DNA of 64,000 nt from Portibacter lacus (GTDB lineage: Bacteria; Bacteroidota; Bacteroidia; Chitinophagales; Saprospiraceae). The position numbers and the translations under genes are program-made. Location: the NCBI RefSeq assembly GCF_021533215.1, contig NZ_JAJNKA010000011.1, positions 1 through 64,000 of the forward strand. The letters run 5' to 3'. The notes below the pieces were generated by a model, which had not been told where the DNA came from, searched no databases, and saw only the letters and a program-made list of their open reading frames with translations. Positions 1 through 64,000 of the stretch are shown piece by piece (position 1 is the first letter of the stretch; the number at the start of each line of letters is the position of its first letter).

Positions 1-130
1 ATTTGAAAATAAATTATGTAACTTTAAGAAAAAACAACCTAAAACACAGGTAATATAAAGTAGTTTAAAAGTAACTATACTTTAAAGATTTTATTTAAAC
101 CCGGTCAACGTTATTCAGGCATATACACAC

Positions 131-165
131 TATCCACTATCCACTATCCACTATCCACTATCCAC
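131..165. repeat. Tandem repeat, five copies of a 7-mer
   Basis: Five exact copies of TATCCAC lie head to tail and end at the first base of the complementary stop triplet of accA (minus strand). The array is therefore the immediate 3' flank of accA. Seven-base tandem arrays are prone to slippage. No role is evident. Confidence 0.9.
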
Positions 166-1127
166 TAATCCTCCCCCATCACATCATATTGACCCATTTT
201 CGAATACTTATCGATTCTAATGTCAATTCGTGTTTCAGGATCTAACTCAGATAATGATGCTACTTCCTTCTTGATATGAGCTTTAAGCATTTTGGCCATT
301 TTCTCATGATCAGTATGAGCACCACCTGCTGGTTCTTTGACGATTTCATCAATTAAACCAAAGTTCAACATATGATCAGCTGTAAGTTTAAGTGCTTCAG
401 CAGCTTGTTCTTTATAATCCCAACTTCTCCAAAGAATCGTTGAACAATTTTCAGGAGAAATTACTGAAAACCAAGTATTCTCAAGCATGAAAGTCTTATC
501 TCCGAGACCAATTCCTAATGCTCCACCACTTGCTCCTTCACCGATAACATAGCAAAGAACAGGAACTTTAAGTTGGGCCATTTCCATTAAATTCTTGGCA
601 ATAGCTTCCGCTTGACCTCTTTCTTCGGCTTCTAAACCAGGATATGCACCAGGAGTATCAATCAGACAAACGATAGGAAGATTAAACCTTTCAGCCATTT
701 TCATCAAACGGAGTGCTTTTCGATAGCCTTCAGGATTCGCCATTCCAAAATTACGGTACTGTCTCATCTTGGTGTTCACACCTTTCTGATGACCGATAAT
801 CATGACACTGGTTCCGTCTAATCGACCGATTCCGCCTACGATAGCTTTATCGTCAGCATAGTTTCTGTCACCGTGTAGCTCTACAAACTTACTACACATA
901 TGTTCTATGTAATGTAGTGTGTAGGGGCGTTCAGGATGTCGAGACAACTGCACCTTTTGCCAACCCGTAAGATTTCCGTAGATTTCTTTGGTTTTGGCTT
1001 TTATTTTATGTTCTAGCTCTTTTACCTTGTCAGATACATCAATATCTCCTTCTTCACCAACAGCTATAATCTTGTTTAGCTGTTCATACAGGCTTTCGAG
1101 CGGCTTTTCAAATTCTAAAAATACCAT
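165..1127 (-). CDS. accA: Acetyl-CoA carboxylase carboxyltransferase subunit alpha
   Basis: Cytoplasmic subunit of acetyl-CoA carboxylase; with AccD it moves the carboxyl group from carboxy-biotin to acetyl-CoA, giving malonyl-CoA for fatty acid synthesis. The 320-residue length fits the family. The N-terminal helical segment ([15 protein letters not shown]) is typical of AccA, and the crotonase-fold core carries [15 protein letters not shown] and the GGIGRLDG strand. The frame extends 19 codons further upstream to a TTG, but the ATG at 1127 gives the usual AccA N-terminus, so I use it. It stands alone; accD is not in the window. A 7-mer tandem array begins right at its stop codon. Confidence 0.95.
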
Positions 1128-1352
1128 ATTAAGAATTAAATCATTCAGTAACAATGGATGATAATTGCGGCGTAAATTTAACAATTAATAACAATTTAAC
1201 GAATAAGGTTTTCAAAGTATCAGAAAAGTGGTGTAAATTAGGGGACGGATATCGTGAATGATAAGTCTTTTTCAATATTAGTTTTGCTTATGAACAAATG
1301 ATTTCATTAAACACAAAAAGCTCCAATCAAATTAATGATTGAAGCTTAGTTG

Positions 1353-1426
1353 CGGTCTGGACGGGACTCGAACCCGCGACCCCCTGCGTGACAGGCAGGT
1401 ATTCTAACCAGCTGAACTACCAGACC
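1353..1426 (-). tRNA. tRNA-Asp (GTC)
   Basis: On the minus strand the 74-nt sequence folds as a cloverleaf. The 7-bp acceptor stem is GGTCTGG/CCAGACC with discriminator G. The D arm contains AGCTGGTTAGA, the anticodon loop CTGTCAC reads GTC for aspartate, and the T arm contains GGTTCGAGTCC. The 3' CCA is not encoded. A 40-bp segment containing the 5' part of this tRNA is repeated upstream of it on the minus strand (1574-1613). Confidence 0.95.
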
Positions 1427-1573
1427 TTGGTTATTTTTCTTTAAATTATTTCTTTTTATAGTACTTGATTCTTTTATCGAATACCTGGCTTTCGCGCCTC
1501 CACAAGCCATTGTTTGTGGTTTACAATCTAAAAAGTGAAATCTTTCATTTTTTTCCTTCGGAACGATTGCTCA

Positions 1574-1613
1574 TCTAACCAGCTGAACTACCAGACCTTG
1601 GTTATTTTTCTTT
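1574..1613 (-). pseudogene. Duplicated 5' fragment of tRNA-Asp with its leader
   Basis: These 40 bases are identical to 1403-1442, which cover the 5' acceptor strand and D arm of the tRNA-Asp gene plus 16 bases of its upstream flank. The copy stops before the anticodon stem and cannot fold into a tRNA. The two copies are 171 bp apart in the same orientation. The copied part is the 5' half with leader, not the 3' end normally duplicated by tRNA-targeting integrases, so a local duplication or an attachment-site-like scar are both possible. Confidence 0.85.
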
Positions 1614-1857
1614 GTTTTGTTTTTGGGACAAACATGCCATTCATTAACAGCGACTGCAAAAGTATAAAACCAAACGATATTTCACATATTTTTCTTCATT
1701 TTTTTTAAATAAAATTTATTTTATTCTACTTCGCTCGATTATTTATTTAAAATATGAAAAAAACTGATTTATAATCATTTAATTTCTTGTTGTTTATGCC
1801 ATTAACATGTTTTTCAGTTTTATAAATTAATTATATGGTGGAAGGGAATTAATTTTC
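1614..1857. other. AT-rich intergenic stretch
   Basis: Between the tRNA fragment and the stop of the S9 peptidase I see only AT-rich sequence with poly-A and poly-T runs, and no convincing gene or site. Confidence 0.5.
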
Positions 1858-4230
1858 TTAATTTTTCAAATTCTCCTCGAACAACTCAAATATTCTCCGA
1901 TATTCATCTGCCCAACTGCTAGCATGTTGAAACCCATGCCCTTCCATTGGGAAGATCGCGACATCCCAATTTTTCTTACCCAATTCTATTAACCGTTGTG
2001 ATAACCGAACCACATCTTGAAATTGTACGTTTCGATCGACCATACCATGCAACATGACCAAATTCCCCGCATTAAAATTATCTGCAAAATAAATAGGACT
2101 ACTTTTTTTGTAAGCCTCAGGATCCATGACTGGTGTATTCAGAATATTAGAGGTATAGCCATGATTATAGTGCGCCCAGTCCGTTACAGATCGTAATGCC
2201 GCTCCACTATTGAAAACATCGTTGTGGTTAAACATCGCAAAGATGCTTATAAATCCTCCATAAGAACCTCCATAGATTCCTATCTTATCTTTGTCCACTC
2301 CTAGTTTCTCCACTAAATATTTCGCGCCATCCACTTGATCGGAAAGATCTTTTCCTCCCATATGTCTATAGATCGCTGTTCTCCAATCTCGCCCATATCC
2401 AGCACTTCCCCGGTAATCGATGTCTAAGACCGTATATCCATTGTCAGCTAACAGATTATGGAACATGTATTCTCGATAATAACTTGACCACCAAGAATGC
2501 ACATTTTGCAAGTAACCCGCTCCGTGAACGAAAATTACTGCCGGCTTTCCATTGCTTACACCTTTAGGTTTATATAGTCTAGCAGGAACTGAAGTGCCAT
2601 CTGCCGCTTTAAAAGTTACCAACTCAGGATCCCTCCATTGGTAATTATCAAATGCCTCAGAGGTAGATTTAGTAATTCTCTTGGCTTCCGCACCTGCTTG
2701 ATTGGGCATGGTGTACAATTCCCATGGTTTATTTGAATAAGAATACCTCAAAACGATGTTTTTCTCATCTGGAGAAAGGGAAACGTCATTGTTGCCAGGC
2801 ATAGAAGTAATCTTCGTCCTTTTTCCTCCTTCAACTTTCATTTTATAGAAATGCTGCTCAGCTGGACCTACCTCATTTGACGTAAAGTAGAAATGACGCT
2901 TGTCATTCGAAAGTGAAGCATCTAAAATTTCAAACTTACCTTTCGTTAATTGCTTTTTCTTTTTAGTCGCTGTATTGTAAGAATATAAGTGGGAATATCC
3001 AGTCTCTTCAGATTGAAACCACAAAGTGACACCATCCGCTAACCAGCCCATATTCCCTGTTGTGAAATTCCAACTTTCGATCCCAGGCCCACCGATCCAC
3101 GCTTGATCTCTCTGGTGATCTATAAGAGATAATGCTGCAGATTCCAGATCAAGTGACATAATCCATCTGTCTTTATTGTCCATAGATCTCGCTACAACTA
3201 CCGCTTTACTTCCATCGCTATTGTACACTGGCCCATTGATAATGACTGCTCTTGGCTTTTTAAATTGATCATTAAAAGCACTATCTTTTTCAACATAATT
3301 CTTGAGATATTCAGGCTTATCATAAATGCCAGGGAAATCTTTTGTATCTATGATGTGGAAGGTATCTTTTTCAATATTGTAAATTCCAAAATCATAAGAA
3401 TTCTCAGGACTCCCAACTTTAACTCGGGATCGTAAATCTTCAACATACCCAGAGGTTGTCACGAAGTCAGGAACCTTTGTGCCAGTCGGATTTGCATTTT
3501 TAGTAAGTCTATAAGTGACGTATTTTCCATTTGGATTGACTGTGATTTGGCTTACATTCTTTCCTTCTAGATAGATCGTTTTAGGTCTATTCGGAGATTG
3601 TAATTCTCTACTTGCTTTCCTTGCATCAGAAACTTTTTCCTCATATTTTAATATCTCAAAGTGCTCTAATTGGTCATCCTCTAACCACTGCTCTTGATCG
3701 TTTAGCTTTTTGTCCTTTCTTTCGCTTCCCGTTTTGAAATCGGTTAACTGAGTGATACTTCCATTTTTACTATCCCAAGCATATGCATTGTTCTGGAAAT
3801 TATAATAGATTTTGCTTCCATCCGCCGAAAACTGTGGACTACTTTCAGAATCAAGCGTATTGGTTATTTGAGTTTTTATCTTAGTTGCCAGATCATAAGT
3901 GAACAAATCACCATCTTTACTATATAAAATGGCTGTTCTATCCTTGTTGTATGAGTAATATGGAGAAATTAAATCCATTTGCTCTTCTTCAGAAACCTTG
4001 ACGGTATCCCTGCCATTAATATCGGTTTTATACAAGGAGCTCATCAATTCATTGTTAGGATTCCAATAAAAGTAAATGTCTTGGCTATTAATGTCCCAGT
4101 AAGGATTACTAGGTTGTTCTCCGATAAATTCGTTCCCTTTCATTATCTCTTGAAGGTTCAGAGTGGAAAGATTCTGAGCAGAAATCGAAAGCGTTAATAA
4201 GATGGCCAATAAAGTAAATTGTAATTTCAT
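1858..4230 (-). CDS. S9 family peptidase (dipeptidyl peptidase IV-like), secreted
   Basis: Exported serine peptidase of the prolyl oligopeptidase family, expected to remove dipeptides from peptide N-termini in the periplasm. The 790-residue protein has a signal peptide (cleavage near SAQN, residue 18), an N-terminal beta-propeller with repeated DGS/SPDEK-type blades (about 40-500), and a C-terminal alpha/beta-hydrolase domain. The triad can be read as Ser656 in GGSYGG, Asp732 in MVDRN and His765 in EGHGF. Length and order match bacterial DPP IV. It appears to be a single-gene unit with no operon partner. Confidence 0.9.
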   Translation of the reverse strand: MKLQFTLLAILLTLSISAQNLSTLNLQEIMKGNEFIGEQPSNPYWDINSQDIYFYWNPNNELMSSLYKTDINGRDTVKVSEEEQMDLISPYYSYNKDRTAILYSKDGDLFTYDLATKIKTQITNTLDSESSPQFSADGSKIYYNFQNNAYAWDSKNGSITQLTDFKTGSERKDKKLNDQEQWLEDDQLEHFEILKYEEKVSDARKASRELQSPNRPKTIYLEGKNVSQITVNPNGKYVTYRLTKNANPTGTKVPDFVTTSGYVEDLRSRVKVGSPENSYDFGIYNIEKDTFHIIDTKDFPGIYDKPEYLKNYVEKDSAFNDQFKKPRAVIINGPVYNSDGSKAVVVARSMDNKDRWIMSLDLESAALSLIDHQRDQAWIGGPGIESWNFTTGNMGWLADGVTLWFQSEETGYSHLYSYNTATKKKKQLTKGKFEILDASLSNDKRHFYFTSNEVGPAEQHFYKMKVEGGKRTKITSMPGNNDVSLSPDEKNIVLRYSYSNKPWELYTMPNQAGAEAKRITKSTSEAFDNYQWRDPELVTFKAADGTSVPARLYKPKGVSNGKPAVIFVHGAGYLQNVHSWWSSYYREYMFHNLLADNGYTVLDIDYRGSAGYGRDWRTAIYRHMGGKDLSDQVDGAKYLVEKLGVDKDKIGIYGGSYGGFISIFAMFNHNDVFNSGAALRSVTDWAHYNHGYTSNILNTPVMDPEAYKKSSPIYFADNFNAGNLVMLHGMVDRNVQFQDVVRLSQRLIELGKKNWDVAIFPMEGHGFQHASSWADEYRRIFELFEENLKN

Positions 4231-4521
4231 TTCGAAGTTTTAAGATGTAGTAATGAAAGCAAGCTTAAAGTTAAAAGACTTTACTTAATGTTTGCAGTAA
4301 AATTGGCGCAGGCTTTTTAAGAATTCTAATAATTTCACATTGAACAATATTCCTTTCCTGATGTCGACTACAAAGAAAATGCGTCATTCATAAAACCAAT
4401 GATTCATATTTTAGTCATAAGACCTATGAGAAAGAGAAGAACTATATTGAATAAGATTTTACTATGTTGTCTAATTTCTGATGACATAGAGAGCAGCGAT
4501 AGAAGCGCTAATGATTGGCAA

Positions 4522-5811
4522 TTAAAATTTTACAAAACGCTTTACTTCTGAACCAACTTTTAGAAAATAAATCCCACTTGGAAATCCGCTAAGATTGATA
4601 CTTTTTTCCTTCTCAAAGTTATTTCCCAAACTCAAGAGTAGTGTCCCTTCAGGATTGTAAATCTGAATATCAGCGTTGAGTAATTTCCGAACTTCAGCTT
4701 TAATCTCTAATACATCTCTAACTGGATTCGGATAAATGGTGATCTCACTTTTTAAATATTGCTCAGAAACAATAGTCGAGCAACCACTATCTGTATTCAG
4801 ATATGCACTTTTAGAAGGTGGATTAGTACCCAGCCCATACAGCGGATGATTGACGATACTTTCGCCAAAGACAGTCAGGTTCTCAAAGATTCCATCTTCA
4901 GTAACTTGTCTTAATCCGCAATTGTCCCGATCCCAACTCCAAGCCATCCACCCCATGTTGTACTCCGCACAAAGTTCTAGTAGATACTCATAGTCTAGCG
5001 TGTATTGACATTCGAACTGGTCATCTTGAAAATTGGCTAATTCTCCGATGACGAAAGGCAGTTTCGTAGCAGCAGCTTGTTCTATTAATGCACTCATTTC
5101 CTCGGGAGAATCCGCATAATCTTGCCAGTAGCTATGTGTAGAAAAAATGAGGTTTTTTAATGGATCTGCCATTGCCAAGTCAGGAGCCATATTCGCCAGG
5201 GACTTAAGATTGGTTCCACACTCAGATCCATCGATCATTAAAGGCACGGTGATTCCTCCATCCCTGATTTTTTGGATAACCGAAGTGTAAGTCGCTACAA
5301 ATGCAGTTTCGCCACTTGCTACATCACCCGTCCAATTGATGTGCAAGGCTTCATTGAACAAATTCAAAATGATAGAATGCTTATATTCCTCAATCAATTC
5401 GACCACCCAATCTTGTAAATACCAATCCGCTAATGCAAGTAAAGCATCACCATCATTCTGGCAAGTCTGGTCATGTAATTCAATAATCGGAATCATACCA
5501 TTACTAATACATGCTTCCAGTACTTCTCGCAATTTCAAAGGATCCTGATAAACCGTGTTCGGCGCTTCCGCTTGGGCATCTTCGAACCAGACGATTCGAA
5601 CACAATTAGCGCCAGACTTTGCAATCTCATCGATGTGCAATTCAGCCGCACTATAACCCCAGTTAAATGGTGCGTAATTCACACCTCTTAAAATCAAAGT
5701 GTCTCCACACGGTCCGATGACGGCATCATCTGATGTATGAATCGTCTCCTGGCCGCTGATGTGGTTAAGACCGATGAAAATTAGAAATAGGAAGCAAATT
5801 CTTAGTCGCAT
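4522..5811 (-). CDS. GH5 family glycoside hydrolase with type IX sorting domain
   Basis: Secreted endo-acting beta-glycosidase of clan GH-A, probably a cellulase or mannanase; the substrate cannot be fixed by eye. From the ATG at 5811 (429 residues) a signal peptide ends near ISGQ. The catalytic domain covers about 25-330: the acid/base Glu154 is in NLFNEA and the nucleophile Glu257 in VIGELAN. After a linker, a C-terminal sorting domain (about 355-429) with IYPNPVRD and GIYFLKV predicts type IX secretion. The frame runs 13 codons further upstream to a TTG, but only the ATG gives a clean signal peptide. Confidence 0.85.
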   Translation of the reverse strand: MRLRICFLFLIFIGLNHISGQETIHTSDDAVIGPCGDTLILRGVNYAPFNWGYSAAELHIDEIAKSGANCVRIVWFEDAQAEAPNTVYQDPLKLREVLEACISNGMIPIIELHDQTCQNDGDALLALADWYLQDWVVELIEEYKHSIILNLFNEALHINWTGDVASGETAFVATYTSVIQKIRDGGITVPLMIDGSECGTNLKSLANMAPDLAMADPLKNLIFSTHSYWQDYADSPEEMSALIEQAAATKLPFVIGELANFQDDQFECQYTLDYEYLLELCAEYNMGWMAWSWDRDNCGLRQVTEDGIFENLTVFGESIVNHPLYGLGTNPPSKSAYLNTDSGCSTIVSEQYLKSEITIYPNPVRDVLEIKAEVRKLLNADIQIYNPEGTLLLSLGNNFEKEKSINLSGFPSGIYFLKVGSEVKRFVKF

Positions 5812-5874
5812 TTTTCTCTTTTGTAATGGTTTAAAATAACGAAAATTCAATTCTGGTGCTCATCTTATCTATAC

Positions 5875-5882
5875 CAAATGTA
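5875..5882 (-). promoter_or_regulatory. Candidate -7 promoter element upstream of the GH5 gene
   Basis: On the minus strand the sequence TACATTTG matches the Bacteroidota -7 consensus TAnnTTTG and lies 64 bp upstream of the GH5 start. I found no clear -33 TTG element at the expected distance, so this is a weak call. Confidence 0.3.
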
Positions 5883-5953
5883 AAGGAATGTCTTTGCAGG
5901 TCGTCGAATTAAAGTTTTAAGGGAAATATTTATCTTGAGGGAAATTAGCATAA

Positions 5954-6376
5954 ATGAAGAATTACATCGATGTGACTCCAGAAATGGGAAAGGCTTTCTA
6001 CATGAAATACAATGATAAAGGAAAGGTGACCATGTTGAATTTATTAAGATTTAAGGAAGTAGCAGACTATGATGGGCTAGATGAGATTTCACCAGCGCAA
6101 AATATTTCGGGTAAAGAAGCCTATGATATATACATGGAAAAAACAATGCCTTTTCTGAATGCTGCAGGAAGTAAGGTGATCTATTACGGTGAAAGCCGTG
6201 ATTTTATTATTGGGCCAGAAGATGAAAAATGGGATAGGGTCTTGCTCGTAGAGCACGAATCTGTTGCTAAGTTTATGGAATTTGCAAATAATAAGGCCTA
6301 TCTAAAAATTGCTGGCCATCGAACGGCAGCTTTATCTGATTCCAGACTTTTGCCTTCCATACAAACAGAGAGGTAA
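5954..6376 (+). CDS. DUF1330-like domain protein
   Basis: Small cytoplasmic protein of 140 residues with no signal peptide. The pattern KVTMLNLLRFKE near the N-terminus, YMEKTMPFLNAAGSKVIYYGE in the middle and WDRVLLVEHES further on looks like the dimeric alpha/beta-barrel family DUF1330 (ABM-like fold). The biochemical role of that family is not established; some barrel relatives are monooxygenases or isomerases. It is divergent from the GH5 gene and not obviously linked to it. Confidence 0.65.
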   Translation: MKNYIDVTPEMGKAFYMKYNDKGKVTMLNLLRFKEVADYDGLDEISPAQNISGKEAYDIYMEKTMPFLNAAGSKVIYYGESRDFIIGPEDEKWDRVLLVEHESVAKFMEFANNKAYLKIAGHRTAALSDSRLLPSIQTER

Positions 6377-6436
6377 GTTTTTTCGAAACCATAATCATTT
6401 CCTTTTGTATCTTATGAAATAAAATTGACAATAAAA

Positions 6437-7003
6437 ATGACCACCTATCGGATACATAAGAATGATCGAAAATGGATGCTTATACTGACCAGTTTCCTAT
6501 TTGTTTTTTATGTCAATGGGCAGAGAGACTTAGGGATCGAATCTATCGAAAGTCAACTTGATGAGATGAACTTAGCATTTGACATGCCAACCGAAAATGC
6601 TTTCAAATTTTCAAAACTTAGGAAGTCTGAATTTTTCGAGTACGATACCAGAATAAGAGCAAGATCTAACGAAATGGAAGTTCTGATTGCCCTTCATCCA
6701 GATGGCAAGGATTCTTTAACTACGCTTTTTCCTCACCTCGAATTTCAACGATTATTGGCCAATCTTAGTCCTAATGATGACGAGCAGAATATTATGGTTG
6801 TAGGATGGAGAGCACAAAAATTGAAAGAACGGAATGCAGATTGGGGCGCAGAAGCATACTTTAAGCCAAGAAAAGACATCTCCAATTTTCCGTATCTGAA
6901 ACTCATAGGTTTTTATCGGGAAGGACAAGGCATGGTAGTGATGGCCTATTGTTTTGACAAGCCAGATATGGTCCCTCAGCTCATTAGTTTTCAAGAGGAG
7001 TAG
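6437..7003 (+). CDS. Secreted protein of unknown function
   Basis: I do not recognise a family. The 188-residue product from the ATG at 6437 has a short charged N-terminus, a hydrophobic stretch (WMLILTSFLFVFYV) and a likely cleavage after VNGQ. It then reads as a soluble mixed alpha/beta domain with MVVGWRAQKLKE and KLIGFYREGQGMVVMAYCFD. A TTG four codons upstream is a less likely start. It follows the DUF1330 gene by 60 bp on the same strand and could be co-transcribed. Confidence 0.6.
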   Translation: MTTYRIHKNDRKWMLILTSFLFVFYVNGQRDLGIESIESQLDEMNLAFDMPTENAFKFSKLRKSEFFEYDTRIRARSNEMEVLIALHPDGKDSLTTLFPHLEFQRLLANLSPNDDEQNIMVVGWRAQKLKERNADWGAEAYFKPRKDISNFPYLKLIGFYREGQGMVVMAYCFDKPDMVPQLISFQEE

Positions 7004-7142
7004 TTCGATATTTCGAATAAAGAAACGTGGGCTTAAGTCCGAGATTAAGAAAGCTATTAATCGGAGAAGAATATAAAAAAATATTTATCGAAGCGAAGGA
7101 TTTTCATTTTACCAATGTCTAATAGAAAATTAAACATAGGAA

Positions 7143-8072
7143 ATGAAAAATAGCATAATTATTCTCTTAGCATTTGTAGTTATTGTATTCGCATCTTGCA
7201 AAACTAAAGGACATGTTCATCATTCAGAAATAGATAAGGATACTGATTTCACTAAGTCCTATACGCTTGTGGACGAGCAGTATGGAACAAAAACGAAAGT
7301 AAGTATCAAGGGAGAAAGTAGAATCATGGAAACGAATGCACTCCCGAATCACGAAACGGGTAGTTTCCCAAATTCACACAATCCAAATACAATTTCGGCA
7401 CAAAAGCAGCGGTACACTTTCCCGACCAAGCCAGTATATACAGGTACACCCAAAATGGCTAAGGAGCCAGGCGTAGCATTGAATGGAGTGAAATTTGATC
7501 CAGGCACAGCTGAACGCGCTGAGTGTGAAAGTGGAGAAGTATATCGGATAGAAGCGATCCAAGATTTTGCTGATTTGGGACTAGATTTTAATAACGCTCA
7601 TGTTCAGCCGACGGGAGCCTATCATTATCATGGTGTTTCTACGAATCTGGTTGACAAGTTTGACCAAGGTGGTGACTTAATTCATGTAGGATATGCGTTA
7701 GATGGATTTCGAATCATGTATTCTAAGAGTGGTGCCTATACACCTGGATATAAGCTGAGTACTGAGTTAAGACAAGGAAGTAATTGCACCTATAAAAATC
7801 CTCAAAATAGTATGGATATGGATCTAACTGGGACGAAGCCGGATGGTACGTTTACATCGGATTGGGTGTATGATAGTTCGATCGGAAACTTGGATGAATG
7901 TAATGGAATCGAAGTGGATGGAGAATATGTCTACCTGATTACTGAGTCCTATCCGTTTGTCAGCAGATGCTTAATGGGGGAGTTTGAAGAAGTAAAAAGA
8001 GGACCCGGTCCTGGCGGACAAAGACCAGGTGGGCAAGGTGGACCTCCGAGAAGGCCAGGTGGTAGAGGATGA
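7143..8072 (+). CDS. YHYH domain-containing lipoprotein
   Basis: Predicted outer-membrane or periplasmic lipoprotein: the signal ends in the lipobox FASC (Cys19). The body contains ALNGVKFDPGTAE, GAYHYHGVS (the defining YHYH motif) and YALDGFRIMYSK, the arrangement of the YHYH family, often found near extracellular calcium- or copper-related proteins but without a proven activity. The last ~25 residues are a low-complexity Gly/Pro/Arg tail, like the glycine-rich ends of other Bacteroidota YHYH proteins. A strong terminator follows at 8121-8153. Confidence 0.8.
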   Translation: MKNSIIILLAFVVIVFASCKTKGHVHHSEIDKDTDFTKSYTLVDEQYGTKTKVSIKGESRIMETNALPNHETGSFPNSHNPNTISAQKQRYTFPTKPVYTGTPKMAKEPGVALNGVKFDPGTAERAECESGEVYRIEAIQDFADLGLDFNNAHVQPTGAYHYHGVSTNLVDKFDQGGDLIHVGYALDGFRIMYSKSGAYTPGYKLSTELRQGSNCTYKNPQNSMDMDLTGTKPDGTFTSDWVYDSSIGNLDECNGIEVDGEYVYLITESYPFVSRCLMGEFEEVKRGPGPGGQRPGGQGGPPRRPGGRG

Positions 8073-8120
8073 AATTAAAAGATACTGAAAGAATTATAAG
8101 GAATAAGTTGTTTTGTCATG

Positions 8121-8153
8121 CTCGTACGCTTTTAATAGTGTGCGGGCTTTTTT
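8121..8153 (+). terminator. Rho-independent terminator
   Basis: A 9-bp stem, CTCGTACGC paired with GTGTGCGGG (three G-U pairs), an 8-base loop and then CTTTTTT. It lies 48 bp after the YHYH gene and isolates it from the symporter downstream. Confidence 0.8.
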
Positions 8154-8344
8154 AATTTTATGAGGGAGTATTCAGGATGATGGGAAAAGATATGTGAGAA
8201 TTTTACTTCTTCTTGAATTATATTTTAATATTTTGGTTGTTTAATTGAATGCGAAAGATTAGATGGTTATAAAATAATAGAAAGTATATTATTCATATAT
8301 TTTGTTTTAAAGCATTCTTTAACAAGAACAATAAACAAGAACAG

Positions 8345-10006
8345 ATGCAATTAATTGCTTTTTTAGGATTTACGATTTTAGTAGCTGTAATAGCATATTG
8401 GTCTACACGGAACACGAACGAAAATTCTTCGGACGGTTACTTTTTAGGTGGAAGAAGTTTGACAGCAGGCGTAATTGCAGGATCTTTATTATTAACTAAT
8501 CTTTCTACGGAACAGCTTATCGGCTTGAATGGTCAAGCTTATACTGAAGGTATTTTAGTAATGGCGTGGGAGACTTTAGCAGCTATTGCAATAGTCGTTA
8601 CCGCCATATTTTTACTGCCGAGATATCTTAAAGGTGGACTGACGACGGTTCCACAATTTCTAGGAAATCGGTATGATAAAACAACGAAGACGATCACCTC
8701 AGCTTTGTTTCTTTCTGGTTATGTAGTGGTTTTATTGCCTATTGTTTTGTTTTCAGGTGCAGTTGCTTTTAGCTCGATGTTCGATCTACCAGCGGTATTA
8801 GGAATTACAAGAATGCAGTCTATCTGGATGTCCGTATGGGGAATAGGAATAGTAGGGTCTATCTATGCGGTATTTGGTGGGTTAAAAGCAGTAGCCGTTT
8901 CGGATACCGTTAATGCGGTAGGTCTATTGATCGGAGGAATAATGATACCATTTTTTGGACTAGCATATATAGGAGATGGGAGTGTAAGTGCTGGTTTTAC
9001 AGAGTTAATGGCGGGAAATCCAGGTAAATTTAATTCCATAGGTGAAGCAACGGCTTCGGTTCCGTTCGCAACAATATTCACAGGAATGATGTTGGTTCAA
9101 GTTTTTTATTGGGGTACTAACCAAGCAATTATACAACGAGCATTAGCTGCGAAGAATTTAAAAGAAGGTCAGAAAGGATTGATTCTAGCTAGTTTTGTAA
9201 AGATTCTAGGTCCGTTAATATTGGTGATTCCAGGAATTATAGCTTTCCATATTTTTGGTGATTCTCTAGCAAAACCAGATGAAGCGTATCCGAGATTGGT
9301 AAGTCAAGTATTACCAGCATCGTTGGTTGGATTTTTTGCTGCAGTTTTATTTGGAGCGATATTGAGTTCGTTTAATAGTGCATTGAATAGTTCGGTAACG
9401 TTATTCGGTGTGGATATTTACAAGGAGTACTTTAATAAAGAAGCGACAGAGAAAACCGTTGTTAGAGCAGGGAAATTATTCGGTGTTTTCTTGGCTATTC
9501 TAGCCATGTTTATTGCACCTCTAATTGATAAAGCACCTGATGGACTTTTTGGGTATCTCCAAGAGGTTAATGGGTGTTATAGTATTCCGATCTTAACCAT
9601 TATTGTGGTGGGTTACTTAACGAAAAGGGTTCCAGCAATTGCAGCTAAGATCGGACTTTTGTTAGGTGTGATTTTATATTCTATTAGTCAATTTATTTTG
9701 AATCCTTACTTTGTAGGAAAAGCAGTGGCTACAGCTGAAGCCGCTGGAATTACTGGAAGTGATCTGGACATTATTAAAGCAGATGCTTACCCTCATTTCT
9801 TACATGTAATGGCTATTTTATTTGTATTGAATGTGATCATTATGTTGATTATTGGGAAAATCAAACCTAGAACTGAAGAGTTCAAATTAGAATATACAGA
9901 GCAAGTAGATATTACGCCTTGGAAATATGTGAAGCAATTTGGGATTGCAATCTGTATTATTGTAGTGTTTATATATGTATACTTCTCACCTTTAGTGACG
10001 GGATAG
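8345..10006 (+). CDS. Sodium:solute symporter (SSS/SLC5 family)
   Basis: Inner-membrane sodium-coupled transporter, here most likely for L-fucose or a related sugar. The 553 residues hold about 14 hydrophobic segments. Family features visible: DGYFLGGRSLTAG after the first helix, SLLLTNLSTEQLIGLNGQAY near the sodium site, TTVPQFLGNRYDK and FFAAVLFGAILSSFNSALNS in the long core helix. It converges with the mutarotase gene, whose stop lies only 53 bp beyond its own, so it forms the import side of the fucose locus. The start at 8345 is an ATG. Confidence 0.9.
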   Translation: MQLIAFLGFTILVAVIAYWSTRNTNENSSDGYFLGGRSLTAGVIAGSLLLTNLSTEQLIGLNGQAYTEGILVMAWETLAAIAIVVTAIFLLPRYLKGGLTTVPQFLGNRYDKTTKTITSALFLSGYVVVLLPIVLFSGAVAFSSMFDLPAVLGITRMQSIWMSVWGIGIVGSIYAVFGGLKAVAVSDTVNAVGLLIGGIMIPFFGLAYIGDGSVSAGFTELMAGNPGKFNSIGEATASVPFATIFTGMMLVQVFYWGTNQAIIQRALAAKNLKEGQKGLILASFVKILGPLILVIPGIIAFHIFGDSLAKPDEAYPRLVSQVLPASLVGFFAAVLFGAILSSFNSALNSSVTLFGVDIYKEYFNKEATEKTVVRAGKLFGVFLAILAMFIAPLIDKAPDGLFGYLQEVNGCYSIPILTIIVVGYLTKRVPAIAAKIGLLLGVILYSISQFILNPYFVGKAVATAEAAGITGSDLDIIKADAYPHFLHVMAILFVLNVIIMLIIGKIKPRTEEFKLEYTEQVDITPWKYVKQFGIAICIIVVFIYVYFSPLVTG

Positions 10007-10059
10007 AGTAAGCATAATTAATATAGAGCGGTTGATTTATCCTTCGAGTGGAATGGAGT

Positions 10060-10395
10060 TTATAATTGGAATATTTTATCCATGAGCAACCATTTTTCTC
10101 CTGGCTTGGCAAATGGTAGTGCTTGCTGATACTTCCACATGAGCTCTTCCCATTCAGCAACTTTAGGGTTCTCTGCATCCATCGCTGCTTTCTTTTCAAA
10201 TGTAAATGTTTCATTGACCGTCATAATCATGAATAAGCGATTGCCTACGCAGTAAATTTCTAAGTCTTCTACTCCTGCTTCCGCAAAACTTCCTGTAATC
10301 TCAGGCCATACTTTTTCGTGATACTTTTTGTACTCTTGAATAAGTTTTTCATCATCCTTTAAGTCCAGTGCGTAGTAGTATTTCTTTAAGCTCAT
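10060..10395 (-). CDS. L-rhamnose/L-fucose mutarotase (RhaM-like)
   Basis: Cytoplasmic enzyme that interconverts alpha and beta anomers of a 6-deoxy-hexose. The 111-residue dimeric alpha/beta-barrel sequence has YYYALDLKDD, the YHEKVWPEI segment with the family's conserved His, and NRLFMIMTVNE. It belongs to the rhamnose mutarotase family (PF05336), not FucU, but here it is the last gene of an L-fucose operon and should supply the anomer for L-fucose dehydrogenase. It is 22 bp downstream of the SDR gene on the same strand. Confidence 0.85.
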   Translation of the reverse strand: MSLKKYYYALDLKDDEKLIQEYKKYHEKVWPEITGSFAEAGVEDLEIYCVGNRLFMIMTVNETFTFEKKAAMDAENPKVAEWEELMWKYQQALPFAKPGEKWLLMDKIFQL

Positions 10396-10417
10396 TTGCT
10401 ATGTTTTATTGGTTGAT

Positions 10418-11200
10418 TTAGGTGATAGATCTATCTAAATGAGTGTAACCACCATCTACAAAGATTAATTGGCCGGTTGTATGACTAGATTTGCTAGACA
10501 GCAAGAATGCAACCGTATCTGCAATTTCTGCTGCAGTAGTCATTCTGTTTTCAAGTGGAATGTTTCGAGTAATATCTGCAAGTTTTTCTACAGGATTGTC
10601 AAATGTTTTAATCCACCTAGAATACAACGGTGTAAAGCACTCTGCCACAATAACTGCATTAACTCTAATACTATAAGGTAGCAATTCCACAGCCCATTCT
10701 CTTGTTAAGGCATTTCTTCCACCATTAGATGCTGCGTAGCCAGATGTGCCACCTTGACCCGTAAAAGAAGTCTTAGATCCAATATTTACAATCGAACCTT
10801 TGTTTTTCTTCAAGTAAGGAAGTGAAAGTTGAGCCATTAAATAATAGTGGGCAACATTCCGCTGAATAGAGCGCATGAAGTCGTCATAATTTCCATGTTC
10901 TAGACCTACACCATCGTTAACTCCTGCATTATTGACCAAGCCATCTATTCTACCGAATGCTTTCACCACGCTTTCGATTGCCGACTTGCACTGTTCTGGA
11001 TCTGTTAATTCAGCCAAAGCGAAGGAAGCTTTTCCTCCTTGATCTTTAATGGTATTCACCGCTTTGAGGACATCGACTTCTTTCCTTCCTACAATAAATG
11101 GAATTGCGCCTTCCGCTGCCAGGGATTGTGTAATTCCCCAGCCTATACCTTTTGAACCTCCTGTGACAACAATGACTTTATCTTTAAGATCTAAATCCAT
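10418..11200 (-). CDS. L-fucose dehydrogenase-like SDR with Asn in place of the catalytic Lys
   Basis: Expected to oxidise L-fucopyranose to L-fucono-1,5-lactone with NAD(P). The 260-residue short-chain dehydrogenase has the nucleotide motif TGGSKGIG (13-20), NNAG (90-93), Ser142 and Tyr155. The ending GGYTHLDRSIT and the stretch VNAVIVAECFTPLYSRW resemble proteobacterial L-fucose dehydrogenases. Odd point: the YxxxK motif reads YAASN, so the usual catalytic Lys is Asn159 (codon AAT, 10724-10726). It may be a family variant or a loss of activity. Sixth step-gene order and tight spacing place it in the fucose operon. Confidence 0.8.
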   Translation of the reverse strand: MDLDLKDKVIVVTGGSKGIGWGITQSLAAEGAIPFIVGRKEVDVLKAVNTIKDQGGKASFALAELTDPEQCKSAIESVVKAFGRIDGLVNNAGVNDGVGLEHGNYDDFMRSIQRNVAHYYLMAQLSLPYLKKNKGSIVNIGSKTSFTGQGGTSGYAASNGGRNALTREWAVELLPYSIRVNAVIVAECFTPLYSRWIKTFDNPVEKLADITRNIPLENRMTTAAEIADTVAFLLSSKSSHTTGQLIFVDGGYTHLDRSIT

Positions 11201-11236
11201 AATGCAATGTTTTTAATTTTTGAGAAATTCAAATTT

Positions 11237-12061
11237 CTATAAACGGTAGAACGCGCTAGCATTATCTCCCATAATTTTCCGCTGTTCGGTCTCTGAAAAC
11301 TTAGAAATATAATCTGCTACAATATTCAGTTGCTCTCCATAATTCGCAGCTAGTAAACATACTGGCCAGTCCGAGCCATACATCACTCTCTCGACGCCAA
11401 ATTCTGTCATGATGTGATCCAGAAACGGTTCAAAATCTTGTTTCGACCATATGAAACCAGAGGTTTCTGTCACCATTCCTGATATCTTACAGGACACATT
11501 CTGAAGTTCAGCTAGTTTTCGGATGTTGTTTTTCCACTCTTCGTCTATACCTTCCGAAATCTTCGGCTTAGCAATATGATCAAGTACAAATGACTGATTA
11601 GGAAATTGCATAGCCATTTCGATGGCCGCAGGAAGTTGGTGCGCAAAAACTAAGATATCATAAGTCAAACTAAACTCAGCCAATAAGCCGATGCCTCTTA
11701 ATACGTCTGGTCGAATAAGAAAGTCGTCTGCTTCGCCTTGAGCAATGTGACGAATTCCTTTCAACAATGGATTTTCTGAAAAATGAGCAAGCCGGTCTCT
11801 GGTATTATCGGCACATAAGTCTATCCAACCAACAACACCTTTAATGAAGTTGTTTTCCTTAGCTAATTTAAGCAAAAAGGCAGTCTCGGTTTCGGACTGA
11901 TCTGCTTGAACAGCAACACATCCATCAATCTTATTTTCTGCCAGGATGGGTTTCAAGTCACTAGGTAGAAAATCTCTTTGGATAACCTTCATCGAGTCAT
12001 CAATCCAAGCATCTCGCACTGGATCGAATTTCCAAAAATGTTGATGAGCGTCTATTTTCAC
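11237..12061 (-). CDS. L-fucono-1,5-lactonase (amidohydrolase family)
   Basis: Hydrolyses the lactone formed by the dehydrogenase to L-fuconate. The 274-residue TIM-barrel protein of COG3618 shows the metal-site motif DAHQHFW at the N-terminus, FAHQLP and LDHIAKP in the middle, and GSDWPVC with the conserved Asp near the end. The start is a GTG at 12061, which gives the canonical MKIDAHQHFW N-terminus. It lies 6 bp from the hydrolase gene upstream and shares its strand, so the two are surely one transcript. Confidence 0.88.
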   Translation of the reverse strand: MKIDAHQHFWKFDPVRDAWIDDSMKVIQRDFLPSDLKPILAENKIDGCVAVQADQSETETAFLLKLAKENNFIKGVVGWIDLCADNTRDRLAHFSENPLLKGIRHIAQGEADDFLIRPDVLRGIGLLAEFSLTYDILVFAHQLPAAIEMAMQFPNQSFVLDHIAKPKISEGIDEEWKNNIRKLAELQNVSCKISGMVTETSGFIWSKQDFEPFLDHIMTEFGVERVMYGSDWPVCLLAANYGEQLNIVADYISKFSETEQRKIMGDNASAFYRL

Positions 12062-12067
12062 TTTGTA

Positions 12068-12928
12068 TTAGCTTTTCTTAAATGGTACAACCTCTTGTCT
12101 TGAAACACCTAGACCTTCTATACCTAACTCCATTACATCTCCAGCTTTTAGATATTTAGGTGGATTGAAACCAAGTCCTACACCAGATGGTGTTCCTGTA
12201 GAAATGACATCTCCAGGTAGTAAAGTCATAAATTGACTTAGATAACTGATAACTTGGGGAATATTGAAAATAAAATCTGAAGTATTACTATCCTGTATTT
12301 TTTCTCCGTTCAATTTTAACCATAAATTTAAATTGTGCGGATCATTAATCTCTGATTTCGTCACCATATATGGTCCTAGTGGTGCAAAGGTATCACAACT
12401 TTTTCCTTTTACCCATTGACCTAAACGTTCTAACTGAAAAGCACGTTCGCTCACATCATTGTGCAACATATATCCAGCAACATAATCCATCGCTTCTTCC
12501 TCTGAAACATAAGATGTTTTTTTACTGATCACTACCGCTAATTCCACCTCCCAGTCAGATTTCAAACTGTCCTTAGGTAGCATAACAGCATCATTCGGTC
12601 CGATAATGGAAGACGTTGCTTTGAAAAAGATAACTGGTTCTGTAGGCACGTCCATACCACTTTCCGCAGCATGTTTCGCATAGTTTAACCCGATACAAAC
12701 AATCTTAGAAGGTCTAGCCACAGGAGGTCCTAGTCTAACATCGCCAGAAACTACAGCGCAAGCGTCAGCATTGCTTCCTAACCATTTCTCTAGACGTTCT
12801 ATTCCATTCGTTTCGAAGAACTTTTCATTGTAATCTTCACCGAAATTGGAAGTGTCTATTCGTTTGCCATCAGGTAATTCTACACCTGGTTTTTCTTGTC
12901 CTGTTTCTCCGAATCTTATTAATTTCAT
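12068..12928 (-). CDS. 2,4-diketo-3-deoxy-L-fuconate hydrolase (FAH family)
   Basis: Cleaves 2,4-diketo-3-deoxy-L-fuconate to pyruvate and L-lactate, the last step of the route. The 286-residue fumarylacetoacetate-hydrolase-type protein has CIGLNYAKHAAE, PVIFFKATSSIIGP, the metal-binding ELAVVISKK and DVSERAFQ, and the ending DVISTGTPSGVG. It could equally take the rhamnose analogue, but the neighbouring fuconate dehydratase decides for L-fucose. Confidence 0.88.
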   Translation of the reverse strand: MKLIRFGETGQEKPGVELPDGKRIDTSNFGEDYNEKFFETNGIERLEKWLGSNADACAVVSGDVRLGPPVARPSKIVCIGLNYAKHAAESGMDVPTEPVIFFKATSSIIGPNDAVMLPKDSLKSDWEVELAVVISKKTSYVSEEEAMDYVAGYMLHNDVSERAFQLERLGQWVKGKSCDTFAPLGPYMVTKSEINDPHNLNLWLKLNGEKIQDSNTSDFIFNIPQVISYLSQFMTLLPGDVISTGTPSGVGLGFNPPKYLKAGDVMELGIEGLGVSRQEVVPFKKS

Positions 12929-12983
12929 ATTGATTATTTTAAGTACTCACGTTTATTGCTAGATCAAGCACTAACGTTATATT

Positions 12984-13763
12984 TTAATTGTTTAATTTGA
13001 TAAATCCACCATCGATAGGGAAGTCAGTTCCTGTAACAAAAGAGGCTTCATCAGAACACAAGTAAACTGCTAAGTCAGCAATTTCTTGTGGTTTTCCCAT
13101 TCTTCCGATGGGTTGAGTCTTTGATAAATTTTCAAACATTTCTTCTTCCTTTCCAGGATAATTCTTTGCGATGAAAGCATCCACAAACGGTGTATGCACT
13201 CTTGCTGGAGAAATACTATTACATCTAATATTATCACCAAGATAGTCCTTTGCGATAGAATATGTCATGGTTAGTACCGCTCCTTTTGTCATGCTATACG
13301 CGAATCGATCAGTGATACCCACAGTGGAAGCGATGGATGCCATATTGACAATAACTCCTTTCTTCTTTTCCTTGAAATAAGGGATTACAGCTTTTAGACA
13401 ATTGAAAACACCTTTGATATTGACATTGTACATTCTGTCCATATCTTCTTCCGTCGTATTTTCGACGTTTCCCACGAATCCGATTCCAGCGTTATTAACT
13501 AGAATATCTATTCCGTTGTTGGCTTTGTTAATCTTTTCGAAAACTTCGTCCACATTGATTTTACTTGAAACATCACATCTGTAGAAGTATGCTGGGTTAT
13601 GTTTTGCACTTAGTTCTGCGGCAACTTGTTTTCCAGCCTCTTCATTAAGATCTAGAATATTTACGATAGCACCCATTTCAGAAAATGATTCTGAGATGGC
13701 TTTTCCTATACCACTTCCGCCACCTGTAATAATTGCAACCTTGTTCTTTAAATTAAATTTCAC
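12984..13763 (-). CDS. 2-keto-3-deoxy-L-fuconate dehydrogenase (SDR)
   Basis: NAD-dependent oxidation of 2-keto-3-deoxy-L-fuconate to the 2,4-diketo acid. The 259-residue protein keeps every SDR hallmark: TGGGSGIG (13-20), NNAG (90-93), Ser143 and Tyr156/Lys160 in YSMTK, and ends FVTGTDFPIDGGF. It starts with GTG at 13763. Contrast with the other SDR in this operon, which lacks the Lys. It is 27 bp downstream of the dehydratase. Confidence 0.85.
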   Translation of the reverse strand: MKFNLKNKVAIITGGGSGIGKAISESFSEMGAIVNILDLNEEAGKQVAAELSAKHNPAYFYRCDVSSKINVDEVFEKINKANNGIDILVNNAGIGFVGNVENTTEEDMDRMYNVNIKGVFNCLKAVIPYFKEKKKGVIVNMASIASTVGITDRFAYSMTKGAVLTMTYSIAKDYLGDNIRCNSISPARVHTPFVDAFIAKNYPGKEEEMFENLSKTQPIGRMGKPQEIADLAVYLCSDEASFVTGTDFPIDGGFIKLNN

Positions 13764-13790
13764 ACTTTGAATTTTATAAATGGAATAAAA

Positions 13791-15110
13791 TTAATTTTTT
13801 AATTCTGCTTGCCAAATTTCACCTTGTGGATATTCGAATTGATCCATAGAATCTGCTTTCATTTCGATACTATATCCTGGCAAAGTAGGCATCATATAAT
13901 GACCATTTTCGATCACCACTGGATCAATAAAATGTTCATGTAAGTGATCGACATACTCGATGATTCTATTTTCTAATGAACCAGTGATCACGATATAGTC
14001 GATCATCGATAAATGCTGAACATATTCACAGAGACCTACTCCACCCGCGTGAGGGCAAACAGGCACCTTGAATTTTGCTGCCATTAAAAGTATGGCTAAT
14101 ATTTCATTTACACCACCAACTCTGCAACTATCTATTTGACAAATTTCAATGGCGTTAGCTTGGAGTAATTGCTTAAACATCACACGGTTTTGGCAATGTT
14201 CTCCAGTAGCAACTTTTATCGGAGCAACAGCCCTTGCTATTTTAGCATGTCCGAGTATATCATCTGGGCTGGTTGGTTCCTCGATCCAGTAAGGATTGTA
14301 CTTTGCTAGTGATGCCATATTTTCAATGGCTTCGTCTACATCCCACTTTTGATTAGCATCCATCATTAATCGGAGATCATCGCCGATCTCTTCTCGAATA
14401 ATGCTGGCTCTTCTCATGTCATCTTCTAGATTCGAACCAACTTTCATTTTCATGTGTGTGAATCCTTCCTCTTTTGCAGCACGACACAGCTTTCTCATTT
14501 TTTCATCTGAGTACCCGAGCCAGCCTGCTGAAGTGGTGTAGGCGGGATATCCAGTAGTTTTTAATTCGTTGATTCGATCTTGCTTACTTGCCTCTTTTTC
14601 CTTTAGCATTGTCAAGGCCTCTTCTTTCGTAATCGCATCAGTGATGTAAGTGAAATCTATGCAGCTTACGAATTCTTCAGGCGTCATTTCTGATAATAAT
14701 TGCCATAAAGGTTTGCCTTCTGCTTTGGCATATAAATCCCATACGGCATTGACCATCGCACCTGTCGCTAGGTGTATCACTCCTTTTTCTGGACCGAGCC
14801 AGCGTAATTGACTATCTCCAGTAATTGCTTTCCAGAAACCACCCATGTCACTTGCAATGTCATTCATTGACTTACCGACTACAAGGTGTCTCAGCGAATT
14901 TATAGCTGCTACACATAGTTCATTTCCTCTTCCGATGGTAAATGTTAAACCATGCCCTTCAAGGTTTTGAGGATGATTGGTTTTTAAAATGACGTATGCA
15001 GCAGAATAGTCAGGATCAGGATTCATGGCGTCTGATCCGTCTAATAGTTTGCTTGTAGGGAATCGAATGTCTCGTACCTCGATATCCGTTATGAGGAGAT
15101 TAGATTGCAT
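13791..15110 (-). CDS. L-fuconate dehydratase (enolase superfamily)
   Basis: Removes water from L-fuconate to give 2-keto-3-deoxy-L-fuconate. The 439-residue length and the N-terminal LDGSDAMNPDPDYSAAYV match the FucD group closely. Visible active-site elements: KMKVG (base Lys), MMDANQKW and WIEEPTSPDD and ATGEHCQNR (metal ligands Asp, Glu, Glu) and PHAGGVGLCEYVQH (His). This gene is the main evidence that the pathway is for L-fucose and not L-rhamnose. It is the first gene of the operon and diverges from the AraC regulator. Confidence 0.93.
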   Translation of the reverse strand: MQSNLLITDIEVRDIRFPTSKLLDGSDAMNPDPDYSAAYVILKTNHPQNLEGHGLTFTIGRGNELCVAAINSLRHLVVGKSMNDIASDMGGFWKAITGDSQLRWLGPEKGVIHLATGAMVNAVWDLYAKAEGKPLWQLLSEMTPEEFVSCIDFTYITDAITKEEALTMLKEKEASKQDRINELKTTGYPAYTTSAGWLGYSDEKMRKLCRAAKEEGFTHMKMKVGSNLEDDMRRASIIREEIGDDLRLMMDANQKWDVDEAIENMASLAKYNPYWIEEPTSPDDILGHAKIARAVAPIKVATGEHCQNRVMFKQLLQANAIEICQIDSCRVGGVNEILAILLMAAKFKVPVCPHAGGVGLCEYVQHLSMIDYIVITGSLENRIIEYVDHLHEHFIDPVVIENGHYMMPTLPGYSIEMKADSMDQFEYPQGEIWQAELKN

Positions 15111-15248
15111 TAAAATACAGTTATTTAAGTTTAATAATCATTGTAAAAATAAATTGATTTTCACAGTCATGCTACCACTTAATTTACAATATATGATGTT
15201 TTCTTTGCCTTGTTGATTTAATTTAGCTTAGTTAATTGCATAATAATA

Positions 15249-15280
15249 TTGGTCAATGTGTATTTTTAGGTCAATGTTTA
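15249..15280. promoter_or_regulatory. Direct-repeat operator candidate for the AraC regulator
   Basis: In the divergent spacer (15111-15341) two near-identical half-sites TTGGTCAATGTGTA (15249-15262) and TAGGTCAATGTTTA (15267-15280) lie as direct repeats 18 bp apart. AraC-family proteins usually bind direct repeats, so this is the best operator candidate for control of the fucose operon and of the regulator itself. Confidence 0.5.
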
Positions 15281-15341
15281 ACTCTGCTATTCAATTGAAA
15301 AAGCGGTTGATGAGCTGTTTTTTTAATTTTAAATAAGAAAG

Positions 15342-16196
15342 GTGAAGCCTAAATTATTAGAGCGAGGATCGGCACGAAGGGAAGCATTCGAAGTAAAAGA
15401 AAATAGTTATCCTAATTTCTTAAAGATATGGCATTACCATCCTGAGTTGGAATTAGTGGTGATTAAGAAGAGTACAGGAAATCTATTTGTTGGGGATAGT
15501 ATACAGAAATTTCAACCTGGGGATGTTGTTCTTTTGGGTGAGAATTTACCGCATATGTGGTTAAATGATGAGGAATATTTTCAAGGGAGATCAGGGCTAT
15601 TAGCAGAGGGTTATTCGATTCACTTTAGAGAGGATTTTTTGGGATTATCATTTTTGGAGTTGGGAAGTACTGAGCATTTTCTGACATTATTTAGAAATGC
15701 AAGAAGAGGAATTAGATTTAATGAGTTGTCGTTTCAGATTGCAGAGCGGATCAAGGAGTTGATCAATGAGAAGGAATCATTTAACAAATTGGTCAAGTGG
15801 TTAAATATTTTGCATTTGCTAGCGAAGCATCAGAATATCAGCTTGTTAACTAACGACGGTTATCAGCATTCTGCCATTTTAGAAGGAGCTGACAAAACGC
15901 ATGAATTTATCTTTAAGAATTTTAATAAGTCTATACGACTGGCTGATGTTGCTAAAATTCAAGGAATGAATGAATCTGCATTTAGCAGATATTTTAAGAG
16001 GATTCATAGGAAGACATTTTCAAGGTACTTGATTGAATTAAGGGTAGGGTATGCTTGTAAATTGCTGGTGGAAAAGAAATCTAGCGTAAGTGCTATTTGT
16101 TACGAATCTGGTTTTAATAATCTGTCCAATTTCAATAAGCAATTCAAGAAAATCATGAATATGAATCCTACGGAATATGTACAGATGCATCAGTAA
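15342..16196 (+). CDS. AraC family transcriptional regulator
   Basis: Likely sugar-responsive regulator of the divergent fucose operon. Residues 1-100 form a cupin-like sensor (WHYHPELELVVI, FQPGDVVLLGENLPHMW). The last ~100 residues form the two helix-turn-helix units with IRLADVAKIQGMNESAFSR and the signature ICYESGFNNLSNFNKQFKK followed by NPTEY. The only usable start is GTG at 15342, four codons after an in-frame stop. The 284-residue length is typical for the group. Confidence 0.88.
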   Translation: MKPKLLERGSARREAFEVKENSYPNFLKIWHYHPELELVVIKKSTGNLFVGDSIQKFQPGDVVLLGENLPHMWLNDEEYFQGRSGLLAEGYSIHFREDFLGLSFLELGSTEHFLTLFRNARRGIRFNELSFQIAERIKELINEKESFNKLVKWLNILHLLAKHQNISLLTNDGYQHSAILEGADKTHEFIFKNFNKSIRLADVAKIQGMNESAFSRYFKRIHRKTFSRYLIELRVGYACKLLVEKKSSVSAICYESGFNNLSNFNKQFKKIMNMNPTEYVQMHQ

Positions 16197-16233
16197 TTTG
16201 AATATACGGAGGTAGAAGAAGATGCGAGCCTTT

Positions 16234-16584
16234 TTATGCTTTTTCTTGGATGTGATCTTTCACACCATCATCTAAGTGATATATTTCCTTAAAGCCCATA
16301 TTTCGCATGAGTTGACATACACGAAGACTTCTTCGACTAGTTCTACAATAGATGTAGTAAGTTTTATTTTCTGGAAGCTTTTCGAGGTCGTCTGCTAAGG
16401 TTTTAGAAAGGTAGTCAAAATTGATCGCATCAGGTAGGTGCCAGAAGTCGTATTCTTGCTTCGTTCGAACATCTAAGCACAATGCATTCTCGTCTTTCTG
16501 ATAACCTTGGACAAAATCTTCTAGAGAAAGATTGTTATGCATTCCTTTAATAAGTTGCCAGCGGGGAATATTACATTGCTCCAT
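16234..16584 (-). CDS. Rhodanese-like domain protein
   Basis: Small cytoplasmic single-domain rhodanese of 116 residues, expected to carry sulfur as a persulfide. The N-terminal half has the CDC25-like CLDVRTKQEYDFWHLPDAIN and the active-site loop is YCRTSRRS with Cys80. An extra ~20 residues precede the domain. The physiological acceptor is unknown. It is convergent with the AraC gene (37 bp between stops). Confidence 0.85.
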   Translation of the reverse strand: MEQCNIPRWQLIKGMHNNLSLEDFVQGYQKDENALCLDVRTKQEYDFWHLPDAINFDYLSKTLADDLEKLPENKTYYIYCRTSRRSLRVCQLMRNMGFKEIYHLDDGVKDHIQEKA

Positions 16585-16665
16585 AATCGAATTTTATACC
16601 TACATCAAAAGTAATAGAAACTTATGAAATGGATCAATTTTTTTGTTTAAAGTCGTGTGAGAAGG

Positions 16666-16897
16666 TACAAAGCCGGTGCGCTGCACCTCAGAAAATACTT
16701 GATTTTATGTATTACAGACAAATTCGGTGCGCTGCACCTATGCTGAATAAAATTCTGGACTAAAGATTAATCAAATAATAAGGTCTGTAGGGCCGATATT
16801 GCCTGTAAGGTTGAATTTTAACAAAAGATCTGTAGGACCGGTATTGTTTGTAATATGTGTATTATGATAAAATTAAGGTGCATCGCACCTGCATTGT
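16666..16897. repeat. REP-like block, left copy
   Basis: Left copy of the flanking repeat. It contains palindromes GGTGCGCTGCACC at 16675-16687 and 16726-16738 and AGGTGCATCGCACCT at 16876-16890, with GGTCTGTAGG(G/A)CCG units between them. A further loose GGACCGATATTGCC unit lies at about 16925-16938, before the transposase start. Confidence 0.8.
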
Positions 16898-16993
16898 CTG
16901 TATGAATTAATAAAATATCCTTAGGACCGATATTGCCTTCTTTTATATATATTAGTAAAACCAAATGATAACATAGACCAAAGTATATTATTT

Positions 16994-17464
16994 ATGGCAA
17001 ATACATTCACCCAATTATATATACAACTAGTATTTTCTCCAAAAGGAAGAGAGAAATTGATTCCAAAGCTTTATAAAGAAGATGTTCATAAATATATAAC
17101 CAGTATAGTTCAAGATGAAAATAGAAAACATAAACTTCTTGCTATAAATTGCATGCCTGATCACATTCATATATTTGTAGGACTTAATCCAGCACAAAGT
17201 ATTTCAAACCTTGTTAGTGATATAAAAACAGCTTCTTCAAAGTTTATTAAAAAGCAACCATGGATGCATTTTAATTTTGAATGGCAGAAAGGATATGGTG
17301 CTTTTTCCTATTCTAAATCTCAGATTAGTAGTGTTGTCAAATATATAATGGATCAGGAAGAACATCACAAGCAGAAAACATTCAAGGAAGAGTACGTAGA
17401 GTTTTTGAGAAAATTTGAAATTGTTTATGATGAAAAGTACTTGTTTGAGTTTTATGAAACTTAA
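16994..17464 (+). CDS. REP-associated/IS200-type Y1 transposase
   Basis: Single-strand DNA transposase of the HUH-Y1 class. The 156-residue protein has the metal-binding HUH motif CMPDHIHIFVG (His57, His59), the WQKGYGAFSYS segment typical of RAYT/IS200 proteins, and the nucleophile Tyr117 in VVKYIMDQEEHH. The frame is intact, so it may be functional. It lies between the two palindrome-rich repeats and is probably the enzyme that mobilised them. Confidence 0.9.
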   Translation: MANTFTQLYIQLVFSPKGREKLIPKLYKEDVHKYITSIVQDENRKHKLLAINCMPDHIHIFVGLNPAQSISNLVSDIKTASSKFIKKQPWMHFNFEWQKGYGAFSYSKSQISSVVKYIMDQEEHHKQKTFKEEYVEFLRKFEIVYDEKYLFEFYET

Positions 17465-17481
17465 TTCACAAGTCTAAAAAT

Positions 17482-17715
17482 TACAAAGCCGGTGGACTGC
17501 ACCTCAGAAAATACTTGATTTTATGTATTACAGACAAATTCGGTGCGCTGCACCTATGCTGAATAAAATTCTGGACTAAAGATAAATCAATTAACAAAAG
17601 GTCTGTATGACCGATATTGGCTGTAAGGTTGAAGTTTAACAAAAGGTCTGTAGAACCGGTATTGGTTGTAATAAGTGTATTATGATAAAATTAAGGTGCA
17701 GCGCACCGGCATTGT
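17482..17715. repeat. REP-like block, right copy
   Basis: Right copy of the flanking repeat, aligned with the left one at an offset of 816-818 bp and differing by scattered substitutions and a few single-base indels. Palindromes are at 17491-17503 (one arm mutated), 17542-17554 and 17695-17707. From 17716 to 17776 only AT-rich sequence and one degenerate palindrome relic (near 17745-17758) remain. Confidence 0.8.
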
Positions 17716-17776
17716 AAAATTGTGATAAGCGTAATTTACAAAAGCAGTACCGTGCACCCTAGATATGAAAGATAGA

Positions 17777-18160
17777 TTACATCACCTTCCTAAGAAAATT
17801 CAAGTATTCTTCTTTTAGCTCATTATATAATTTCCACTGAGTTTCTATCTGATCTCTCTGTGTAGTGTGATCATCGAAATGTACATGATCAATGGCAGTT
17901 GGATTACTTTTTGCTTCAGCTACAAGATTATCTGCATGAATATTGATCCCATGCAATAATTCATCAATTTTATTGCTTTGAACCAAAAATGAATTCTGGA
18001 AGTGCTCAACCTGTTGAAGTACCTCGTCATCCGTCCATCTACTAACAATTTCTTCTAACCTGTTCTTGAAAAATGTAAGTTCTTCTTTCTGGAAATTAAG
18101 TTGATTTCTCCAAACTTTATGATCTAAATGTAGATCATTGATATAAATTTTATTTTTCAT
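17777..18160 (-). CDS. Small helical protein of unknown function
   Basis: The 127-residue product has no signal peptide or membrane segment and looks almost wholly alpha-helical: LNFQKEELTFFKNRLEEIV, EHFQNSFLVQSNKIDELLHGI and a C-terminal LYNELKEEYLNFLRKVM. It is rich in His and acidic residues (IDHVHFDDHTTQRDQIE). I do not recognise a named family. It borders the transposon and the efflux remnant, so it may be a survivor of an older metal or stress locus; that is only a guess from position. Confidence 0.6.
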   Translation of the reverse strand: MKNKIYINDLHLDHKVWRNQLNFQKEELTFFKNRLEEIVSRWTDDEVLQQVEHFQNSFLVQSNKIDELLHGINIHADNLVAEAKSNPTAIDHVHFDDHTTQRDQIETQWKLYNELKEEYLNFLRKVM

Positions 18161-18349
18161 CTTTTGAATGTTTTAAACCTTGCATTAACTGTAAGGCGTG
18201 TAGTTTAATAATCAATTCAAACTTAGGTAAGATTAAATGATATTAAGTTAATATGAATCATTTCGAAAAGTGATGTGTATTACTTGTGCGATATGGATCA
18301 GGTTCAGTAATAGTAAATCTGATCTCATATCGCTTGTAAGAAACCTGTA

Positions 18350-18690
18350 TTAGTATGATTTGTCAATTTCATTTAAATAAGGCTTCATATTTCGAAAAGT
18401 TCGTCCAACTAATAACATCACTTTACTTTGCCGCCAACCTCCTCCTAAGGAACGATAGATATCAACTTTGGCTTGGAGCTGCTGAAGATTAATTTCTACC
18501 AATTCCATTTTTGCATCTAAAACTTCTTCTTGGGTCAATAACACCTAGACATAATCCGCTTTTGCATAGGTAAATAAGGTGTTAGCGATCTTAACAGATT
18601 CGCTTAACGATCAACTTCTTTCTGCTTGGTTAAAAAACTGTTTGCGTAATTTTTTGACTTTGCAAGTTGATTTAATACCTCTGTGTAAGC
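18350..18690 (-). pseudogene. Remnant of a CusC/TolC-like efflux outer-membrane protein
   Basis: Reading the minus strand from 18690 gives AYTEVLNQLAKSKNYANSF, then KQKEVDR, then a frameshift into SESVKIANTLFTYAKADYV, then an in-frame TAG, then LLTQEEVLDAKMELVEINL and finally IYRSLGGGWR. This is the C-terminal ~110 residues of an outer-membrane factor of the CusC/NodT type; LYxxLGGGW is the family hallmark. One frameshift and one nonsense codon (where Glu is expected) break it, and the rest of the gene is gone. The inner-membrane pump and adaptor genes are absent. Confidence 0.8.
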
Positions 18691-18901
18691 CCAATGTCAA
18701 AAGACACAGCAATAAATAATTATTATTCATTTGAATTTAATTGAAATTTTATATTGAATTGTTTAGGCGTTTACCAATAATGATTATGGTCACGCAAATC
18801 ATAGCTTTATAGGTAATAGAAAGTAAACCACATAGGAATCTAAAACAGTAATGATTTACTGAAAAGGCATAACAACTTTTACAGGTTGATATGAGTTAAA
18901 A

Positions 18902-19267
18902 CTATGCTAGGCTTACTGATAAGTTAGGATGAAAAGACCTCCAGGAATGGAAAAGGATGTACAATTTTATTGGTTTCGTTTCTTCATAAAGTGAAAACCA
19001 TGTTGCTTTTAGAAGAACTAGAGGTAGAGATGACTTTATTGATCTATTATTTCTAAAAAGATAATCATCATGTTCATCTATTTCTCCATTTTCTCCTAGT
19101 AATTCTAGCGTAGAAAGCAAGTCCAATGCGAGTATTTTCTCAGCATCACTATGCGCTAGATCAAGTTCAGAGTCATTGGAATGATAGGCTACAATCTTGG
19201 GTATTCCTTGGCCGAATTGACCTAAGAGAAAGATAATGATTAAAGAATATTGGACAACTCGCTTCAT
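18902..19267 (-). CDS. Small exported protein of unknown function
   Basis: The 121-residue product starts with a hydrophobic stretch (YSLIIIFLLGQFGQG) that could be a signal peptide or anchor, followed by a soluble part with HSNDSELDLAHSDAEK and GEIDEHDDYLF. No family recognised. The His- and Asp-rich body and its place 212 bp upstream of the wrecked efflux gene, on the same strand, suggest it once preceded that system. It may itself be a relic. Confidence 0.45.
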   Translation of the reverse strand: MKRVVQYSLIIIFLLGQFGQGIPKIVAYHSNDSELDLAHSDAEKILALDLLSTLELLGENGEIDEHDDYLFRNNRSIKSSLPLVLLKATWFSLYEETKPIKLYILFHSWRSFHPNLSVSLA

Positions 19268-19419
19268 AGATTATAACGATGTCTAGTTCCCTCCATTTAG
19301 GCGAATTTATAAAAAGGGACGAGTGTAAGTAGTATTTCTTACATTTATTTTTTTGCTTCTTATTAACTTTTCCGAACTTTCTATACCAATATCACAAGTG
19401 ATTTAATCTAAAAGGGGGC

Positions 19420-19914
19420 TTATTTTACACTTTCTATATCCTGCTTTATTTCCTCCAGACTTTCATACATTCCAAACTTAAATGTAGATTGATCTCCATT
19501 GATGATCTTCGTAGCAGGAAGTGCTCCATACCATGAAGAATCTATTTGATCAGTCCATTTAGAGTAATTTTCATCTGTTAAGTGAAGAACTTCAGGTTGT
19601 ATATCATGCTTCACGATAAATGGAAGAACACGCTTTTCATGATCTCGAGGAAGATCTAATGAAACCAACAACACTTTCAAATCGGTAGCTTTATATTGAT
19701 TTTCGAGCTCTCTGAAATGAGGCATTTCCTTTATACAAGGACCACATGTTGTCGCCCAGAAATTGACCACGATCGTTTTGTCTTTTTCGGCATCAATCCT
19801 TTCCTGCAATAGAGAAAAATCATCTAGGATTTCGATGGTCTCATTAAAATTGGTTTCTGCAGGTTTGCAACCGATGACGTAGGCAAGTATTAGACTTAGG
19901 TATATTAATTTCAT
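19420..19914 (-). CDS. TlpA-like thioredoxin-fold lipoprotein
   Basis: Periplasmic thiol-disulfide protein of 164 residues. A lipobox (VIGC, Cys16) anchors it; the thioredoxin domain starts near residue 30, with the redox site WATTCGPC (Cys57, Cys60) and the cis-Pro loop in GALPATKI. TlpA/ResA-type proteins reduce disulfides for cytochrome maturation or other exported clients. It stands alone between the decayed efflux zone and the uronate operon. Confidence 0.88.
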   Translation of the reverse strand: MKLIYLSLILAYVIGCKPAETNFNETIEILDDFSLLQERIDAEKDKTIVVNFWATTCGPCIKEMPHFRELENQYKATDLKVLLVSLDLPRDHEKRVLPFIVKHDIQPEVLHLTDENYSKWTDQIDSSWYGALPATKIINGDQSTFKFGMYESLEEIKQDIESVK

Positions 19915-20103
19915 TTGTATTACTTCTATGCGAAATTATGCATAATAGTGAGAATGTCACAGATTATTTAGATGGATTATTGTGTAGCGTGAAAAAGAAA
20001 ATCACGATCTATAAAAAAATGCATGTTGACAAAAATGTGAACTAATTCAAATTTGCAACATGCACCCGCTTTGAAATTGCATAATCACATAGCGTTAACC
20101 AGG

Positions 20104-20136
20104 AACTAAAGAATTTATGACAAGAATTCTTTAGTT
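20104..20136. repeat. Perfect inverted repeat after the uronate operon
   Basis: AACTAAAGAATT and AATTCTTTAGTT form a perfect 12-bp stem with a 9-base loop, 42 bp beyond the stop of the fused transporter-kinase gene. It may end that transcript, though no T-tract follows on the minus strand. Confidence 0.6.
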
Positions 20137-20178
20137 AGGTTAAGCTAGAAATTCTGCTCAATTAAATTTTCTAGAATA

Positions 20179-21828
20179 TTATCTAGAAACTCTGCCACTA
20201 GCATCTCCACTCATTAACTTTTCAACTTCATCTTCTGTTGCTAAATTGGCATCACCAAAAATTGTATGCTTTAGACATGAAGCTGCAACCGCAAAATCTA
20301 AAGCTTTTTGATCGTTATTTGGATATTTATGGAAGCCATATATTAAGCCTCCCATAAAGCTATCTCCTCCACCTACTCTATCTACGATATGTGTAATTTC
20401 ATAGGAAGGAGCTTGGAATAATGTCTCCCCATCATAAAGAACTCCTGACCACGTATTGTGAGATGCAGAGATAGAACCTCTTAAAGTAGTAATCACTTTT
20501 TTGGCTCTTGGAAACATATTCATCAATTGTTTTAAGACGGATAGATACGCTTCACCTTCTACATGCGCTCCACTAGTAACATCTACACCTTCTGGATGAA
20601 GTCCGAAATGTTTTTCTGCGTCTTCTTCATTACCTAATGAAAGTGTACCCACTGTTTTTTTGCTAAATAAGTCACTTGGAAGCGTCTGTACGTTACCAAT
20701 CGATGTTTGAAATCCAAACAATATGACGGCCATAATTATTACAGCAGCAGATGGTGAATCCATTGTAATTCCTATTAAATTCAATATTAAATTGAAAGCT
20801 GAAGCTACAATAGTTGGATCCATTAGCAGAAAGAATGATGGTAACATTATTAAGCATCCTATTGTGATTACTCGTTTACGTGTTTTATTTACATCCCAGC
20901 CTATTTTGATTTTCCTTTGAGCCAACAGACCTCCGTACCATGCACCTAACATAGCACCAACATAAGGTACCCATCCGTAAATTCCTATGGTTTTAACGTC
21001 CATGCCATAAACACCATTCAAATAAATCGGAATCCAAACTATAAACAGCCACCATATCGGATCAATCGCGGCTGATGCGATTATAACACCCCAACTTTGT
21101 TTATGCTTTAGAAGTTGTGAGGTTGTTGGAACATATTCATCTATCTCTTCGCCATCTTCGTTTTCAGTAGCTTCTTGGCCAGTCAAAATATATTGCTTCT
21201 CTGCTTCTGAAAGATTTGGGTGGAATTTAGGAGGTGCTTTAACAATAAGAAACCAAGGTATCAACCAAAGTAATCCAATTAATCCAACCGTTATAAAGAT
21301 CATTTGCCAACTCAAGAACACCGTCATAAAAGCGATCATAGGTATCGCAATAATTCCCCCGATCGCTGCTCCCGAATTAAAAATACCTTGAGCAAAAGCT
21401 CGTTCATGAGTTGGAAACCATTCTGCATTAGCTTTCGCAGCACCAGGCCAAGCACCAGCTTCCGCTAAACCCAATATGGATCTAAATACAGCGAAAGATA
21501 AGGCTCCGGTCGCAAGAGCATGAAGTGCCGTAGCTATAGACCATACTCCAATAGAAAGCGCAAACCCAAGTCTAGTACCTATCCAATCAAAGATCTTTCC
21601 AAACAATGCTTGTCCAGCTGCATAGAAAAATATGAAAGTTCCTGTTATGTAGCCGTAAATTTCCTTTCTACTGTCACTGTCTTCATCTGGATATAAATCA
21701 GCAGCAATATCTGGCCATAAAACACCAAGAGCTTGCCTATCGATATAATTGATCACTGTGGCTAATGCAATAAGCCCCACAACCCACCATCGTAGACCGC
21801 CAACCCTTCTTTTTATTTCGCTGGCCAT
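20179..21828 (-). CDS. In-frame fusion: truncated hexuronate MFS transporter + C-terminal half of 2-keto-3-deoxygluconate kinase
   Basis: Residues 1 to about 397 are an ExuT-like major facilitator (INYIDRQALGVLWPDIA after the first helix, GLAEAGAWPGAAKANAEWFP) that stops after NVQTLPSDLFSKKTVGTLS, losing the last helices. From about 398, at GNEEDAEKHFG, the sequence is the C-terminal ~150 residues of a PfkB-family KDG kinase, with RGSISAS, VDRVGGGDSFMGG (catalytic Asp489) and GDASGR at the end. The kinase substrate-binding N-terminal half is missing. The junction is near 20637. Both parts are incomplete, so neither normal activity is likely. An in-frame deletion joining adjacent exuT- and kdgK-like genes explains it; an assembly error must be excluded. 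Confidence 0.85.
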   Translation of the reverse strand: MASEIKRRVGGLRWWVVGLIALATVINYIDRQALGVLWPDIAADLYPDEDSDSRKEIYGYITGTFIFFYAAGQALFGKIFDWIGTRLGFALSIGVWSIATALHALATGALSFAVFRSILGLAEAGAWPGAAKANAEWFPTHERAFAQGIFNSGAAIGGIIAIPMIAFMTVFLSWQMIFITVGLIGLLWLIPWFLIVKAPPKFHPNLSEAEKQYILTGQEATENEDGEEIDEYVPTTSQLLKHKQSWGVIIASAAIDPIWWLFIVWIPIYLNGVYGMDVKTIGIYGWVPYVGAMLGAWYGGLLAQRKIKIGWDVNKTRKRVITIGCLIMLPSFFLLMDPTIVASAFNLILNLIGITMDSPSAAVIIMAVILFGFQTSIGNVQTLPSDLFSKKTVGTLSLGNEEDAEKHFGLHPEGVDVTSGAHVEGEAYLSVLKQLMNMFPRAKKVITTLRGSISASHNTWSGVLYDGETLFQAPSYEITHIVDRVGGGDSFMGGLIYGFHKYPNNDQKALDFAVAASCLKHTIFGDANLATEDEVEKLMSGDASGRVSR

Positions 21829-22199
21829 GATTCCAAGTTTAATTGTTCATGGCCTAAAAAATCTTCTCTTGCTGGGCTAAATACATCTATTAGAATTCCT
21901 GGTGATCTGCAAATACATCCGTGTATTTCATGAGGAGGAATATAATAAGAATCTCCTTTCCGGATAATTCTAACATCATCTCCTATGGTCATTTCGAACT
22001 CACCACTTTCTACATAGGTCACTTGAGAATGATAATGTTTGTGCAGTTGACCAACTGCTCCCGTTTTGAACCTTGCTTTTACTAGCATGATTTTATCATC
22101 AAATCCCATAATCTGTCTGTCCAGGCCCTCAGCAACTGGCTCCCAAGGAGTTTCTGTATCTATCCAATACGCTTTAGTTGGTTTAATTGTATCATGCAT
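21813..22199 (-). CDS. Cupin protein, KdgF-like
   Basis: The 128-residue single cupin carries the metal-site motifs HKHYHSQVTYVESGEFE and YYIPPHEIHG. It resembles KdgF, which helps convert unsaturated uronates from alginate or pectin lyases to the linear keto sugar. The C-terminal LGHEQLNLESWPAK overlaps the start of the transporter fusion by 16 bp, so translation is coupled. The context (PL7 lyase, uronate transporter, KDG kinase) supports an alginate role. Confidence 0.8.
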   Translation of the reverse strand: MHDTIKPTKAYWIDTETPWEPVAEGLDRQIMGFDDKIMLVKARFKTGAVGQLHKHYHSQVTYVESGEFEMTIGDDVRIIRKGDSYYIPPHEIHGCICRSPGILIDVFSPAREDFLGHEQLNLESWPAK

Positions 22200-22242
22200 A
22201 TCCCTTTTTTTATTTTTTATTAAATTTTTTAAGCATTATAAA

Positions 22243-23589
22243 TTACTCATTTGGCACACCCGGACCCACAGTGGTAGATCTAAACCATACCTCCGTGAAA
22301 CAACCATTGTCATATTGCTTTTGAATATCACCATCATATGTTTCAGCGCCTGCACACCAGACTATATTCGTACTCGGGTCTTTGCCGTTTGTCTGATTGT
22401 AAGCTCCTTGTTTAAAATATCCATGTTCACCACTATAAGCGCTTTTGCGTTCAACACCATCCTGACCTATTGGGAAAAAGAGATTTTTTACTTGTTGAGG
22501 AATATTGTCCTTTGTAGCATATTCAGATGCAAGCAAATTTTTCGTAAATGTTTTCGTTTCATGCGCTTCACTTGTGAACGTAAGGTACATGATGCCCTGA
22601 AACACGTTTACTTCATAACTAAATTCTTCTCCGAGCATGATTCCATCGTTTGGTTCTGCTGGAAAATTATCTTTTGCACTTCCTGTAACAGACATATCAT
22701 AACCCCAAACAGGAATGGAGTAATCCCATCTATCAGAATTATCACTTCCTGCGGTATTAATTTCGTAGTTCCAAAATACTGATCCTTTTTCATGGCCTGG
22801 AAATTTCTTATAGAAAATCTTAAGTGGTTCATTTTCATGTCCTTCGCCACTGTGAATCTGTCCCACTACTGTCGAATAAGATGCTGCAACTCGTCCATCA
22901 CCTGAAGTGGAAACATGCATGACTTTGCAAGTACCCGTCAAATTTCCTCCTTCTTCAGGTGTCCATTCGCGCTTTTCATGGAGTTCTGTTCGAGTATTAC
23001 TTGAATTCTTTGATGTAACGCCTGAATTTGGAGTTTTATAAACGACCCATCTCCTCGTCCCGTCAATTACAGAATAGAAGAAATCTTTATTTTCGAATTT
23101 TTCTAGATTTTCTACACTTTCTCCATTTCCCATCAACATTTTAAACTTAGTTATTGCAGGTATAACTTCTGAGGGAAATACCGTTTTTGCACTAAGCCCA
23201 TCATTTGATTCAAAGTAACCTTGATTCGAAATTGCATTATCGCTTATTTCGATGCTTGCATCCTTAAACCAAACTTCCGCATAGGATCCATTTTTGTATT
23301 GTTTTTGTAGATCACCACCGTAAGTCTCTCCACCGGGACACCAGACGCGGTTCACGCTAGGGTCCTTCCCATTGGTTTGGTTATATGATCCCAATTTGAA
23401 AAATAAACCTTCCCCAGTGTAGGCATCACTTCTTTCCACTCCATCTTGACCAATGGGCACGAACAATGTTTTCACCTGTTCTGGGATGTCAGCTTTTTGT
23501 GTAAAATCAGACTTAATAATGTTTTTTGTAAAAGTCTTAGTTTCGTGCCCTGCACTTTCAAAAGTGAGATGCATAAGACCATCCTTCAC
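22243..23589 (-). CDS. Tandem PL7 alginate lyase, front domain truncated
   Basis: Alginate lyase-like protein of 448 residues. Residues ~130-448 are a complete PL7 domain with the three hallmark motifs: RTELHE, QIH and the YFKQGAYNQTN strand. Residues 1-~115 correspond to only the last third of a second PL7 domain (LTFESAGHETKTFTKN, FFKLGSYNQTN). There is no signal peptide and the only start is GTG at 23589; similarity to the second copy continues upstream to a TAA at 23620-23622 and then ends. The gene has therefore lost its 5' part. The surviving lyase could be intact but stranded in the cytoplasm. Confidence 0.8.
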   Translation of the reverse strand: MKDGLMHLTFESAGHETKTFTKNIIKSDFTQKADIPEQVKTLFVPIGQDGVERSDAYTGEGLFFKLGSYNQTNGKDPSVNRVWCPGGETYGGDLQKQYKNGSYAEVWFKDASIEISDNAISNQGYFESNDGLSAKTVFPSEVIPAITKFKMLMGNGESVENLEKFENKDFFYSVIDGTRRWVVYKTPNSGVTSKNSSNTRTELHEKREWTPEEGGNLTGTCKVMHVSTSGDGRVAASYSTVVGQIHSGEGHENEPLKIFYKKFPGHEKGSVFWNYEINTAGSDNSDRWDYSIPVWGYDMSVTGSAKDNFPAEPNDGIMLGEEFSYEVNVFQGIMYLTFTSEAHETKTFTKNLLASEYATKDNIPQQVKNLFFPIGQDGVERKSAYSGEHGYFKQGAYNQTNGKDPSTNIVWCAGAETYDGDIQKQYDNGCFTEVWFRSTTVGPGVPNE

Positions 23590-23692
23590 AATCTGTTGAT
23601 ATACACAATATTTATATTCTTAGAAATATGATACCTAATAGTAGTATCAATTGAAAAAATTAAGAAATTGACAATCGTTAAAATTTTAAACG

Positions 23693-23706
23693 ATTGGTCT
23701 ACCAAT
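23693..23706. promoter_or_regulatory. Palindromic operator candidate, GntR/FadR type (1)
   Basis: ATTGGTCTACCAAT has perfect 6-bp arms around two bases. It matches the ATTGGTNNACCAAT form used by uronate-responsive GntR-family regulators such as ExuR/UxuR of enterobacteria. It lies 104 bp upstream of the truncated lyase frame. Confidence 0.6.
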
Positions 23707-23756
23707 TTATGTTATCATTCTCCAATTCCCGTAATAATTTACATTAACTAACATCT

Positions 23757-23772
23757 AATTGGTGCACCAATT
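23757..23772. promoter_or_regulatory. Palindromic operator candidate, GntR/FadR type (2)
   Basis: AATTGGTGCACCAATT is a perfect 16-bp palindrome with the same ATTGGT-NN-ACCAAT core as the first site. The two centres are 65 bp apart. The GntR gene itself is not in the window. Confidence 0.6.
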
Positions 23773-24094
23773 TAAATGTAAGTATTTAAACCGCCAAATA
23801 TTTGGGTTTTTTTTTCTGGGCATTGATGTAATTTTGGCATCTAGAATCTGTAAAAAATGATATTTAGTATCTATAGAGATGGCAAATTTTAATCAGGTTT
23901 CGATATTCGAAAAATGTTCCCTAACATCGAGAAACTATACATTTCTTTAGCGATATAAAAGCAGTAAAATATGCTTCCCTCTATATTGCAATTTCAGTTT
24001 TTTATGTGTAATCTATTTTAATTCTTAAAATTTTGATTATTATTCAAAAGAGTGTTTATTGTATTGAGTAAATTGAATAATTCAGTATAAAATA
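23773..24094. other. Gene-free AT-rich stretch
   Basis: No coding sequence or further motif was recognised here. It presumably holds the original promoter region of the alginate operon next to the two palindromes. Confidence 0.5.
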
Positions 24095-24126
24095 AAAATG
24101 ACAGGATTTTTTCAACCTGTCATTTT
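24095..24126 (-). terminator. Terminator hairpin
   Basis: AAAATGACAGG and CCTGTCATTTT form an 11-bp perfect stem around a 10-base loop, with A and T runs on both sides, so it can work in either direction. It lies 77 bp beyond the stop of the secreted protein gene at 24203-24925. Confidence 0.75.
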
Positions 24127-24202
24127 ATAAAAATTTAATTCTCTATATAGCTTATTGAAATAATTTAAATACGCTATAAAATGTTCTTAAATCACTTCAT
24201 CA

Positions 24203-24925
24203 TCACTCCTTACAAGATTGCGAAAATTCGAACACATGTTTCTCTATGTCTGACCAACTTATATCTGATTTATATTTATCGACGAATTCTGGACAAGCTG
24301 CAAATAATTCTAAAAATTGCTCATCATACTTCTTTGCAGAAACCTTAATCGCTTTTGCATCTCCCACAATGATAAAATATGATCGATCATTTCCTCCTGC
24401 GACTTTAATTCCACCTAATCTAGCGGTCGGTCCGTCTATTCCAGCTTTATTATCAAGAACTTTTATTTTATCCGAATACCCTGGGTTTAAAATTTGGCGA
24501 ACAGCAACGATGTCTTTTTTCTTTTTTGCAAGAGTTGTCGTTTCGTAATAGTAATATCCCTCTTTTATGGCGTCTTTATTTAAGGTCACATCTTGATCCC
24601 ATTTTGTGGCATCGTTAATGATGCTTGTAGCCTCACTCAATTTGGATAATTTTGATTCAGGAACCAACATTGATTTAATATCTGCTGCCTGTATTTTCAT
24701 TCTTTTACCGTCTGTTGGTTTGAAAGTTATCCATTTCCATCCGCCATTTAACGCCTCCTGGCCACCTTTGAAAGAACCTTCCAGTTTGCTTCCATCCTTC
24801 ATTGTTACATAGGTGATTTTCTTCATCGAAAATCCCGCAGCTGGTTCAATAAAATTCTGAGCCACAATGATATTCGAAAAGCAAGAAAGCATTAAACTGA
24901 AGCACACAAGTGTATACCATTTCAT
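24203..24925 (-). CDS. Secreted protein of unknown function
   Basis: 240 residues with a clear signal peptide (cleavage near IVAQ). The mature part begins with a basic, beta-rich segment resembling DGSKLEGSFKG motifs, then VRQILNPGYSDKIKVLD and GGIKVAGGNDRSYFIIVGD, and ends with an acidic helix and two Cys. I do not recognise a family. It is monocistronic, with its own terminator. Confidence 0.65.
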   Translation of the reverse strand: MKWYTLVCFSLMLSCFSNIIVAQNFIEPAAGFSMKKITYVTMKDGSKLEGSFKGGQEALNGGWKWITFKPTDGKRMKIQAADIKSMLVPESKLSKLSEATSIINDATKWDQDVTLNKDAIKEGYYYYETTTLAKKKKDIVAVRQILNPGYSDKIKVLDNKAGIDGPTARLGGIKVAGGNDRSYFIIVGDAKAIKVSAKKYDEQFLELFAACPEFVDKYKSDISWSDIEKHVFEFSQSCKE

Positions 24926-25140
24926 AATTTATTATTTTAAAGTTGATTAATATTTTTATCCCAATATGCACGATTTCTAAATACACCGCTTTAATAATTT
25001 AGAAAAAGACCCTTTTTTGATATAAGTAAGAAGAGTCAATTGAAAGAAATTTTGTAACCCCATATTTCTATTTTGTTTTATTCTGAAATATTGCGAAGCT
25101 CATTTAGGTATCGATGCATTTTTCAATTATATTTAGCATT

Positions 25141-27879
25141 ATGAAAGGCTTTGGGTTGAAATTTTTATACTTTATTTTGTTTAGTTTTTTTCTTTTATGT
25201 CAATGTGCAGATAAGGATTCAAGCCTGCCTGAAACCGTTGATTTTAATTATCACATCAGACCTATCCTTTCCCAAAATTGCTATACTTGCCATGGTCCAG
25301 ATCCTTCTAGTCGGAAAGCAAACCTAAGACTTGATACTTATGATGGCGCAACCTCGAAACTGCCAAATGGAAATTACGCCATCTTGCCTGGCAAGCCTGG
25401 AAGAAGCTCATTAATTGATAGAGTTACTTCAGATGATGAAGAGGAAATGATGCCACCACCAGAGACAAAGAAAGTTTTAACTGGACATGAAATCGCTTTA
25501 ATCGAGAAATGGATCGACCAGGGTGCAAAATGGAAAAAGCACTGGGCATTTATTCCTCCTCAAGAAACAAAACTGCGATACAATAACATTGATGATTACA
25601 TCCAGGAAGGATGGGAGAAGAACAATCTGGATAAAGGGGAATTAGCAGATAGGAATGTGCTAATTAGAAGGTTGTCCTATCTTCTAACTGGCCTGCCACC
25701 TTCATTAGACGAGATTAATGAATTTCAAAATTCTGATTATGAGGATATCGTTGACTATTACCTAGAATCAAAGCACTTCGGAGAACACTGGGCGCGACAT
25801 TGGATGGATTTAGTGAGGTATGCTGAAAAAATGGGCCATGAATTTGATTTTACCATCGGAGGCGCACATCACTATAGAGATTATTTAATTAGAGCATTTA
25901 ATAACGATGTTCCTTATGATCAATTTGTACTGGAGCAGTTAGCCGGTGACCAACTCGAGGAACCTAGATATAATGAAGAAGGAATCAATGAATCCATCAT
26001 CGGGACAGCATATGCTTTTCTGGGTGAGGGCAAACACAGCCCTGTAGACATCAAGCAAGAGGAGGCAGATCGAATAGATAATATGATCGATGTTACCTCG
26101 AAAACTTTCCAAGGATTAACGGTAAGTTGTGCGAAGTGTCATGACCACAAATTTGATCCAATTCCGACCACAGATTACTACGCTATGTATGGCATGTTCG
26201 AAAGTTCTAGAATAGGTCCGATAGCTTTTAATAGAAGTCCTTCTAAGGATAATATAGCGGAAGAAATAGAACCAATTAATGCGCAGCTAAAAAATGAAGT
26301 CGCTGAATATATAGATAACATTGACCTAGAAAAAAAGTATAACCTACAGGAAGTAAAAGGAGATTTTCGTGGAGACGATTTCGATGGGTGGTACGCAGAT
26401 GGCTATGCATTCGGCAAAGGACCGTTGTATGAGAAATTCGCTTCTAGCAACTATTATGGTAAAGGAATTATGGGCTCACTAAGGTCGCCTACTTTCGAAA
26501 TTGCGGATAGTTTTATTTATGTCAATGCTAGAGGAAAGGCCTCAAGTATTAGGGTGATTGTCGATAATTTCCAACTCATTCAAAACCCATTATATGGGAA
26601 TCTGGAAAGGCATGTGAATTCGCAATATTTTCAATTAGAGCGGATGAATGTTACTGCATTAAAAGGGCATAAGGCATACATTGAAATTTTGCCAGGATGG
26701 TATAATCGGCATCATTATACGATAGGGAAGGAGGATTATATCGAAGTGGAATACGTCTTTACGTCGGATCAGAAGTTTGATCGGGACACTACTTATCTGG
26801 ATACCTTGAAAACTCCAAATAGGGAAAGGCTCTATGCAGAGAAAGCGGAAAAGAGTAAAAATCTGCAAGACTCAACCTTTGTAATGGGTTTCACTGAAGG
26901 TGATGCGGTCTTCAGTCCTGTTTTTATTCGAGGAAGTCATGTTGAACCGAGTAAAGAAAGGGTGAAGCATCAATTTCTAACAGCAATCAGTCCTGCGGAA
27001 AATGAATTCAAACAAGAAGGTAGCGGTCGAAAAGCATGGGCTGAATCAGTAGTGAATCCAGAGAATCCGCTAACGGCTCGAGTGATGGTTAACAGGATCT
27101 GGCATCACCTTTTTGGAAAGGGAATTGTAGAAACGGTAGATAATTACGGATTGCAAGGGTCGCTTCCTTCACATCCAGAATTACTAGATTACCTCGCGAT
27201 TACTTTTATGGAAGAGGATTGGTCCGTAAAGAAAATGATAAAGAGCATGGTGATGACTGAGGCATTCCAGCAGTCAACTACCGTAAACCTGGATAATTCG
27301 AAAAATGATCCTCAGAATAAGTATCTGTCGTCTTTCCGGATCAGAAGATTAACTGCGGAATCTATCAGAGATGGCATTCTATCCACAACGGGTAGTCTTA
27401 ATGATAGTATGTACGGTGAGCCAGTGCCAGTGCACCTTACAGAATTTATGAACGGTAGAGGAAGGCCTTCTGTTTCAGGTCCCTTGGATGGGAATGGTAG
27501 AAGAAGTATCTATATCAGTATCAATCGTAATTTTCTATCTCCGATGATGCTGACATTTGATATGCCTATTCCATTCTCGACTTTCGGAAAGAGAAATACA
27601 ACGAATGTACCTGCTCAATCACTGACTCTAATGAATGACCCATTTGTTCATGAAGAAACTCAGAAATGGGCGAGTAGATTGCTTGCGGATTCAACGAAAA
27701 CGACGGAGGAAAGAATTACGCAGATCTATCTGCAAGCCTACGTTAGAGCGCCTTCGCCTGAGGAAATTGAAAATGGTGTAGAGATCATTGGTGAATTTGG
27801 AGCAGAGGCGGAAGAGGCGGCCTGGAAAAATTACTGCCACATTATTATGAACACGAAAGAATTTATTCATTTATTATAA
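25141..27879 (+). CDS. DUF1549/DUF1553 planctomycete-type cytochrome lipoprotein
   Basis: Large exported protein of 912 residues. From the ATG at 25141 the signal ends in a lipobox (LCQC); an in-frame ATG at 25114 is an alternative start. An N-terminal cytochrome (PSCyt1) shows CYTCHGPDPSSRKANLRLD; DUF1549 follows with LSYLLTGLPPSLDE and ARHWMDLVRYAE, and a second haem-type motif CAKCHDHKFDPI. The C-terminal DUF1553 has NRIWHHLFGKGIVET and NVPAQSLTLMNDPF. Such proteins pair with DUF1501 genes in Planctomycetes and marine Bacteroidota and are linked by context to polysaccharide use; their activity is unproven. Confidence 0.85.
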   Translation: MKGFGLKFLYFILFSFFLLCQCADKDSSLPETVDFNYHIRPILSQNCYTCHGPDPSSRKANLRLDTYDGATSKLPNGNYAILPGKPGRSSLIDRVTSDDEEEMMPPPETKKVLTGHEIALIEKWIDQGAKWKKHWAFIPPQETKLRYNNIDDYIQEGWEKNNLDKGELADRNVLIRRLSYLLTGLPPSLDEINEFQNSDYEDIVDYYLESKHFGEHWARHWMDLVRYAEKMGHEFDFTIGGAHHYRDYLIRAFNNDVPYDQFVLEQLAGDQLEEPRYNEEGINESIIGTAYAFLGEGKHSPVDIKQEEADRIDNMIDVTSKTFQGLTVSCAKCHDHKFDPIPTTDYYAMYGMFESSRIGPIAFNRSPSKDNIAEEIEPINAQLKNEVAEYIDNIDLEKKYNLQEVKGDFRGDDFDGWYADGYAFGKGPLYEKFASSNYYGKGIMGSLRSPTFEIADSFIYVNARGKASSIRVIVDNFQLIQNPLYGNLERHVNSQYFQLERMNVTALKGHKAYIEILPGWYNRHHYTIGKEDYIEVEYVFTSDQKFDRDTTYLDTLKTPNRERLYAEKAEKSKNLQDSTFVMGFTEGDAVFSPVFIRGSHVEPSKERVKHQFLTAISPAENEFKQEGSGRKAWAESVVNPENPLTARVMVNRIWHHLFGKGIVETVDNYGLQGSLPSHPELLDYLAITFMEEDWSVKKMIKSMVMTEAFQQSTTVNLDNSKNDPQNKYLSSFRIRRLTAESIRDGILSTTGSLNDSMYGEPVPVHLTEFMNGRGRPSVSGPLDGNGRRSIYISINRNFLSPMMLTFDMPIPFSTFGKRNTTNVPAQSLTLMNDPFVHEETQKWASRLLADSTKTTEERITQIYLQAYVRAPSPEEIENGVEIIGEFGAEAEEAAWKNYCHIIMNTKEFIHLL

Positions 27880-27882
27880 GCT

Positions 27883-29316
27883 ATGGAAAAGGAATACTGC
27901 AAAATGAGTCGTCGAGAAATGTTGACCTTGTCCAGAAATGGGTTCGGGGCCATCGCTTTAATGGGCTTGCTCGGTCGATGCACACCATCACCGAATTTCA
28001 TTTCCAGTGCTCCCGTTCTAAAAGCGACAGAAACACTTCCGCATTATTTCCCGAAAGCCAAGAGCGTTATCTTTTTATACATGGATGGCGGTGTTTCGCA
28101 AGTGGATTCATTCGACCCTAAACCAAGATTGGCGAAAGAAAATGGGCAGAATCCATATGATAAATTTAAAGTGGACGCAACGCAATTCGGGAATGTAGGT
28201 AAGATATTAAAGAGTCCTTGGGACTTTAAGCAATATGGGGAAAGTGGCATTTGGATGAGCGATTTGTTTCCGAATATTGCAACATGCGTCGATGACATTG
28301 CAGTGATTCGGTCTATGGTTTCTAATTTCCCAGAACATACGAATGCGAATTATTTCCTGCATACAGGCAGTGGGATTCAGGGTAGGCCAAGTATGGGCGC
28401 ATGGGTTAATTATGGATTAGGCTCCATGAATGATAACCTTCCTGGATATGTTGTTCTTGATGGAGGATTAACGCCCCCGGGAGGATTAGATAATTTCAAG
28501 AATGGTTTCTTGCCAGCGACCTATCAAGCATCAGTACTTAAGCCTAGGCGAATTCCAGTTTCGAATATCGTGGCTTTAGAAGAATCGTCACAATTGCAGA
28601 TCGACAAGTTGAAACATATCGAGAAGATGGATCAAGCCCTCTTAGGGAAAGTGATACAGTCTGATCAGATATCTTCTACGATAGATAACTATGAATTGGC
28701 ATTTAACATGCAATCTTCACTGCCGGAATTAACAGATTTAGCTGGCGAAAGTGAGGTGACGAAAGAGTTGTATGGTTTGAATTCTGATGATAAACACACT
28801 AAGATTTATGGAACGCAATGCATCCTAGCTAGGCGATTAGTAGAACGAGGAGTTAGATTCATTGAACTGACTTGTCCTAATGTTGGTTTCGATCGCTGGG
28901 ATCAACATTCTCGTCTTAAGAAGGGACATGAAGCTAATGCGCATGCGGTAGATCAGCCTATTGCTGGATTACTTAAAGACCTGAAATCGCGTGGATTGCT
29001 AGAAGAAACACTTGTAGTTTTTGCTGGAGAATTCGGCCGAACACCTTTTGCCCAAGGTAAAGATGGTAGAGATCATAATCCTTCAGCTTTTAGTATCTGG
29101 TTAGCAGGTGCAGGTATTAAAGGTGGAACGACTTACGGAACTACAGATGAGTATGGCTATCGAGTAGTCGACAAGCCTACAACCATCCATGACTTACATG
29201 CGACGATGCTCCATTTACTAGGAGTAGATCATGTTCAGCAAACCTACCGATTTGGTGGTAGAGACATCAGACTTACCGATGTTCACGGGCATATTATTAA
29301 AGGAATTTTGGCTTAG
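27883..29316 (+). CDS. DUF1501 family protein
   Basis: 477 residues, alkaline-phosphatase/sulfatase-like fold. The N-terminus MSRREMLTLSRNGFGAIALM looks like a twin-arginine export signal. Family motifs: FLYMDGGVSQVDSFDPK, NFPEHTNANYFLHTGS, FAGEFGRTPFAQGKDGRDHNP and the Asp/His-rich metal-site segments. It starts 3 bp after the stop of the DUF1553 gene, the standard two-gene arrangement of this pair, and almost certainly acts with it in the periplasm. Substrate unknown. Confidence 0.85.
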   Translation: MEKEYCKMSRREMLTLSRNGFGAIALMGLLGRCTPSPNFISSAPVLKATETLPHYFPKAKSVIFLYMDGGVSQVDSFDPKPRLAKENGQNPYDKFKVDATQFGNVGKILKSPWDFKQYGESGIWMSDLFPNIATCVDDIAVIRSMVSNFPEHTNANYFLHTGSGIQGRPSMGAWVNYGLGSMNDNLPGYVVLDGGLTPPGGLDNFKNGFLPATYQASVLKPRRIPVSNIVALEESSQLQIDKLKHIEKMDQALLGKVIQSDQISSTIDNYELAFNMQSSLPELTDLAGESEVTKELYGLNSDDKHTKIYGTQCILARRLVERGVRFIELTCPNVGFDRWDQHSRLKKGHEANAHAVDQPIAGLLKDLKSRGLLEETLVVFAGEFGRTPFAQGKDGRDHNPSAFSIWLAGAGIKGGTTYGTTDEYGYRVVDKPTTIHDLHATMLHLLGVDHVQQTYRFGGRDIRLTDVHGHIIKGILA

Positions 29317-29487
29317 GTCAATGTTGGATAAAGGATGTGAGCGAATACAAATCTATATTGTATTCTTTCTTTTATTTGTCAATTTCTCAAAGAAACCAAT
29401 TCAAACTAACGAGAATCTTAAAAAAACCTATATATTTCAATAGGGTTAATATCTTTCCTTTTTACAAAATCGAAAATTTTACTATTC

Positions 29488-32400
29488 ATGCGATTTTTTT
29501 ATTTATTCATTTGCCTACTCCTATTGGTGTGCTGTGATAATAGTTATGTTTCTAATGGCTCTCTGAGCAAGGCAGATGTGCAGAACATTAGTTTAGTTGG
29601 TGGTAGCTTAATATCCAACATGGATAATCATCCATATTTTGAAACCTACTTGGTGAGGTATTTCCAGACACCTGATTTTAGTTTGAGAAATATAGGTTGG
29701 CCTGCTGATGATGTATTTGGCTTAGCGAGATCTCAGTTTGGTTCAGCTCAGAACACACAATCATGGAAGCCACCTTCAGCAGAAGAAGGTTTTGGCTCTA
29801 AAGTACTGTTTGAACACATCAAAAAAACAAACCCGAAAACTTTATTAATCGGTTATGGAGCAGAAGCGGCATTTTATAGAGATGAAGAGGAAATGAAGCT
29901 GTTTCAAAGTGGATATGTAAGACTACTTGACTTTGCTGACAGTCTTGTGAATAAAGTGATATTGTTATCTCCACCTATGCATGAAAAAAAGGATCCTCTT
30001 GATGAGTCATATAGAGAAAAGAATGAGCAATTGGCTAAAGTGACTTCATTTATTAAAGGTGAGGCGGAGTCTAGAGGGTATGATTTTATCGACTTAAATA
30101 GTGCTTTAATCACAGATTCTAGCAGTAGAAAATTCACAACAAATGGTGTGCAATTGAGTGATGAAGGGTATCAGCGTATGACAGAAATCATGGTGGATCA
30201 CCTAGGTCTGGAATTAGAATCTGAATTTGGATTATCACTAGACGAAAACTCAAAAGCGACCGAAAGCCAGAATGCAAGTATATCAGACTGGAAATCAACA
30301 CTTCGAGGTGCAAGTTTCAAGCTTAAGCCGAATGCTGGCGTCTATAAAGGAAAAATAACTTCAGAAACACCTATAGCTATCTACGTTGATGGTGAATTAT
30401 GTACAAAAAGTATGGATACTTTTTCGACATTGGTGATTCCGAACGAACTAGCACTTCACGAACGATTGGTTTCAACGATCCAAGAAAAAAATAGACTGTT
30501 TAATTATCAAATTAGACCACTGAACGAAGCGTATATCTACTTGTTTCGAAAGCATGAAATGGGACATTTAGCCTACGAAATGGATGAGTTGGCTGAGTTG
30601 GTAAAGGAGAAAGAAACAGAGATTCATGGCTTGATAAAAAGCGAAGCTCATGATATAGAAATCGAACAAATAAAGCCTTGGGTTGCACCACGTAAGTATC
30701 CTGATGATGAGGTTCCTAATTTTATTCCAGAACCGAATGTCGAGGAAGAACTTGCTGCCTTTAAGCTTTCGGATGAAATAGAAATTAGTTTATTTGCTAA
30801 AGATCCGATGATCGCAAATCCTATAAACATCAATTGGGATCTAGAAGGTAGAGCATGGATTGCGACGAGTAGTACTTATCCACACATTGTTCCGGGTCGA
30901 GAGCCAAATGATAAGATTATCATCTTAGAAGATACTGATGGAGATGGACAGGCAGATAAACATACCGTCTTCGCTGAAAATCTCCTAGTGCCTCACTCTG
31001 TGATGCCAGTAAAAGGTGGAGCGTATGTAACCTCTACTACAGAGTTTTTATTCTTAGAAGATACCGATGGAGATGATGTCGCGGATAAACGTCACGTTAT
31101 TTTTAGTGGTTTTGGTAATGCAGATATTCATCATACGATTCATGGATTGCAATGGATGCCTTGGGGCGACTTGCATTTTATTCAATCGATTTACATCAAC
31201 TCATTTATCGATACACCGAACGGGCCAAGAATATTAAATGGTTCTGGTGTTTGGAAGTTTAGACCAGAAACCCAAGATCTGGAAATTTACAGTCGTGGAC
31301 TTGTTAATCCTTGGGGTGAAACACTGAACGAATGGGGAGAAATATTTGCAACAGATGGAGCAGGTGGAAATGGATTAGCCTATATGTTCCCAGGATCTGC
31401 GCATAGATCTGCTGTAGGTACCTCTAAAATATTAAATGAATTAAATAGTAGTAAACCGAAATATACTGCTGCCCAAATCATAAATAATGACCATTTCCCA
31501 AGTGAGTGGAAAGGAAGTTTGATTACAAGTGATTTTCGAGCGAATAGGACCGTTCGGTATGAATTAGGTCCGGATAAAAGTGGATTTAAAGCGGAAGAAG
31601 TTCAGACGATTCTATCATCTGAACACAGAGCATTTCGACCGGTAGATTCTAAAATTGGCCCAGACGGAGCCTTGTATATTGTCGATTGGTATAATCCTAT
31701 CATTGACCATGGGGAAGTTGATTTTCACCACCCAGTAAGGGACAAGACGCATGGGAGAATATGGAAAGTGAAGAATAAAAAGAAAGATTTATTTCCGACG
31801 GTCAATTTTAAAAAGTTAAGTATTGATGAGTTATTTGGACATTTGAAATCGACTAAGCAATTTGATAGAGGACAAGCTATTCGTGCATTGGTAGAGAATG
31901 AGGTCGATCCTCAAGTAGTGGTGGATTGGATATCGAATCTAAGGAATGGGGAAGCTAACTATTCAAGAAATAGAGTACATGGACTTTGGTTACTTGCATC
32001 TTTAAATCATTATGATCCTAAGGTGTTGAGATCATTTTTAGATTCGAGCAATAAGAATGAAAGAGTTGTGGGTTTACGAATGTTGTCTCATTTTGGAAAA
32101 GAGAAGGATTTTGTTGAAAAGCTTAATGCCTTAATTCAAGATTCGCAACCAGCTGTAAGATTAAGTGCAATTCTAAGTATTCAGCATCTAGGCACTTATG
32201 AAAGTGTAGAAATGCTGATGAAGACCTTGGATGCGCCAATGGACGAAAATATAGATTATGCGCTTTCTATGGCTTTAGAAAACTTGAAAGATGTATGGTT
32301 AGAACAATGGAAAAGCAACGAGAATATTTTCGATGGAAATATTGAAAAGCAAATGTTTGCCTTACTAAGTGTGGAAGATCAGAGAACTGTTCCGATTCTT

Positions 32401-33573
32401 AGTGAATTATTAGAAAACAAAATTACAGACAAGAAACTAGAAGGGCGAGCATGGAATTTATTAGCTAAAATAGGCGATGGTCCGACAAAGGAGATGATCT
32501 TAGAGAAGGCGATTGCTGACCAAGAAAGCAAGTACTTAAGGACAATGGTTTATGCGCCTGGTTCGTATGATGCAGTACCGGAGGATCTTGGATTGTTAGA
32601 GCAAGTCATAAAGCATGATTCTCTATACATGAGGCTAGAAGGATTACGTCTGGCGAAAAGATGGAAAGCTGCGGAACTGAGTGATGAGATTAAGCGCATT
32701 GCTAATGAAACCACATTTGATAATGAACGGCTAGAATCATTTAGAACGCTTTATGCATTGGATAATGAATCTTTTGTCATCGAAAAAGCACAAGGCAGTG
32801 ATACCCTTTCGATCATTGAAGCAACTACAGCTTGGATAGAACAAGATGCTGAAGCTTCGAAGAATCATGCCATTGGTTTGCTTAGTAAAATAGAAAATCA
32901 AGATGAAGCTAAAGCGATATACAATGCCTTTAGAAATCAGGATGGAGGTGCTTTAATACTTGAGGAAGCTTTGAAGGGAATTACGATTCCGGAAGGAATT
33001 GCTAGTGCTGGATTAGAGATTTTGCAGGCATCAGGTATTAATTATGGATCATTAGAAGCCCAACTTCGAGAATCTGGATTGATAAGTTCTGTTGGAATGG
33101 AATTAACCCAAGAGGAGAAAGAAGAATTGATCAAAGATGCATTAGCGTCTGGAAATTCAAATAGAGGAAGGAATATTTATCGGAGTAAAGATTTGCTTTG
33201 TGCAACTTGTCATCAGGTAAATAATGTGGGAGGATTAAGTGGTCCACCACTAGGAAGTATAGGAGCCTTTATGACACCTAATGCTATTCTGGATGCAGTT
33301 ATTAATCCGAATGGTGATATCAAGCAAAACTATGAAACGATCGTCATCACGAAAACGGATGGTGAAATTGTGAGTGGGATTCTCAATCGAAAAACGAATC
33401 AGTCGGTGCTTTTGCGTCAGGCGAATAGCAAGGTCATAGAAATACCGAATGATGAAATTCAGAAAACGGATGTCAGTGAATATTCATTAATGCCTATTGG
33501 ACTAACGAGAAATCTTAGTCGAGATGAGTTAAAGGATTTACTAGCGTACTTGGTGAAGCTGAAAGGTGAATGA
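29488..33573 (+). CDS. SGNH + membrane-bound dehydrogenase + HEAT + cytochrome c lipoprotein
   Basis: 1361-residue multidomain lipoprotein (lipobox LLLVCC). Order: SGNH/GDSL-like domain (~30-250) with GGSLI; PVC-type beta-propeller dehydrogenase (~420-760) with EDTDGDGQADK, HHTIHGLQW and GPDGALYIVDWYNP; helical HEAT-like repeats (~780-1150); C-terminal cytochrome c with CATCHQ (Cys1238) and a likely axial Met in YSLMPIGL. The SGNH catalytic block reads NGVQLSDEGY, so the usual His is Gln and this domain may be inactive. It follows the DUF1501 gene on the same strand and may donate electrons from sugar oxidation; that role is inferred. Confidence 0.82.
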   Translation: MRFFYLFICLLLLVCCDNSYVSNGSLSKADVQNISLVGGSLISNMDNHPYFETYLVRYFQTPDFSLRNIGWPADDVFGLARSQFGSAQNTQSWKPPSAEEGFGSKVLFEHIKKTNPKTLLIGYGAEAAFYRDEEEMKLFQSGYVRLLDFADSLVNKVILLSPPMHEKKDPLDESYREKNEQLAKVTSFIKGEAESRGYDFIDLNSALITDSSSRKFTTNGVQLSDEGYQRMTEIMVDHLGLELESEFGLSLDENSKATESQNASISDWKSTLRGASFKLKPNAGVYKGKITSETPIAIYVDGELCTKSMDTFSTLVIPNELALHERLVSTIQEKNRLFNYQIRPLNEAYIYLFRKHEMGHLAYEMDELAELVKEKETEIHGLIKSEAHDIEIEQIKPWVAPRKYPDDEVPNFIPEPNVEEELAAFKLSDEIEISLFAKDPMIANPININWDLEGRAWIATSSTYPHIVPGREPNDKIIILEDTDGDGQADKHTVFAENLLVPHSVMPVKGGAYVTSTTEFLFLEDTDGDDVADKRHVIFSGFGNADIHHTIHGLQWMPWGDLHFIQSIYINSFIDTPNGPRILNGSGVWKFRPETQDLEIYSRGLVNPWGETLNEWGEIFATDGAGGNGLAYMFPGSAHRSAVGTSKILNELNSSKPKYTAAQIINNDHFPSEWKGSLITSDFRANRTVRYELGPDKSGFKAEEVQTILSSEHRAFRPVDSKIGPDGALYIVDWYNPIIDHGEVDFHHPVRDKTHGRIWKVKNKKKDLFPTVNFKKLSIDELFGHLKSTKQFDRGQAIRALVENEVDPQVVVDWISNLRNGEANYSRNRVHGLWLLASLNHYDPKVLRSFLDSSNKNERVVGLRMLSHFGKEKDFVEKLNALIQDSQPAVRLSAILSIQHLGTYESVEMLMKTLDAPMDENIDYALSMALENLKDVWLEQWKSNENIFDGNIEKQMFALLSVEDQRTVPILSELLENKITDKKLEGRAWNLLAKIGDGPTKEMILEKAIADQESKYLRTMVYAPGSYDAVPEDLGLLEQVIKHDSLYMRLEGLRLAKRWKAAELSDEIKRIANETTFDNERLESFRTLYALDNESFVIEKAQGSDTLSIIEATTAWIEQDAEASKNHAIGLLSKIENQDEAKAIYNAFRNQDGGALILEEALKGITIPEGIASAGLEILQASGINYGSLEAQLRESGLISSVGMELTQEEKEELIKDALASGNSNRGRNIYRSKDLLCATCHQVNNVGGLSGPPLGSIGAFMTPNAILDAVINPNGDIKQNYETIVITKTDGEIVSGILNRKTNQSVLLRQANSKVIEIPNDEIQKTDVSEYSLMPIGLTRNLSRDELKDLLAYLVKLKGE

Positions 33574-33666
33574 ACGATCCTGAAAGGTCGAGTACGACAG
33601 TACTCGAAGTGAATGAACCGCGAAAGCGGCTGCGGCAGCGAACGATCCTGAAAGGTCGAGTACGAC
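33572..33666. repeat. 27-bp direct repeat with GC-rich hairpins
   Basis: A 27-bp sequence (33572-33598) recurs exactly at 33640-33666. Between the copies are a hairpin with arms TCGAGTAC/GTACTCGA (33588-33607, 4-base loop) and another with CCGC-GAAA-GCGG (33618-33629). The first copy overlaps the stop codon of the 1361-residue gene. The composition is richer in G and C than the surroundings, which suggests an inserted small repeat element. Confidence 0.75.
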
Positions 33667-33979
33667 CATATAGGGAAAGCGTGAAAGGATTGATAAGTTA
33701 AATACGGTTGAATAGGGTTGAGTGAAAGGAGAGTAGGTTTATCGGGTAGAATGTGTTTTTCGGTTTCGAGATGAATCATTTTCCACAAGTCATGATCATT
33801 GATCGCCTGAGCTGGAAGTTCCTGTCCGATTACCAGCGGAAGACCATCAGATCATTAACTTTTGAAATGTAAAACCGAAATGGAGCTATATATTTTATCG
33901 TGCAGATATCATTATTAATTTATAAAAGATTACGACTTGCCGCTCACAGCTCACGACCCAAGACTGACGACTCAGTAAC
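33667..33979. other. Intergenic stretch without recognised gene
   Basis: Convergent spacer between the haem/HEAT gene and the sulfatase. Beyond the repeat I see no gene or structured RNA. Confidence 0.5.
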
Positions 33980-35596
33980 CTACTTATCCCACCTAGTCAC
34001 ATCTTTATATTTCTGGATATACATGGAATCCAATTCAGGTGAATCCTTATAGTAAGCTCGCATTTCTTTCAATTTTACTTTTAAATCTTTTACAATTTCT
34101 GCATATGCTGGATCATAGTAGACATTCGTCATTTCGTTTGGGTCCTTTTTTCGATCATATAACTCCCATTCATCGATATCATAGTAGAAGTGTGCTAATT
34201 TATAATCCTCATTGACAAAACCATAGTGCCTTTTCACCATGTGTACTGAAGGGTATTCATAATAATGGTAATAAACCGCATCTCTGAATCCTTCGGTATC
34301 TCCTATAAATAATGGAATCAGACTCTCGCCTTGCATATCTGATGGAGCATGAATTCCAGCCGCCTCTAAAAAGGTCTGAGCAAAGTCAAGGTTCTGAACC
34401 ATTTGGTTGTTTTTTGTTCCTGCCTTGATAACATCAGGCCATTTGACTAATAATGGTGTTTTAAAGGACTCATTATAGATGAATCGCTTGTCGAACCATC
34501 CATGCTCACCTAAATAGAAGCCCTGATCCGATGTATAGACCACTATAGTATTTTCATCTAGGCCACTCTCTTTCAGGTAGTCCAAAACATCACCGACGCC
34601 CTCATCTACTGAAGCAATCGAGCCAAGGTAATCTTGCATATATCGTTGATACCTCCACTTCATTTTTTCTTCTTCAGTCATTCCTGGATATTCCTTCTTG
34701 AACTCCTCTATCATAGGCGCATACATCTTATCCCAGTCCGCTCTCTGAACAGAATCCATCCTTCCTAAGTTATTATTGTAAGCATTTTTATCCCATTTTG
34801 CAGTTTGCGGAATACCTAATTCATCCATAACTTCAGGTGGGATCTTAGAATCTCCAGCCCAGTTCATGTGGGTTAAAAGATTCATTTCTGATTCTCTTGC
34901 AGCTCTACCTCGACCAGAATAATCATCGAATAAAGTTTCTGGTTCAGGAAATTCTCGATTTAAGAATTCTGTATAATGCCTTTTTGCTGGAAGCCACTCT
35001 CTATGAGGTGCCTTATGCAAGTACATGAGAAAAAACGGCTGTTCCTCTTTTCGCTCGTTCTTTAACCAATTAAGCGTCATTTCCGTAATAATATCAGTAA
35101 CGTAGCCTTGAACTTGAACGCGACCGCTATCTTTAGTAATAAAGTGAGGGTTATAGTAGTGGCCTTGACCAGGAAGGATTTTGAATTGATCAAATCCTTT
35201 AGGATTATTTCCGAAGTGTAATTTACCAAACATGGCAGTTTGATAGCCATCAGCTTGTAACAATTGAGGAAAGGTGATTTGTGTGGTATCGAACGGAAAG
35301 ATGTTGTCTATTTTACCATTAAGGTGACTATGTTTACCAGATAGAATTACGGCTCTGGATGGAGCGCAAATGGAATTTGTAACACATGCATTTGTAAAGA
35401 GCATACCTTCATCAGCAATCCGATCTATATTCGGTGTCTTGAGTAAACGATCATCGTAAGCGCTGATGGCTTGGTAGGCATGATCATCAGACATGATGAA
35501 AAGAATGTTAGGTCTGGTGGGAGTTTTTTCTTCCTTGCTTTCTTCACATGAAAAGAATGCTAGAATCAGAATCACAATGGGTATAAAGCGTAACAT
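33980..35596 (-). CDS. Sulfatase (S1 family, Cys-type)
   Basis: Exported lipoprotein sulfatase of 538 residues (lipobox FFSC). The active-site signature CAPSR with Cys77 in SICAPSRAVILSGKHSH is the site converted to formylglycine. Metal residues are visible in NILFIMSDDHAY and in YTSDQGFYLGEHGWFDKR; the C-terminal domain has YELYDRKKDPNEMTN-type spacing (WELYDRKKDPNE). It should remove sulfate esters from polysaccharides such as algal sulfated fucans or glycosaminoglycans; the exact substrate is unclear. A formylglycine-generating-enzyme homologue is at 57661-58686. Confidence 0.9.
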   Translation of the reverse strand: MLRFIPIVILILAFFSCEESKEEKTPTRPNILFIMSDDHAYQAISAYDDRLLKTPNIDRIADEGMLFTNACVTNSICAPSRAVILSGKHSHLNGKIDNIFPFDTTQITFPQLLQADGYQTAMFGKLHFGNNPKGFDQFKILPGQGHYYNPHFITKDSGRVQVQGYVTDIITEMTLNWLKNERKEEQPFFLMYLHKAPHREWLPAKRHYTEFLNREFPEPETLFDDYSGRGRAARESEMNLLTHMNWAGDSKIPPEVMDELGIPQTAKWDKNAYNNNLGRMDSVQRADWDKMYAPMIEEFKKEYPGMTEEEKMKWRYQRYMQDYLGSIASVDEGVGDVLDYLKESGLDENTIVVYTSDQGFYLGEHGWFDKRFIYNESFKTPLLVKWPDVIKAGTKNNQMVQNLDFAQTFLEAAGIHAPSDMQGESLIPLFIGDTEGFRDAVYYHYYEYPSVHMVKRHYGFVNEDYKLAHFYYDIDEWELYDRKKDPNEMTNVYYDPAYAEIVKDLKVKLKEMRAYYKDSPELDSMYIQKYKDVTRWDK

Positions 35597-35737
35597 ATCG
35601 TTGATTTATACTTTAAGATAGTCATTCTGAATTAGACCATTTTAACTAACTTGGTTTTAGATGATGATCTATATCTTAGTTATCAAATTACTTATTAAGT
35701 TTCCAAAACCAAAAACCAAACAACTCCCCTTTAACAT

Positions 35738-36169
35738 TTACTTACTATAAGTAGAATGCGCCTCTCCATCCTTATTTAGCTGCTTAATTATATCAAAAGT
35801 TGTTATGATTCCAGCTAGTTCACCATCTTCAAGGATAGGAATCGCATGAAATAAATTTTCAGTGAATATCTGGAGTGCAACATTGATTTTGTCACTAGCA
35901 TCCAACGTAGCAATTCCCTTAGTCATCACCATAGAAACATTGTAAGCCTTCATTTTTATTCTGTTCTCAGGAGTCTCTTCACGGCCATTCATGAATCCAA
36001 GAAAGTCGGACTTGCTTAACATACCTAATAATTTTCCACCTTCTACAATCGGAATATGATGTATTCTATAATTGCTAAATAACTTCTTGGCATCCTCGAT
36101 TGATGCATGTTCTGATAAGGTATATACTTTCGATGTCATGATCGTAGAGATCGGATCTAGTAAATTCAT
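35738..36169 (-). CDS. CBS-domain-pair protein
   Basis: 143 residues made of two CBS domains and nothing else: MTSKVYTLSEHASIEDAKKL with HHIPIVEGGKLLGMLSKSD, then MVMTKGIATLDASDKINVAL with HAIPILEDGELAGIITTFD. CBS pairs bind adenosine nucleotides and act as energy sensors for partner proteins. The partner is unknown. It is 29 bp downstream of the lectin-OmpA gene on the same strand, so the two may share a transcript. Confidence 0.88.
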   Translation of the reverse strand: MNLLDPISTIMTSKVYTLSEHASIEDAKKLFSNYRIHHIPIVEGGKLLGMLSKSDFLGFMNGREETPENRIKMKAYNVSMVMTKGIATLDASDKINVALQIFTENLFHAIPILEDGELAGIITTFDIIKQLNKDGEAHSTYSK

Positions 36170-36198
36170 ATTTCTTTATTATTGGATTTTATTTCAAT

Positions 36199-37284
36199 TT
36201 ATACTTTAATAATTTTCATTCGGATTTCTGTTCTCCGATTGTTTTTCCTTCCTTCTTCCGTGTCGTTAGAATCTATAGGATTAGTCTCACCATTTCCGTA
36301 GAAATAGAGCCTGTTTTCATTAATGCCTTTCGATTTCAAATATTTAGCTACCGCTTCAGCCCTCAATTTACTTATTCGCAAATTACTACTTTCTTTTCCT
36401 GAAGAATCAGTGAAACTATCGATAATAACAGAATGATTAGGAAATCGCTTTAAAAAGTGATAAAGCTTGTCAAGTTCAGGTTTAGCAGAATCAGGAAGCT
36501 TAGTACTACCAGAAGAAAAATTTAGTTTTTTCAATGTGTATTTATCTCCTCGCAAAAGCGCCGTTTTGTCTTCAGATTTTAATGAAGGATTTTCTGTAAA
36601 TTCTATCTTTTTAACCTTAATTAAATGCTTATTGTATTTTCCTCCGGTCGCCGAAGTGAAACCCCAATAAACATTTGGATTACCTTCGAAAACATCCTCA
36701 ACTAAATCAATCTCTTCTTCGATTCGCATAGCCCCATCAAAACTAAATGAAAAGATACTCGACGATGGATTCCAGGCTACTTTGACTTTATGATAATCGC
36801 AATCTTCTACATTTTTCTTATTAGCATCTAGGGATACAGGTTTCGTAATTCCAAATGGATGCCTTAACATTCCATGTGCCATTAATGAAACATGATCGAA
36901 GCTGGGATCACCTAGATGGTAGTTTTCATAAGTATCCATTTCCACGCCAAATGATGGAAATAATCCTCCGAATCCCATTCCTTCTCCAGCAAACCCAGTT
37001 CTTAGTTCTGGGTGGAAAATAAAAACAATACCATCTGCTCCTTCGTCCGAACAACCAAAGTATACTTCTATTTCCATGTTGAATGGCTCGTTAAGATCTA
37101 TATCATCTTTGTACCAAGCTCCTCCTCCCTGCCAATTCTTATTGTCTGTGAGCATAAATTGATCTTGCCCCACAACTTTAGTGGTACCAGAAAGAATGAA
37201 ATCTTTTATAGTGAAATCTACTTTCTGAGCAGAACTACTCAAAAAACACATTATTAAAACAACAAGTGAAAAGTATCCTTTCAT
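36199..37284 (-). CDS. L-type lectin domain fused to OmpA peptidoglycan-binding domain
   Basis: Exported protein of 361 residues with a signal peptide ending near SSAQ. Residues ~20-235 are a legume-lectin-like domain: DGIVFIFHPEL, FPSFGVEMDTYEN (metal and sugar site region) and FDHVSLMAHG. Residues ~250-361 are an OmpA C-terminal domain with LNFSSGSTKLPDSAKPELDK, the DSFTDSSG and NLRISKLRAEAVAKYL motifs, ending NRRTEIRM. This would tether a carbohydrate-binding face to the cell wall, on the outer membrane or periplasm side. The pairing of domains is less common than OmpA with a barrel or TPR. Confidence 0.85.
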   Translation of the reverse strand: MKGYFSLVVLIMCFLSSSAQKVDFTIKDFILSGTTKVVGQDQFMLTDNKNWQGGGAWYKDDIDLNEPFNMEIEVYFGCSDEGADGIVFIFHPELRTGFAGEGMGFGGLFPSFGVEMDTYENYHLGDPSFDHVSLMAHGMLRHPFGITKPVSLDANKKNVEDCDYHKVKVAWNPSSSIFSFSFDGAMRIEEEIDLVEDVFEGNPNVYWGFTSATGGKYNKHLIKVKKIEFTENPSLKSEDKTALLRGDKYTLKKLNFSSGSTKLPDSAKPELDKLYHFLKRFPNHSVIIDSFTDSSGKESSNLRISKLRAEAVAKYLKSKGINENRLYFYGNGETNPIDSNDTEEGRKNNRRTEIRMKIIKV

Positions 37285-37447
37285 GAACTTAAAGATAATT
37301 GGAAAAATTGAAATGCATGATGAGCATTCAGCTTAATTTTTCTGCATTTCCTGTACACTTTGAAAAGAAGCATTTGCTCTATCAATATAATTTTAACATT
37401 GCTGCGATTATGAATATTGTTTTAGGTTAAAAGTCGATCGCCAATAT

Positions 37448-39022
37448 TTACTCGACCAGTTTATACCTGTAATATACAGCGGCTCTTGGCCAAGGTGCAA
37501 TACTTACTGCGCAACCATATGCGTCATAGTCCCCATCATTAGGCATTTCGGGAAGCGAGTGCAATTCAGTTAAGGAATTTTTAGGAACTGTAATTTCTTG
37601 CTCTAGATTGAAAGGAACGTATTTGACAACTCTTTTATCTTGAAACAAGACTAGGTAAACTTGATAAGCATCTTCTGAAAAAGTAAACGAATAATGATAT
37701 GGATTTTCAATGACAACAACCGAATCTCGATCAACTTTTACTTTTAATTTGTCAAAAGATCGATAGGTGATAAATTCAGGAATCTTATATTTTTCTGGCG
37801 CATATACATAAACTTCTTGGCCATTCATTAAAGTGTCCTGCATCCATATATTGAACTGGTTTTTCCGTTTATGAGCTTGGTTAAATGTGTGCGACAAAGA
37901 TCCAGAATTATACCATGAATAGCGCGATGGATCTTGGTAAGAATCAAGAAATACAACTGGTCTGTCTTTAGCTTTTTCCTTTATTTGTGCTGCGAAAACG
38001 TCGTTTCTGAATATCGTTAAATCTGAACCTAACAGATCAAAACTGATCATAACATGAAAGGCAATTATGAATGGTAGGAAGATTAAGAAGAAACGCCGGA
38101 GTAGTTTTTTGTTTGATTCTTTTATAACATTGACCAATAAAATAAGATATGGAATGTAGGCGAGAATAAGCCATTGAGGCTGAACATGATCTCTAAAAGA
38201 TTGATACCCGAAAAAAATTATAAAACCAAATAATACAAAATACAATGTCTTTTCGAAATCATTCTTCCACTTAGCCTTGATGATTTTATACAAGAATACC
38301 AGGAATAATGGGTTTAAGACCAATAGAAGATTCCCTAAATATTCTAATGGGTAAAACCACTGAAATACACCGACTCTTTCGCTTAAGTGATAGCGGAAAG
38401 TCATCCAGTTATGCTCGTACTGCCAGAAAATATGGGGCGCCCAGATCAGCAACCCAAGAGCTCCAGCTACATAGGTTTTAGGATTTAGGAATAATTTGGG
38501 ATTGGATATCAAAGTGAATATAATCAGAAGGGCGCCATGGTATTTGCTATAGAGCATTAAGCCCATAATAACTCCCCAAAGGATATAATCTAACCATTTA
38601 TGGTCTGCTATGATTCGTTTATAAATGATGTAAAAAAGCGCTCCGAAAAATAATAAGGGCACATCTGGCGTGGTGATGAATCCGTAGACATGGAAAAGCG
38701 GTAGTATAAAAATCAGTAGCCAAAAATACATAGGACTGAGCTTTCGATCTGTTAGCAAGTAAATGAAGTAGATACTTGCGGAGGTCATGACCACACTCAT
38801 AAACCGAATACCCAAACCACCATTAAAAAAGAAATCGGATATTTTGATCATAAGTGCCACCATCGGCGGGTGATCAAAAAATCCCCAATCTAAGTCTTGA
38901 CTAAAACGCCAATAATACAATTCATCGATATGCGGAGGCGTCCACCACGCTTGCAGAAGAAAGATGATCATCCATGCAACTGCGAATACGATGTATTTTT
39001 GTTTTTCCAATTTGTTATTCAA
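37448..39022 (-). CDS. ArnT/PMT-like GT39-family glycosyltransferase
   Basis: Inner-membrane glycosyltransferase of the GT-C fold that uses a lipid-linked sugar donor. 524 residues; the first loop has the family acidic motif HIDELYYWRFSQDLDWGFFDHPP, followed by about ten hydrophobic segments and a C-terminal soluble domain (from ~330). The acceptor cannot be deduced. The start is a TTG at 39022; no ATG or GTG precedes it in frame after the last stop, and the next Met is inside the first helix. It lies 23 bp from the upstream gene. Confidence 0.82.
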   Translation of the reverse strand: MNNKLEKQKYIVFAVAWMIIFLLQAWWTPPHIDELYYWRFSQDLDWGFFDHPPMVALMIKISDFFFNGGLGIRFMSVVMTSASIYFIYLLTDRKLSPMYFWLLIFILPLFHVYGFITTPDVPLLFFGALFYIIYKRIIADHKWLDYILWGVIMGLMLYSKYHGALLIIFTLISNPKLFLNPKTYVAGALGLLIWAPHIFWQYEHNWMTFRYHLSERVGVFQWFYPLEYLGNLLLVLNPLFLVFLYKIIKAKWKNDFEKTLYFVLFGFIIFFGYQSFRDHVQPQWLILAYIPYLILLVNVIKESNKKLLRRFFLIFLPFIIAFHVMISFDLLGSDLTIFRNDVFAAQIKEKAKDRPVVFLDSYQDPSRYSWYNSGSLSHTFNQAHKRKNQFNIWMQDTLMNGQEVYVYAPEKYKIPEFITYRSFDKLKVKVDRDSVVVIENPYHYSFTFSEDAYQVYLVLFQDKRVVKYVPFNLEQEITVPKNSLTELHSLPEMPNDGDYDAYGCAVSIAPWPRAAVYYRYKLVE

Positions 39023-39045
39023 TTCAACTTCAAAACTATGTAAAA

Positions 39046-39684
39046 TTATGGGATCGAGATCTTCGGTAGGTCATTAATTATGATTCCTACGTTTTCTTGA
39101 TGAAAGAGATTAGCCCTTCGATCTATTTTTAAAGCGTTTCTGATGGCGATTTTGTGAATTTTAATCAGTTTCATAGTGAGTGATTTTGTTTGGCCTTTTG
39201 ATTGGGCATCATATTCAAGTCCGTTTCGAGCAATAAGTATTACAGATTCTAGCATATGGAGGAGCATTGCGAAATGAACTTGGTGTTCTAGTTCCGATTC
39301 TTGCACCGTTTCATAATATGCTAACGTGATATCGTGGATATTATTTAACTCAGAAGTTAAGCTAAGTTCTGCTAAATAGGATATTACCTTTCTTTGTTCA
39401 TCGGAAAGTATTTTATCAGTCAAAGCAGCTGTGTATTTTGGCATAGTGTCCATTGCTTTAACTTGCATAGGGACGAAATCATTCTTGACAATCGGAATTC
39501 CTTTTTTGTTAAATTTTAAAGCTCTCCAGTCGAAGTAGCTGGCAATAGGAATAACTAACCGTTCCATAAAAATCAATGAACTCGATAGACTAGCACTTTG
39601 ACCATTCGTCATTCGGGCATAATACGGTTTTCGTTTTCGATTGAGCGCAATGGCTTCTTTGATATGTGATTTGAATCCTGACAT
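39046..39684 (-). CDS. Cytoplasmic protein of unknown function
   Basis: 212 residues without signal or membrane segment, mostly helical, with many basic residues at the N-terminus (ALNRKRKPYYARMTNG) and a long helical middle (ETVQESELEHQVHFAMLLHMLESVILIA). No family recognised. It is upstream of, and likely co-transcribed with, the GT39-like gene. Confidence 0.6.
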   Translation of the reverse strand: MSGFKSHIKEAIALNRKRKPYYARMTNGQSASLSSSLIFMERLVIPIASYFDWRALKFNKKGIPIVKNDFVPMQVKAMDTMPKYTAALTDKILSDEQRKVISYLAELSLTSELNNIHDITLAYYETVQESELEHQVHFAMLLHMLESVILIARNGLEYDAQSKGQTKSLTMKLIKIHKIAIRNALKIDRRANLFHQENVGIIINDLPKISIP

Positions 39685-39772
39685 TTAATTACAGAGATTA
39701 AACGGAGAAGTGGCTTACTTTCTTTTAATTCAAGATTTCAATGTAATGCAACACATTTAGCAAAGCAGAATA

Positions 39773-39814
39773 ATAATTTGATAGCCTGACCTTTAGTCAG
39801 ACTATCCATATTAT
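39773..39814. repeat. Hairpin related to the one at 45797-45846
   Basis: ATAAT..., GATAG-C-CTGAC-loop-GTCAG-A-CTATC, ...ATTAT forms a long stem with one mismatch. Its core GATAGCCTGACCT recurs in the hairpin after the BtaA-like gene. The two hairpins bracket the four-gene operon 40020-45784. Confidence 0.7.
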
Positions 39815-39879
39815 GGATGCTTAGCATTGCATGGTATGATCTCCCAAAAAACATTCATAGGCTCACAGGAGGTGATACT

Positions 39880-39960
39880 ATGAAGTTTTTTCTTATAAAA
39901 CACACCAATTCAAACCGTTTTCACTCCTTTAAACTAGCAAACCAACACACTTTCTTTTAA
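39880..39960 (+). CDS. 26-residue micro-ORF with a perfect Shine-Dalgarno
   Basis: ATG at 39880 follows AGGAGGTGAT at 39868-39877, a full match to the anti-Shine-Dalgarno of 16S rRNA, which is rare in Bacteroidota. It encodes a 26-residue basic peptide beginning MKFFLIKHTNSNR and ends at the TAA 59 bp before the HMG-CoA reductase start. It could be a leader peptide controlling the operon, or chance. The rest of 39685-40019 shows no other gene. Confidence 0.35.
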   Translation: MKFFLIKHTNSNRFHSFKLANQHTFF

Positions 39961-40019
39961 CTTTAAATACTAAATCTGGATGTAATTTTAGTTTAATAGA
40001 ACAACGAACAAGCCTAAAC

Positions 40020-41279
40020 ATGAGTACAGACTATCGAAATCTTAAGATCCTAATGCAGGAAATTGAGGATGATAAACGAATCCAACGAATCATCCAACAG
40101 CAGAATCAAGATCATGAATTAGAGCGGATATGGAATCGTGATCACTATAACAAAGAGGGCCAGGATAAGCGACTAGATTATCTCAAAGAGAAACACAACC
40201 TCCCTTTCGAGAATCTATCTAATAATGCTGGAATAGATGATCTGAACGAGCTGAAAGGAAATATCGAAAATTTCATCGGTTTCTCTAAAGTCCCCACAGG
40301 AATTGCTGGTCCACTTCTCGTTAACGGCACTGCAGCTTCAGGTCAATTTTTTATCCCTCTTGCTACAACAGAAGGAGCGTTAGTAGCTAGTTATAATCGG
40401 GGTTGTAAAGCAGCAAGTATTTCAGGCGGTATCAGATCGATATGTATAACAGAGTCGGTGCAAAGAAGTCCTATTTTTAAGTTTGAGAACATTATTGGTG
40501 TAGGTCAATTTCTAGCCTGGGTAGTTCATCAATATGAAAAATTCGAAGAAATTACTTCGAAGTCTAGTAACTATGCGAAACTTAGAAACTTAAAAACCAA
40601 CATAGAAGGGAATCAAGTCAATTTGATCTTCGAATTTAATACAGGCGATGCAGCTGGTCAAAATATGGTGACCTTTTGTACTTCGGAAATTTGTAGTTAC
40701 ATTATCGAAAATACGCCCATCAAACCTAAGGTCTGGTACGTAGAAAGTAACTTGTCAGGAGATAAGAAATCGAACTATCAGTCATTCCAAAATGTGCGTG
40801 GAAAGAAAGTGGTGTCCGAAGTTGAAATACCTCGAGAAGTGGTGGAAAAGACCCTGAGGTCGACACCAGAAATGATGGCTGATTACTGGCAAACTTCGAC
40901 GGTAAGTTTGATACAACTCGGAAGCATCGGCGCACAAGGACACATTGCGAATGGCCTTACTGCACTCTTCATAGCTACGGGACAAGATGTCGCTTGCATC
41001 TCTGAAGTTATCGTTGCGGTGAACAGAATGGAGGTGACGGAGAATGGAAATCTATATGCCAGTTTAACGATGCCGAATCTCATCGTCGGAACAGTTGGTG
41101 GTGGAACATCACTACCGACCCAACGAGAGTGCTTAGAAATAATGGAATGTTATGGAGCGGGAAAGGCACGAAAATTTGCTGAAATTTGTTGTGCATTAGC
41201 ATTGGCAGGTGAACTGTCGATATGCGCGGCAATTGCTTCGGGCCATTTTGTCTCGGCGCACCAAAAACTAGGAAGATGA
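40020..41279 (+). CDS. Hydroxymethylglutaryl-CoA reductase
   Basis: Reduces HMG-CoA to mevalonate, the committed step of the mevalonate isoprenoid route. 419 residues: an N-terminal helical extension (~1-90), then the catalytic domain with PTGIAGPLLVNG, the cis-loop Glu in TTEGALVASYNRGCKAA, NTGDAAGQNMVTFC (DAxGxN), the catalytic Lys in SNLSGDKK, GTVGGGTSLPTQ and the C-terminal catalytic His in SGHFVSAHQKLGR. No membrane anchor. First gene of the operon; its stop overlaps the next start by 4 bp (ATGA). No other mevalonate genes are in the window. Confidence 0.92.
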   Translation: MSTDYRNLKILMQEIEDDKRIQRIIQQQNQDHELERIWNRDHYNKEGQDKRLDYLKEKHNLPFENLSNNAGIDDLNELKGNIENFIGFSKVPTGIAGPLLVNGTAASGQFFIPLATTEGALVASYNRGCKAASISGGIRSICITESVQRSPIFKFENIIGVGQFLAWVVHQYEKFEEITSKSSNYAKLRNLKTNIEGNQVNLIFEFNTGDAAGQNMVTFCTSEICSYIIENTPIKPKVWYVESNLSGDKKSNYQSFQNVRGKKVVSEVEIPREVVEKTLRSTPEMMADYWQTSTVSLIQLGSIGAQGHIANGLTALFIATGQDVACISEVIVAVNRMEVTENGNLYASLTMPNLIVGTVGGGTSLPTQRECLEIMECYGAGKARKFAEICCALALAGELSICAAIASGHFVSAHQKLGR

Positions 41280-42211
41280 CAAACGAAAACGAACTTCCAT
41301 TTTGGAGGAGATTTATGATATATCAGAAGGAACGATTTCCAATTTTGGGACATGGGCCACTGATTTTGATGTTTACCTTTTCAGCGATTTCGTACAGTCG
41401 AATTTGCAGAGACGTAGAAGGATTTATCGCAACGGATGATCTGATCGTAGGTTTCATCACCACGTTTTGTTTGTTTTTTCTAGTCAGGGTTTTAGATGAA
41501 TTCAAAGATGCAGAAACAGACAGGAAATATAGAAGTGAGTTGCCCGTTCCTCGAGGTTTAATTTCCTTTAAAGAACTGAAATGGATGGGAGCCGTAGCGT
41601 TAGCGATACAGGTCATCGCCATTTTAATCGTCCATCCATCCATGTTTATGATCTACGTGATCGTGATGGCTTACCTGGCATTGATGACCGTGGAGTTTTT
41701 CGCGCATGATTGGTTGAACAAACACATGTGGGCGTACGCAGCGTCGCACATGATGATAATCCCATTGGTTGATATTTACGCAAGTGGATTGGATTGGTAT
41801 TTAGATGGAGCGAAACCACATTTGGGCTTGTTGTTTTTCTTCGGAGTATCTTATTTCAATGGAATTGTTCTGGAAGTGGGAAGGAAATTAAAAGCGCCTG
41901 AACTTGAAAAAGAGGGCGTCGTCACTTATTCCGGATTACTGGGATATCAGAAAGGCGCTCGTTTATGGATTCTGATGTTGGTTGTGACCGCTGGAATTGC
42001 GGCGGCAGCATGCTATTATGCAGGGCTTTCGGTAATTTCTTACTACGTTTTAGGATTTGTGTTGCTAGCGTGCATATTATTGGCTGTCCAGTACATTCGC
42101 AACCCAACAAAGGCCTTATCTAAGCGACTTGAATTGATGTCAGGCGTCTGGACTTTACTGATGTATGGAACACTGGGCGGAATTCCCGGAATCATAACTT
42201 TTCTATCATGA
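41276..42211 (+). CDS. UbiA family prenyltransferase
   Basis: Membrane prenyltransferase of 311 residues with about eight hydrophobic segments. The first prenyl-diphosphate site reads FLVRVLDEFKDAETDRKYR, a DxxxDxxxD-type variant, followed by the LPVPRGLIS turn typical of UbiA proteins. The second Asp-rich site is weak (region around LEVGRKLKAPELEKEGVVTY). It should transfer a prenyl group to an acceptor not identifiable here. The ATG at 41276 is chosen because it overlaps the HMG-CoA reductase stop as ATGA; its own stop overlaps the dikinase start in the same way. Confidence 0.85.
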   Translation: MTNENELPFWRRFMIYQKERFPILGHGPLILMFTFSAISYSRICRDVEGFIATDDLIVGFITTFCLFFLVRVLDEFKDAETDRKYRSELPVPRGLISFKELKWMGAVALAIQVIAILIVHPSMFMIYVIVMAYLALMTVEFFAHDWLNKHMWAYAASHMMIIPLVDIYASGLDWYLDGAKPHLGLLFFFGVSYFNGIVLEVGRKLKAPELEKEGVVTYSGLLGYQKGARLWILMLVVTAGIAAAACYYAGLSVISYYVLGFVLLACILLAVQYIRNPTKALSKRLELMSGVWTLLMYGTLGGIPGIITFLS

Positions 42212-44709
42212 ATAAATATTTGATTTTCGAAGGTGATGATATTGGTGGAAAGGCTGAACAGCTTGTTTTCCTAAGTGAACAAGGTTTTCAGGTGCCTACT
42301 TTAAAAGTAATTCCGGCTGAGGCAAAAGATAAGGTAGATGAGCAGAAAGATTTTATTTTAGGTCAATTGGATAAAGACTGTACCTACTTCAGTGTTCGAT
42401 CATCCGCAGTCGGTGAGGATGGAGCAGAGTTTAGTTTTGCAGGTCAATTTGATAGTTTTCTTTACGTGAGAAAGTCTGAAATGATCGAAAAGATTCATGC
42501 CGTATATGCATCAGCGGAGTCAGATAGAATCAAGTTTTACAGGAAGCAGAATAAGATAGAAGGTGAGATAAAAATGGGTGTAATTATCCAAGAAATGGTC
42601 AATGCAGAGGTCTCAGGAGTGATGTTTGGAGTCAATCCAGTTTCTCAGATCGAAGGAGAAATGTTGATTTCCTCAGTGTATGGATTGGGCGAGGGCCTAG
42701 TTTCTGGAGAGCTAAACGCAGATAATTATTTCATAAAAGACGGCAACATTGACAGAGAAGAAATTGCCAATAAAACACAGCAGATTGTTCTAGATGATGA
42801 AAAAGGTGGAACGATAATCCAAGCAACTGATCCAGATAAAGCGAAGAATTCAAGCTTGTCGAAAAGCCAAATTGATGAGTTGGTGAAAACATTGACAGCG
42901 CTTAATGAGCTGTACGAATTTCCTCAGGACGTGGAATGGGCATATGAGAAAGACCAACTTTATATATTGCAATCTCGTCCGATAACCAACCTTAAGGTTA
43001 AAGAAGGAACACGAATAATATGGGATAATTCTAATATCATTGAATCTTACCCAGGTGTCACCACTCCACTTACTTTTTCATTTATTAGGGAAATGTACCG
43101 AGTGGTATATGAGCAATTTAGTGGATTGCTTGGGATCGAAGAGAAAGTGCTAAAAGACAATGCAGAAGTTTATGAGAACATGCTTGGTCTACTAAGAGGC
43201 CGAGTGTACTATAACTTGCGAAGTTGGTATCGTGCCTTGGCTTTGCTTCCTGGATATCAATTGAATGCTGGATTCATGGAAACCATGATGGGCGTGAAGG
43301 AGAAATTTGAATTAGAAGATCAATATAAAGGTGGAAAGACGAGGGCGAGATTTAGAATTCTAGGAACGGTATTCAAGATGATTAAAACGTTCCGTAGACT
43401 ACCGCGGCAACGAGATGAATTCCTAGCATTTCTGGACAAAACCGTAAAGGAATATCAGGCAATTGATTTTGATGAATGCGCGCCTGAGCAACTAATGAAT
43501 CATTATAAGACTTTCGAAACCATTCTTACAGAAAAATGGGATCCGCCATTGGTGAATGATTTTTTCGCTATGATTTACTTCGGAGTTTTCCAGAAATTGA
43601 TAGGTAAGTGGATCGGGGAAGATCATCCTCATTTACATAATGATTTATTGGCGTTTAGCAACGATATTATCTCTACCCAGCCGATGATTCAAAGTTTGTT
43701 GCTTGCAAAGAAAATACTAGGAAACGAAAAACTAAAAAAGCAGTTTGAAGGCAGTCCACAAGAGGCATGGGAGAAAATCCAAGGCAGTGAAATTCATCAG
43801 GAGATATTGGAATACCTAAAGAAATATGGAGAACGATGTCTGGGTGAATTGAAGCTGGAAACCATTTCGTATAATCAAGCTCCAGAGAAGTTTGTAAAGA
43901 TTCTACAATCCTATATTAAGAATCCAAAAGCACTGGAAGCACTAGAGAATAGTCAAAGTGAAGCATTGAAAATGGAGGCCAATAAGATTGTGCAGGAAAA
44001 GCTAGGAGGTAAGTTTTTCAAGAAGCGAATCTTTAACTATTTCATGAAAAAGACAAGAGAATTGGTCAGCAATCGAGAAAATCTGAGATTCGAGCGGACG
44101 CGGGGTTTTGGGATCGTTCGACAGATCTTTTCCTCTATGGGTGTTCAGTTTGAATCAAGAGGATTAATTCATCATTATCGTGATATTTTCTATTTGACGA
44201 AGGAAGAAATATTTGATTTTATCAAAGGGACGGCTGTTTCATTGAACCTCCAGGAAAACATTGACCTAAGAAAAAAAGAATATGCCGTTTATCGAGAAGA
44301 CGAATATGTGCCTGAAAGAATAGTGACTTATGGCTCGGCTAATGAGAATTTAGAATTTACAGGGAAACAACTGGAAGCTGGAGATGGCGACCTTACTGGG
44401 ATTGCATGCTGCCCAGGAATCGTGAAAACCGAAGTCTGTGTAGTGCATTCACCAGAGCAGATCGATGATCTTCAAGGTAGAATTATGGTAACGAGTAGCA
44501 CAGATCCAGGTTGGGTTTCTTTGTTTCCATCTGCTGCAGGAATATTAGTTGAGCGAGGAAGTTTGTTGAGTCATTCGGCCATCGTCGCTCGTGAATTAGG
44601 GATCCCGTGTATTGTTGCGATCGATGGATTGTTACAGCGGTTGAAAACGGGAGATTACGTGGAAATGGATGGATCAACGGGTGTTATTAAAATCGGAAAG
44701 AATGAGTGA
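42208..44709 (+). CDS. PEP-synthase-like dikinase with rifampicin-phosphotransferase architecture
   Basis: 833 residues: N-terminal ATP-grasp domain (~1-270) with YFSVRSSAVGEDGAEFSFAG, QEMVNAEVSGVMFGVNP and LYILQSRPI; a long middle domain (~280-740) unlike PEP synthase; and a C-terminal swivelling His domain with TSSTDPGWVSLFPSA and GSLLSHSAIVARELGIPCIV (phospho-His ~789). The PEP-binding barrel that ends true PEP synthases is absent. This order matches rifampicin phosphotransferase, which moves the beta-phosphate of ATP to a small molecule. Sitting between UbiA and the BtaA-like gene, a lipid or prenyl alcohol may be the substrate; that is inference. Confidence 0.82.
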   Translation: MNKYLIFEGDDIGGKAEQLVFLSEQGFQVPTLKVIPAEAKDKVDEQKDFILGQLDKDCTYFSVRSSAVGEDGAEFSFAGQFDSFLYVRKSEMIEKIHAVYASAESDRIKFYRKQNKIEGEIKMGVIIQEMVNAEVSGVMFGVNPVSQIEGEMLISSVYGLGEGLVSGELNADNYFIKDGNIDREEIANKTQQIVLDDEKGGTIIQATDPDKAKNSSLSKSQIDELVKTLTALNELYEFPQDVEWAYEKDQLYILQSRPITNLKVKEGTRIIWDNSNIIESYPGVTTPLTFSFIREMYRVVYEQFSGLLGIEEKVLKDNAEVYENMLGLLRGRVYYNLRSWYRALALLPGYQLNAGFMETMMGVKEKFELEDQYKGGKTRARFRILGTVFKMIKTFRRLPRQRDEFLAFLDKTVKEYQAIDFDECAPEQLMNHYKTFETILTEKWDPPLVNDFFAMIYFGVFQKLIGKWIGEDHPHLHNDLLAFSNDIISTQPMIQSLLLAKKILGNEKLKKQFEGSPQEAWEKIQGSEIHQEILEYLKKYGERCLGELKLETISYNQAPEKFVKILQSYIKNPKALEALENSQSEALKMEANKIVQEKLGGKFFKKRIFNYFMKKTRELVSNRENLRFERTRGFGIVRQIFSSMGVQFESRGLIHHYRDIFYLTKEEIFDFIKGTAVSLNLQENIDLRKKEYAVYREDEYVPERIVTYGSANENLEFTGKQLEAGDGDLTGIACCPGIVKTEVCVVHSPEQIDDLQGRIMVTSSTDPGWVSLFPSAAGILVERGSLLSHSAIVARELGIPCIVAIDGLLQRLKTGDYVEMDGSTGVIKIGKNE

Positions 44710-45784
44710 GAAGCATCTAGACGAAGTGGATCATAGTTATATTCGGTATGCGAATGTGTGGGAGGATCCGAAATTGTTGCTCGAGGGTTTAGACATTTGT
44801 CATGAACATAAAGTGTTGTCTATTGCTTCTGCCGGTGATAATGCTCTGGCGTTGCTAGTTACGAATCCGAAAATCGTGGTGGCGATAGATCTTAACAAAC
44901 CTCAACTTTACCTTACCGAACTGAAGAAGGTTGCAATTCAAAATTTGGATCAGGATGCTTTTGTGAAATTCGCTGGATTTCAAGATGATTCAAGACGATG
45001 GCGAACATTTATGAAGTTTCGAGACGATCTATCTGCAGAAGCGAGGACTTACTGGAATGGTAAGAAGGAAGAAATAGAAAAGGGTATCATTTATAATGGG
45101 AAGTTTGAAAAATACCTAAAAACTTTTGCGACGAAATTGTTGCCATTAATTCATTCTCGTAAGAAGGTTCAAGAATTATTCGAAGAGAAATCGGCTGCAG
45201 ATCAGCGGAAGTTTTATGATCAGAAATGGAATACTTGGCGATGGAGATTATTGTTTAGAGTGTTTTTTAGCAAGCTAGTGATGGGTTGGCTTGGAAGAGA
45301 TCCAGCTTTTTTGGAGCAAGTGGATGTGGATGTAAGTACGACCATATTCGAAAAAGCAGAGAACCACTTAAGTTCAATTTATGCTCAGAAGAACCCAATA
45401 TTGTATTACTGTTTGAATGGAAATTTCGGAAGTTATTTGCCATTCTATGCTCGCGAAGAAAATTATGAAAATGTGCGGGGAAATCTGGATAAATTAGAAA
45501 TAGAATATGGATATGCGCAAGATGCAGCGGTGAAGTATGGCCAATTTGATCGTTTCAATCTTTCAAATATTTTCGAGTACATGGATGAAGAGGTTTTCAC
45601 TTCGACCGCGGAGTCATTGGTGAATATTGCAAATCCAGGTTCTAGGTTTGCGTATTGGAATTTAATGGTAGAACGTCAGATGAGTGAAGTTGTGGAAGGT
45701 TTGAGTCGGGAAGATGATCGAGCAAATTGGAAAGATCGAGATGAGGGCTTTTTCTATAAGCAGTTTGTGTTGGAAACAACCTGA
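44702..45784 (+). CDS. DUF3419 / BtaA-like 3-amino-3-carboxypropyltransferase
   Basis: BtaA moves the aminocarboxypropyl group of S-adenosylmethionine to diacylglycerol, the first step of betaine lipid synthesis. The 360-residue protein has the family opening YIRYANVWEDPKLLLEGL, the SAM-site motif VLSIASAGDNALALL and VVAIDLNKPQLYLTELK, and the ending SRFAYWNLM. The ATG at 44702 overlaps the dikinase end by 8 bp. No BtaB methyltransferase domain or gene is nearby, so the product may be an unmethylated or different head group. Confidence 0.85.
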   Translation: MSEKHLDEVDHSYIRYANVWEDPKLLLEGLDICHEHKVLSIASAGDNALALLVTNPKIVVAIDLNKPQLYLTELKKVAIQNLDQDAFVKFAGFQDDSRRWRTFMKFRDDLSAEARTYWNGKKEEIEKGIIYNGKFEKYLKTFATKLLPLIHSRKKVQELFEEKSAADQRKFYDQKWNTWRWRLLFRVFFSKLVMGWLGRDPAFLEQVDVDVSTTIFEKAENHLSSIYAQKNPILYYCLNGNFGSYLPFYAREENYENVRGNLDKLEIEYGYAQDAAVKYGQFDRFNLSNIFEYMDEEVFTSTAESLVNIANPGSRFAYWNLMVERQMSEVVEGLSREDDRANWKDRDEGFFYKQFVLETT

Positions 45785-45796
45785 ACCTTTTGACGC

Positions 45797-45846
45797 TCCA
45801 TGATCTGATAGCCTGACCTGCAGTCAACCTATCAAATGATCATGGA
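45797..45846. repeat. Long hairpin after the lipid operon
   Basis: TCCATGATC-TGATAG ... CTATCA-AAT-GATCATGGA makes a ~15-bp stem just after the BtaA-like stop, and carries the core GATAGCCTGACCT shared with 39780. It may stop or stabilise the operon transcript. Confidence 0.7.
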
Positions 45847-45932
45847 TTACTAGGAAATTACTTAAGGCTTCAACATTTAGCTTCGAAGTCCTTTTGCCAT
45901 CGCTTGGCTTTCGAGTCTAAATGCCCTGGGAA

Positions 45933-46133
45933 ATTGATAACATCGCTAAAAAAGCGCTGTCATCAAGAGTGAGCGCGCAGTCATCAGAACAACATTTATT
46001 TAAAACCCCAGCGGGATGGCCCCTTTGTAGCAGTAAAATAGGAAATCCAATAAGCTCCGTAGGTGCGACACCTTTTCCAGATTGGTGATATCGCTAAAAA
46101 AGCACAGTCAACAAAAATAAGCGCGGTGACTTC
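45933..46133. repeat. 53-bp imperfect direct repeats with GTAGG hairpins
   Basis: Units 45933-45985 and 46081-46133 align over 53 bp, sharing ATCGCTAAAAAAGC and AAGNGCG(C/G) blocks. Between them lies CCAGCGGGATGGCCCCTTT and GCTCCGTAGGTGC, the latter a near-hairpin like the dispersed GCTCC-GTA-GGAGC repeats common in Bacteroidota genomes. There is no coding sequence in 45785-46203. Confidence 0.7.
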
Positions 46134-46203
46134 GAAAAGCGCTATAGATCTTAATGTTCTGAAAAAATAGTATTTTCGATATGCAAAAGCTAATACTTAA
46201 GTA

Positions 46204-46878
46204 ATGAGTCTGTCCTCTATTGATTTTAAAACCATAATAATCTTCTCAGCCATATTCTTCGTATTATTTGTTATCGCTGAGATCGGATACCGAGTTTTAA
46301 AACTAAATGTTGGTTATACAAGGAAGTTCGTCCATGTATGCACAGGGATCATTGTGATGTCCTTTCCATTCTATTTCAAGACTCCTCTAGATCTTATCTT
46401 AATTTGTACGAGTTTTTTCATTGTGCTTACCGTAAGCAAAAGGGTGGGACTGATGCCATCGATTAATGCCATCAATCGAAAATCTAGGGGAAGTACGCTT
46501 TATCCTGTTGTTGTAGTGATTTGCTACTTGATTCAATATTGGTTAGGCAAGTATATTTATTTCTTTGTTCCGATTCTTATCCTTGCTCTCGCCGATCCGA
46601 TGGCAGAATTTGCAGGCAGAAAATGGAAGTACAAACCCTACAGTATTTTTAATAATTCGAAAACGATATCTGGGTCCATAGGCTTTTTCATTATTGCTCT
46701 TATCATATCGGCAATTGGAATGTTTTACTTTGGCAATGTGAATCCCGCGATCATGATTTTATGTGCTATCGTTATTGGGATATTAACCACGATTGGTGAA
46801 GCTGTGAGCTTTAAAGGTTATGATAATTTAGTGATTCCGCTTTGTGCCGTATTAGGTCTATATCTTTTCGGTGTATAA
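46204..46878 (+). CDS. Phytol/dolichol kinase-like CTP-dependent lipid kinase
   Basis: Polytopic membrane protein of 224 residues with about seven helices. The early RKFVHVCTGIIVM, the GSTLYPV motif, and ALADPMAEFAGRK with KTISGSIGFF and the late SFKGYDNLVIP are the pattern of the VTE5/SEC59/CDP-diglyceride synthase group, which phosphorylates prenyl alcohols with CTP. Its position after the UbiA-dikinase-BtaA set suggests phosphorylation of a prenyl alcohol for the same lipid. It is separated from that operon by 419 bp of repeats, so its own promoter is likely. Confidence 0.8.
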   Translation: MSLSSIDFKTIIIFSAIFFVLFVIAEIGYRVLKLNVGYTRKFVHVCTGIIVMSFPFYFKTPLDLILICTSFFIVLTVSKRVGLMPSINAINRKSRGSTLYPVVVVICYLIQYWLGKYIYFFVPILILALADPMAEFAGRKWKYKPYSIFNNSKTISGSIGFFIIALIISAIGMFYFGNVNPAIMILCAIVIGILTTIGEAVSFKGYDNLVIPLCAVLGLYLFGV

Positions 46879-46881
46879 AAT

Positions 46882-47158
46882 TCAGAATGCTCTAAATATT
46901 GCCTTTAATGATGAGTTGAGGTTGTCGCCATCAGCATCATAAAGCGTTACTTTTTTTTGTGAATCAACTAAAAAGTCAAGCATTAGACTTAGAAGTTCTA
47001 TATCTTTATGGTGAAGTGATTTAAAAACATATTGTTGATTCCTTTGCATGCCATTGATTATCAATACTTCAGTACTTTCTAGATCATAACTAAGGCTATG
47101 AATCTCGATAGTTGTTTCGTTATGATAAACAAGTAGCTACAAAGTATTTTAACATCAT
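46882..47158 (-). pseudogene. Small frameshifted or degraded gene
   Basis: The minus strand between 47136 and 46882 is open for 84 codons and reads as a protein (IEIHSLSYDLESTEVLIING, HHKDIELLSLMLDFLVDSQ, VTLYDADGDNLNSSL) but has no ATG; only a TTG at 47064. One frame over, ATGATG at 47153-47158 begins MMLKYFVATC and hits a stop just where the other frame starts, so a single indel could join them into a ~92-residue gene. No family recognised. It converges with the kinase gene, 3 bp apart. Confidence 0.35.
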
Positions 47159-47215
47159 TTTTTAAACCACTTCAATCCCCTGGGTTAAATATTCTATCGT
47201 AAATAATGAGACAAA

Positions 47216-48622
47216 ATGATTAGACAAACAGTTCTTGTATTAGCCATGCTTTCGGGTTTTTTCTGCAATTCCCAGGAGAGTTATCCATTCTATGTTGGAC
47301 ATAGTTTAGTTAATTTTGATATGCCAGCGATGGTTCAAGGTCTTGCCGAAGATGCAGGAAAAACCACAAGTTATGATAGCCAGATAGGAATTGGAGCGCC
47401 ATTACAATGGAATTATAATAACCACGAGACATCTCAAGGAACACCCTACGTAGATGCTTTTCCTGCGGGAAATCACAACACATTAATTATTACGGAAGCG
47501 GTTCCATTGCAGAATCATTTAAGTTATAGCGATACATATGATTATGCGAATAACTTTTATAGTTATGCTAAAAGTAACAATAATAGCAACCCAGTGAAGT
47601 TCTATCTTTACGAAACATGGCATTGCATCAACTCTGGAATTCCATCTGAAGAACCGAATGCTGAAAATGGTTGTGCATGGGACAACTCTGCGAATAGCAC
47701 CACTTTATGGCATCCAAGATTATTAGCAGACTTTCCACTGTGGTCAGGAATTGTTACAAGTGTTCGCGATGATAACCCAACGGACACGGAGATTTGGATG
47801 GTGCCAGCTGGGCAGGCATTTTACAATTTGACGACTGAAATTAATGATGGAAATGTACCTGGCATCGCAGCTGTTACAGAATTATTTGCGGATGATATCC
47901 ATTTAACGAACGCAGGGAATTATTTTGTCGCTTGTGTTATGTATGCAACTGTTTACGGTGAATCGCCTGTTGGTCTCACGCAAAGTATTAACAACCAATG
48001 GGGCTCAGCTTTTACAGATATGCCCACAACTGCACAGGCTTTAGTGATGCAAGAAATAGCGTGGGAAACAGTAACTGATTTAACGCCTTGGACTGGAGTT
48101 TCGGTTACCGTTCCAGTAGAATGGGCTCAGAATACTGAGGCTGAAGTGCTGAATAATAAGGTGAAAATTTCCTTCGCTGCAGCTCATCAAATCAATAATG
48201 CTCACTTTGAAATAGAGCATAGTTTAGATGGAAGAACATTCAAGCCAATCGGCAAAATTTTAGGAGAGGAAGATTTAATATCAGAAAGGTGGTATGAATT
48301 TATCCATCGCAATCCGACACCTGGAAGAAATTTCTATCGCGTAAAACAAGTCGATGATGACGGAAAATATACTTACGGAAATATTACCTCTGTGGTTTAC
48401 GATGCTCGACAAACGATGATTTATCCTAATCCAGTTAATGGGGAATTAACGGTAGATTCTCCTTCTGAAGATATGATGTTTTTATATAACCAATTGGGTC
48501 AAGAATTATTAAGGAAGTCGCTTGTGAAAGGAATTAATAAAGTGGATATGGCGGGTTTAAACAGTGGTGTGTATTTTGCAAGATTTGGAAATGGAACTGT
48601 AGAAAGAATGGTGAAGGAGTAA
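47216..48622 (+). CDS. Secreted SGNH-like hydrolase with type IX sorting domain
   Basis: 468 residues. A signal peptide ends near CNSQ. The catalytic half (~20-270) has FYVGHSLVNFDMP near the N-terminus in the place of the SGNH Ser block, ITEAVPLQNH, and the DDIHLTNAGNYFVA block with the Asp/His pair. A linker and fibronectin-like segment (~310-395) follow, and the C-terminal sorting domain has IYPNPVNGELTV and SGVYFARFGNGTVERMVK. Likely an exported esterase; the substrate is unknown. The gene separates the kinase and the ligase operon. Confidence 0.75.
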   Translation: MIRQTVLVLAMLSGFFCNSQESYPFYVGHSLVNFDMPAMVQGLAEDAGKTTSYDSQIGIGAPLQWNYNNHETSQGTPYVDAFPAGNHNTLIITEAVPLQNHLSYSDTYDYANNFYSYAKSNNNSNPVKFYLYETWHCINSGIPSEEPNAENGCAWDNSANSTTLWHPRLLADFPLWSGIVTSVRDDNPTDTEIWMVPAGQAFYNLTTEINDGNVPGIAAVTELFADDIHLTNAGNYFVACVMYATVYGESPVGLTQSINNQWGSAFTDMPTTAQALVMQEIAWETVTDLTPWTGVSVTVPVEWAQNTEAEVLNNKVKISFAAAHQINNAHFEIEHSLDGRTFKPIGKILGEEDLISERWYEFIHRNPTPGRNFYRVKQVDDDGKYTYGNITSVVYDARQTMIYPNPVNGELTVDSPSEDMMFLYNQLGQELLRKSLVKGINKVDMAGLNSGVYFARFGNGTVERMVKE

Positions 48623-48680
48623 AAGCTTTTTAACAAAAGATGATTTTAAGCGTGGAATAATTTTACTCGACCAGTTATAT

Positions 48681-49634
48681 ATGATAAAAGTACTTAAGAA
48701 AGCGACATGTCCTAGTTCAGAAACAGAGTTCTTTCATTGCTGTTTCGAAGTGTATAATGAAAAAGAAATCCTAGCTAAAATTTCATTGTATATAAATCCC
48801 TACCACACCATAGAGCTTGAGCAAGCTTTAACCATAGGGAATTTCGAATGTGTAAATGATCAGGGAGTTTTCAACATTTTAATGGATGCGGTTGTAAAAG
48901 AAGCAAAGGAAGTCAATCTAAGTAATATTATAGGTCCTATTAATGGAAATACGTGGAATGAATACCGCTTAGTATCCACTTCTAATGCTCAACCGTTCTT
49001 GCTTGATGTCGATACACCACAATATTACATTGACCTATATAAGGGTTATGGCTTCGAAACGCTGGCTCAATATTATTCAGAACAAGCGGAAAATCTGACA
49101 GATAATTGGGAGAAAAACAAGCCGAAATATGAAGCTTTTATTGAACAAGGAGTTTCTTTTCATGAGTTCGATATGGAAAATGCGACGCGGGAATTAGAGG
49201 GTTTGGCAGAATTATGCAATGCATCCTTTTCGAACAATTTCTTATTCAGCCCGATTACGAAAGAAGCATTTGTAATGAAAATGATGCCTAGTTTATCCAT
49301 CATGAATCCTCGATATACTTTAGTAGCGAAGGTGGATAATAGGCCAGTTGGATTTATTTTTTGCTACCAAAACCTGCACGATAAAGTGGATAAAACCATT
49401 GTTGTTAAAACATTGGCAAGGGATTTGGATGATCAGTATAAAGGCATGGGAAATGTACTTTCTTCGCTAGTGATGAAGAATGTAATTGAAGATGATTTTA
49501 CAAAAGGAATCCATGCATTAATGTTAATTTCCAATTCTTCTACGTATATTTCGAGTAGCTTCGCAGGCAATTTCCTCCGAAGTTATGAGTTATTGCAACT
49601 TAAACTGAACAATAAATCATGGATACAAAAGTAA
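48681..49634 (+). CDS. GNAT-like acyltransferase (YghO-like)
   Basis: 317 residues, cytoplasmic, with two GNAT-like halves. The first has NIIGPINGNTWNEYRLV and FETLAQYYSE; the second has YTLVAKVDNRPVGFIFCYQN and VVKTLARDLDDQYKGMGNVL, where the acetyl/acyl-CoA loop is expected. This layout resembles the YghO-type GNAT proteins of unknown substrate. It opens a three-gene operon; its last 16 bp overlap the start of the SRPBCC gene. Confidence 0.7.
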   Translation: MIKVLKKATCPSSETEFFHCCFEVYNEKEILAKISLYINPYHTIELEQALTIGNFECVNDQGVFNILMDAVVKEAKEVNLSNIIGPINGNTWNEYRLVSTSNAQPFLLDVDTPQYYIDLYKGYGFETLAQYYSEQAENLTDNWEKNKPKYEAFIEQGVSFHEFDMENATRELEGLAELCNASFSNNFLFSPITKEAFVMKMMPSLSIMNPRYTLVAKVDNRPVGFIFCYQNLHDKVDKTIVVKTLARDLDDQYKGMGNVLSSLVMKNVIEDDFTKGIHALMLISNSSTYISSSFAGNFLRSYELLQLKLNNKSWIQK

Positions 49635-50194
49635 CATCAACACTCAGAAAAGTCTTCCTGGCTGTGCTTTTGCTATTCCTAATTGTATCTTTTGCGGCCT
49701 ACAAATTTTCTCCCTACGATCAAAAAATATTATCAGCTGTAGACATCGAAATGCCGTGTGAAATTGCTTTTGACTATTTAGGTGATTCTGAAAATGCTAA
49801 AGACTGGTCTGTTTTCGTGGCATTTATCGAGACTATAAATTCTGCAGTGATCCCAGATGGAGAAGTTGGTTCTAAGCGAATTTGCTATACAAAGGAAGAT
49901 CATACTGGATTTAATTGGGAAGAGGAAGTGCTAGAAGTAAAACCGAATGAATATCGTAAGATTAGTTGCTACAATTTCGAGAACTTAGGAATCAATACCC
50001 CGAATCTTGCCACAGAGCAGATATATCGTACAACAGATGAAGGTTGCAAAGTAATGTTTACACTTGATTTTATAAAAACCCCAGGTTTTATAGATCTCGT
50101 TAAAATGAAATTTGCCGCCTATCGAATCAAGTCGATTTTCGATAAGAATCTAGCCAATATCAAAGGGGAAGTACTTAAGAAGAGAAGGCCTTAA
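49619..50194 (+). CDS. Membrane-anchored SRPBCC (polyketide-cyclase-like) protein
   Basis: 191 residues with one N-terminal hydrophobic helix (VFLAVLLLFLIVSFAAYKF) and a START/SRPBCC domain: IEMPCEIAFDYLGDSENAKDWSVF, GSKRICYT, FNWEEEVLEVKPNEYRKIS and a C-terminal long helix. The fold holds hydrophobic ligands such as lipids or polyketides. Overlap with the GNAT gene and a 1-bp gap to the ligase gene show co-translation. Confidence 0.75.
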   Translation: MDTKVTSTLRKVFLAVLLLFLIVSFAAYKFSPYDQKILSAVDIEMPCEIAFDYLGDSENAKDWSVFVAFIETINSAVIPDGEVGSKRICYTKEDHTGFNWEEEVLEVKPNEYRKISCYNFENLGINTPNLATEQIYRTTDEGCKVMFTLDFIKTPGFIDLVKMKFAAYRIKSIFDKNLANIKGEVLKKRRP

Positions 50195-50195
50195 G

Positions 50196-51659
50196 ATGTC
50201 CAACTTGGTTAGTATCTTTTTCCAAGCGGCGGAATCGCACCCGGATCACATTGCTATTTCACATAAAGAAGAAGTAATTACTTACGATGATTTAAGTATT
50301 AATGTACAGACGATTGCGAACTATCTTTCTCAAAAAGGAATCAGAAAAGGAACGAAAGTTCTGGTATTTATCCCAATGTCTATTAAGCTTTACGAAACAG
50401 TCCTTGCCTTATTTAGCTTGGGTGCAATAGTAGTTTTTGTAGATGAGTGGGCGGATCGAGCAAGAATGAAGAAAGCTTTAGAAGTTGTGCCAGTCGATGT
50501 GGTGATTGCTCCACGAAAATTCCTTTGGTTAGCTTACCTTATTTCACCATATCGAAGTATAAATAGAAAATTATCTATCCCAAAAAAACTTAGGCCTATT
50601 TCATTTGCTGCGGAAAAAGTTAATATAAATGATACGGCATTAATTACGTTTACGACAGGGAGTACTGGACTACCTAAAGCGGCGAATCGGACGCATCATT
50701 TTTTAGCAGAGCAATTTAGGATTTTGAAGTTTGAAATTGGCGCAAGGCCTGAAGATGTAGCTTTGGTTACTTTACCTATTGTTTTATTGTCAATTTTAGG
50801 AACTGGTGCAACAGGAGTTATTCCAGTGTTTAATCAGAAGAAGCCAGAGGAAATGGATGTGGAGGGTTTAGTCCGATCACTGACCAAAGATCGGGTGACT
50901 ATGATTATTGGTTCACCTTATTTTGTAGAGCGCTTAGCCGATGGGAAGAAAGAAAAAACGGATATTCGAAAGGTATTAACGGGCGGCGCACCAGTGTTTC
51001 CAGATGTAGCAGTGAAAATCCAGACAGCTTTCCAAGAAGCCGAATGCATGGTTGCTTATGGAAGTACAGAAGCAGAACCTATTTCTACCATAGCCATGAA
51101 GGATATTGTGGTCAATGTTAACGGACTTGGAGTAGGAAACCCTCATCCAGAAATTCAACTCAAGATCATTCGGATGACAGATGACGAAATCAAATTAGAT
51201 GCGGAAGGTTGGGGAAAGTGGGAGGAAGCGTTTGGTGAAATCATTGTGAAAGGTCCCCATGTCCTGGTTAGTTATTACAATAGTGATGAAGCATTTCGAC
51301 TGAATAAGATAAAGGATGGCGACCGGATATGGCATAGGACTGGAGATAGCGGAAGATTAGTCGATGGAGCACTATATTTAAATGGTCGCTGCAGCCAGTT
51401 GATCAAATCCGATGAAGGTTATCAGTCCTTGTTTATTATTGAATACCAACTGAGTAAGGTTGCTGGGGTCGCAATAGGTACGTTTATGAATGGTGTGATT
51501 GTTCTAGAACTTAGGGATGAAGCTATAGAATCTGAAGTGAGGGCTGCTGTTTCAGGCTTCCACTTAGGTGAGCAATCGATTAGAATTGTTGACCGTATTC
51601 CACGTGATCCACGACACTTTAGTAAGATCGATTACGCAAGAGTCCTTGCAATAATGTGA
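50196..51659 (+). CDS. AMP-dependent ligase, OleC-like
   Basis: 487-residue adenylate-forming enzyme. P-loop TFTTGSTGLPKAANRTHH, the aromatic/acidic core YGSTEAEPIS, the RTGDSGRLVDG hinge and the C-terminal catalytic Lys in PRDPRHFSKIDYARV. The TGGAPVFPDVAVKIQ block and the RHFSK end resemble OleC beta-lactone synthetases and their acyl-CoA-ligase relatives, though the C-terminal domain is short. It would activate a fatty or hydroxy acid with ATP. Last gene of the operon. Its 3' end is partly duplicated just after the stop. Confidence 0.8.
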   Translation: MSNLVSIFFQAAESHPDHIAISHKEEVITYDDLSINVQTIANYLSQKGIRKGTKVLVFIPMSIKLYETVLALFSLGAIVVFVDEWADRARMKKALEVVPVDVVIAPRKFLWLAYLISPYRSINRKLSIPKKLRPISFAAEKVNINDTALITFTTGSTGLPKAANRTHHFLAEQFRILKFEIGARPEDVALVTLPIVLLSILGTGATGVIPVFNQKKPEEMDVEGLVRSLTKDRVTMIIGSPYFVERLADGKKEKTDIRKVLTGGAPVFPDVAVKIQTAFQEAECMVAYGSTEAEPISTIAMKDIVVNVNGLGVGNPHPEIQLKIIRMTDDEIKLDAEGWGKWEEAFGEIIVKGPHVLVSYYNSDEAFRLNKIKDGDRIWHRTGDSGRLVDGALYLNGRCSQLIKSDEGYQSLFIIEYQLSKVAGVAIGTFMNGVIVLELRDEAIESEVRAAVSGFHLGEQSIRIVDRIPRDPRHFSKIDYARVLAIM

Positions 51660-51692
51660 TGATTTACACAAAAGTCCTTGCAGAAATGTGAT
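51641..51692 (+). repeat. Duplicated 20-bp tail of the ligase gene
   Basis: AGTCCTTGCA(A/G)(T/A)AATGTGAT occurs at 51641-51660, covering the last codons and stop, and again at 51673-51692 just downstream. A small tandem-type duplication, probably neutral. Confidence 0.8.
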
Positions 51693-51817
51693 TTTAAAGA
51701 TAGAGGTTCTTAGTATCAAAAAAATGATCAATATAGGAACGATGCTCTTCTTCATTTATCGAGGTTACCGTTATAGCCAAAAGAAGAGATGGATTATTGG
51801 AGGTTCTTTATGGAATG

Positions 51818-52240
51818 TTAGTAGTCCGCTGTTGAATCGAAGTATAGCTCTTCTGGACTTAATACCTCAATTATACTATTTTTAAAATCCTTCTTGTTTC
51901 GAGTGATTATAAAATCGACACTTTTACATAATTTCGCACATTCGTGTTGAACTGAGTCTTCGTAATCTTTAAATTTTGTTGTCAATCCAGTTAGCAATTC
52001 CCTCTTTGAAATATCTTGAACTTCTAGTCTATTGAGTAAAATTTTTAGAAACCTCTTTGCTTTAGTCGATCCAATTTGTTTTTCAATTATATAGTATGTT
52101 GTTAATATGGAAATTGAAGAAGTCATTAATCTCCATCTACCTTTCTTTGAATCTTTGAATATTTTAATTGCCCACTTTGAAAAAGGTTCTCGATTGGCAG
52201 TAATATCTATTAGTATATTCGTATCTAGAAACAGATCCAT
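51818..52240 (-). CDS. PIN-domain toxin (VapC-like)
   Basis: 140-residue putative ribonuclease toxin. The N-terminal Asp is in FLDTNILIDI, the middle acidic residue in FKDYEDSVQHECA and the last in VDFIITRNKKDF, the standard PIN metal site. The start codon directly abuts the stop of the antitoxin gene, the typical toxin-antitoxin arrangement. Confidence 0.85.
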   Translation of the reverse strand: MDLFLDTNILIDITANREPFSKWAIKIFKDSKKGRWRLMTSSISILTTYYIIEKQIGSTKAKRFLKILLNRLEVQDISKRELLTGLTTKFKDYEDSVQHECAKLCKSVDFIITRNKKDFKNSIIEVLSPEELYFDSTADY

Positions 52241-52480
52241 TTACAGGTGTTTTTCTGATAAAATTCTCCTAATTTCTTTCTTTTCATCAAAATCTTGAGG
52301 TAACTCAATTACTCCAATTAACTTAGAAAGTTCATTGTCTACATCTTCTAATTCCTTATCTGTAATCTTCTCTAAATAAGTTTCTATTATATCTGAAAGG
52401 CTTCTATTTGATCTACTCGCAAATTCTTTTGCCTTCTCTATTACCTTCTTGTCGATTGACAATGTTAATTTAGTCTGCAT
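52241..52480 (-). CDS. Ribbon-helix-helix antitoxin (DUF6364-like)
   Basis: 79-residue protein with the RHH pattern: a basic beta strand (KLTLSIDKKVIEKAKEFA) then SLSDIIETYLEKI, and an acidic C-terminal tail that would wrap the toxin. It directly precedes the PIN toxin on the same strand and probably autoregulates through the two palindromes at its start. Confidence 0.8.
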   Translation of the reverse strand: MQTKLTLSIDKKVIEKAKEFASRSNRSLSDIIETYLEKITDKELEDVDNELSKLIGVIELPQDFDEKKEIRRILSEKHL

Positions 52481-52509
52481 ACGTATGATTTTTATAAAAA
52501 TACGTATTT
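52478..52509. promoter_or_regulatory. Tandem palindromic operators of the toxin-antitoxin pair
   Basis: CATACGTATG (52478-52487, covering the start codon) and AAATACGTATTT (52498-52509) share the core ATACGTAT. Their centres are 21 bp apart, two helical turns, as expected for side-by-side binding by a ribbon-helix-helix autoregulator. Confidence 0.65.
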
Positions 52510-52676
52510 TTTCTTAACTTGACAAGAAAAATAAAATTCGCAATATTAATTGGAAACAAATATTGGTAAATTCTATAGATCCAGGATTTCAAAAAAAGAA
52601 CTTTTGTTTGGATTACTTTTCATTTTACCCAACTTCGAAGTTTCATGTTTGGCTTTATGATCAAGAAACCGGTTTC

Positions 52677-52722
52677 GCAGCAAGCGTCGTTCCGAGGAAC
52701 GAGGAATGATCGTCTTCGCTGC
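52677..52722. repeat. GC-rich hairpin island
   Basis: A GCAGC ... GCTGC outer arm encloses a perfect TCGTTCC-GA-GGAACGA stem (52687-52702). It is richer in G and C than its AT-rich surroundings and its CAGCGAA...CGATC pattern recalls the repeat at 33640. Probably a dispersed repeat element in the downstream flank of the 52732-53535 gene. The rest of 52510-52731 shows nothing. Confidence 0.55.
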
Positions 52723-52731
52723 CTGTTGTGA

Positions 52732-53535
52732 TTAGTTTTTGTATTTGATTTTTCTTTTCATTTTGGATTTTATAGTTTTTGATCCATTAATCTCAATATA
52801 TCTTTTTCTAATTATCCAATTACCATTTTGATCATATTTGTATTCTAGTGTATGAAATACATTTTTTTTAGGATCCGAAGTTGGCCACTTGACTTTTGTT
52901 AAATCTCCAAATTCATTTTTTTCATTTTCTCGCTTAGAAATATTGGCGAAATTGATTTGGTTGAGTATTTGACTGTTGGAATTATCAAAAACTTGGTAGA
53001 CATATGTTTGGTTAGAATGATCATATTTGGCAGTTTCATATGCTTCATTTATTGACAGTTTGATCAAGTAATTTGAACTATCATAAATGTATTTTGCTTC
53101 TCGAATCAATTGGTCTTGACTATTAAGATGCCTTTCTGCTATGCGTCTTCCATTTAAGTATTCAAACTCTTTTTTTTCTACTTGCCAACCACCAAAAACT
53201 AATTTTTCTTTCGTGCTTATCTTAACTTTCTGATTATTGCTATTTAGCGTGTATGTAAAATATGTTTGTAAGTCACCATTATTATAATATTCGCCTTTGC
53301 ATAAGTTTGGATTCAAAAAGTTAAAAATCCATTTAGATTTATATGATTTTCCTGAACTATAAAACTCTTTCGAAGTCACAACTATTTGATCTATTTCACC
53401 ATTATGAATTTCGTATAGATTATCAAGTTGATAATAATTCATCCAATAGGACGGAATTGATTGGCTTTGTAATTCTGTTTTACAAATGTTAATAAACAGA
53501 ATGCTTACAATCAGTAATTTTTGAAGTATTTTCAT
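52732..53535 (-). CDS. Secreted protein with RHS/YD-like segments, unknown function
   Basis: 267 residues with a signal peptide (cleavage near LQSQ). The mature part has repeated beta segments of the kind KEFEYLNGRRIAERHLNSQ, EAKYIYDSSNYLIK and LEYKYDQNGNWIIRKRYIE, similar to YD/RHS-type strands but too few and irregular to call a repeat protein. Very AT-rich codon use compared with neighbours. No family recognised. Confidence 0.6.
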   Translation of the reverse strand: MKILQKLLIVSILFINICKTELQSQSIPSYWMNYYQLDNLYEIHNGEIDQIVVTSKEFYSSGKSYKSKWIFNFLNPNLCKGEYYNNGDLQTYFTYTLNSNNQKVKISTKEKLVFGGWQVEKKEFEYLNGRRIAERHLNSQDQLIREAKYIYDSSNYLIKLSINEAYETAKYDHSNQTYVYQVFDNSNSQILNQINFANISKRENEKNEFGDLTKVKWPTSDPKKNVFHTLEYKYDQNGNWIIRKRYIEINGSKTIKSKMKRKIKYKN

Positions 53536-53867
53536 TTCGGTGCTTTCTTCAAATTTAATTAATCACAACTATCTTTTATGCAGACTATTTTGCTAAATTT
53601 ATAGAAAGAATTTGAAAAACTTAATGATGACCTATACGCTGGTTTTTTGAGCAAATTGCTTATTCAATAAGAAATCATCAACTTCACGAAAACGTTAGAA
53701 TAGAGCAAAACTGTAAAATTGGCGAAGCCTAATATCGGAATCAAAAATAAAACCATCAAATGACCCTAACGCATTGAGTCCAAGATAATAAATATCAGAC
53801 TTGGGGAATTGGTAAAAAACTAGATGTATTTGATATCTTAAAGGCTATTTTACATTTACCATAAAAG
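53536..53867. other. Gene-free stretch with a possible coding remnant
   Basis: No gene with a usable start. On the minus strand about 49 codons (53841-53695) are open and read YYLGLNALGSFDGFIFDSD and FYSFALF before a TAA, without an ATG; this could be a remnant of a lost gene. Nothing else was recognised. Confidence 0.3.
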
Positions 53868-54674
53868 ATGATTAATATGAGAGTTTGCATTTTATTTTTT
53901 TTGTTAATAAGTATATCTATGCAAGGGCAGAAAATTGTTGGTTTGTATTCACCAACTGACATAGAATATTCACCAACTGGGGAAACGAAAGATGGAGTAA
54001 CAAGGCTAACATCAGTTAAACACCCAAGATTGCATATTTACGAACCTGACCAAGGGAAGTGGAATGGTCATCACATTATTGTCTGTCCTGGTGGAGGTTA
54101 TAAAATTCTTGCAATCGATAAGGAAGGAACTGAGATTGCGGAATGGCTTACTTCATTAGGTTACAAGGCTTACGTCCTAGAATATACTGTCCCTGATAAC
54201 AAATCAAAAGCTTTCGAAGACCTAGCACATACTATACATAAGATTAGAACGCTTAGTGACTTTGGTAAGGACTCGAAGCTGGGTGTAATAGGGTTCTCAG
54301 CAGGAGGTCACCTGGCCACTACTGTATCGACAAAACCAGATATTAGCCTTTACGAGCCAACTGACGGTATCTCCGAAAAGCCTGACTTTGCAGTATTAAT
54401 ATATCCTGCTTATTTAGATAAAGGAGAAAATCAAAGTTTGTCCCCAGAAGTTCCATTGACAGAAATGACCATTCCTATGTTCATATTTGCCACAGCAGAT
54501 GATCCCTATGCCTATAGTTCTGTCGTTCTGGCAGAGGCGCTTCAAATAAATAAAACATCTGTAGAGTTTCATTTGTTACCTGAAGGAGGGCATGGATATG
54601 GACTACGTTCTGGCCGTGCAGCTACCACGTGGCCGATCTTGTGTGCGGAATGGCTTAAAATTCAAAATCCATAA
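53868..54674 (+). CDS. Alpha/beta hydrolase, acetyl-esterase-like, secreted
   Basis: 268 residues with a signal peptide ending near MQGQ (the start could also be the ATG at 53877). Oxyanion region HIIVCPGGGYK, nucleophile elbow GFSAGGH, acidic residue in TADDPYAY and His in EGGHGYG: the carbohydrate esterase/lipase type often found with xylan- or pectin-use genes. It ends 1 bp before the kynureninase start, so the two are likely co-transcribed, an unusual functional pairing. Confidence 0.82.
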   Translation: MINMRVCILFFLLISISMQGQKIVGLYSPTDIEYSPTGETKDGVTRLTSVKHPRLHIYEPDQGKWNGHHIIVCPGGGYKILAIDKEGTEIAEWLTSLGYKAYVLEYTVPDNKSKAFEDLAHTIHKIRTLSDFGKDSKLGVIGFSAGGHLATTVSTKPDISLYEPTDGISEKPDFAVLIYPAYLDKGENQSLSPEVPLTEMTIPMFIFATADDPYAYSSVVLAEALQINKTSVEFHLLPEGGHGYGLRSGRAATTWPILCAEWLKIQNP

Positions 54675-54675
54675 A

Positions 54676-55989
54676 ATGGCAAACCCATTAATTAGAAATT
54701 TAGACCTTTTAAATATTTCACAACATCTCTATAAAAGTGACCTTGCATTTGCTCAGAAAATGGATGCAGAAGATCCATTAGCCCATTACAAGGATGATTT
54801 TTACTTCCCGAAGAATGAAAATGGAGAGGACTTAATCTATCTGTGTGGGAATTCGCTTGGCTTACAATCAAGACATGCAGAGGAAATTACACTTGAAATT
54901 TTAGATCAGTGGAAAAATCTTGGTGTAAAAGGACATTTTAATGGTAAGCGTCCTTGGGTTCCATTTCATCTTTCGCTTAAGGAATCTATGGCCAATGTCG
55001 TCGGTGCGAAGCCAGAAGAAGTTACGCTGATGAATACATTAAGCGTGAATCTTCACTTAATGCTGACCAGTTTTTACCGCCCATCGGGAAAGCGAACTAA
55101 GATATTAATAGAACAAGATGTCTTTCCATCTGATCGATATGCAGTGGAATCTCACATAGAATGGCATGGGCTGAATATTGACGACAACTTAATTTTTATT
55201 CCTCGAGATCAGCATTCGGATACGGTTAAAGAATCGAAAATTAAAGAGATTATAAATGAGCAAGGTGAGGAGATTGCCTTGATTATGATTGGCGGTGTTA
55301 ATTACTATACAGGTCAATTTTTTAATCTTCTTCAAATCACAAAGTGGGGACACGAGAAAGGATGCATAGTGGGTTTTGACCTCGCACATGCTGCGGGAAA
55401 TGTGCCTCTAGCTCTTCACAATTCTGGAGTTGATTTTGCAGTATGGTGTACTTATAAGTACCTCAATGCTGGACCAGGGAGTATTGCTGGAGCTTTTGTT
55501 CATGAGAAGCATCACACAGACCAAGGCATACCAAAATTAAAAGGTTGGTGGGGACATAATCCTGAAATCAGGTTTGCAATGCGTGATGACTTTGATCCAG
55601 CACCGGGAGTAGAATCATGGCAGATTAGTTGCCAACCAATTCTAAGCTTAGCTCCGGTCAAAGCCTCACTAGATATGTTCGAGAAGGCTGGGATGAAGGC
55701 ACTTAGAAACAAGTCTGTATTACTTACTGGTTACCTAGCGTATTTATTGAATGAATTGAAAAATGACGCCATCGAAATCATAACGCCAAATCTACAATCT
55801 GCTCGTGGATGTCAACTTTCTATTTTGTTGAAAAAGGGAGACAAGCGAATTCATGATCAACTAGTCGAAAGAGGAATCGTTGCAGACTGGAGAAATCCGA
55901 ATGTCATTAGAATTGCACCCACACCGCTGTATAATGGATATGAAGATGTTTGGAGATTCGTAGATCATCTAAGTAATGTTCTAGAATAA
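54676..55989 (+). CDS. kynU: Kynureninase
   Basis: PLP enzyme that cleaves kynurenine or 3-hydroxykynurenine to anthranilate (or its hydroxy form) and alanine. 437 residues from the ATG at 54676; the open frame extends upstream into the esterase gene but that part is shadow. Motifs: YLCGNSLGLQ, the PLP-Asp in GFDLAHAAGN, the Schiff-base Lys in WCTYKYLNAGPGS, HEKH and GWWGHNPEIRFAM. No other kynurenine-pathway gene is visible, so it likely serves tryptophan breakdown with genes elsewhere. Confidence 0.9.
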   Translation: MANPLIRNLDLLNISQHLYKSDLAFAQKMDAEDPLAHYKDDFYFPKNENGEDLIYLCGNSLGLQSRHAEEITLEILDQWKNLGVKGHFNGKRPWVPFHLSLKESMANVVGAKPEEVTLMNTLSVNLHLMLTSFYRPSGKRTKILIEQDVFPSDRYAVESHIEWHGLNIDDNLIFIPRDQHSDTVKESKIKEIINEQGEEIALIMIGGVNYYTGQFFNLLQITKWGHEKGCIVGFDLAHAAGNVPLALHNSGVDFAVWCTYKYLNAGPGSIAGAFVHEKHHTDQGIPKLKGWWGHNPEIRFAMRDDFDPAPGVESWQISCQPILSLAPVKASLDMFEKAGMKALRNKSVLLTGYLAYLLNELKNDAIEIITPNLQSARGCQLSILLKKGDKRIHDQLVERGIVADWRNPNVIRIAPTPLYNGYEDVWRFVDHLSNVLE

Positions 55990-56088
55990 GTCTGATTCTC
56001 AGGTGTAGCAATTAAATATAGATCTATGGTGTGAAATTGAGGTGGATACAGAAATTCCATTTAACTTAGTCTGAAATACCTCCAATCA

Positions 56089-57576
56089 ATGAAAACTTTT
56101 AGAACCCGAGGAAATTTCGCTTTTCTATCTATTGCTTTTTTTTTAACTGTAACACTTTCCTGTAAGAGGAGTGCGCAATCAACATTAAAGGCGACAGCTT
56201 CAGATCCTGTGACTCAACAAGATCATAGTCGTAGCGAAAATCCACTTTCTAACTATGTGTTCACCCCCGATGAGGCTTTCGATTATAAGATCGTACGGCA
56301 AGAAAAAGAGGAAGATTACACCCATTACGTGGTGCGAATGGTCTCTCAAGAATGGTTAACTACAAAAGAAGTTGTAGATCCTGTATGGTGGCATTGGTTA
56401 GATATAGTAGTACCAGATGCTGAGACTCCTGAAATTGGATTTTTATTCGTCGGAAGTGGAAACCGAGAAAGAGAAATGCCAAGCAAGCCGGATGGCAAAA
56501 TTCTAGAAATTGCCAAACAAACGAATAGTGTAGTTGCACAAATTCATAATATTCCGAATCAACCAATGGTTTTCAAAAATGATGATTATGGACCAAGAAG
56601 TGAAGATGAGTTGATAGCTTACGGCTGGCGCCAGTTTTTAGAAGCAGGTGGAGAGGCAGAAAATGCAGAATGGCTGGCGCGATTTCCGATGACAAAGGCT
56701 GTATCTCGTGCAATGGATGTCATAACTGATTTGACACATAATGACGAAAATGTTAATACAGTGGATAAGTTTGTTGTTGCTGGAGCGTCTAAGAGAGGTT
56801 GGACAACATGGACAGCTGGAGCAATCGATGAGCGGGTTGTGGCCATCGTTCCTATTGTAATCGATATACTTAATATGATACCATCATTCAAGCATCATTG
56901 GCGAGCTTATGGTCGGTGGGCGGATGCAGTTCATAATTATAAGGTAGAAGGAATTATGGAGTGGCAAGATTCTAAAGAATATGAAAGTCTTGTTATGATG
57001 ACGGAGCCTTATAGTTTTCTAGATGATCTCACCATACCTAAACTTATTCTAAATGCAGCAGGAGATCAATTTTTCTTACCAGACTCATGGCAGTTTTACT
57101 GGAATGACCTGAAAGGGGAAAAACATATTCGCTACATTCCGAATACTGATCACGGGATGAGAGATACCGATGTGTTAGAAAGTGTAATTTCATTTTATCA
57201 AATGATTATTGAAGATCATGAGCGCCCTAATTTTGTTTGGAGTGTTCAGGATGGTGTTACGATAATACAAACGGACAAAAAAGAGGCTCCTGTATCTATT
57301 AAACTGTGGGAAGCTCATAATTCGGAGGCAAGAAATTTTCAATTGAAAGAGATCGGTGAGGCGTTTGAAAGTAAGGATATTCCATTATCTAGTGACGGAA
57401 AATATGCAATTAAAATAGAGAAGCCATCTAAAGGTTATGCTGCCTATTTTGTAGAACTTACTTATGAAGGAATTGGAAAGATACCTTTAAAATTAACTAC
57501 TGGAACAGTTGTAATTCCAGACGTCTATCCTTTTGATTCATTTGTAAGTAAGGCTCCGAAAGGTGACCAGAAATAA
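56089..57576 (+). CDS. PhoPQ-activated pathogenicity-related family protein
   Basis: 495-residue exported protein (hydrophobic N-terminus with a lipobox-like LSC). The PF10142 hallmarks are present: PVWWHWLDIVVPD, GFLFVGSGNRE, the nucleophile in GASKRGWTTW, NAAGDQFFLPDSW and DHGMRDTDV. The family is alpha/beta-hydrolase-like and its substrate is unknown; the name comes from Salmonella PqaA. It converges with the FGE-like gene. Confidence 0.85.
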   Translation: MKTFRTRGNFAFLSIAFFLTVTLSCKRSAQSTLKATASDPVTQQDHSRSENPLSNYVFTPDEAFDYKIVRQEKEEDYTHYVVRMVSQEWLTTKEVVDPVWWHWLDIVVPDAETPEIGFLFVGSGNREREMPSKPDGKILEIAKQTNSVVAQIHNIPNQPMVFKNDDYGPRSEDELIAYGWRQFLEAGGEAENAEWLARFPMTKAVSRAMDVITDLTHNDENVNTVDKFVVAGASKRGWTTWTAGAIDERVVAIVPIVIDILNMIPSFKHHWRAYGRWADAVHNYKVEGIMEWQDSKEYESLVMMTEPYSFLDDLTIPKLILNAAGDQFFLPDSWQFYWNDLKGEKHIRYIPNTDHGMRDTDVLESVISFYQMIIEDHERPNFVWSVQDGVTIIQTDKKEAPVSIKLWEAHNSEARNFQLKEIGEAFESKDIPLSSDGKYAIKIEKPSKGYAAYFVELTYEGIGKIPLKLTTGTVVIPDVYPFDSFVSKAPKGDQK

Positions 57577-57660
57577 AGATTTTTGTTATTGTCAGTTGGC
57601 TTCGATATTCCTATATCCACTCAACTCCATGCTTGTTAAAGCCCTAAAAACAAAAAACAC

Positions 57661-58686
57661 TTACAGATCTTTCGCACACCTAAACCCAGCATGGTTTAAT
57701 CCGGTATCAGGACTAGATTGCATACGTCGTGCATTTCTATACCCAGAACAATATTCATCGTTGCATAAAAATGAACCACCACGCATTACTTTAGAAGCTT
57801 GATATGGATTCATTGGATTGTAACTTACACTCGGTCCATCCGTACCTTTTTTAGCAGCATCTTCTTTTTGGTAGTAATTAGAATCATACCAATCCTGGCA
57901 CCATTCCCATACGTTTCCGGCCATATCATAAAGGCCGTAACCATTAGGAGGGAACGACTTAACGGGAGCTGTAGTTATAAAGCCATCTTTCTTAGAGTTT
58001 TCATAAGGAAATAGACCTTGCCAGAAATTAGCGTATTGATGACCTACTTTATCGACAGCTTCATTTCCCCAAGGGTATATCTGACCATCTTGTCCACCTC
58101 GAGCTGCCCATTCCCATTCTGCTTCTGTAGGAAGGCGCTTTCCAGCCCAATTCGCGTAAGCTTCTGCATCTTCCCATGATATCTGAACAACAGGATGGTC
58201 CATTTTGTCTTTGATATCTGAATCTGGTCCGAGTGGATGTTGCCACGAGGCGCCTATCGTCCATGACCACCATTTCGAAGGGTCATCCAGCGCAACGGGT
58301 TGTGATGTTTGGTGAAAAACTAACGCACCTGGTTGTAGTAAACTATCAGGTGGTTTCGGTGTCCCAGGTGGAATATCTTTTTTAAGAACTTCCCAGTCTA
58401 TTTCTCGTTCTGCCACAGTGATATAACCTGTTGCGTCAACAAATTTTTTAAATTCTGCATTGGTTACTTCGGTTTCATCCATATAGAATCCATTCACCTT
58501 AGTTGCATGCTTAGGATACTCATCTTCGGAAGCTTGCTCATTATCGCCACCCATATTTAATGTTCCCGCAGGTATAAAAACCATTCCAGAAATTGCTTCT
58601 TTGGGCTCAGAATCCGAACAACTGACTAGAAAGGCAAGACAAATAAAAACAAAAACAATTTTTAAGTTGCTAATTTTAATAATCAT
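57661..58686 (-). CDS. Formylglycine-generating-enzyme family lipoprotein
   Basis: 341 residues with a lipobox (LVSC) so it acts outside the cytoplasm. The SUMF1 fold is clear: FIPAGTLNMGG, YMDETEVTNAEFKKF, PVVQISWEDAEAYANW, RLPTEAEWEWAARGG, GLYDMAGNVWEWCQDW, and GGSFLCNDEYCSGYRNARR with the Cys pair (Cys308, Cys313) that binds copper in true FGEs. It may mature sulfatases such as the one at 33980, but export is atypical for that job, and some family members have other roles. Confidence 0.82.
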   Translation of the reverse strand: MIIKISNLKIVFVFICLAFLVSCSDSEPKEAISGMVFIPAGTLNMGGDNEQASEDEYPKHATKVNGFYMDETEVTNAEFKKFVDATGYITVAEREIDWEVLKKDIPPGTPKPPDSLLQPGALVFHQTSQPVALDDPSKWWSWTIGASWQHPLGPDSDIKDKMDHPVVQISWEDAEAYANWAGKRLPTEAEWEWAARGGQDGQIYPWGNEAVDKVGHQYANFWQGLFPYENSKKDGFITTAPVKSFPPNGYGLYDMAGNVWEWCQDWYDSNYYQKEDAAKKGTDGPSVSYNPMNPYQASKVMRGGSFLCNDEYCSGYRNARRMQSSPDTGLNHAGFRCAKDL

Positions 58687-58728
58687 ATAATATATTGAGT
58701 AACATTAATTCTAAAAGTATACATTTTA

Positions 58729-59409
58729 ATGATAACTGAAAAGACTTTTAAATTTTTAAAAGAATTAAAGCAAAATAACAATCGGGATTGGTTTCAGAAC
58801 AATAAATCATTGTATGAGACGAGCCAGCTTGAAATGATTGATCTTGCAAAAAATGTCAATGAATTAATGTCTACGCATGATCATATTGTTGAATTATCGC
58901 CTAAAAGGAGTATTTTTAGAATATATAGGGATGTGAGATTCTCTAAAGACAAGACGCCATATAAAACAAATTGGGGCGGCAGGGTGAAAAGAGATACACC
59001 ATTCCTAAGGGGCGGATATTATTATCAAGTGGAACCAGGAAACTCTTTTGCAGCAGTTGGGTTTTGGGGGCCAAGTAGTCCTGATTTGAAATTGATCCGG
59101 AAGCAAATAGCTCAAGATCCTGAAGGCATCATTCAAGTGAGTAAAGATCCAGGAATCATTGCTACGTTTGGTGAAATAAATGGAGAGCGGCTTAAAAAAG
59201 CGCCACAGGGATTCAGTCCAGATCATGAGGCTATTCATTGGCTGAGGTATAAGCAGTTTATATTAAGCAAGTCGTTCACTGACAAAGAGGTTCTGGGGAG
59301 TGATTTTGCGGAGAAATTAGATAAGACATTTAGGACTGCGCGACCCTTTTTAAATTACATGAGTGAAATATTGACCACTAATCTCGATGGCGAGCCTTTA
59401 TATGAATAA
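58729..59409 (+). CDS. DUF2461 (TIGR02453) family protein
   Basis: 226 residues, cytoplasmic. The family pattern is visible: FLKELKQNNNRDWFQNNK at the N-terminus, SIFRIYRDVRFSKDKTPYKT in the middle and GGYYYQVEPGNSFAAVGFW. Function unknown. It diverges from the FGE-like gene with a 42-bp spacer, and its end overlaps the next start by 8 bp. Confidence 0.85.
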   Translation: MITEKTFKFLKELKQNNNRDWFQNNKSLYETSQLEMIDLAKNVNELMSTHDHIVELSPKRSIFRIYRDVRFSKDKTPYKTNWGGRVKRDTPFLRGGYYYQVEPGNSFAAVGFWGPSSPDLKLIRKQIAQDPEGIIQVSKDPGIIATFGEINGERLKKAPQGFSPDHEAIHWLRYKQFILSKSFTDKEVLGSDFAEKLDKTFRTARPFLNYMSEILTTNLDGEPLYE

Positions 59410-61246
59410 AATATACTTTTTCTTGTTTTTGGTAATTGGATTCAGTCTTAATGGTCAAAATATTTGTTCTGGAAATCTTGGAGAGAATATATTCACAATT
59501 GGTGATTTCGGCTCAGGTTCAGCAGCAATTATTCAGATGGATCCAGAAATTGCGCCAGGTTATATCTATTCCACTAATCCTCCGCCGAATGATGGTTATT
59601 ACACGATTACGAATAATATGAATGCCCCACAATGGAGTGGTTTATGGGCAAGTTGGCTCAGAATTCAAGACAATAGTGATGATCCTGAAGGTTATATGAT
59701 GGTGGTGAATGCAAGTTATGAACCTGGAATATTCTATGAAGAAACAGTAGAAGGATTATGTGAGAATACATTATATGAGTTTTCATCGGATGTCATTAAT
59801 TTAATCAATATTGGAGTTACAGGACATCATGAACCCAATCTTTCTTTTTTACTGGACGATGTTGTTCAGTATAGTTCTGGAATTGTACCTCAAGATGCAC
59901 AATGGCATAAGTATGGTTTTACATTTACTACTGGTCCAGATCAGACGACGGTAAAATTGACCTTAAGTAATAATGCTCCAGGTGGAATAGGAAATGATCT
60001 TGCCCTTGATAATATCTCTTTTCGAGCGTGTGGTCCAAGTGCATTTGCTAATGCTCCGGAAGATTTAGTAGTTTGTTCTAATGAATTAGATCCACTAGAA
60101 ATCATAGCGGAAACAATTAATGATGCGGCTATACAGTGGCAGTTGTTTGATTCGATAACTGGTTTCTGGACAGATATAATAGGCGAAAATGACGTAATTA
60201 CTTATCATTCGGATTTTAATCCTGGGGCATATAACTACCGTTATCTCACCGCTGGAAATGCAGCAAACCTTCAAAATGAAAAATGCAGGGTAATTTCTGA
60301 TGTTGCAACAGTTACTGTTCTACCTATAGAATTCACAGTGTATGATACCATTTGTGAGAACTTGCCTTACTTGTTTAATGATGAACCGATCCTTGAAGAA
60401 GGTTTCTATGAAGCGACTTTTGTGGCCTCTTCAGGATGTGATAGTTTCGTCGATCTGTTTTTAACACATGTTCCGGAACCTGAATTATTGTTTGATCACT
60501 TGCTTCTGGATCCACTTTGCTTCGGTGATAACACTGGGGCAATTGAAATTTCAAATATTAGCGGGGGAAACGGGCCTTATGAGATTTTATTAAACGAAGT
60601 AGATGTTGAAAATAGGATAGAAGGACTTGGTTCAGGAATCTATAATATAGTTGTACAGGATAAATTTTTGTGTCAATCTGCAAGAGAAGTAAGTCTAGAA
60701 GATCCAGAGGAGTTTAGGCTTTCCCTTGGAAATGATACCACAGTTAATTTTGGTACTATTTTCAACTTTGATATTGCTTCTAATTATGATATTGCTTCAG
60801 GGGGCTGGCAGGGAAATGAATTAGAATGCATGACTTGCGTTCAGAACAGTGCTCAGCCTTTCGAGAGTGGTAGATATATTTTCGAAGGAGTTAACGAGCT
60901 TGGGTGTCAAGCTGTAGATTCCATTTTATTGCAGGTGAATGAGTTAGGAGACTTGTTTTATAAACCGAATATCTTTTCTCCTAATGATGATGGGTTCAAT
61001 GATGTATTCCAGATATTATCTAGCTCTCAAGCAATAAGAGAGGTTAATTTTTTCAAAGTATATGACCGACTTGGAAATATAGTGTACAGCACACAAAATA
61101 GAATGTTTCAATCTGAGGAATATGGCTGGGATGGAAGAATAAATGGAAGTCCCGCTTCCGTCGGGACTTACACTTATCTTTATTTATTGACACTTATTAA
61201 TGATGCGGAATTAACAGTTTCCGGCGATGTTACCTTAATAAGATAG
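59402..61246 (+). CDS. Secreted protein with CHU_C (type B) sorting domain
   Basis: 614 residues from the ATG at 59402. A signal peptide ends near LNGQ. A jelly-roll-like N-terminal part (~20-210; TLYEFSSDVINL, DNISFRACGP) is followed by Ig-like and SprB-like repeat segments (LDPLCFGDNTGAIEISNISG) and ends with the gliding-motility-type C-terminus FYKPNIFSPNDDGFNDVFQI and GTYTYLYLLTL. Type IX secretion and surface adhesion are the likely fate. Overlap with DUF2461 suggests coupling. Confidence 0.82.
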   Translation: MNKIYFFLFLVIGFSLNGQNICSGNLGENIFTIGDFGSGSAAIIQMDPEIAPGYIYSTNPPPNDGYYTITNNMNAPQWSGLWASWLRIQDNSDDPEGYMMVVNASYEPGIFYEETVEGLCENTLYEFSSDVINLINIGVTGHHEPNLSFLLDDVVQYSSGIVPQDAQWHKYGFTFTTGPDQTTVKLTLSNNAPGGIGNDLALDNISFRACGPSAFANAPEDLVVCSNELDPLEIIAETINDAAIQWQLFDSITGFWTDIIGENDVITYHSDFNPGAYNYRYLTAGNAANLQNEKCRVISDVATVTVLPIEFTVYDTICENLPYLFNDEPILEEGFYEATFVASSGCDSFVDLFLTHVPEPELLFDHLLLDPLCFGDNTGAIEISNISGGNGPYEILLNEVDVENRIEGLGSGIYNIVVQDKFLCQSAREVSLEDPEEFRLSLGNDTTVNFGTIFNFDIASNYDIASGGWQGNELECMTCVQNSAQPFESGRYIFEGVNELGCQAVDSILLQVNELGDLFYKPNIFSPNDDGFNDVFQILSSSQAIREVNFFKVYDRLGNIVYSTQNRMFQSEEYGWDGRINGSPASVGTYTYLYLLTLINDAELTVSGDVTLIR

Positions 61247-64000
61247 TTACAATTCTTCTCCTTTTAACGAAGATAAAAAGGCAACTAAATCTCTTAATTC
61301 TTTCTTGTCTAGGATCTTATCCATTGCAGGCATACTCGATGGAAGGAAGCTTTGCGTTTTCACATTGCTTTTCTGAACAACTTTACTTTCATCTTTAGAT
61401 ACTTTCAGTGTGTAAGTCGCTTCATCTTCTGCTTCTAACACTCCAGCAACAGTTGAATCATCATTTAATGTAACACTTAATACTCCGAATCCTGGAGCTA
61501 GTCGCGCACTTGGATTCAATAATGCTTCTAGTATTTGTTCAGAAGTGATCTTATTAGCAATTCCAGCAAGTCCAGGTCCTGCATCGCCTCCCCACTCATA
61601 AATAGAGTGACATCTGACACACTGTGCAGCTTCGTTGTTAAAGAAGATTCTTTTTCCTCTATTTACGCTGCCTCCATAAAGTGTTTCTTCATATCCTTTA
61701 AGTGGGCCATCTGGTTTTGCTTCATGGTAAACGGAAGCAATACTATCACCTGCTGCTTCTAATAAATCTAGCGCAAGTTCTGGCTTTAAATCACCAGCTT
61801 TAAGAAGTTCTAATTTTGAACTCAAAAGTTCTTTTGATGCTTTTCCAGTGTAACCTGCTAATGCTGCGTAAGTTGATTTTTGTTCCAGATCACTACCATT
61901 CTCTAAAATATCTGCAAAAAGTGTCACGGCTGATTCTTCGTCAATGGATGATTTCGGAATTAGTGATAATGCTTGAGCTCGAAGTGTTTTATTATCTGAA
62001 CTTAATGCATCTTGTAAAATCATATCAAGATCCTCAAAATTCATTGCAGATAAAGCTTCTAAGCTTTCTATTTTAACCTTTTCAGACTTGCTGTTGGTAT
62101 ATAAGTTTTCAATGTCATCAATTCTATCAGACATTTTTAATCTGCTAATAGCGCTGATCACTTCAATCTGGATATTTTCAGAAGATTCCGTAAGTAAGTT
62201 ATCTATAAGACCATTCATCTGACTTTTCACATAGCTACCATCTCTTGCGGTCAGTTTTCTATTTCGACCATCCACTCTATCTAGAGGAGAAGGATTTTCC
62301 CAGGTAGAAAGACAAGCCATCGCTTCTGCTCTCATAGCATCTGGCTTTCTTTTATCCTGCGCGTATTTAATTAATTGGTCAATGTTTTCTTTTTCAGCCA
62401 ATCTGAAATTAGCATTGATAGCTCTTCTGATAAGTGCTTCATTCTTGAAATTGGTGGTATTCAATAATGCCGCTAGGTCAGGCATTGCGCCCATAATAGA
62501 CCTGTCATCATTAATTGCTCTTGCTGCTTCAGTAACAATAAGCTCATTTTTGTCCGTTAGGTAAACCTTAATCTGATCGCTTGACATTCTTCGCAGTGCA
62601 ACGACGGCTCCGATTCGAACAGCATATGATGGATCGTTATTAAAGGAAGCAAGGTAAGTATCATCACCTATAAGAGACAATGCATAAGAAGCAGCGTGTC
62701 TTATGTATAAATCTTTACCATTATTGCTTCTTATTAAGTCAATTAATTCCTCTTTCGCTCCTTCGAATTTCATTCTTCCCAATGCTTCTGCAGCAATCAT
62801 CTGAACTCGTAGAGATTTATCTTTTAGCGCTGGAATGATCTGGTCACCAGCTTCTGCATATCTTACATCCCCAAGCATCTTAATTGCTTGAGCTTTTATC
62901 TCTGGATCTATATGATTGATAAACTTTGTTAGGTATGCAGCTTGGGATTTATCTTTTCTAGCGATTTGTGAAAGACCCCAAATCGAATGTATAATGCTCA
63001 TTTGGTTTTTACTAGAGGATAGAACAGTGTGAAATGCAGCAATTCCTGGTTTTCCTTTCTTTGCTATTTCAAATTGTGCTTTTAACCTAACACGCATATC
63101 GTCGTGTTCAAGTAGAGGAATTAAGTTTTTAGTGGATAGCTTTCCATAATCCATGGTTAATTCACGTTGAGTTGCCTTTCTCAGTGGATTTTGCTCTGCA
63201 GCAGGAACATCTAATTTCCAGATTCTACCTTTATCTTTAGTTCCCCATCCATCGATCCAGTCTCCGAAATATAATGCACCATCAGGTCCGAAATCTAGAC
63301 CAGTAGGAAGTAAGCCTGAAACAACTTCTTGCGTTTCGCCTAGTTTGAATCCAGCACCATTAGGTTCCATTGTAAATGCATGAATAGGCGAATTAGCAGG
63401 ATTTCCTCTGAATTCTGCAATAAAGAAATGGTCATTCCATTTTTCACCAAGAGCGGTTCCTGGATTGTAAACCATTCCAGTCGGTCCGTTCACATAGTTC
63501 TGAATAGGAGGAATAATATAGGCTGCTTGTCCTTCCCAGTATGGGATACTCATTTTTTCGTCGATCCATACCTTGTAACTATTATTATTAGGATCTGTAT
63601 ATTTTCCAAACTGCCAGTTCGTTCTCCATCCAGCATCCGATCCATTAATTACATACATTAATCGTTCTCTTTCTCCTCTATGGTCACCATCATTATCTTC
63701 TGTAATTAAGTTGCCATATTTATCGAAAACAAATTCATGTGTATTTCTTACACCAGCTGCATAGACTTCGAAATTGCTTCCATCAGGGTCAGAACGTACG
63801 ATTACTCCTTGATTAGGATACTCCCATTTATTACCATCTTTATCTGTAGCGTTCATTCCGATATCACCGATTCCCCACCAGATTCTGCCTTGTGGTCCGA
63901 TGGTTACACCTGACATTCCATGTCCACTAAATCCAATGTGAACAGCGAATCCATTGATCAGTGATTGAGTCTTGTCACCTATACCATTATTATCCGTATC
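61247..64000 (-). CDS. PVC-type haem/HEAT membrane-bound dehydrogenase (5' end beyond window)
   Basis: The frame is open to the window edge (the ATG at 63916 is internal; the upstream codons DTDNNGIGDKTQSLINGF are coding), so at least 917 residues. Order: beta-propeller dehydrogenase with IGPQGRIWWGIGDIGMN, GVRNTHEFVFDKYGN, GLDFGPDGALYFGDW; about ten HEAT-like repeats; C-terminal cytochrome c with CVRCHSIYEWGGDAGPGL and a likely axial Met in PSSMPAMD. It is a second member of the type seen at 29488. Probably a periplasmic electron-donating sugar dehydrogenase. Confidence 0.85.
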   Translation of the reverse strand, partial: DTDNNGIGDKTQSLINGFAVHIGFSGHGMSGVTIGPQGRIWWGIGDIGMNATDKDGNKWEYPNQGVIVRSDPDGSNFEVYAAGVRNTHEFVFDKYGNLITEDNDGDHRGERERLMYVINGSDAGWRTNWQFGKYTDPNNNSYKVWIDEKMSIPYWEGQAAYIIPPIQNYVNGPTGMVYNPGTALGEKWNDHFFIAEFRGNPANSPIHAFTMEPNGAGFKLGETQEVVSGLLPTGLDFGPDGALYFGDWIDGWGTKDKGRIWKLDVPAAEQNPLRKATQRELTMDYGKLSTKNLIPLLEHDDMRVRLKAQFEIAKKGKPGIAAFHTVLSSSKNQMSIIHSIWGLSQIARKDKSQAAYLTKFINHIDPEIKAQAIKMLGDVRYAEAGDQIIPALKDKSLRVQMIAAEALGRMKFEGAKEELIDLIRSNNGKDLYIRHAASYALSLIGDDTYLASFNNDPSYAVRIGAVVALRRMSSDQIKVYLTDKNELIVTEAARAINDDRSIMGAMPDLAALLNTTNFKNEALIRRAINANFRLAEKENIDQLIKYAQDKRKPDAMRAEAMACLSTWENPSPLDRVDGRNRKLTARDGSYVKSQMNGLIDNLLTESSENIQIEVISAISRLKMSDRIDDIENLYTNSKSEKVKIESLEALSAMNFEDLDMILQDALSSDNKTLRAQALSLIPKSSIDEESAVTLFADILENGSDLEQKSTYAALAGYTGKASKELLSSKLELLKAGDLKPELALDLLEAAGDSIASVYHEAKPDGPLKGYEETLYGGSVNRGKRIFFNNEAAQCVRCHSIYEWGGDAGPGLAGIANKITSEQILEALLNPSARLAPGFGVLSVTLNDDSTVAGVLEAEDEATYTLKVSKDESKVVQKSNVKTQSFLPSSMPAMDKILDKKELRDLVAFLSSLKGEEL

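Follow-up and report, generated by a model that had tools for sequence, protein, structure and literature searches.

The four overlapping genes for an HMG-CoA reductase (HMGR)-like protein, a UbiA-family transferase, a dikinase and a DUF3419 protein at 40020-45784 are half of a larger cluster, and the window (the whole stretch of 64,000 nucleotides from Portibacter lacus analysed here) carries all eight members, the last of which ends at 51659 (Table 1). In our estimate, the chances are about even that this is a dedicated cluster for an undescribed aminolipid-type compound, in which an HMGR-derived enzyme is no longer tuned to HMG-CoA. The cluster has apparently not yet been described: we found no description of this gene set in the open-access literature, in agreement with an earlier note on this DNA that knew of no such pathway, and an eLife paper on the lipocone, as far as the consulted portion of that source goes, covers other neighbourhoods (PMC12419801).

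Table 1. Members of the cluster in the window
Feature	Position	Strand	Basis or remark
HMGR-like reductase, class I catalytic domain, 419 aa	40020..41279	+	Pfam HMG-CoA_red, E 1.5e-115
UbiA-family transferase	41276..42211	+	Pfam UbiA, E 2.9e-10
Dikinase, rifampin-phosphotransferase/PigC domain order	42208..44709	+	Pfam PPDK_N, E 2.1e-59; PEP-utilizers, E 1.8e-23
DUF3419 (BtaA-family), predicted SAM 3-amino-3-carboxypropyl transferase	44702..45784	+	Pfam DUF3419, E 4.7e-65
PHYK membrane protein, predicted lipid-alcohol kinase	46204..46878	+	distant kin of CdsA/phytol-dolichol-kinase superfamily
Tandem-GNAT acyltransferase	48681..49634	+	family assignment
SRPBCC protein (Polyketide_cyc2), optional member	49619..50194	+	at 10/56 loci
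OleC-like AMP-forming acyl ligase	50196..51659	+	family assignment

Gene order, distribution and variants of the cluster

Regarding the first four genes, the overlaps of 4, 4 and 8 bp described in the earlier note are exact, and Pfam matches its family identities for all of them. The unit it proposed is real but incomplete, four further genes belonging to it. The start codons were taken as the ATG at 41276 for UbiA and at 44702 for DUF3419, while the mechanical open reading frames begin upstream, at 41222 and 44669, respectively. A hairpin repeat flanking the four-gene operon on both sides was considered as a mobile boundary and dropped, the repeat being dispersed in the genome.

Among the 80 nearest relatives retrieved, most of them from Bacteroidota, the genes typically follow one another as HMGR, UbiA, dikinase, DUF3419, a phytol-kinase-like protein (PHYK), tandem GNAT, optionally SRPBCC, and an OleC-like AMP-ligase. 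The genes stay together in these other genomes rather than being scattered, and, as the same order was found again in many lineages, the arrangement is not due to chance. In those loci having enough flank, the neighbourhood of DUF3419 holds the dikinase in 52/53 cases, UbiA in 52/53, HMGR in 47/53, PHYK in 51/56, and GNAT and the ligase in 54/56 each. Moreover, the pairwise distances of seven cluster proteins are correlated over 37 loci (r 0.66-0.93, with a permuted maximum of 0.39), a correlation for which shared organism descent partly accounts. The cluster UbiA was found in five of 247 genomes of the phylum, the same five in which a dikinase was found near DUF3419. With or without HMGR, the cluster occurs in Bacteroidota (named carriers being Dyadobacter, Sphingobacterium, Portibacter and Rhabdobacter) and on one alphaproteobacterial plasmid, while a few further phyla contribute one genome each. 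Horizontal transfer probably accounts for part of this spread.

The reductase gene was not found on the cluster strand in six of the 53 loci, one of which lacks every partner (L100), while another belongs to a stretch that stops 0.9 kb short of UbiA (L102) and a third has a fused HMGR nearby (L090); the Roseinatronobacter plasmid stretches that were read also hold no HMGR. HMGR therefore stands outside the indispensable core. In variant clusters, other enzymes occupy the positions of reductase and kinase: in L034, UbiA, the dikinase and DUF3419 are accompanied by a DAGK-type lipid kinase and by a NAD_binding_4 gene of the acyl-CoA-reductase type, and at one locus (L090/L127) an HMGR-APH kinase fusion lies next to a cluster without PHYK. 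Fused open frames are seen for DUF3419 and GNAT in L090 and for GNAT and the ligase in L116, both from metagenome-assembled genomes and both with part of the GNAT missing.

Each of these enzyme families is individually familiar, and an established route to a quinone, pigment or siderophore could have been misread as new. We consider this highly improbable, as the open-access literature searched gave no match to the gene set and none of the families recurring in at least three neighbourhoods has a quinone, polyene or NRPS look when their sequences are judged by eye; nor was a pigment or quinone pathway, which would have spoken against the earlier note, recognised by eye around the genes.

The reductase and the isoprenoid routes of its hosts

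Few enzymes have been studied as intensively as HMG-CoA reductase, an enzyme of the cholesterol pathway, and its presence is usually taken to indicate the mevalonate pathway. The earlier note has it make mevalonate and suggests a prenylated ether or betaine-like lipid, a reading in which HMGR would raise the isoprenoid supply for UbiA. The carrier genomes point elsewhere. In 29 of 38 cluster-bearing genomes, DXR, an enzyme of the MEP route, is present and mevalonate-diphosphate decarboxylase (MDD) is not strongly matched (strong meaning at least 159 bits), so that mevalonate should not yield IPP; 26 of these 29 possess a single HMGR, the cluster copy in 25 cases. A strong MDD match occurs in eight of the 38 genomes, namely that of the window and seven of the 37 others (two of the eight exceed the curated cut-off), which favours an isoprenoid role, as does a polyprenyl synthetase-like gene recognised by eye directly 3' of the cluster in L050 and nearby in L059 and L034. 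However, all eight strong-MDD genomes already own a second HMGR. In the window's genome, where the MDD match reaches 163.6 bits, slightly below the curated 171, this second HMGR adjoins a gene resembling a type-2 IPP isomerase (by eye). The earlier statement that no other mevalonate genes are present hence holds within the window but not for the genome. Profiles of HMG-CoA synthase (PF08540, PF01154) had no match in seven of seven genomes; as these include the window's genome, negative despite its strong MDD match and devoid of a DXR match, this result is uninformative and was not used. Overall, we judge isoprenoid supply a distinctly unlikely function, and one largely refuted in MEP hosts; the cluster HMGR probably serves something else. 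For a conserved HMGR subfamily residing in DXR-positive genomes with no strong MDD match, annotating mevalonate-fed isoprenoids from the presence of HMGR would be wrong.

The active site also bears on this point. In all 54 HMGRs from cluster loci, the catalytic E559, K691, D767 and H866 (human numbering) are intact, while S684, a Ser in both class I references used, is replaced by Glu and M657 by Gln. An excerpt of PMC9500038 gives S684 as one of the polar contacts to the HMG moiety of statins. Pocket residues of human HMGR are named in PMC3875450. Of the HMG pocket, R590, D690, K691, K692 and N755 are retained in 54/54, and HMG-CoA may thus still be a substrate; the K735 column is ambiguous, an adjacent gap allowing R, Q or K at this position. 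The window protein scores 310.5 bits against the HMG_CoA_R_NADP equivalog of NCBIfam, below its cut-off of 441.8. Reductases with E684 and Q657 are present outside the cluster too, so the change is not cluster-specific. From the altered pocket we infer a loss of HMG specificity. The replaced contact residue, together with the majority of examined carriers being DXR-positive and having no other HMGR, speaks against the production of mevalonate for isoprenoids.

Mevalonate might also be a building block: HMGR would make it, the AMP-ligase would activate its carboxylate, the tandem GNAT would load it onto an amine, and prenylation and phosphorylation would follow. SidI and SidF of fungal siderophore synthesis offer a parallel for the activation and transfer of mevalonate. 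Such a route, which agrees with the co-occurrence of HMGR, AMP-ligase and tandem GNAT and with the four intact class I catalytic residues, requires no mevalonate pathway, consistent with the MDD and DXR counts. Still, it appears unlikely in view of the Glu at position 684 in 54/54 sequences, of the acyl-CoA-reductase-type gene at the place of HMGR in L034, and of the persistence of ligase and GNAT without HMGR (L105, L120, L122 and the plasmid).

Partner enzymes and a proposed pathway

The UbiA protein scores above the PF01040 cut-off (40.3 versus 34.2 bits). In a comparison with an E. coli sequence, the first Asp motif is kept as DExKDxxxD in 68/68 rows and the second is replaced by E..RK in 69/69 (the window protein being counted twice), reading E..RK.....E in the window protein. 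The dikinase has an ATP-binding, a middle and a C-terminal swivelling domain with His789, conserved in 71/71, in the domain order of rifampin phosphotransferase; a PEP-binding C domain was not found in the window protein. DUF3419 is well above its gathering cut-off (220.7 versus 28.2 bits), and more distant DUF3419 proteins from the phylum and plasmid searches share about 20-28% identity, none having been identified as a true BtaA.

Kinase activity of PHYK is a motif-level guess from its RKxxH and GxDN motifs, which resemble those of phytol/dolichol kinases (VTE5, SEC59). Weak PF01148 matches were obtained for 4/24 members, and a fold search with the PHYK model gave a weak CdsA match only (E 0.0098), with nothing below E 0.4 in a viral fold library. 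The long forms (374-480 aa) were considered as VTE5 and VTE6/DUF92 fusions, an idea rejected with a DUF92 match in 0/24 members. A sequence search of solved structures returned no credible relative for PHYK, DUF3419 or GNAT. As for the ligase, its scores fall below both cut-offs, with 175 bits to OleC (cut-off 900) and 278 to PRK09274 (cut-off 478).

In seven loci, genes for a CdsA-like protein and a CDP-alcohol phosphotransferase occur together (assigned by Pfam for the L051 pair only), and L034 has phosphatidylserine-decarboxylase-like genes. With UbiA, these recall archaeal-type prenyl ether phospholipid synthesis, and such lipids are within the capacity of FCB-group bacteria according to the part of PMC7852524 consulted. 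We nevertheless hold a variant of that route to be very unlikely: the second Asp motif of UbiA is lost, no GGGP synthase was recognised by eye among the recurrent neighbours, and the PcrB/GGGP synthase profile (PF01884), matched in 23/28 cluster genomes (two marginally), found nothing in five, including both Sphingobacterium tested.

Starting from what was directly observed, i.e., a conserved and co-varying gene set, an HMGR in hosts without a mevalonate pathway, the changed pocket and the stand-in clusters, we infer every substrate, the order of the steps and the product of the dedicated aminolipid-type pathway. The OleC-like ligase would activate an acid, the HMGR-derived enzyme would form a primary alcohol by reducing an acyl thioester, and PHYK with the dikinase would phosphorylate this alcohol; UbiA may then attach an allylic group, such as a prenyl group, DUF3419 would add the aminocarboxypropyl group of SAM, and the tandem GNAT could acylate the new amine. 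More tentatively, HMGR may have left the mevalonate pathway to carry out the four-electron reduction of other acyl thioesters. With the lipid kinases and the altered UbiA, it would give an intermediate of the alcohol diphosphate type, allylic and either fatty or branched, to be coupled to the SAM-derived amino acid group; if true, the product would be a bacterial membrane aminolipid of a new class. The lipid-type product with a SAM-derived aminocarboxypropyl group suggested in the earlier note fits the wider cluster, while its mevalonate-for-isoprenoids part fails. As a guess, the cluster could account for some Bacteroidota aminolipids labelled "unidentified", and, since the carriers include named strains, the missing product could be sought by lipid comparison.

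Comparison with known systems

With class I HMGRs, such as those of human and Methanothermococcus (presumably the source of 6hr7, the nearest solved relative), the cluster reductase shares PF00368 and the catalytic Glu, Lys, Asp and His; it differs by Glu at S684 and Gln at M657, and by host genomes that often have no strong MDD match. The ATP-binding, middle and C-terminal His domains of the dikinase are common to rifampin phosphotransferase and the PigC-RedH ligases, but its middle domain fails to align with that of rifampin phosphotransferase, and its scores are far below the equivalog cut-offs (283.4 versus 999 bits for rifampin phosphotransferase and 288 versus 1300 for PigC). It matches the structures 5hv2/5fbs, tabulated as PEP synthase and which we take to be rifampin phosphotransferases, with 219 bits.

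The likeness of PHYK to phytol/dolichol kinases lies in the weak PF01148 and CdsA fold matches, the window protein matching no curated family. The ligase resembles the OleC beta-lactone synthetase, but no OleA, OleB or OleD was recognised by eye beside it. With BtaA/BtaB betaine-lipid synthesis, the cluster has in common a DUF3419 enzyme predicted to transfer the aminocarboxypropyl group of SAM to a lipid; no methyltransferase, the role of BtaB in that system, was recognised by eye among the families recurring around it, and DUF3419 is accompanied by seven partners not familiar from betaine-lipid synthesis. Finally, UbiA and, in some loci, phospholipid head-group enzymes are shared with the archaeal ether lipid route of FCB bacteria, as outlined in the portion of PMC7852524 consulted, to which the cluster adds HMGR, the dikinase, DUF3419, GNAT and the ligase.

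A conserved cluster larger than four genes

The earlier note described a four-gene overlapping operon, whose positions and junction overlaps (4, 4 and 8 bp) were confirmed, the claimed families being matched by both Pfam and NCBIfam: HMG-CoA reductase (HMGR), UbiA, a dikinase (PPDK_N/PEP-utilizers) and the BtaA-family DUF3419, a predicted SAM aminocarboxypropyl transferase. As a unit, this proposal stood only in part: the same genes recur in the same order elsewhere, but further shared genes extend them. Indeed, DUF3419 relatives were found in 30 of 247 genomes of the phylum (the view spanned 20 kb, or the window itself, for 12 of these and only 1.5 kb either side for 18), and the neighbourhoods of the near ones held further shared genes. 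With a five-sequence DUF3419 alignment, at least 546 relatives were confirmed in named genomes, and the cluster is described here from the best 80 of these.

Features of the window
Feature	Position	Observation
Eight cluster genes, including SRPBCC	40020-51659	all present
Extra T9SS-type (T9SS-sorted) protein gene	47216-48622	between PHYK and GNAT; at that place not in Portibacter marinus (L046)
Hairpin repeat GATAGCCTGACCTnnAGTCAGnCTATC	39780-39806 and 45807-45833	flanks the four-gene operon

Among these 80, the genes usually run in the order HMGR, UbiA, dikinase, DUF3419, a phytol-kinase-like membrane protein (PHYK), a tandem GNAT, SRPBCC in some loci and an AMP-ligase, and the gene order sought in other Bacteroidota thus recurs with the cluster kept together. 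Counting only loci of this set with enough flank, the upstream partners of DUF3419 are the dikinase and UbiA (52 of 53 each) and HMGR (47/53), and its further partners are PHYK (51/56), GNAT and ligase (54/56 each) and SRPBCC (10/56). HMGR is missing in six loci, including L102, where the stretch ends 0.9 kb short of UbiA, and L090, which carries a fused HMGR; locus L100 has no partner at all and L073 lacks the downstream ones. Cluster-type UbiA (E 1e-8) occurs in 5 of the 247 genomes, the identical five in which a dikinase was found near DUF3419. Across 37 loci, the distances of the seven cluster proteins correlate pairwise with r of 0.66 to 0.93, to which the shared descent of the organisms contributes, against a permuted maximum of 0.39 (200 permutations per pair). 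These genes form one conserved cluster, larger than first noted.

Carriers among the best 80 of at least 546 relatives are mostly Bacteroidota (Saprospiraceae, Crocinitomicaceae, Sphingobacterium, Dyadobacter, Microscilla, Rhabdobacter, Chitinophaga). All seven genes are present in a locus labelled Verrucomicrobia (L119), and the cluster also occurs in one labelled Chitinispirillaceae (L117), whose contig is cut within the dikinase. Versions without HMGR are found in one MAG labelled Endomicrobia (L122 and L123) and, with six genes, on a Roseinatronobacter plasmid, while on a Planctomycetota contig (L113) just DUF3419 and PHYK were found of the cluster genes.

Genome-wide, the REP-like hairpin repeat has 21 pattern matches, with one or more palindromic sites scored on both strands; these include four copies spaced 199 bp apart on C38.

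The cluster HMGR and isoprenoid pathways

DXR (MEP-pathway marker), mevalonate-diphosphate decarboxylase (MDD) and HMGR were searched in 38 cluster-bearing genomes. DXR was found in 30, and MDD at E 0.001 in 18, of which eight reached 159 bits or more (two exceeding the curated cut-off of 171) and ten gave partial matches of 19.8-29 bits; since this search also yields sub-cut-off matches in controls such as E. coli, only the eight were counted. DXR without strong MDD characterizes 29 of the 38 genomes, with one HMGR in 26, two in a Microscilla genome (G253) and none in G272 and G273. In 25 of these 26, the only HMGR is the cluster copy, since it lies within the locus (the contig of the other, G271, is cut). 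All eight strong-MDD genomes have two HMGRs. The claim that this HMGR makes mevalonate for isoprenoids was hence not borne out: the cluster enzyme is usually found without the mevalonate pathway. One genome (G279) has both DXR and MDD and another (G270) matched none of the three enzymes; HMG-CoA synthase (PF08540, PF01154) had no match in the seven genomes tried, and this search is uninformative. The second HMGR of the window's genome adjoins an IDI-2-like gene (named by eye).

In an alignment of 54 cluster-locus HMGRs to class I enzymes of human and archaeal origin, E559, K691, D767 and H866 (human numbering) were retained in all 54, as were R590, D690, K692 and N755, whereas S684 and M657 were replaced by Glu and Gln in every one; the K735 column is not Lys, a gap beside it making the assignment uncertain. 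S684 belongs to the polar contacts that PMC9500038 gives for the HMG moiety of statins. Judged from this alignment, the cluster HMGR is altered in its substrate pocket, and we infer that HMG-CoA would no longer be its preferred substrate.

The E684/Q657 pair is also present in HMGRs of Bacteroidota genomes without cluster-type UbiA. In a set of 15 non-cluster relatives with loci from the 247-genome search (L142, L143, L145 and L146 left out of the reading), E684 occurs in L130, L133-L141, L144 and L148 and Ala in L147, all with Q657; most of the non-cluster E684-type HMGRs are longer proteins. As the pair extends to genomes without cluster-type UbiA, the pocket change marks a broader HMGR subfamily and not the cluster alone. 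L126, a second Microscilla HMGR, has E684 and the Pfam domain HMG-CoA_red_N. Longer HMGRs with both residues (L133-L141, L144, L126; open frames of 518-612 aa) lie outside the cluster in several Bacteroidota families, and genome G025, with no UbiA or DUF3419 match, holds an isolated E684-type HMGR (L149) 53% identical to that of the window.

Stand-in enzymes, product and known systems

Locus L034 unites UbiA, dikinase, GNAT and DUF3419; HMGR was found neither in its neighbourhood nor anywhere in its genome (G140), and an acyl-CoA-reductase-type NAD_binding_4 gene, a DAGK-type lipid kinase in the place of PHYK and a phosphatidylserine-decarboxylase-like gene are present. In L035, DUF3419 accompanies a DAGK-type kinase, a GNAT, a PLP decarboxylase and a class II aldolase. 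In the Chitinophaga-labelled L090, PHYK is absent, and the opposite strand carries, close by, a fusion of an E684 HMGR with an APH-type kinase. Together, these stand-ins and this fusion suggest "thioester to alcohol to phosphate" as a common logic of these clusters. Open frames joining DUF3419 to GNAT (L090) and GNAT to ligase (L116), each a single MAG case with a truncated GNAT, suggest that ligase and GNAT act on the DUF3419 product. The cluster product would be lipid-type, with an acylated aminocarboxypropyl group. Neither this gene set nor an HMGR of this kind was described in any paper that our search of the open-access literature turned up, subscription papers and preprints being outside its scope.

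CdsA-like and CDP-alcohol phosphotransferase genes travel as a pair in seven loci, on the opposite strand in L066 (Pfam was run on the L051 pair). The L035 DUF3419, which belongs to a different DUF3419 cluster, is fused to an N-terminal PEMT-like domain, and a gene that by eye resembles polyprenyl synthetases lies directly 3' of the cluster in L050 and near it in L059 and L034.

Regarding UbiA, the first motif is kept as DExKDxxxD in 68 of 68 alignment rows; because the second Asp motif is altered to E..RK (69/69 rows, the window protein counted twice), its donor may be unusual. The ligase is OleC-like by sequence match. The PHYK model (pLDDT 94.9) shows a weak likeness to CdsA, and the GNAT model (pLDDT 94.7) matches tandem GNATs, among them 7q3a, mycothiol synthase and an aminoacyl-phosphatidylglycerol synthase. 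All 71 dikinases in the alignment carry His789 of the swivelling domain, and the nearest solved structures to the window dikinase are 5hv2 and 5fbs, labelled PEP synthase in the match table, which we take to be rifampin phosphotransferases. Its domains are arranged as in rifampin phosphotransferase and the prodigiosin ligases PigC/RedH, not as in PEP synthase.
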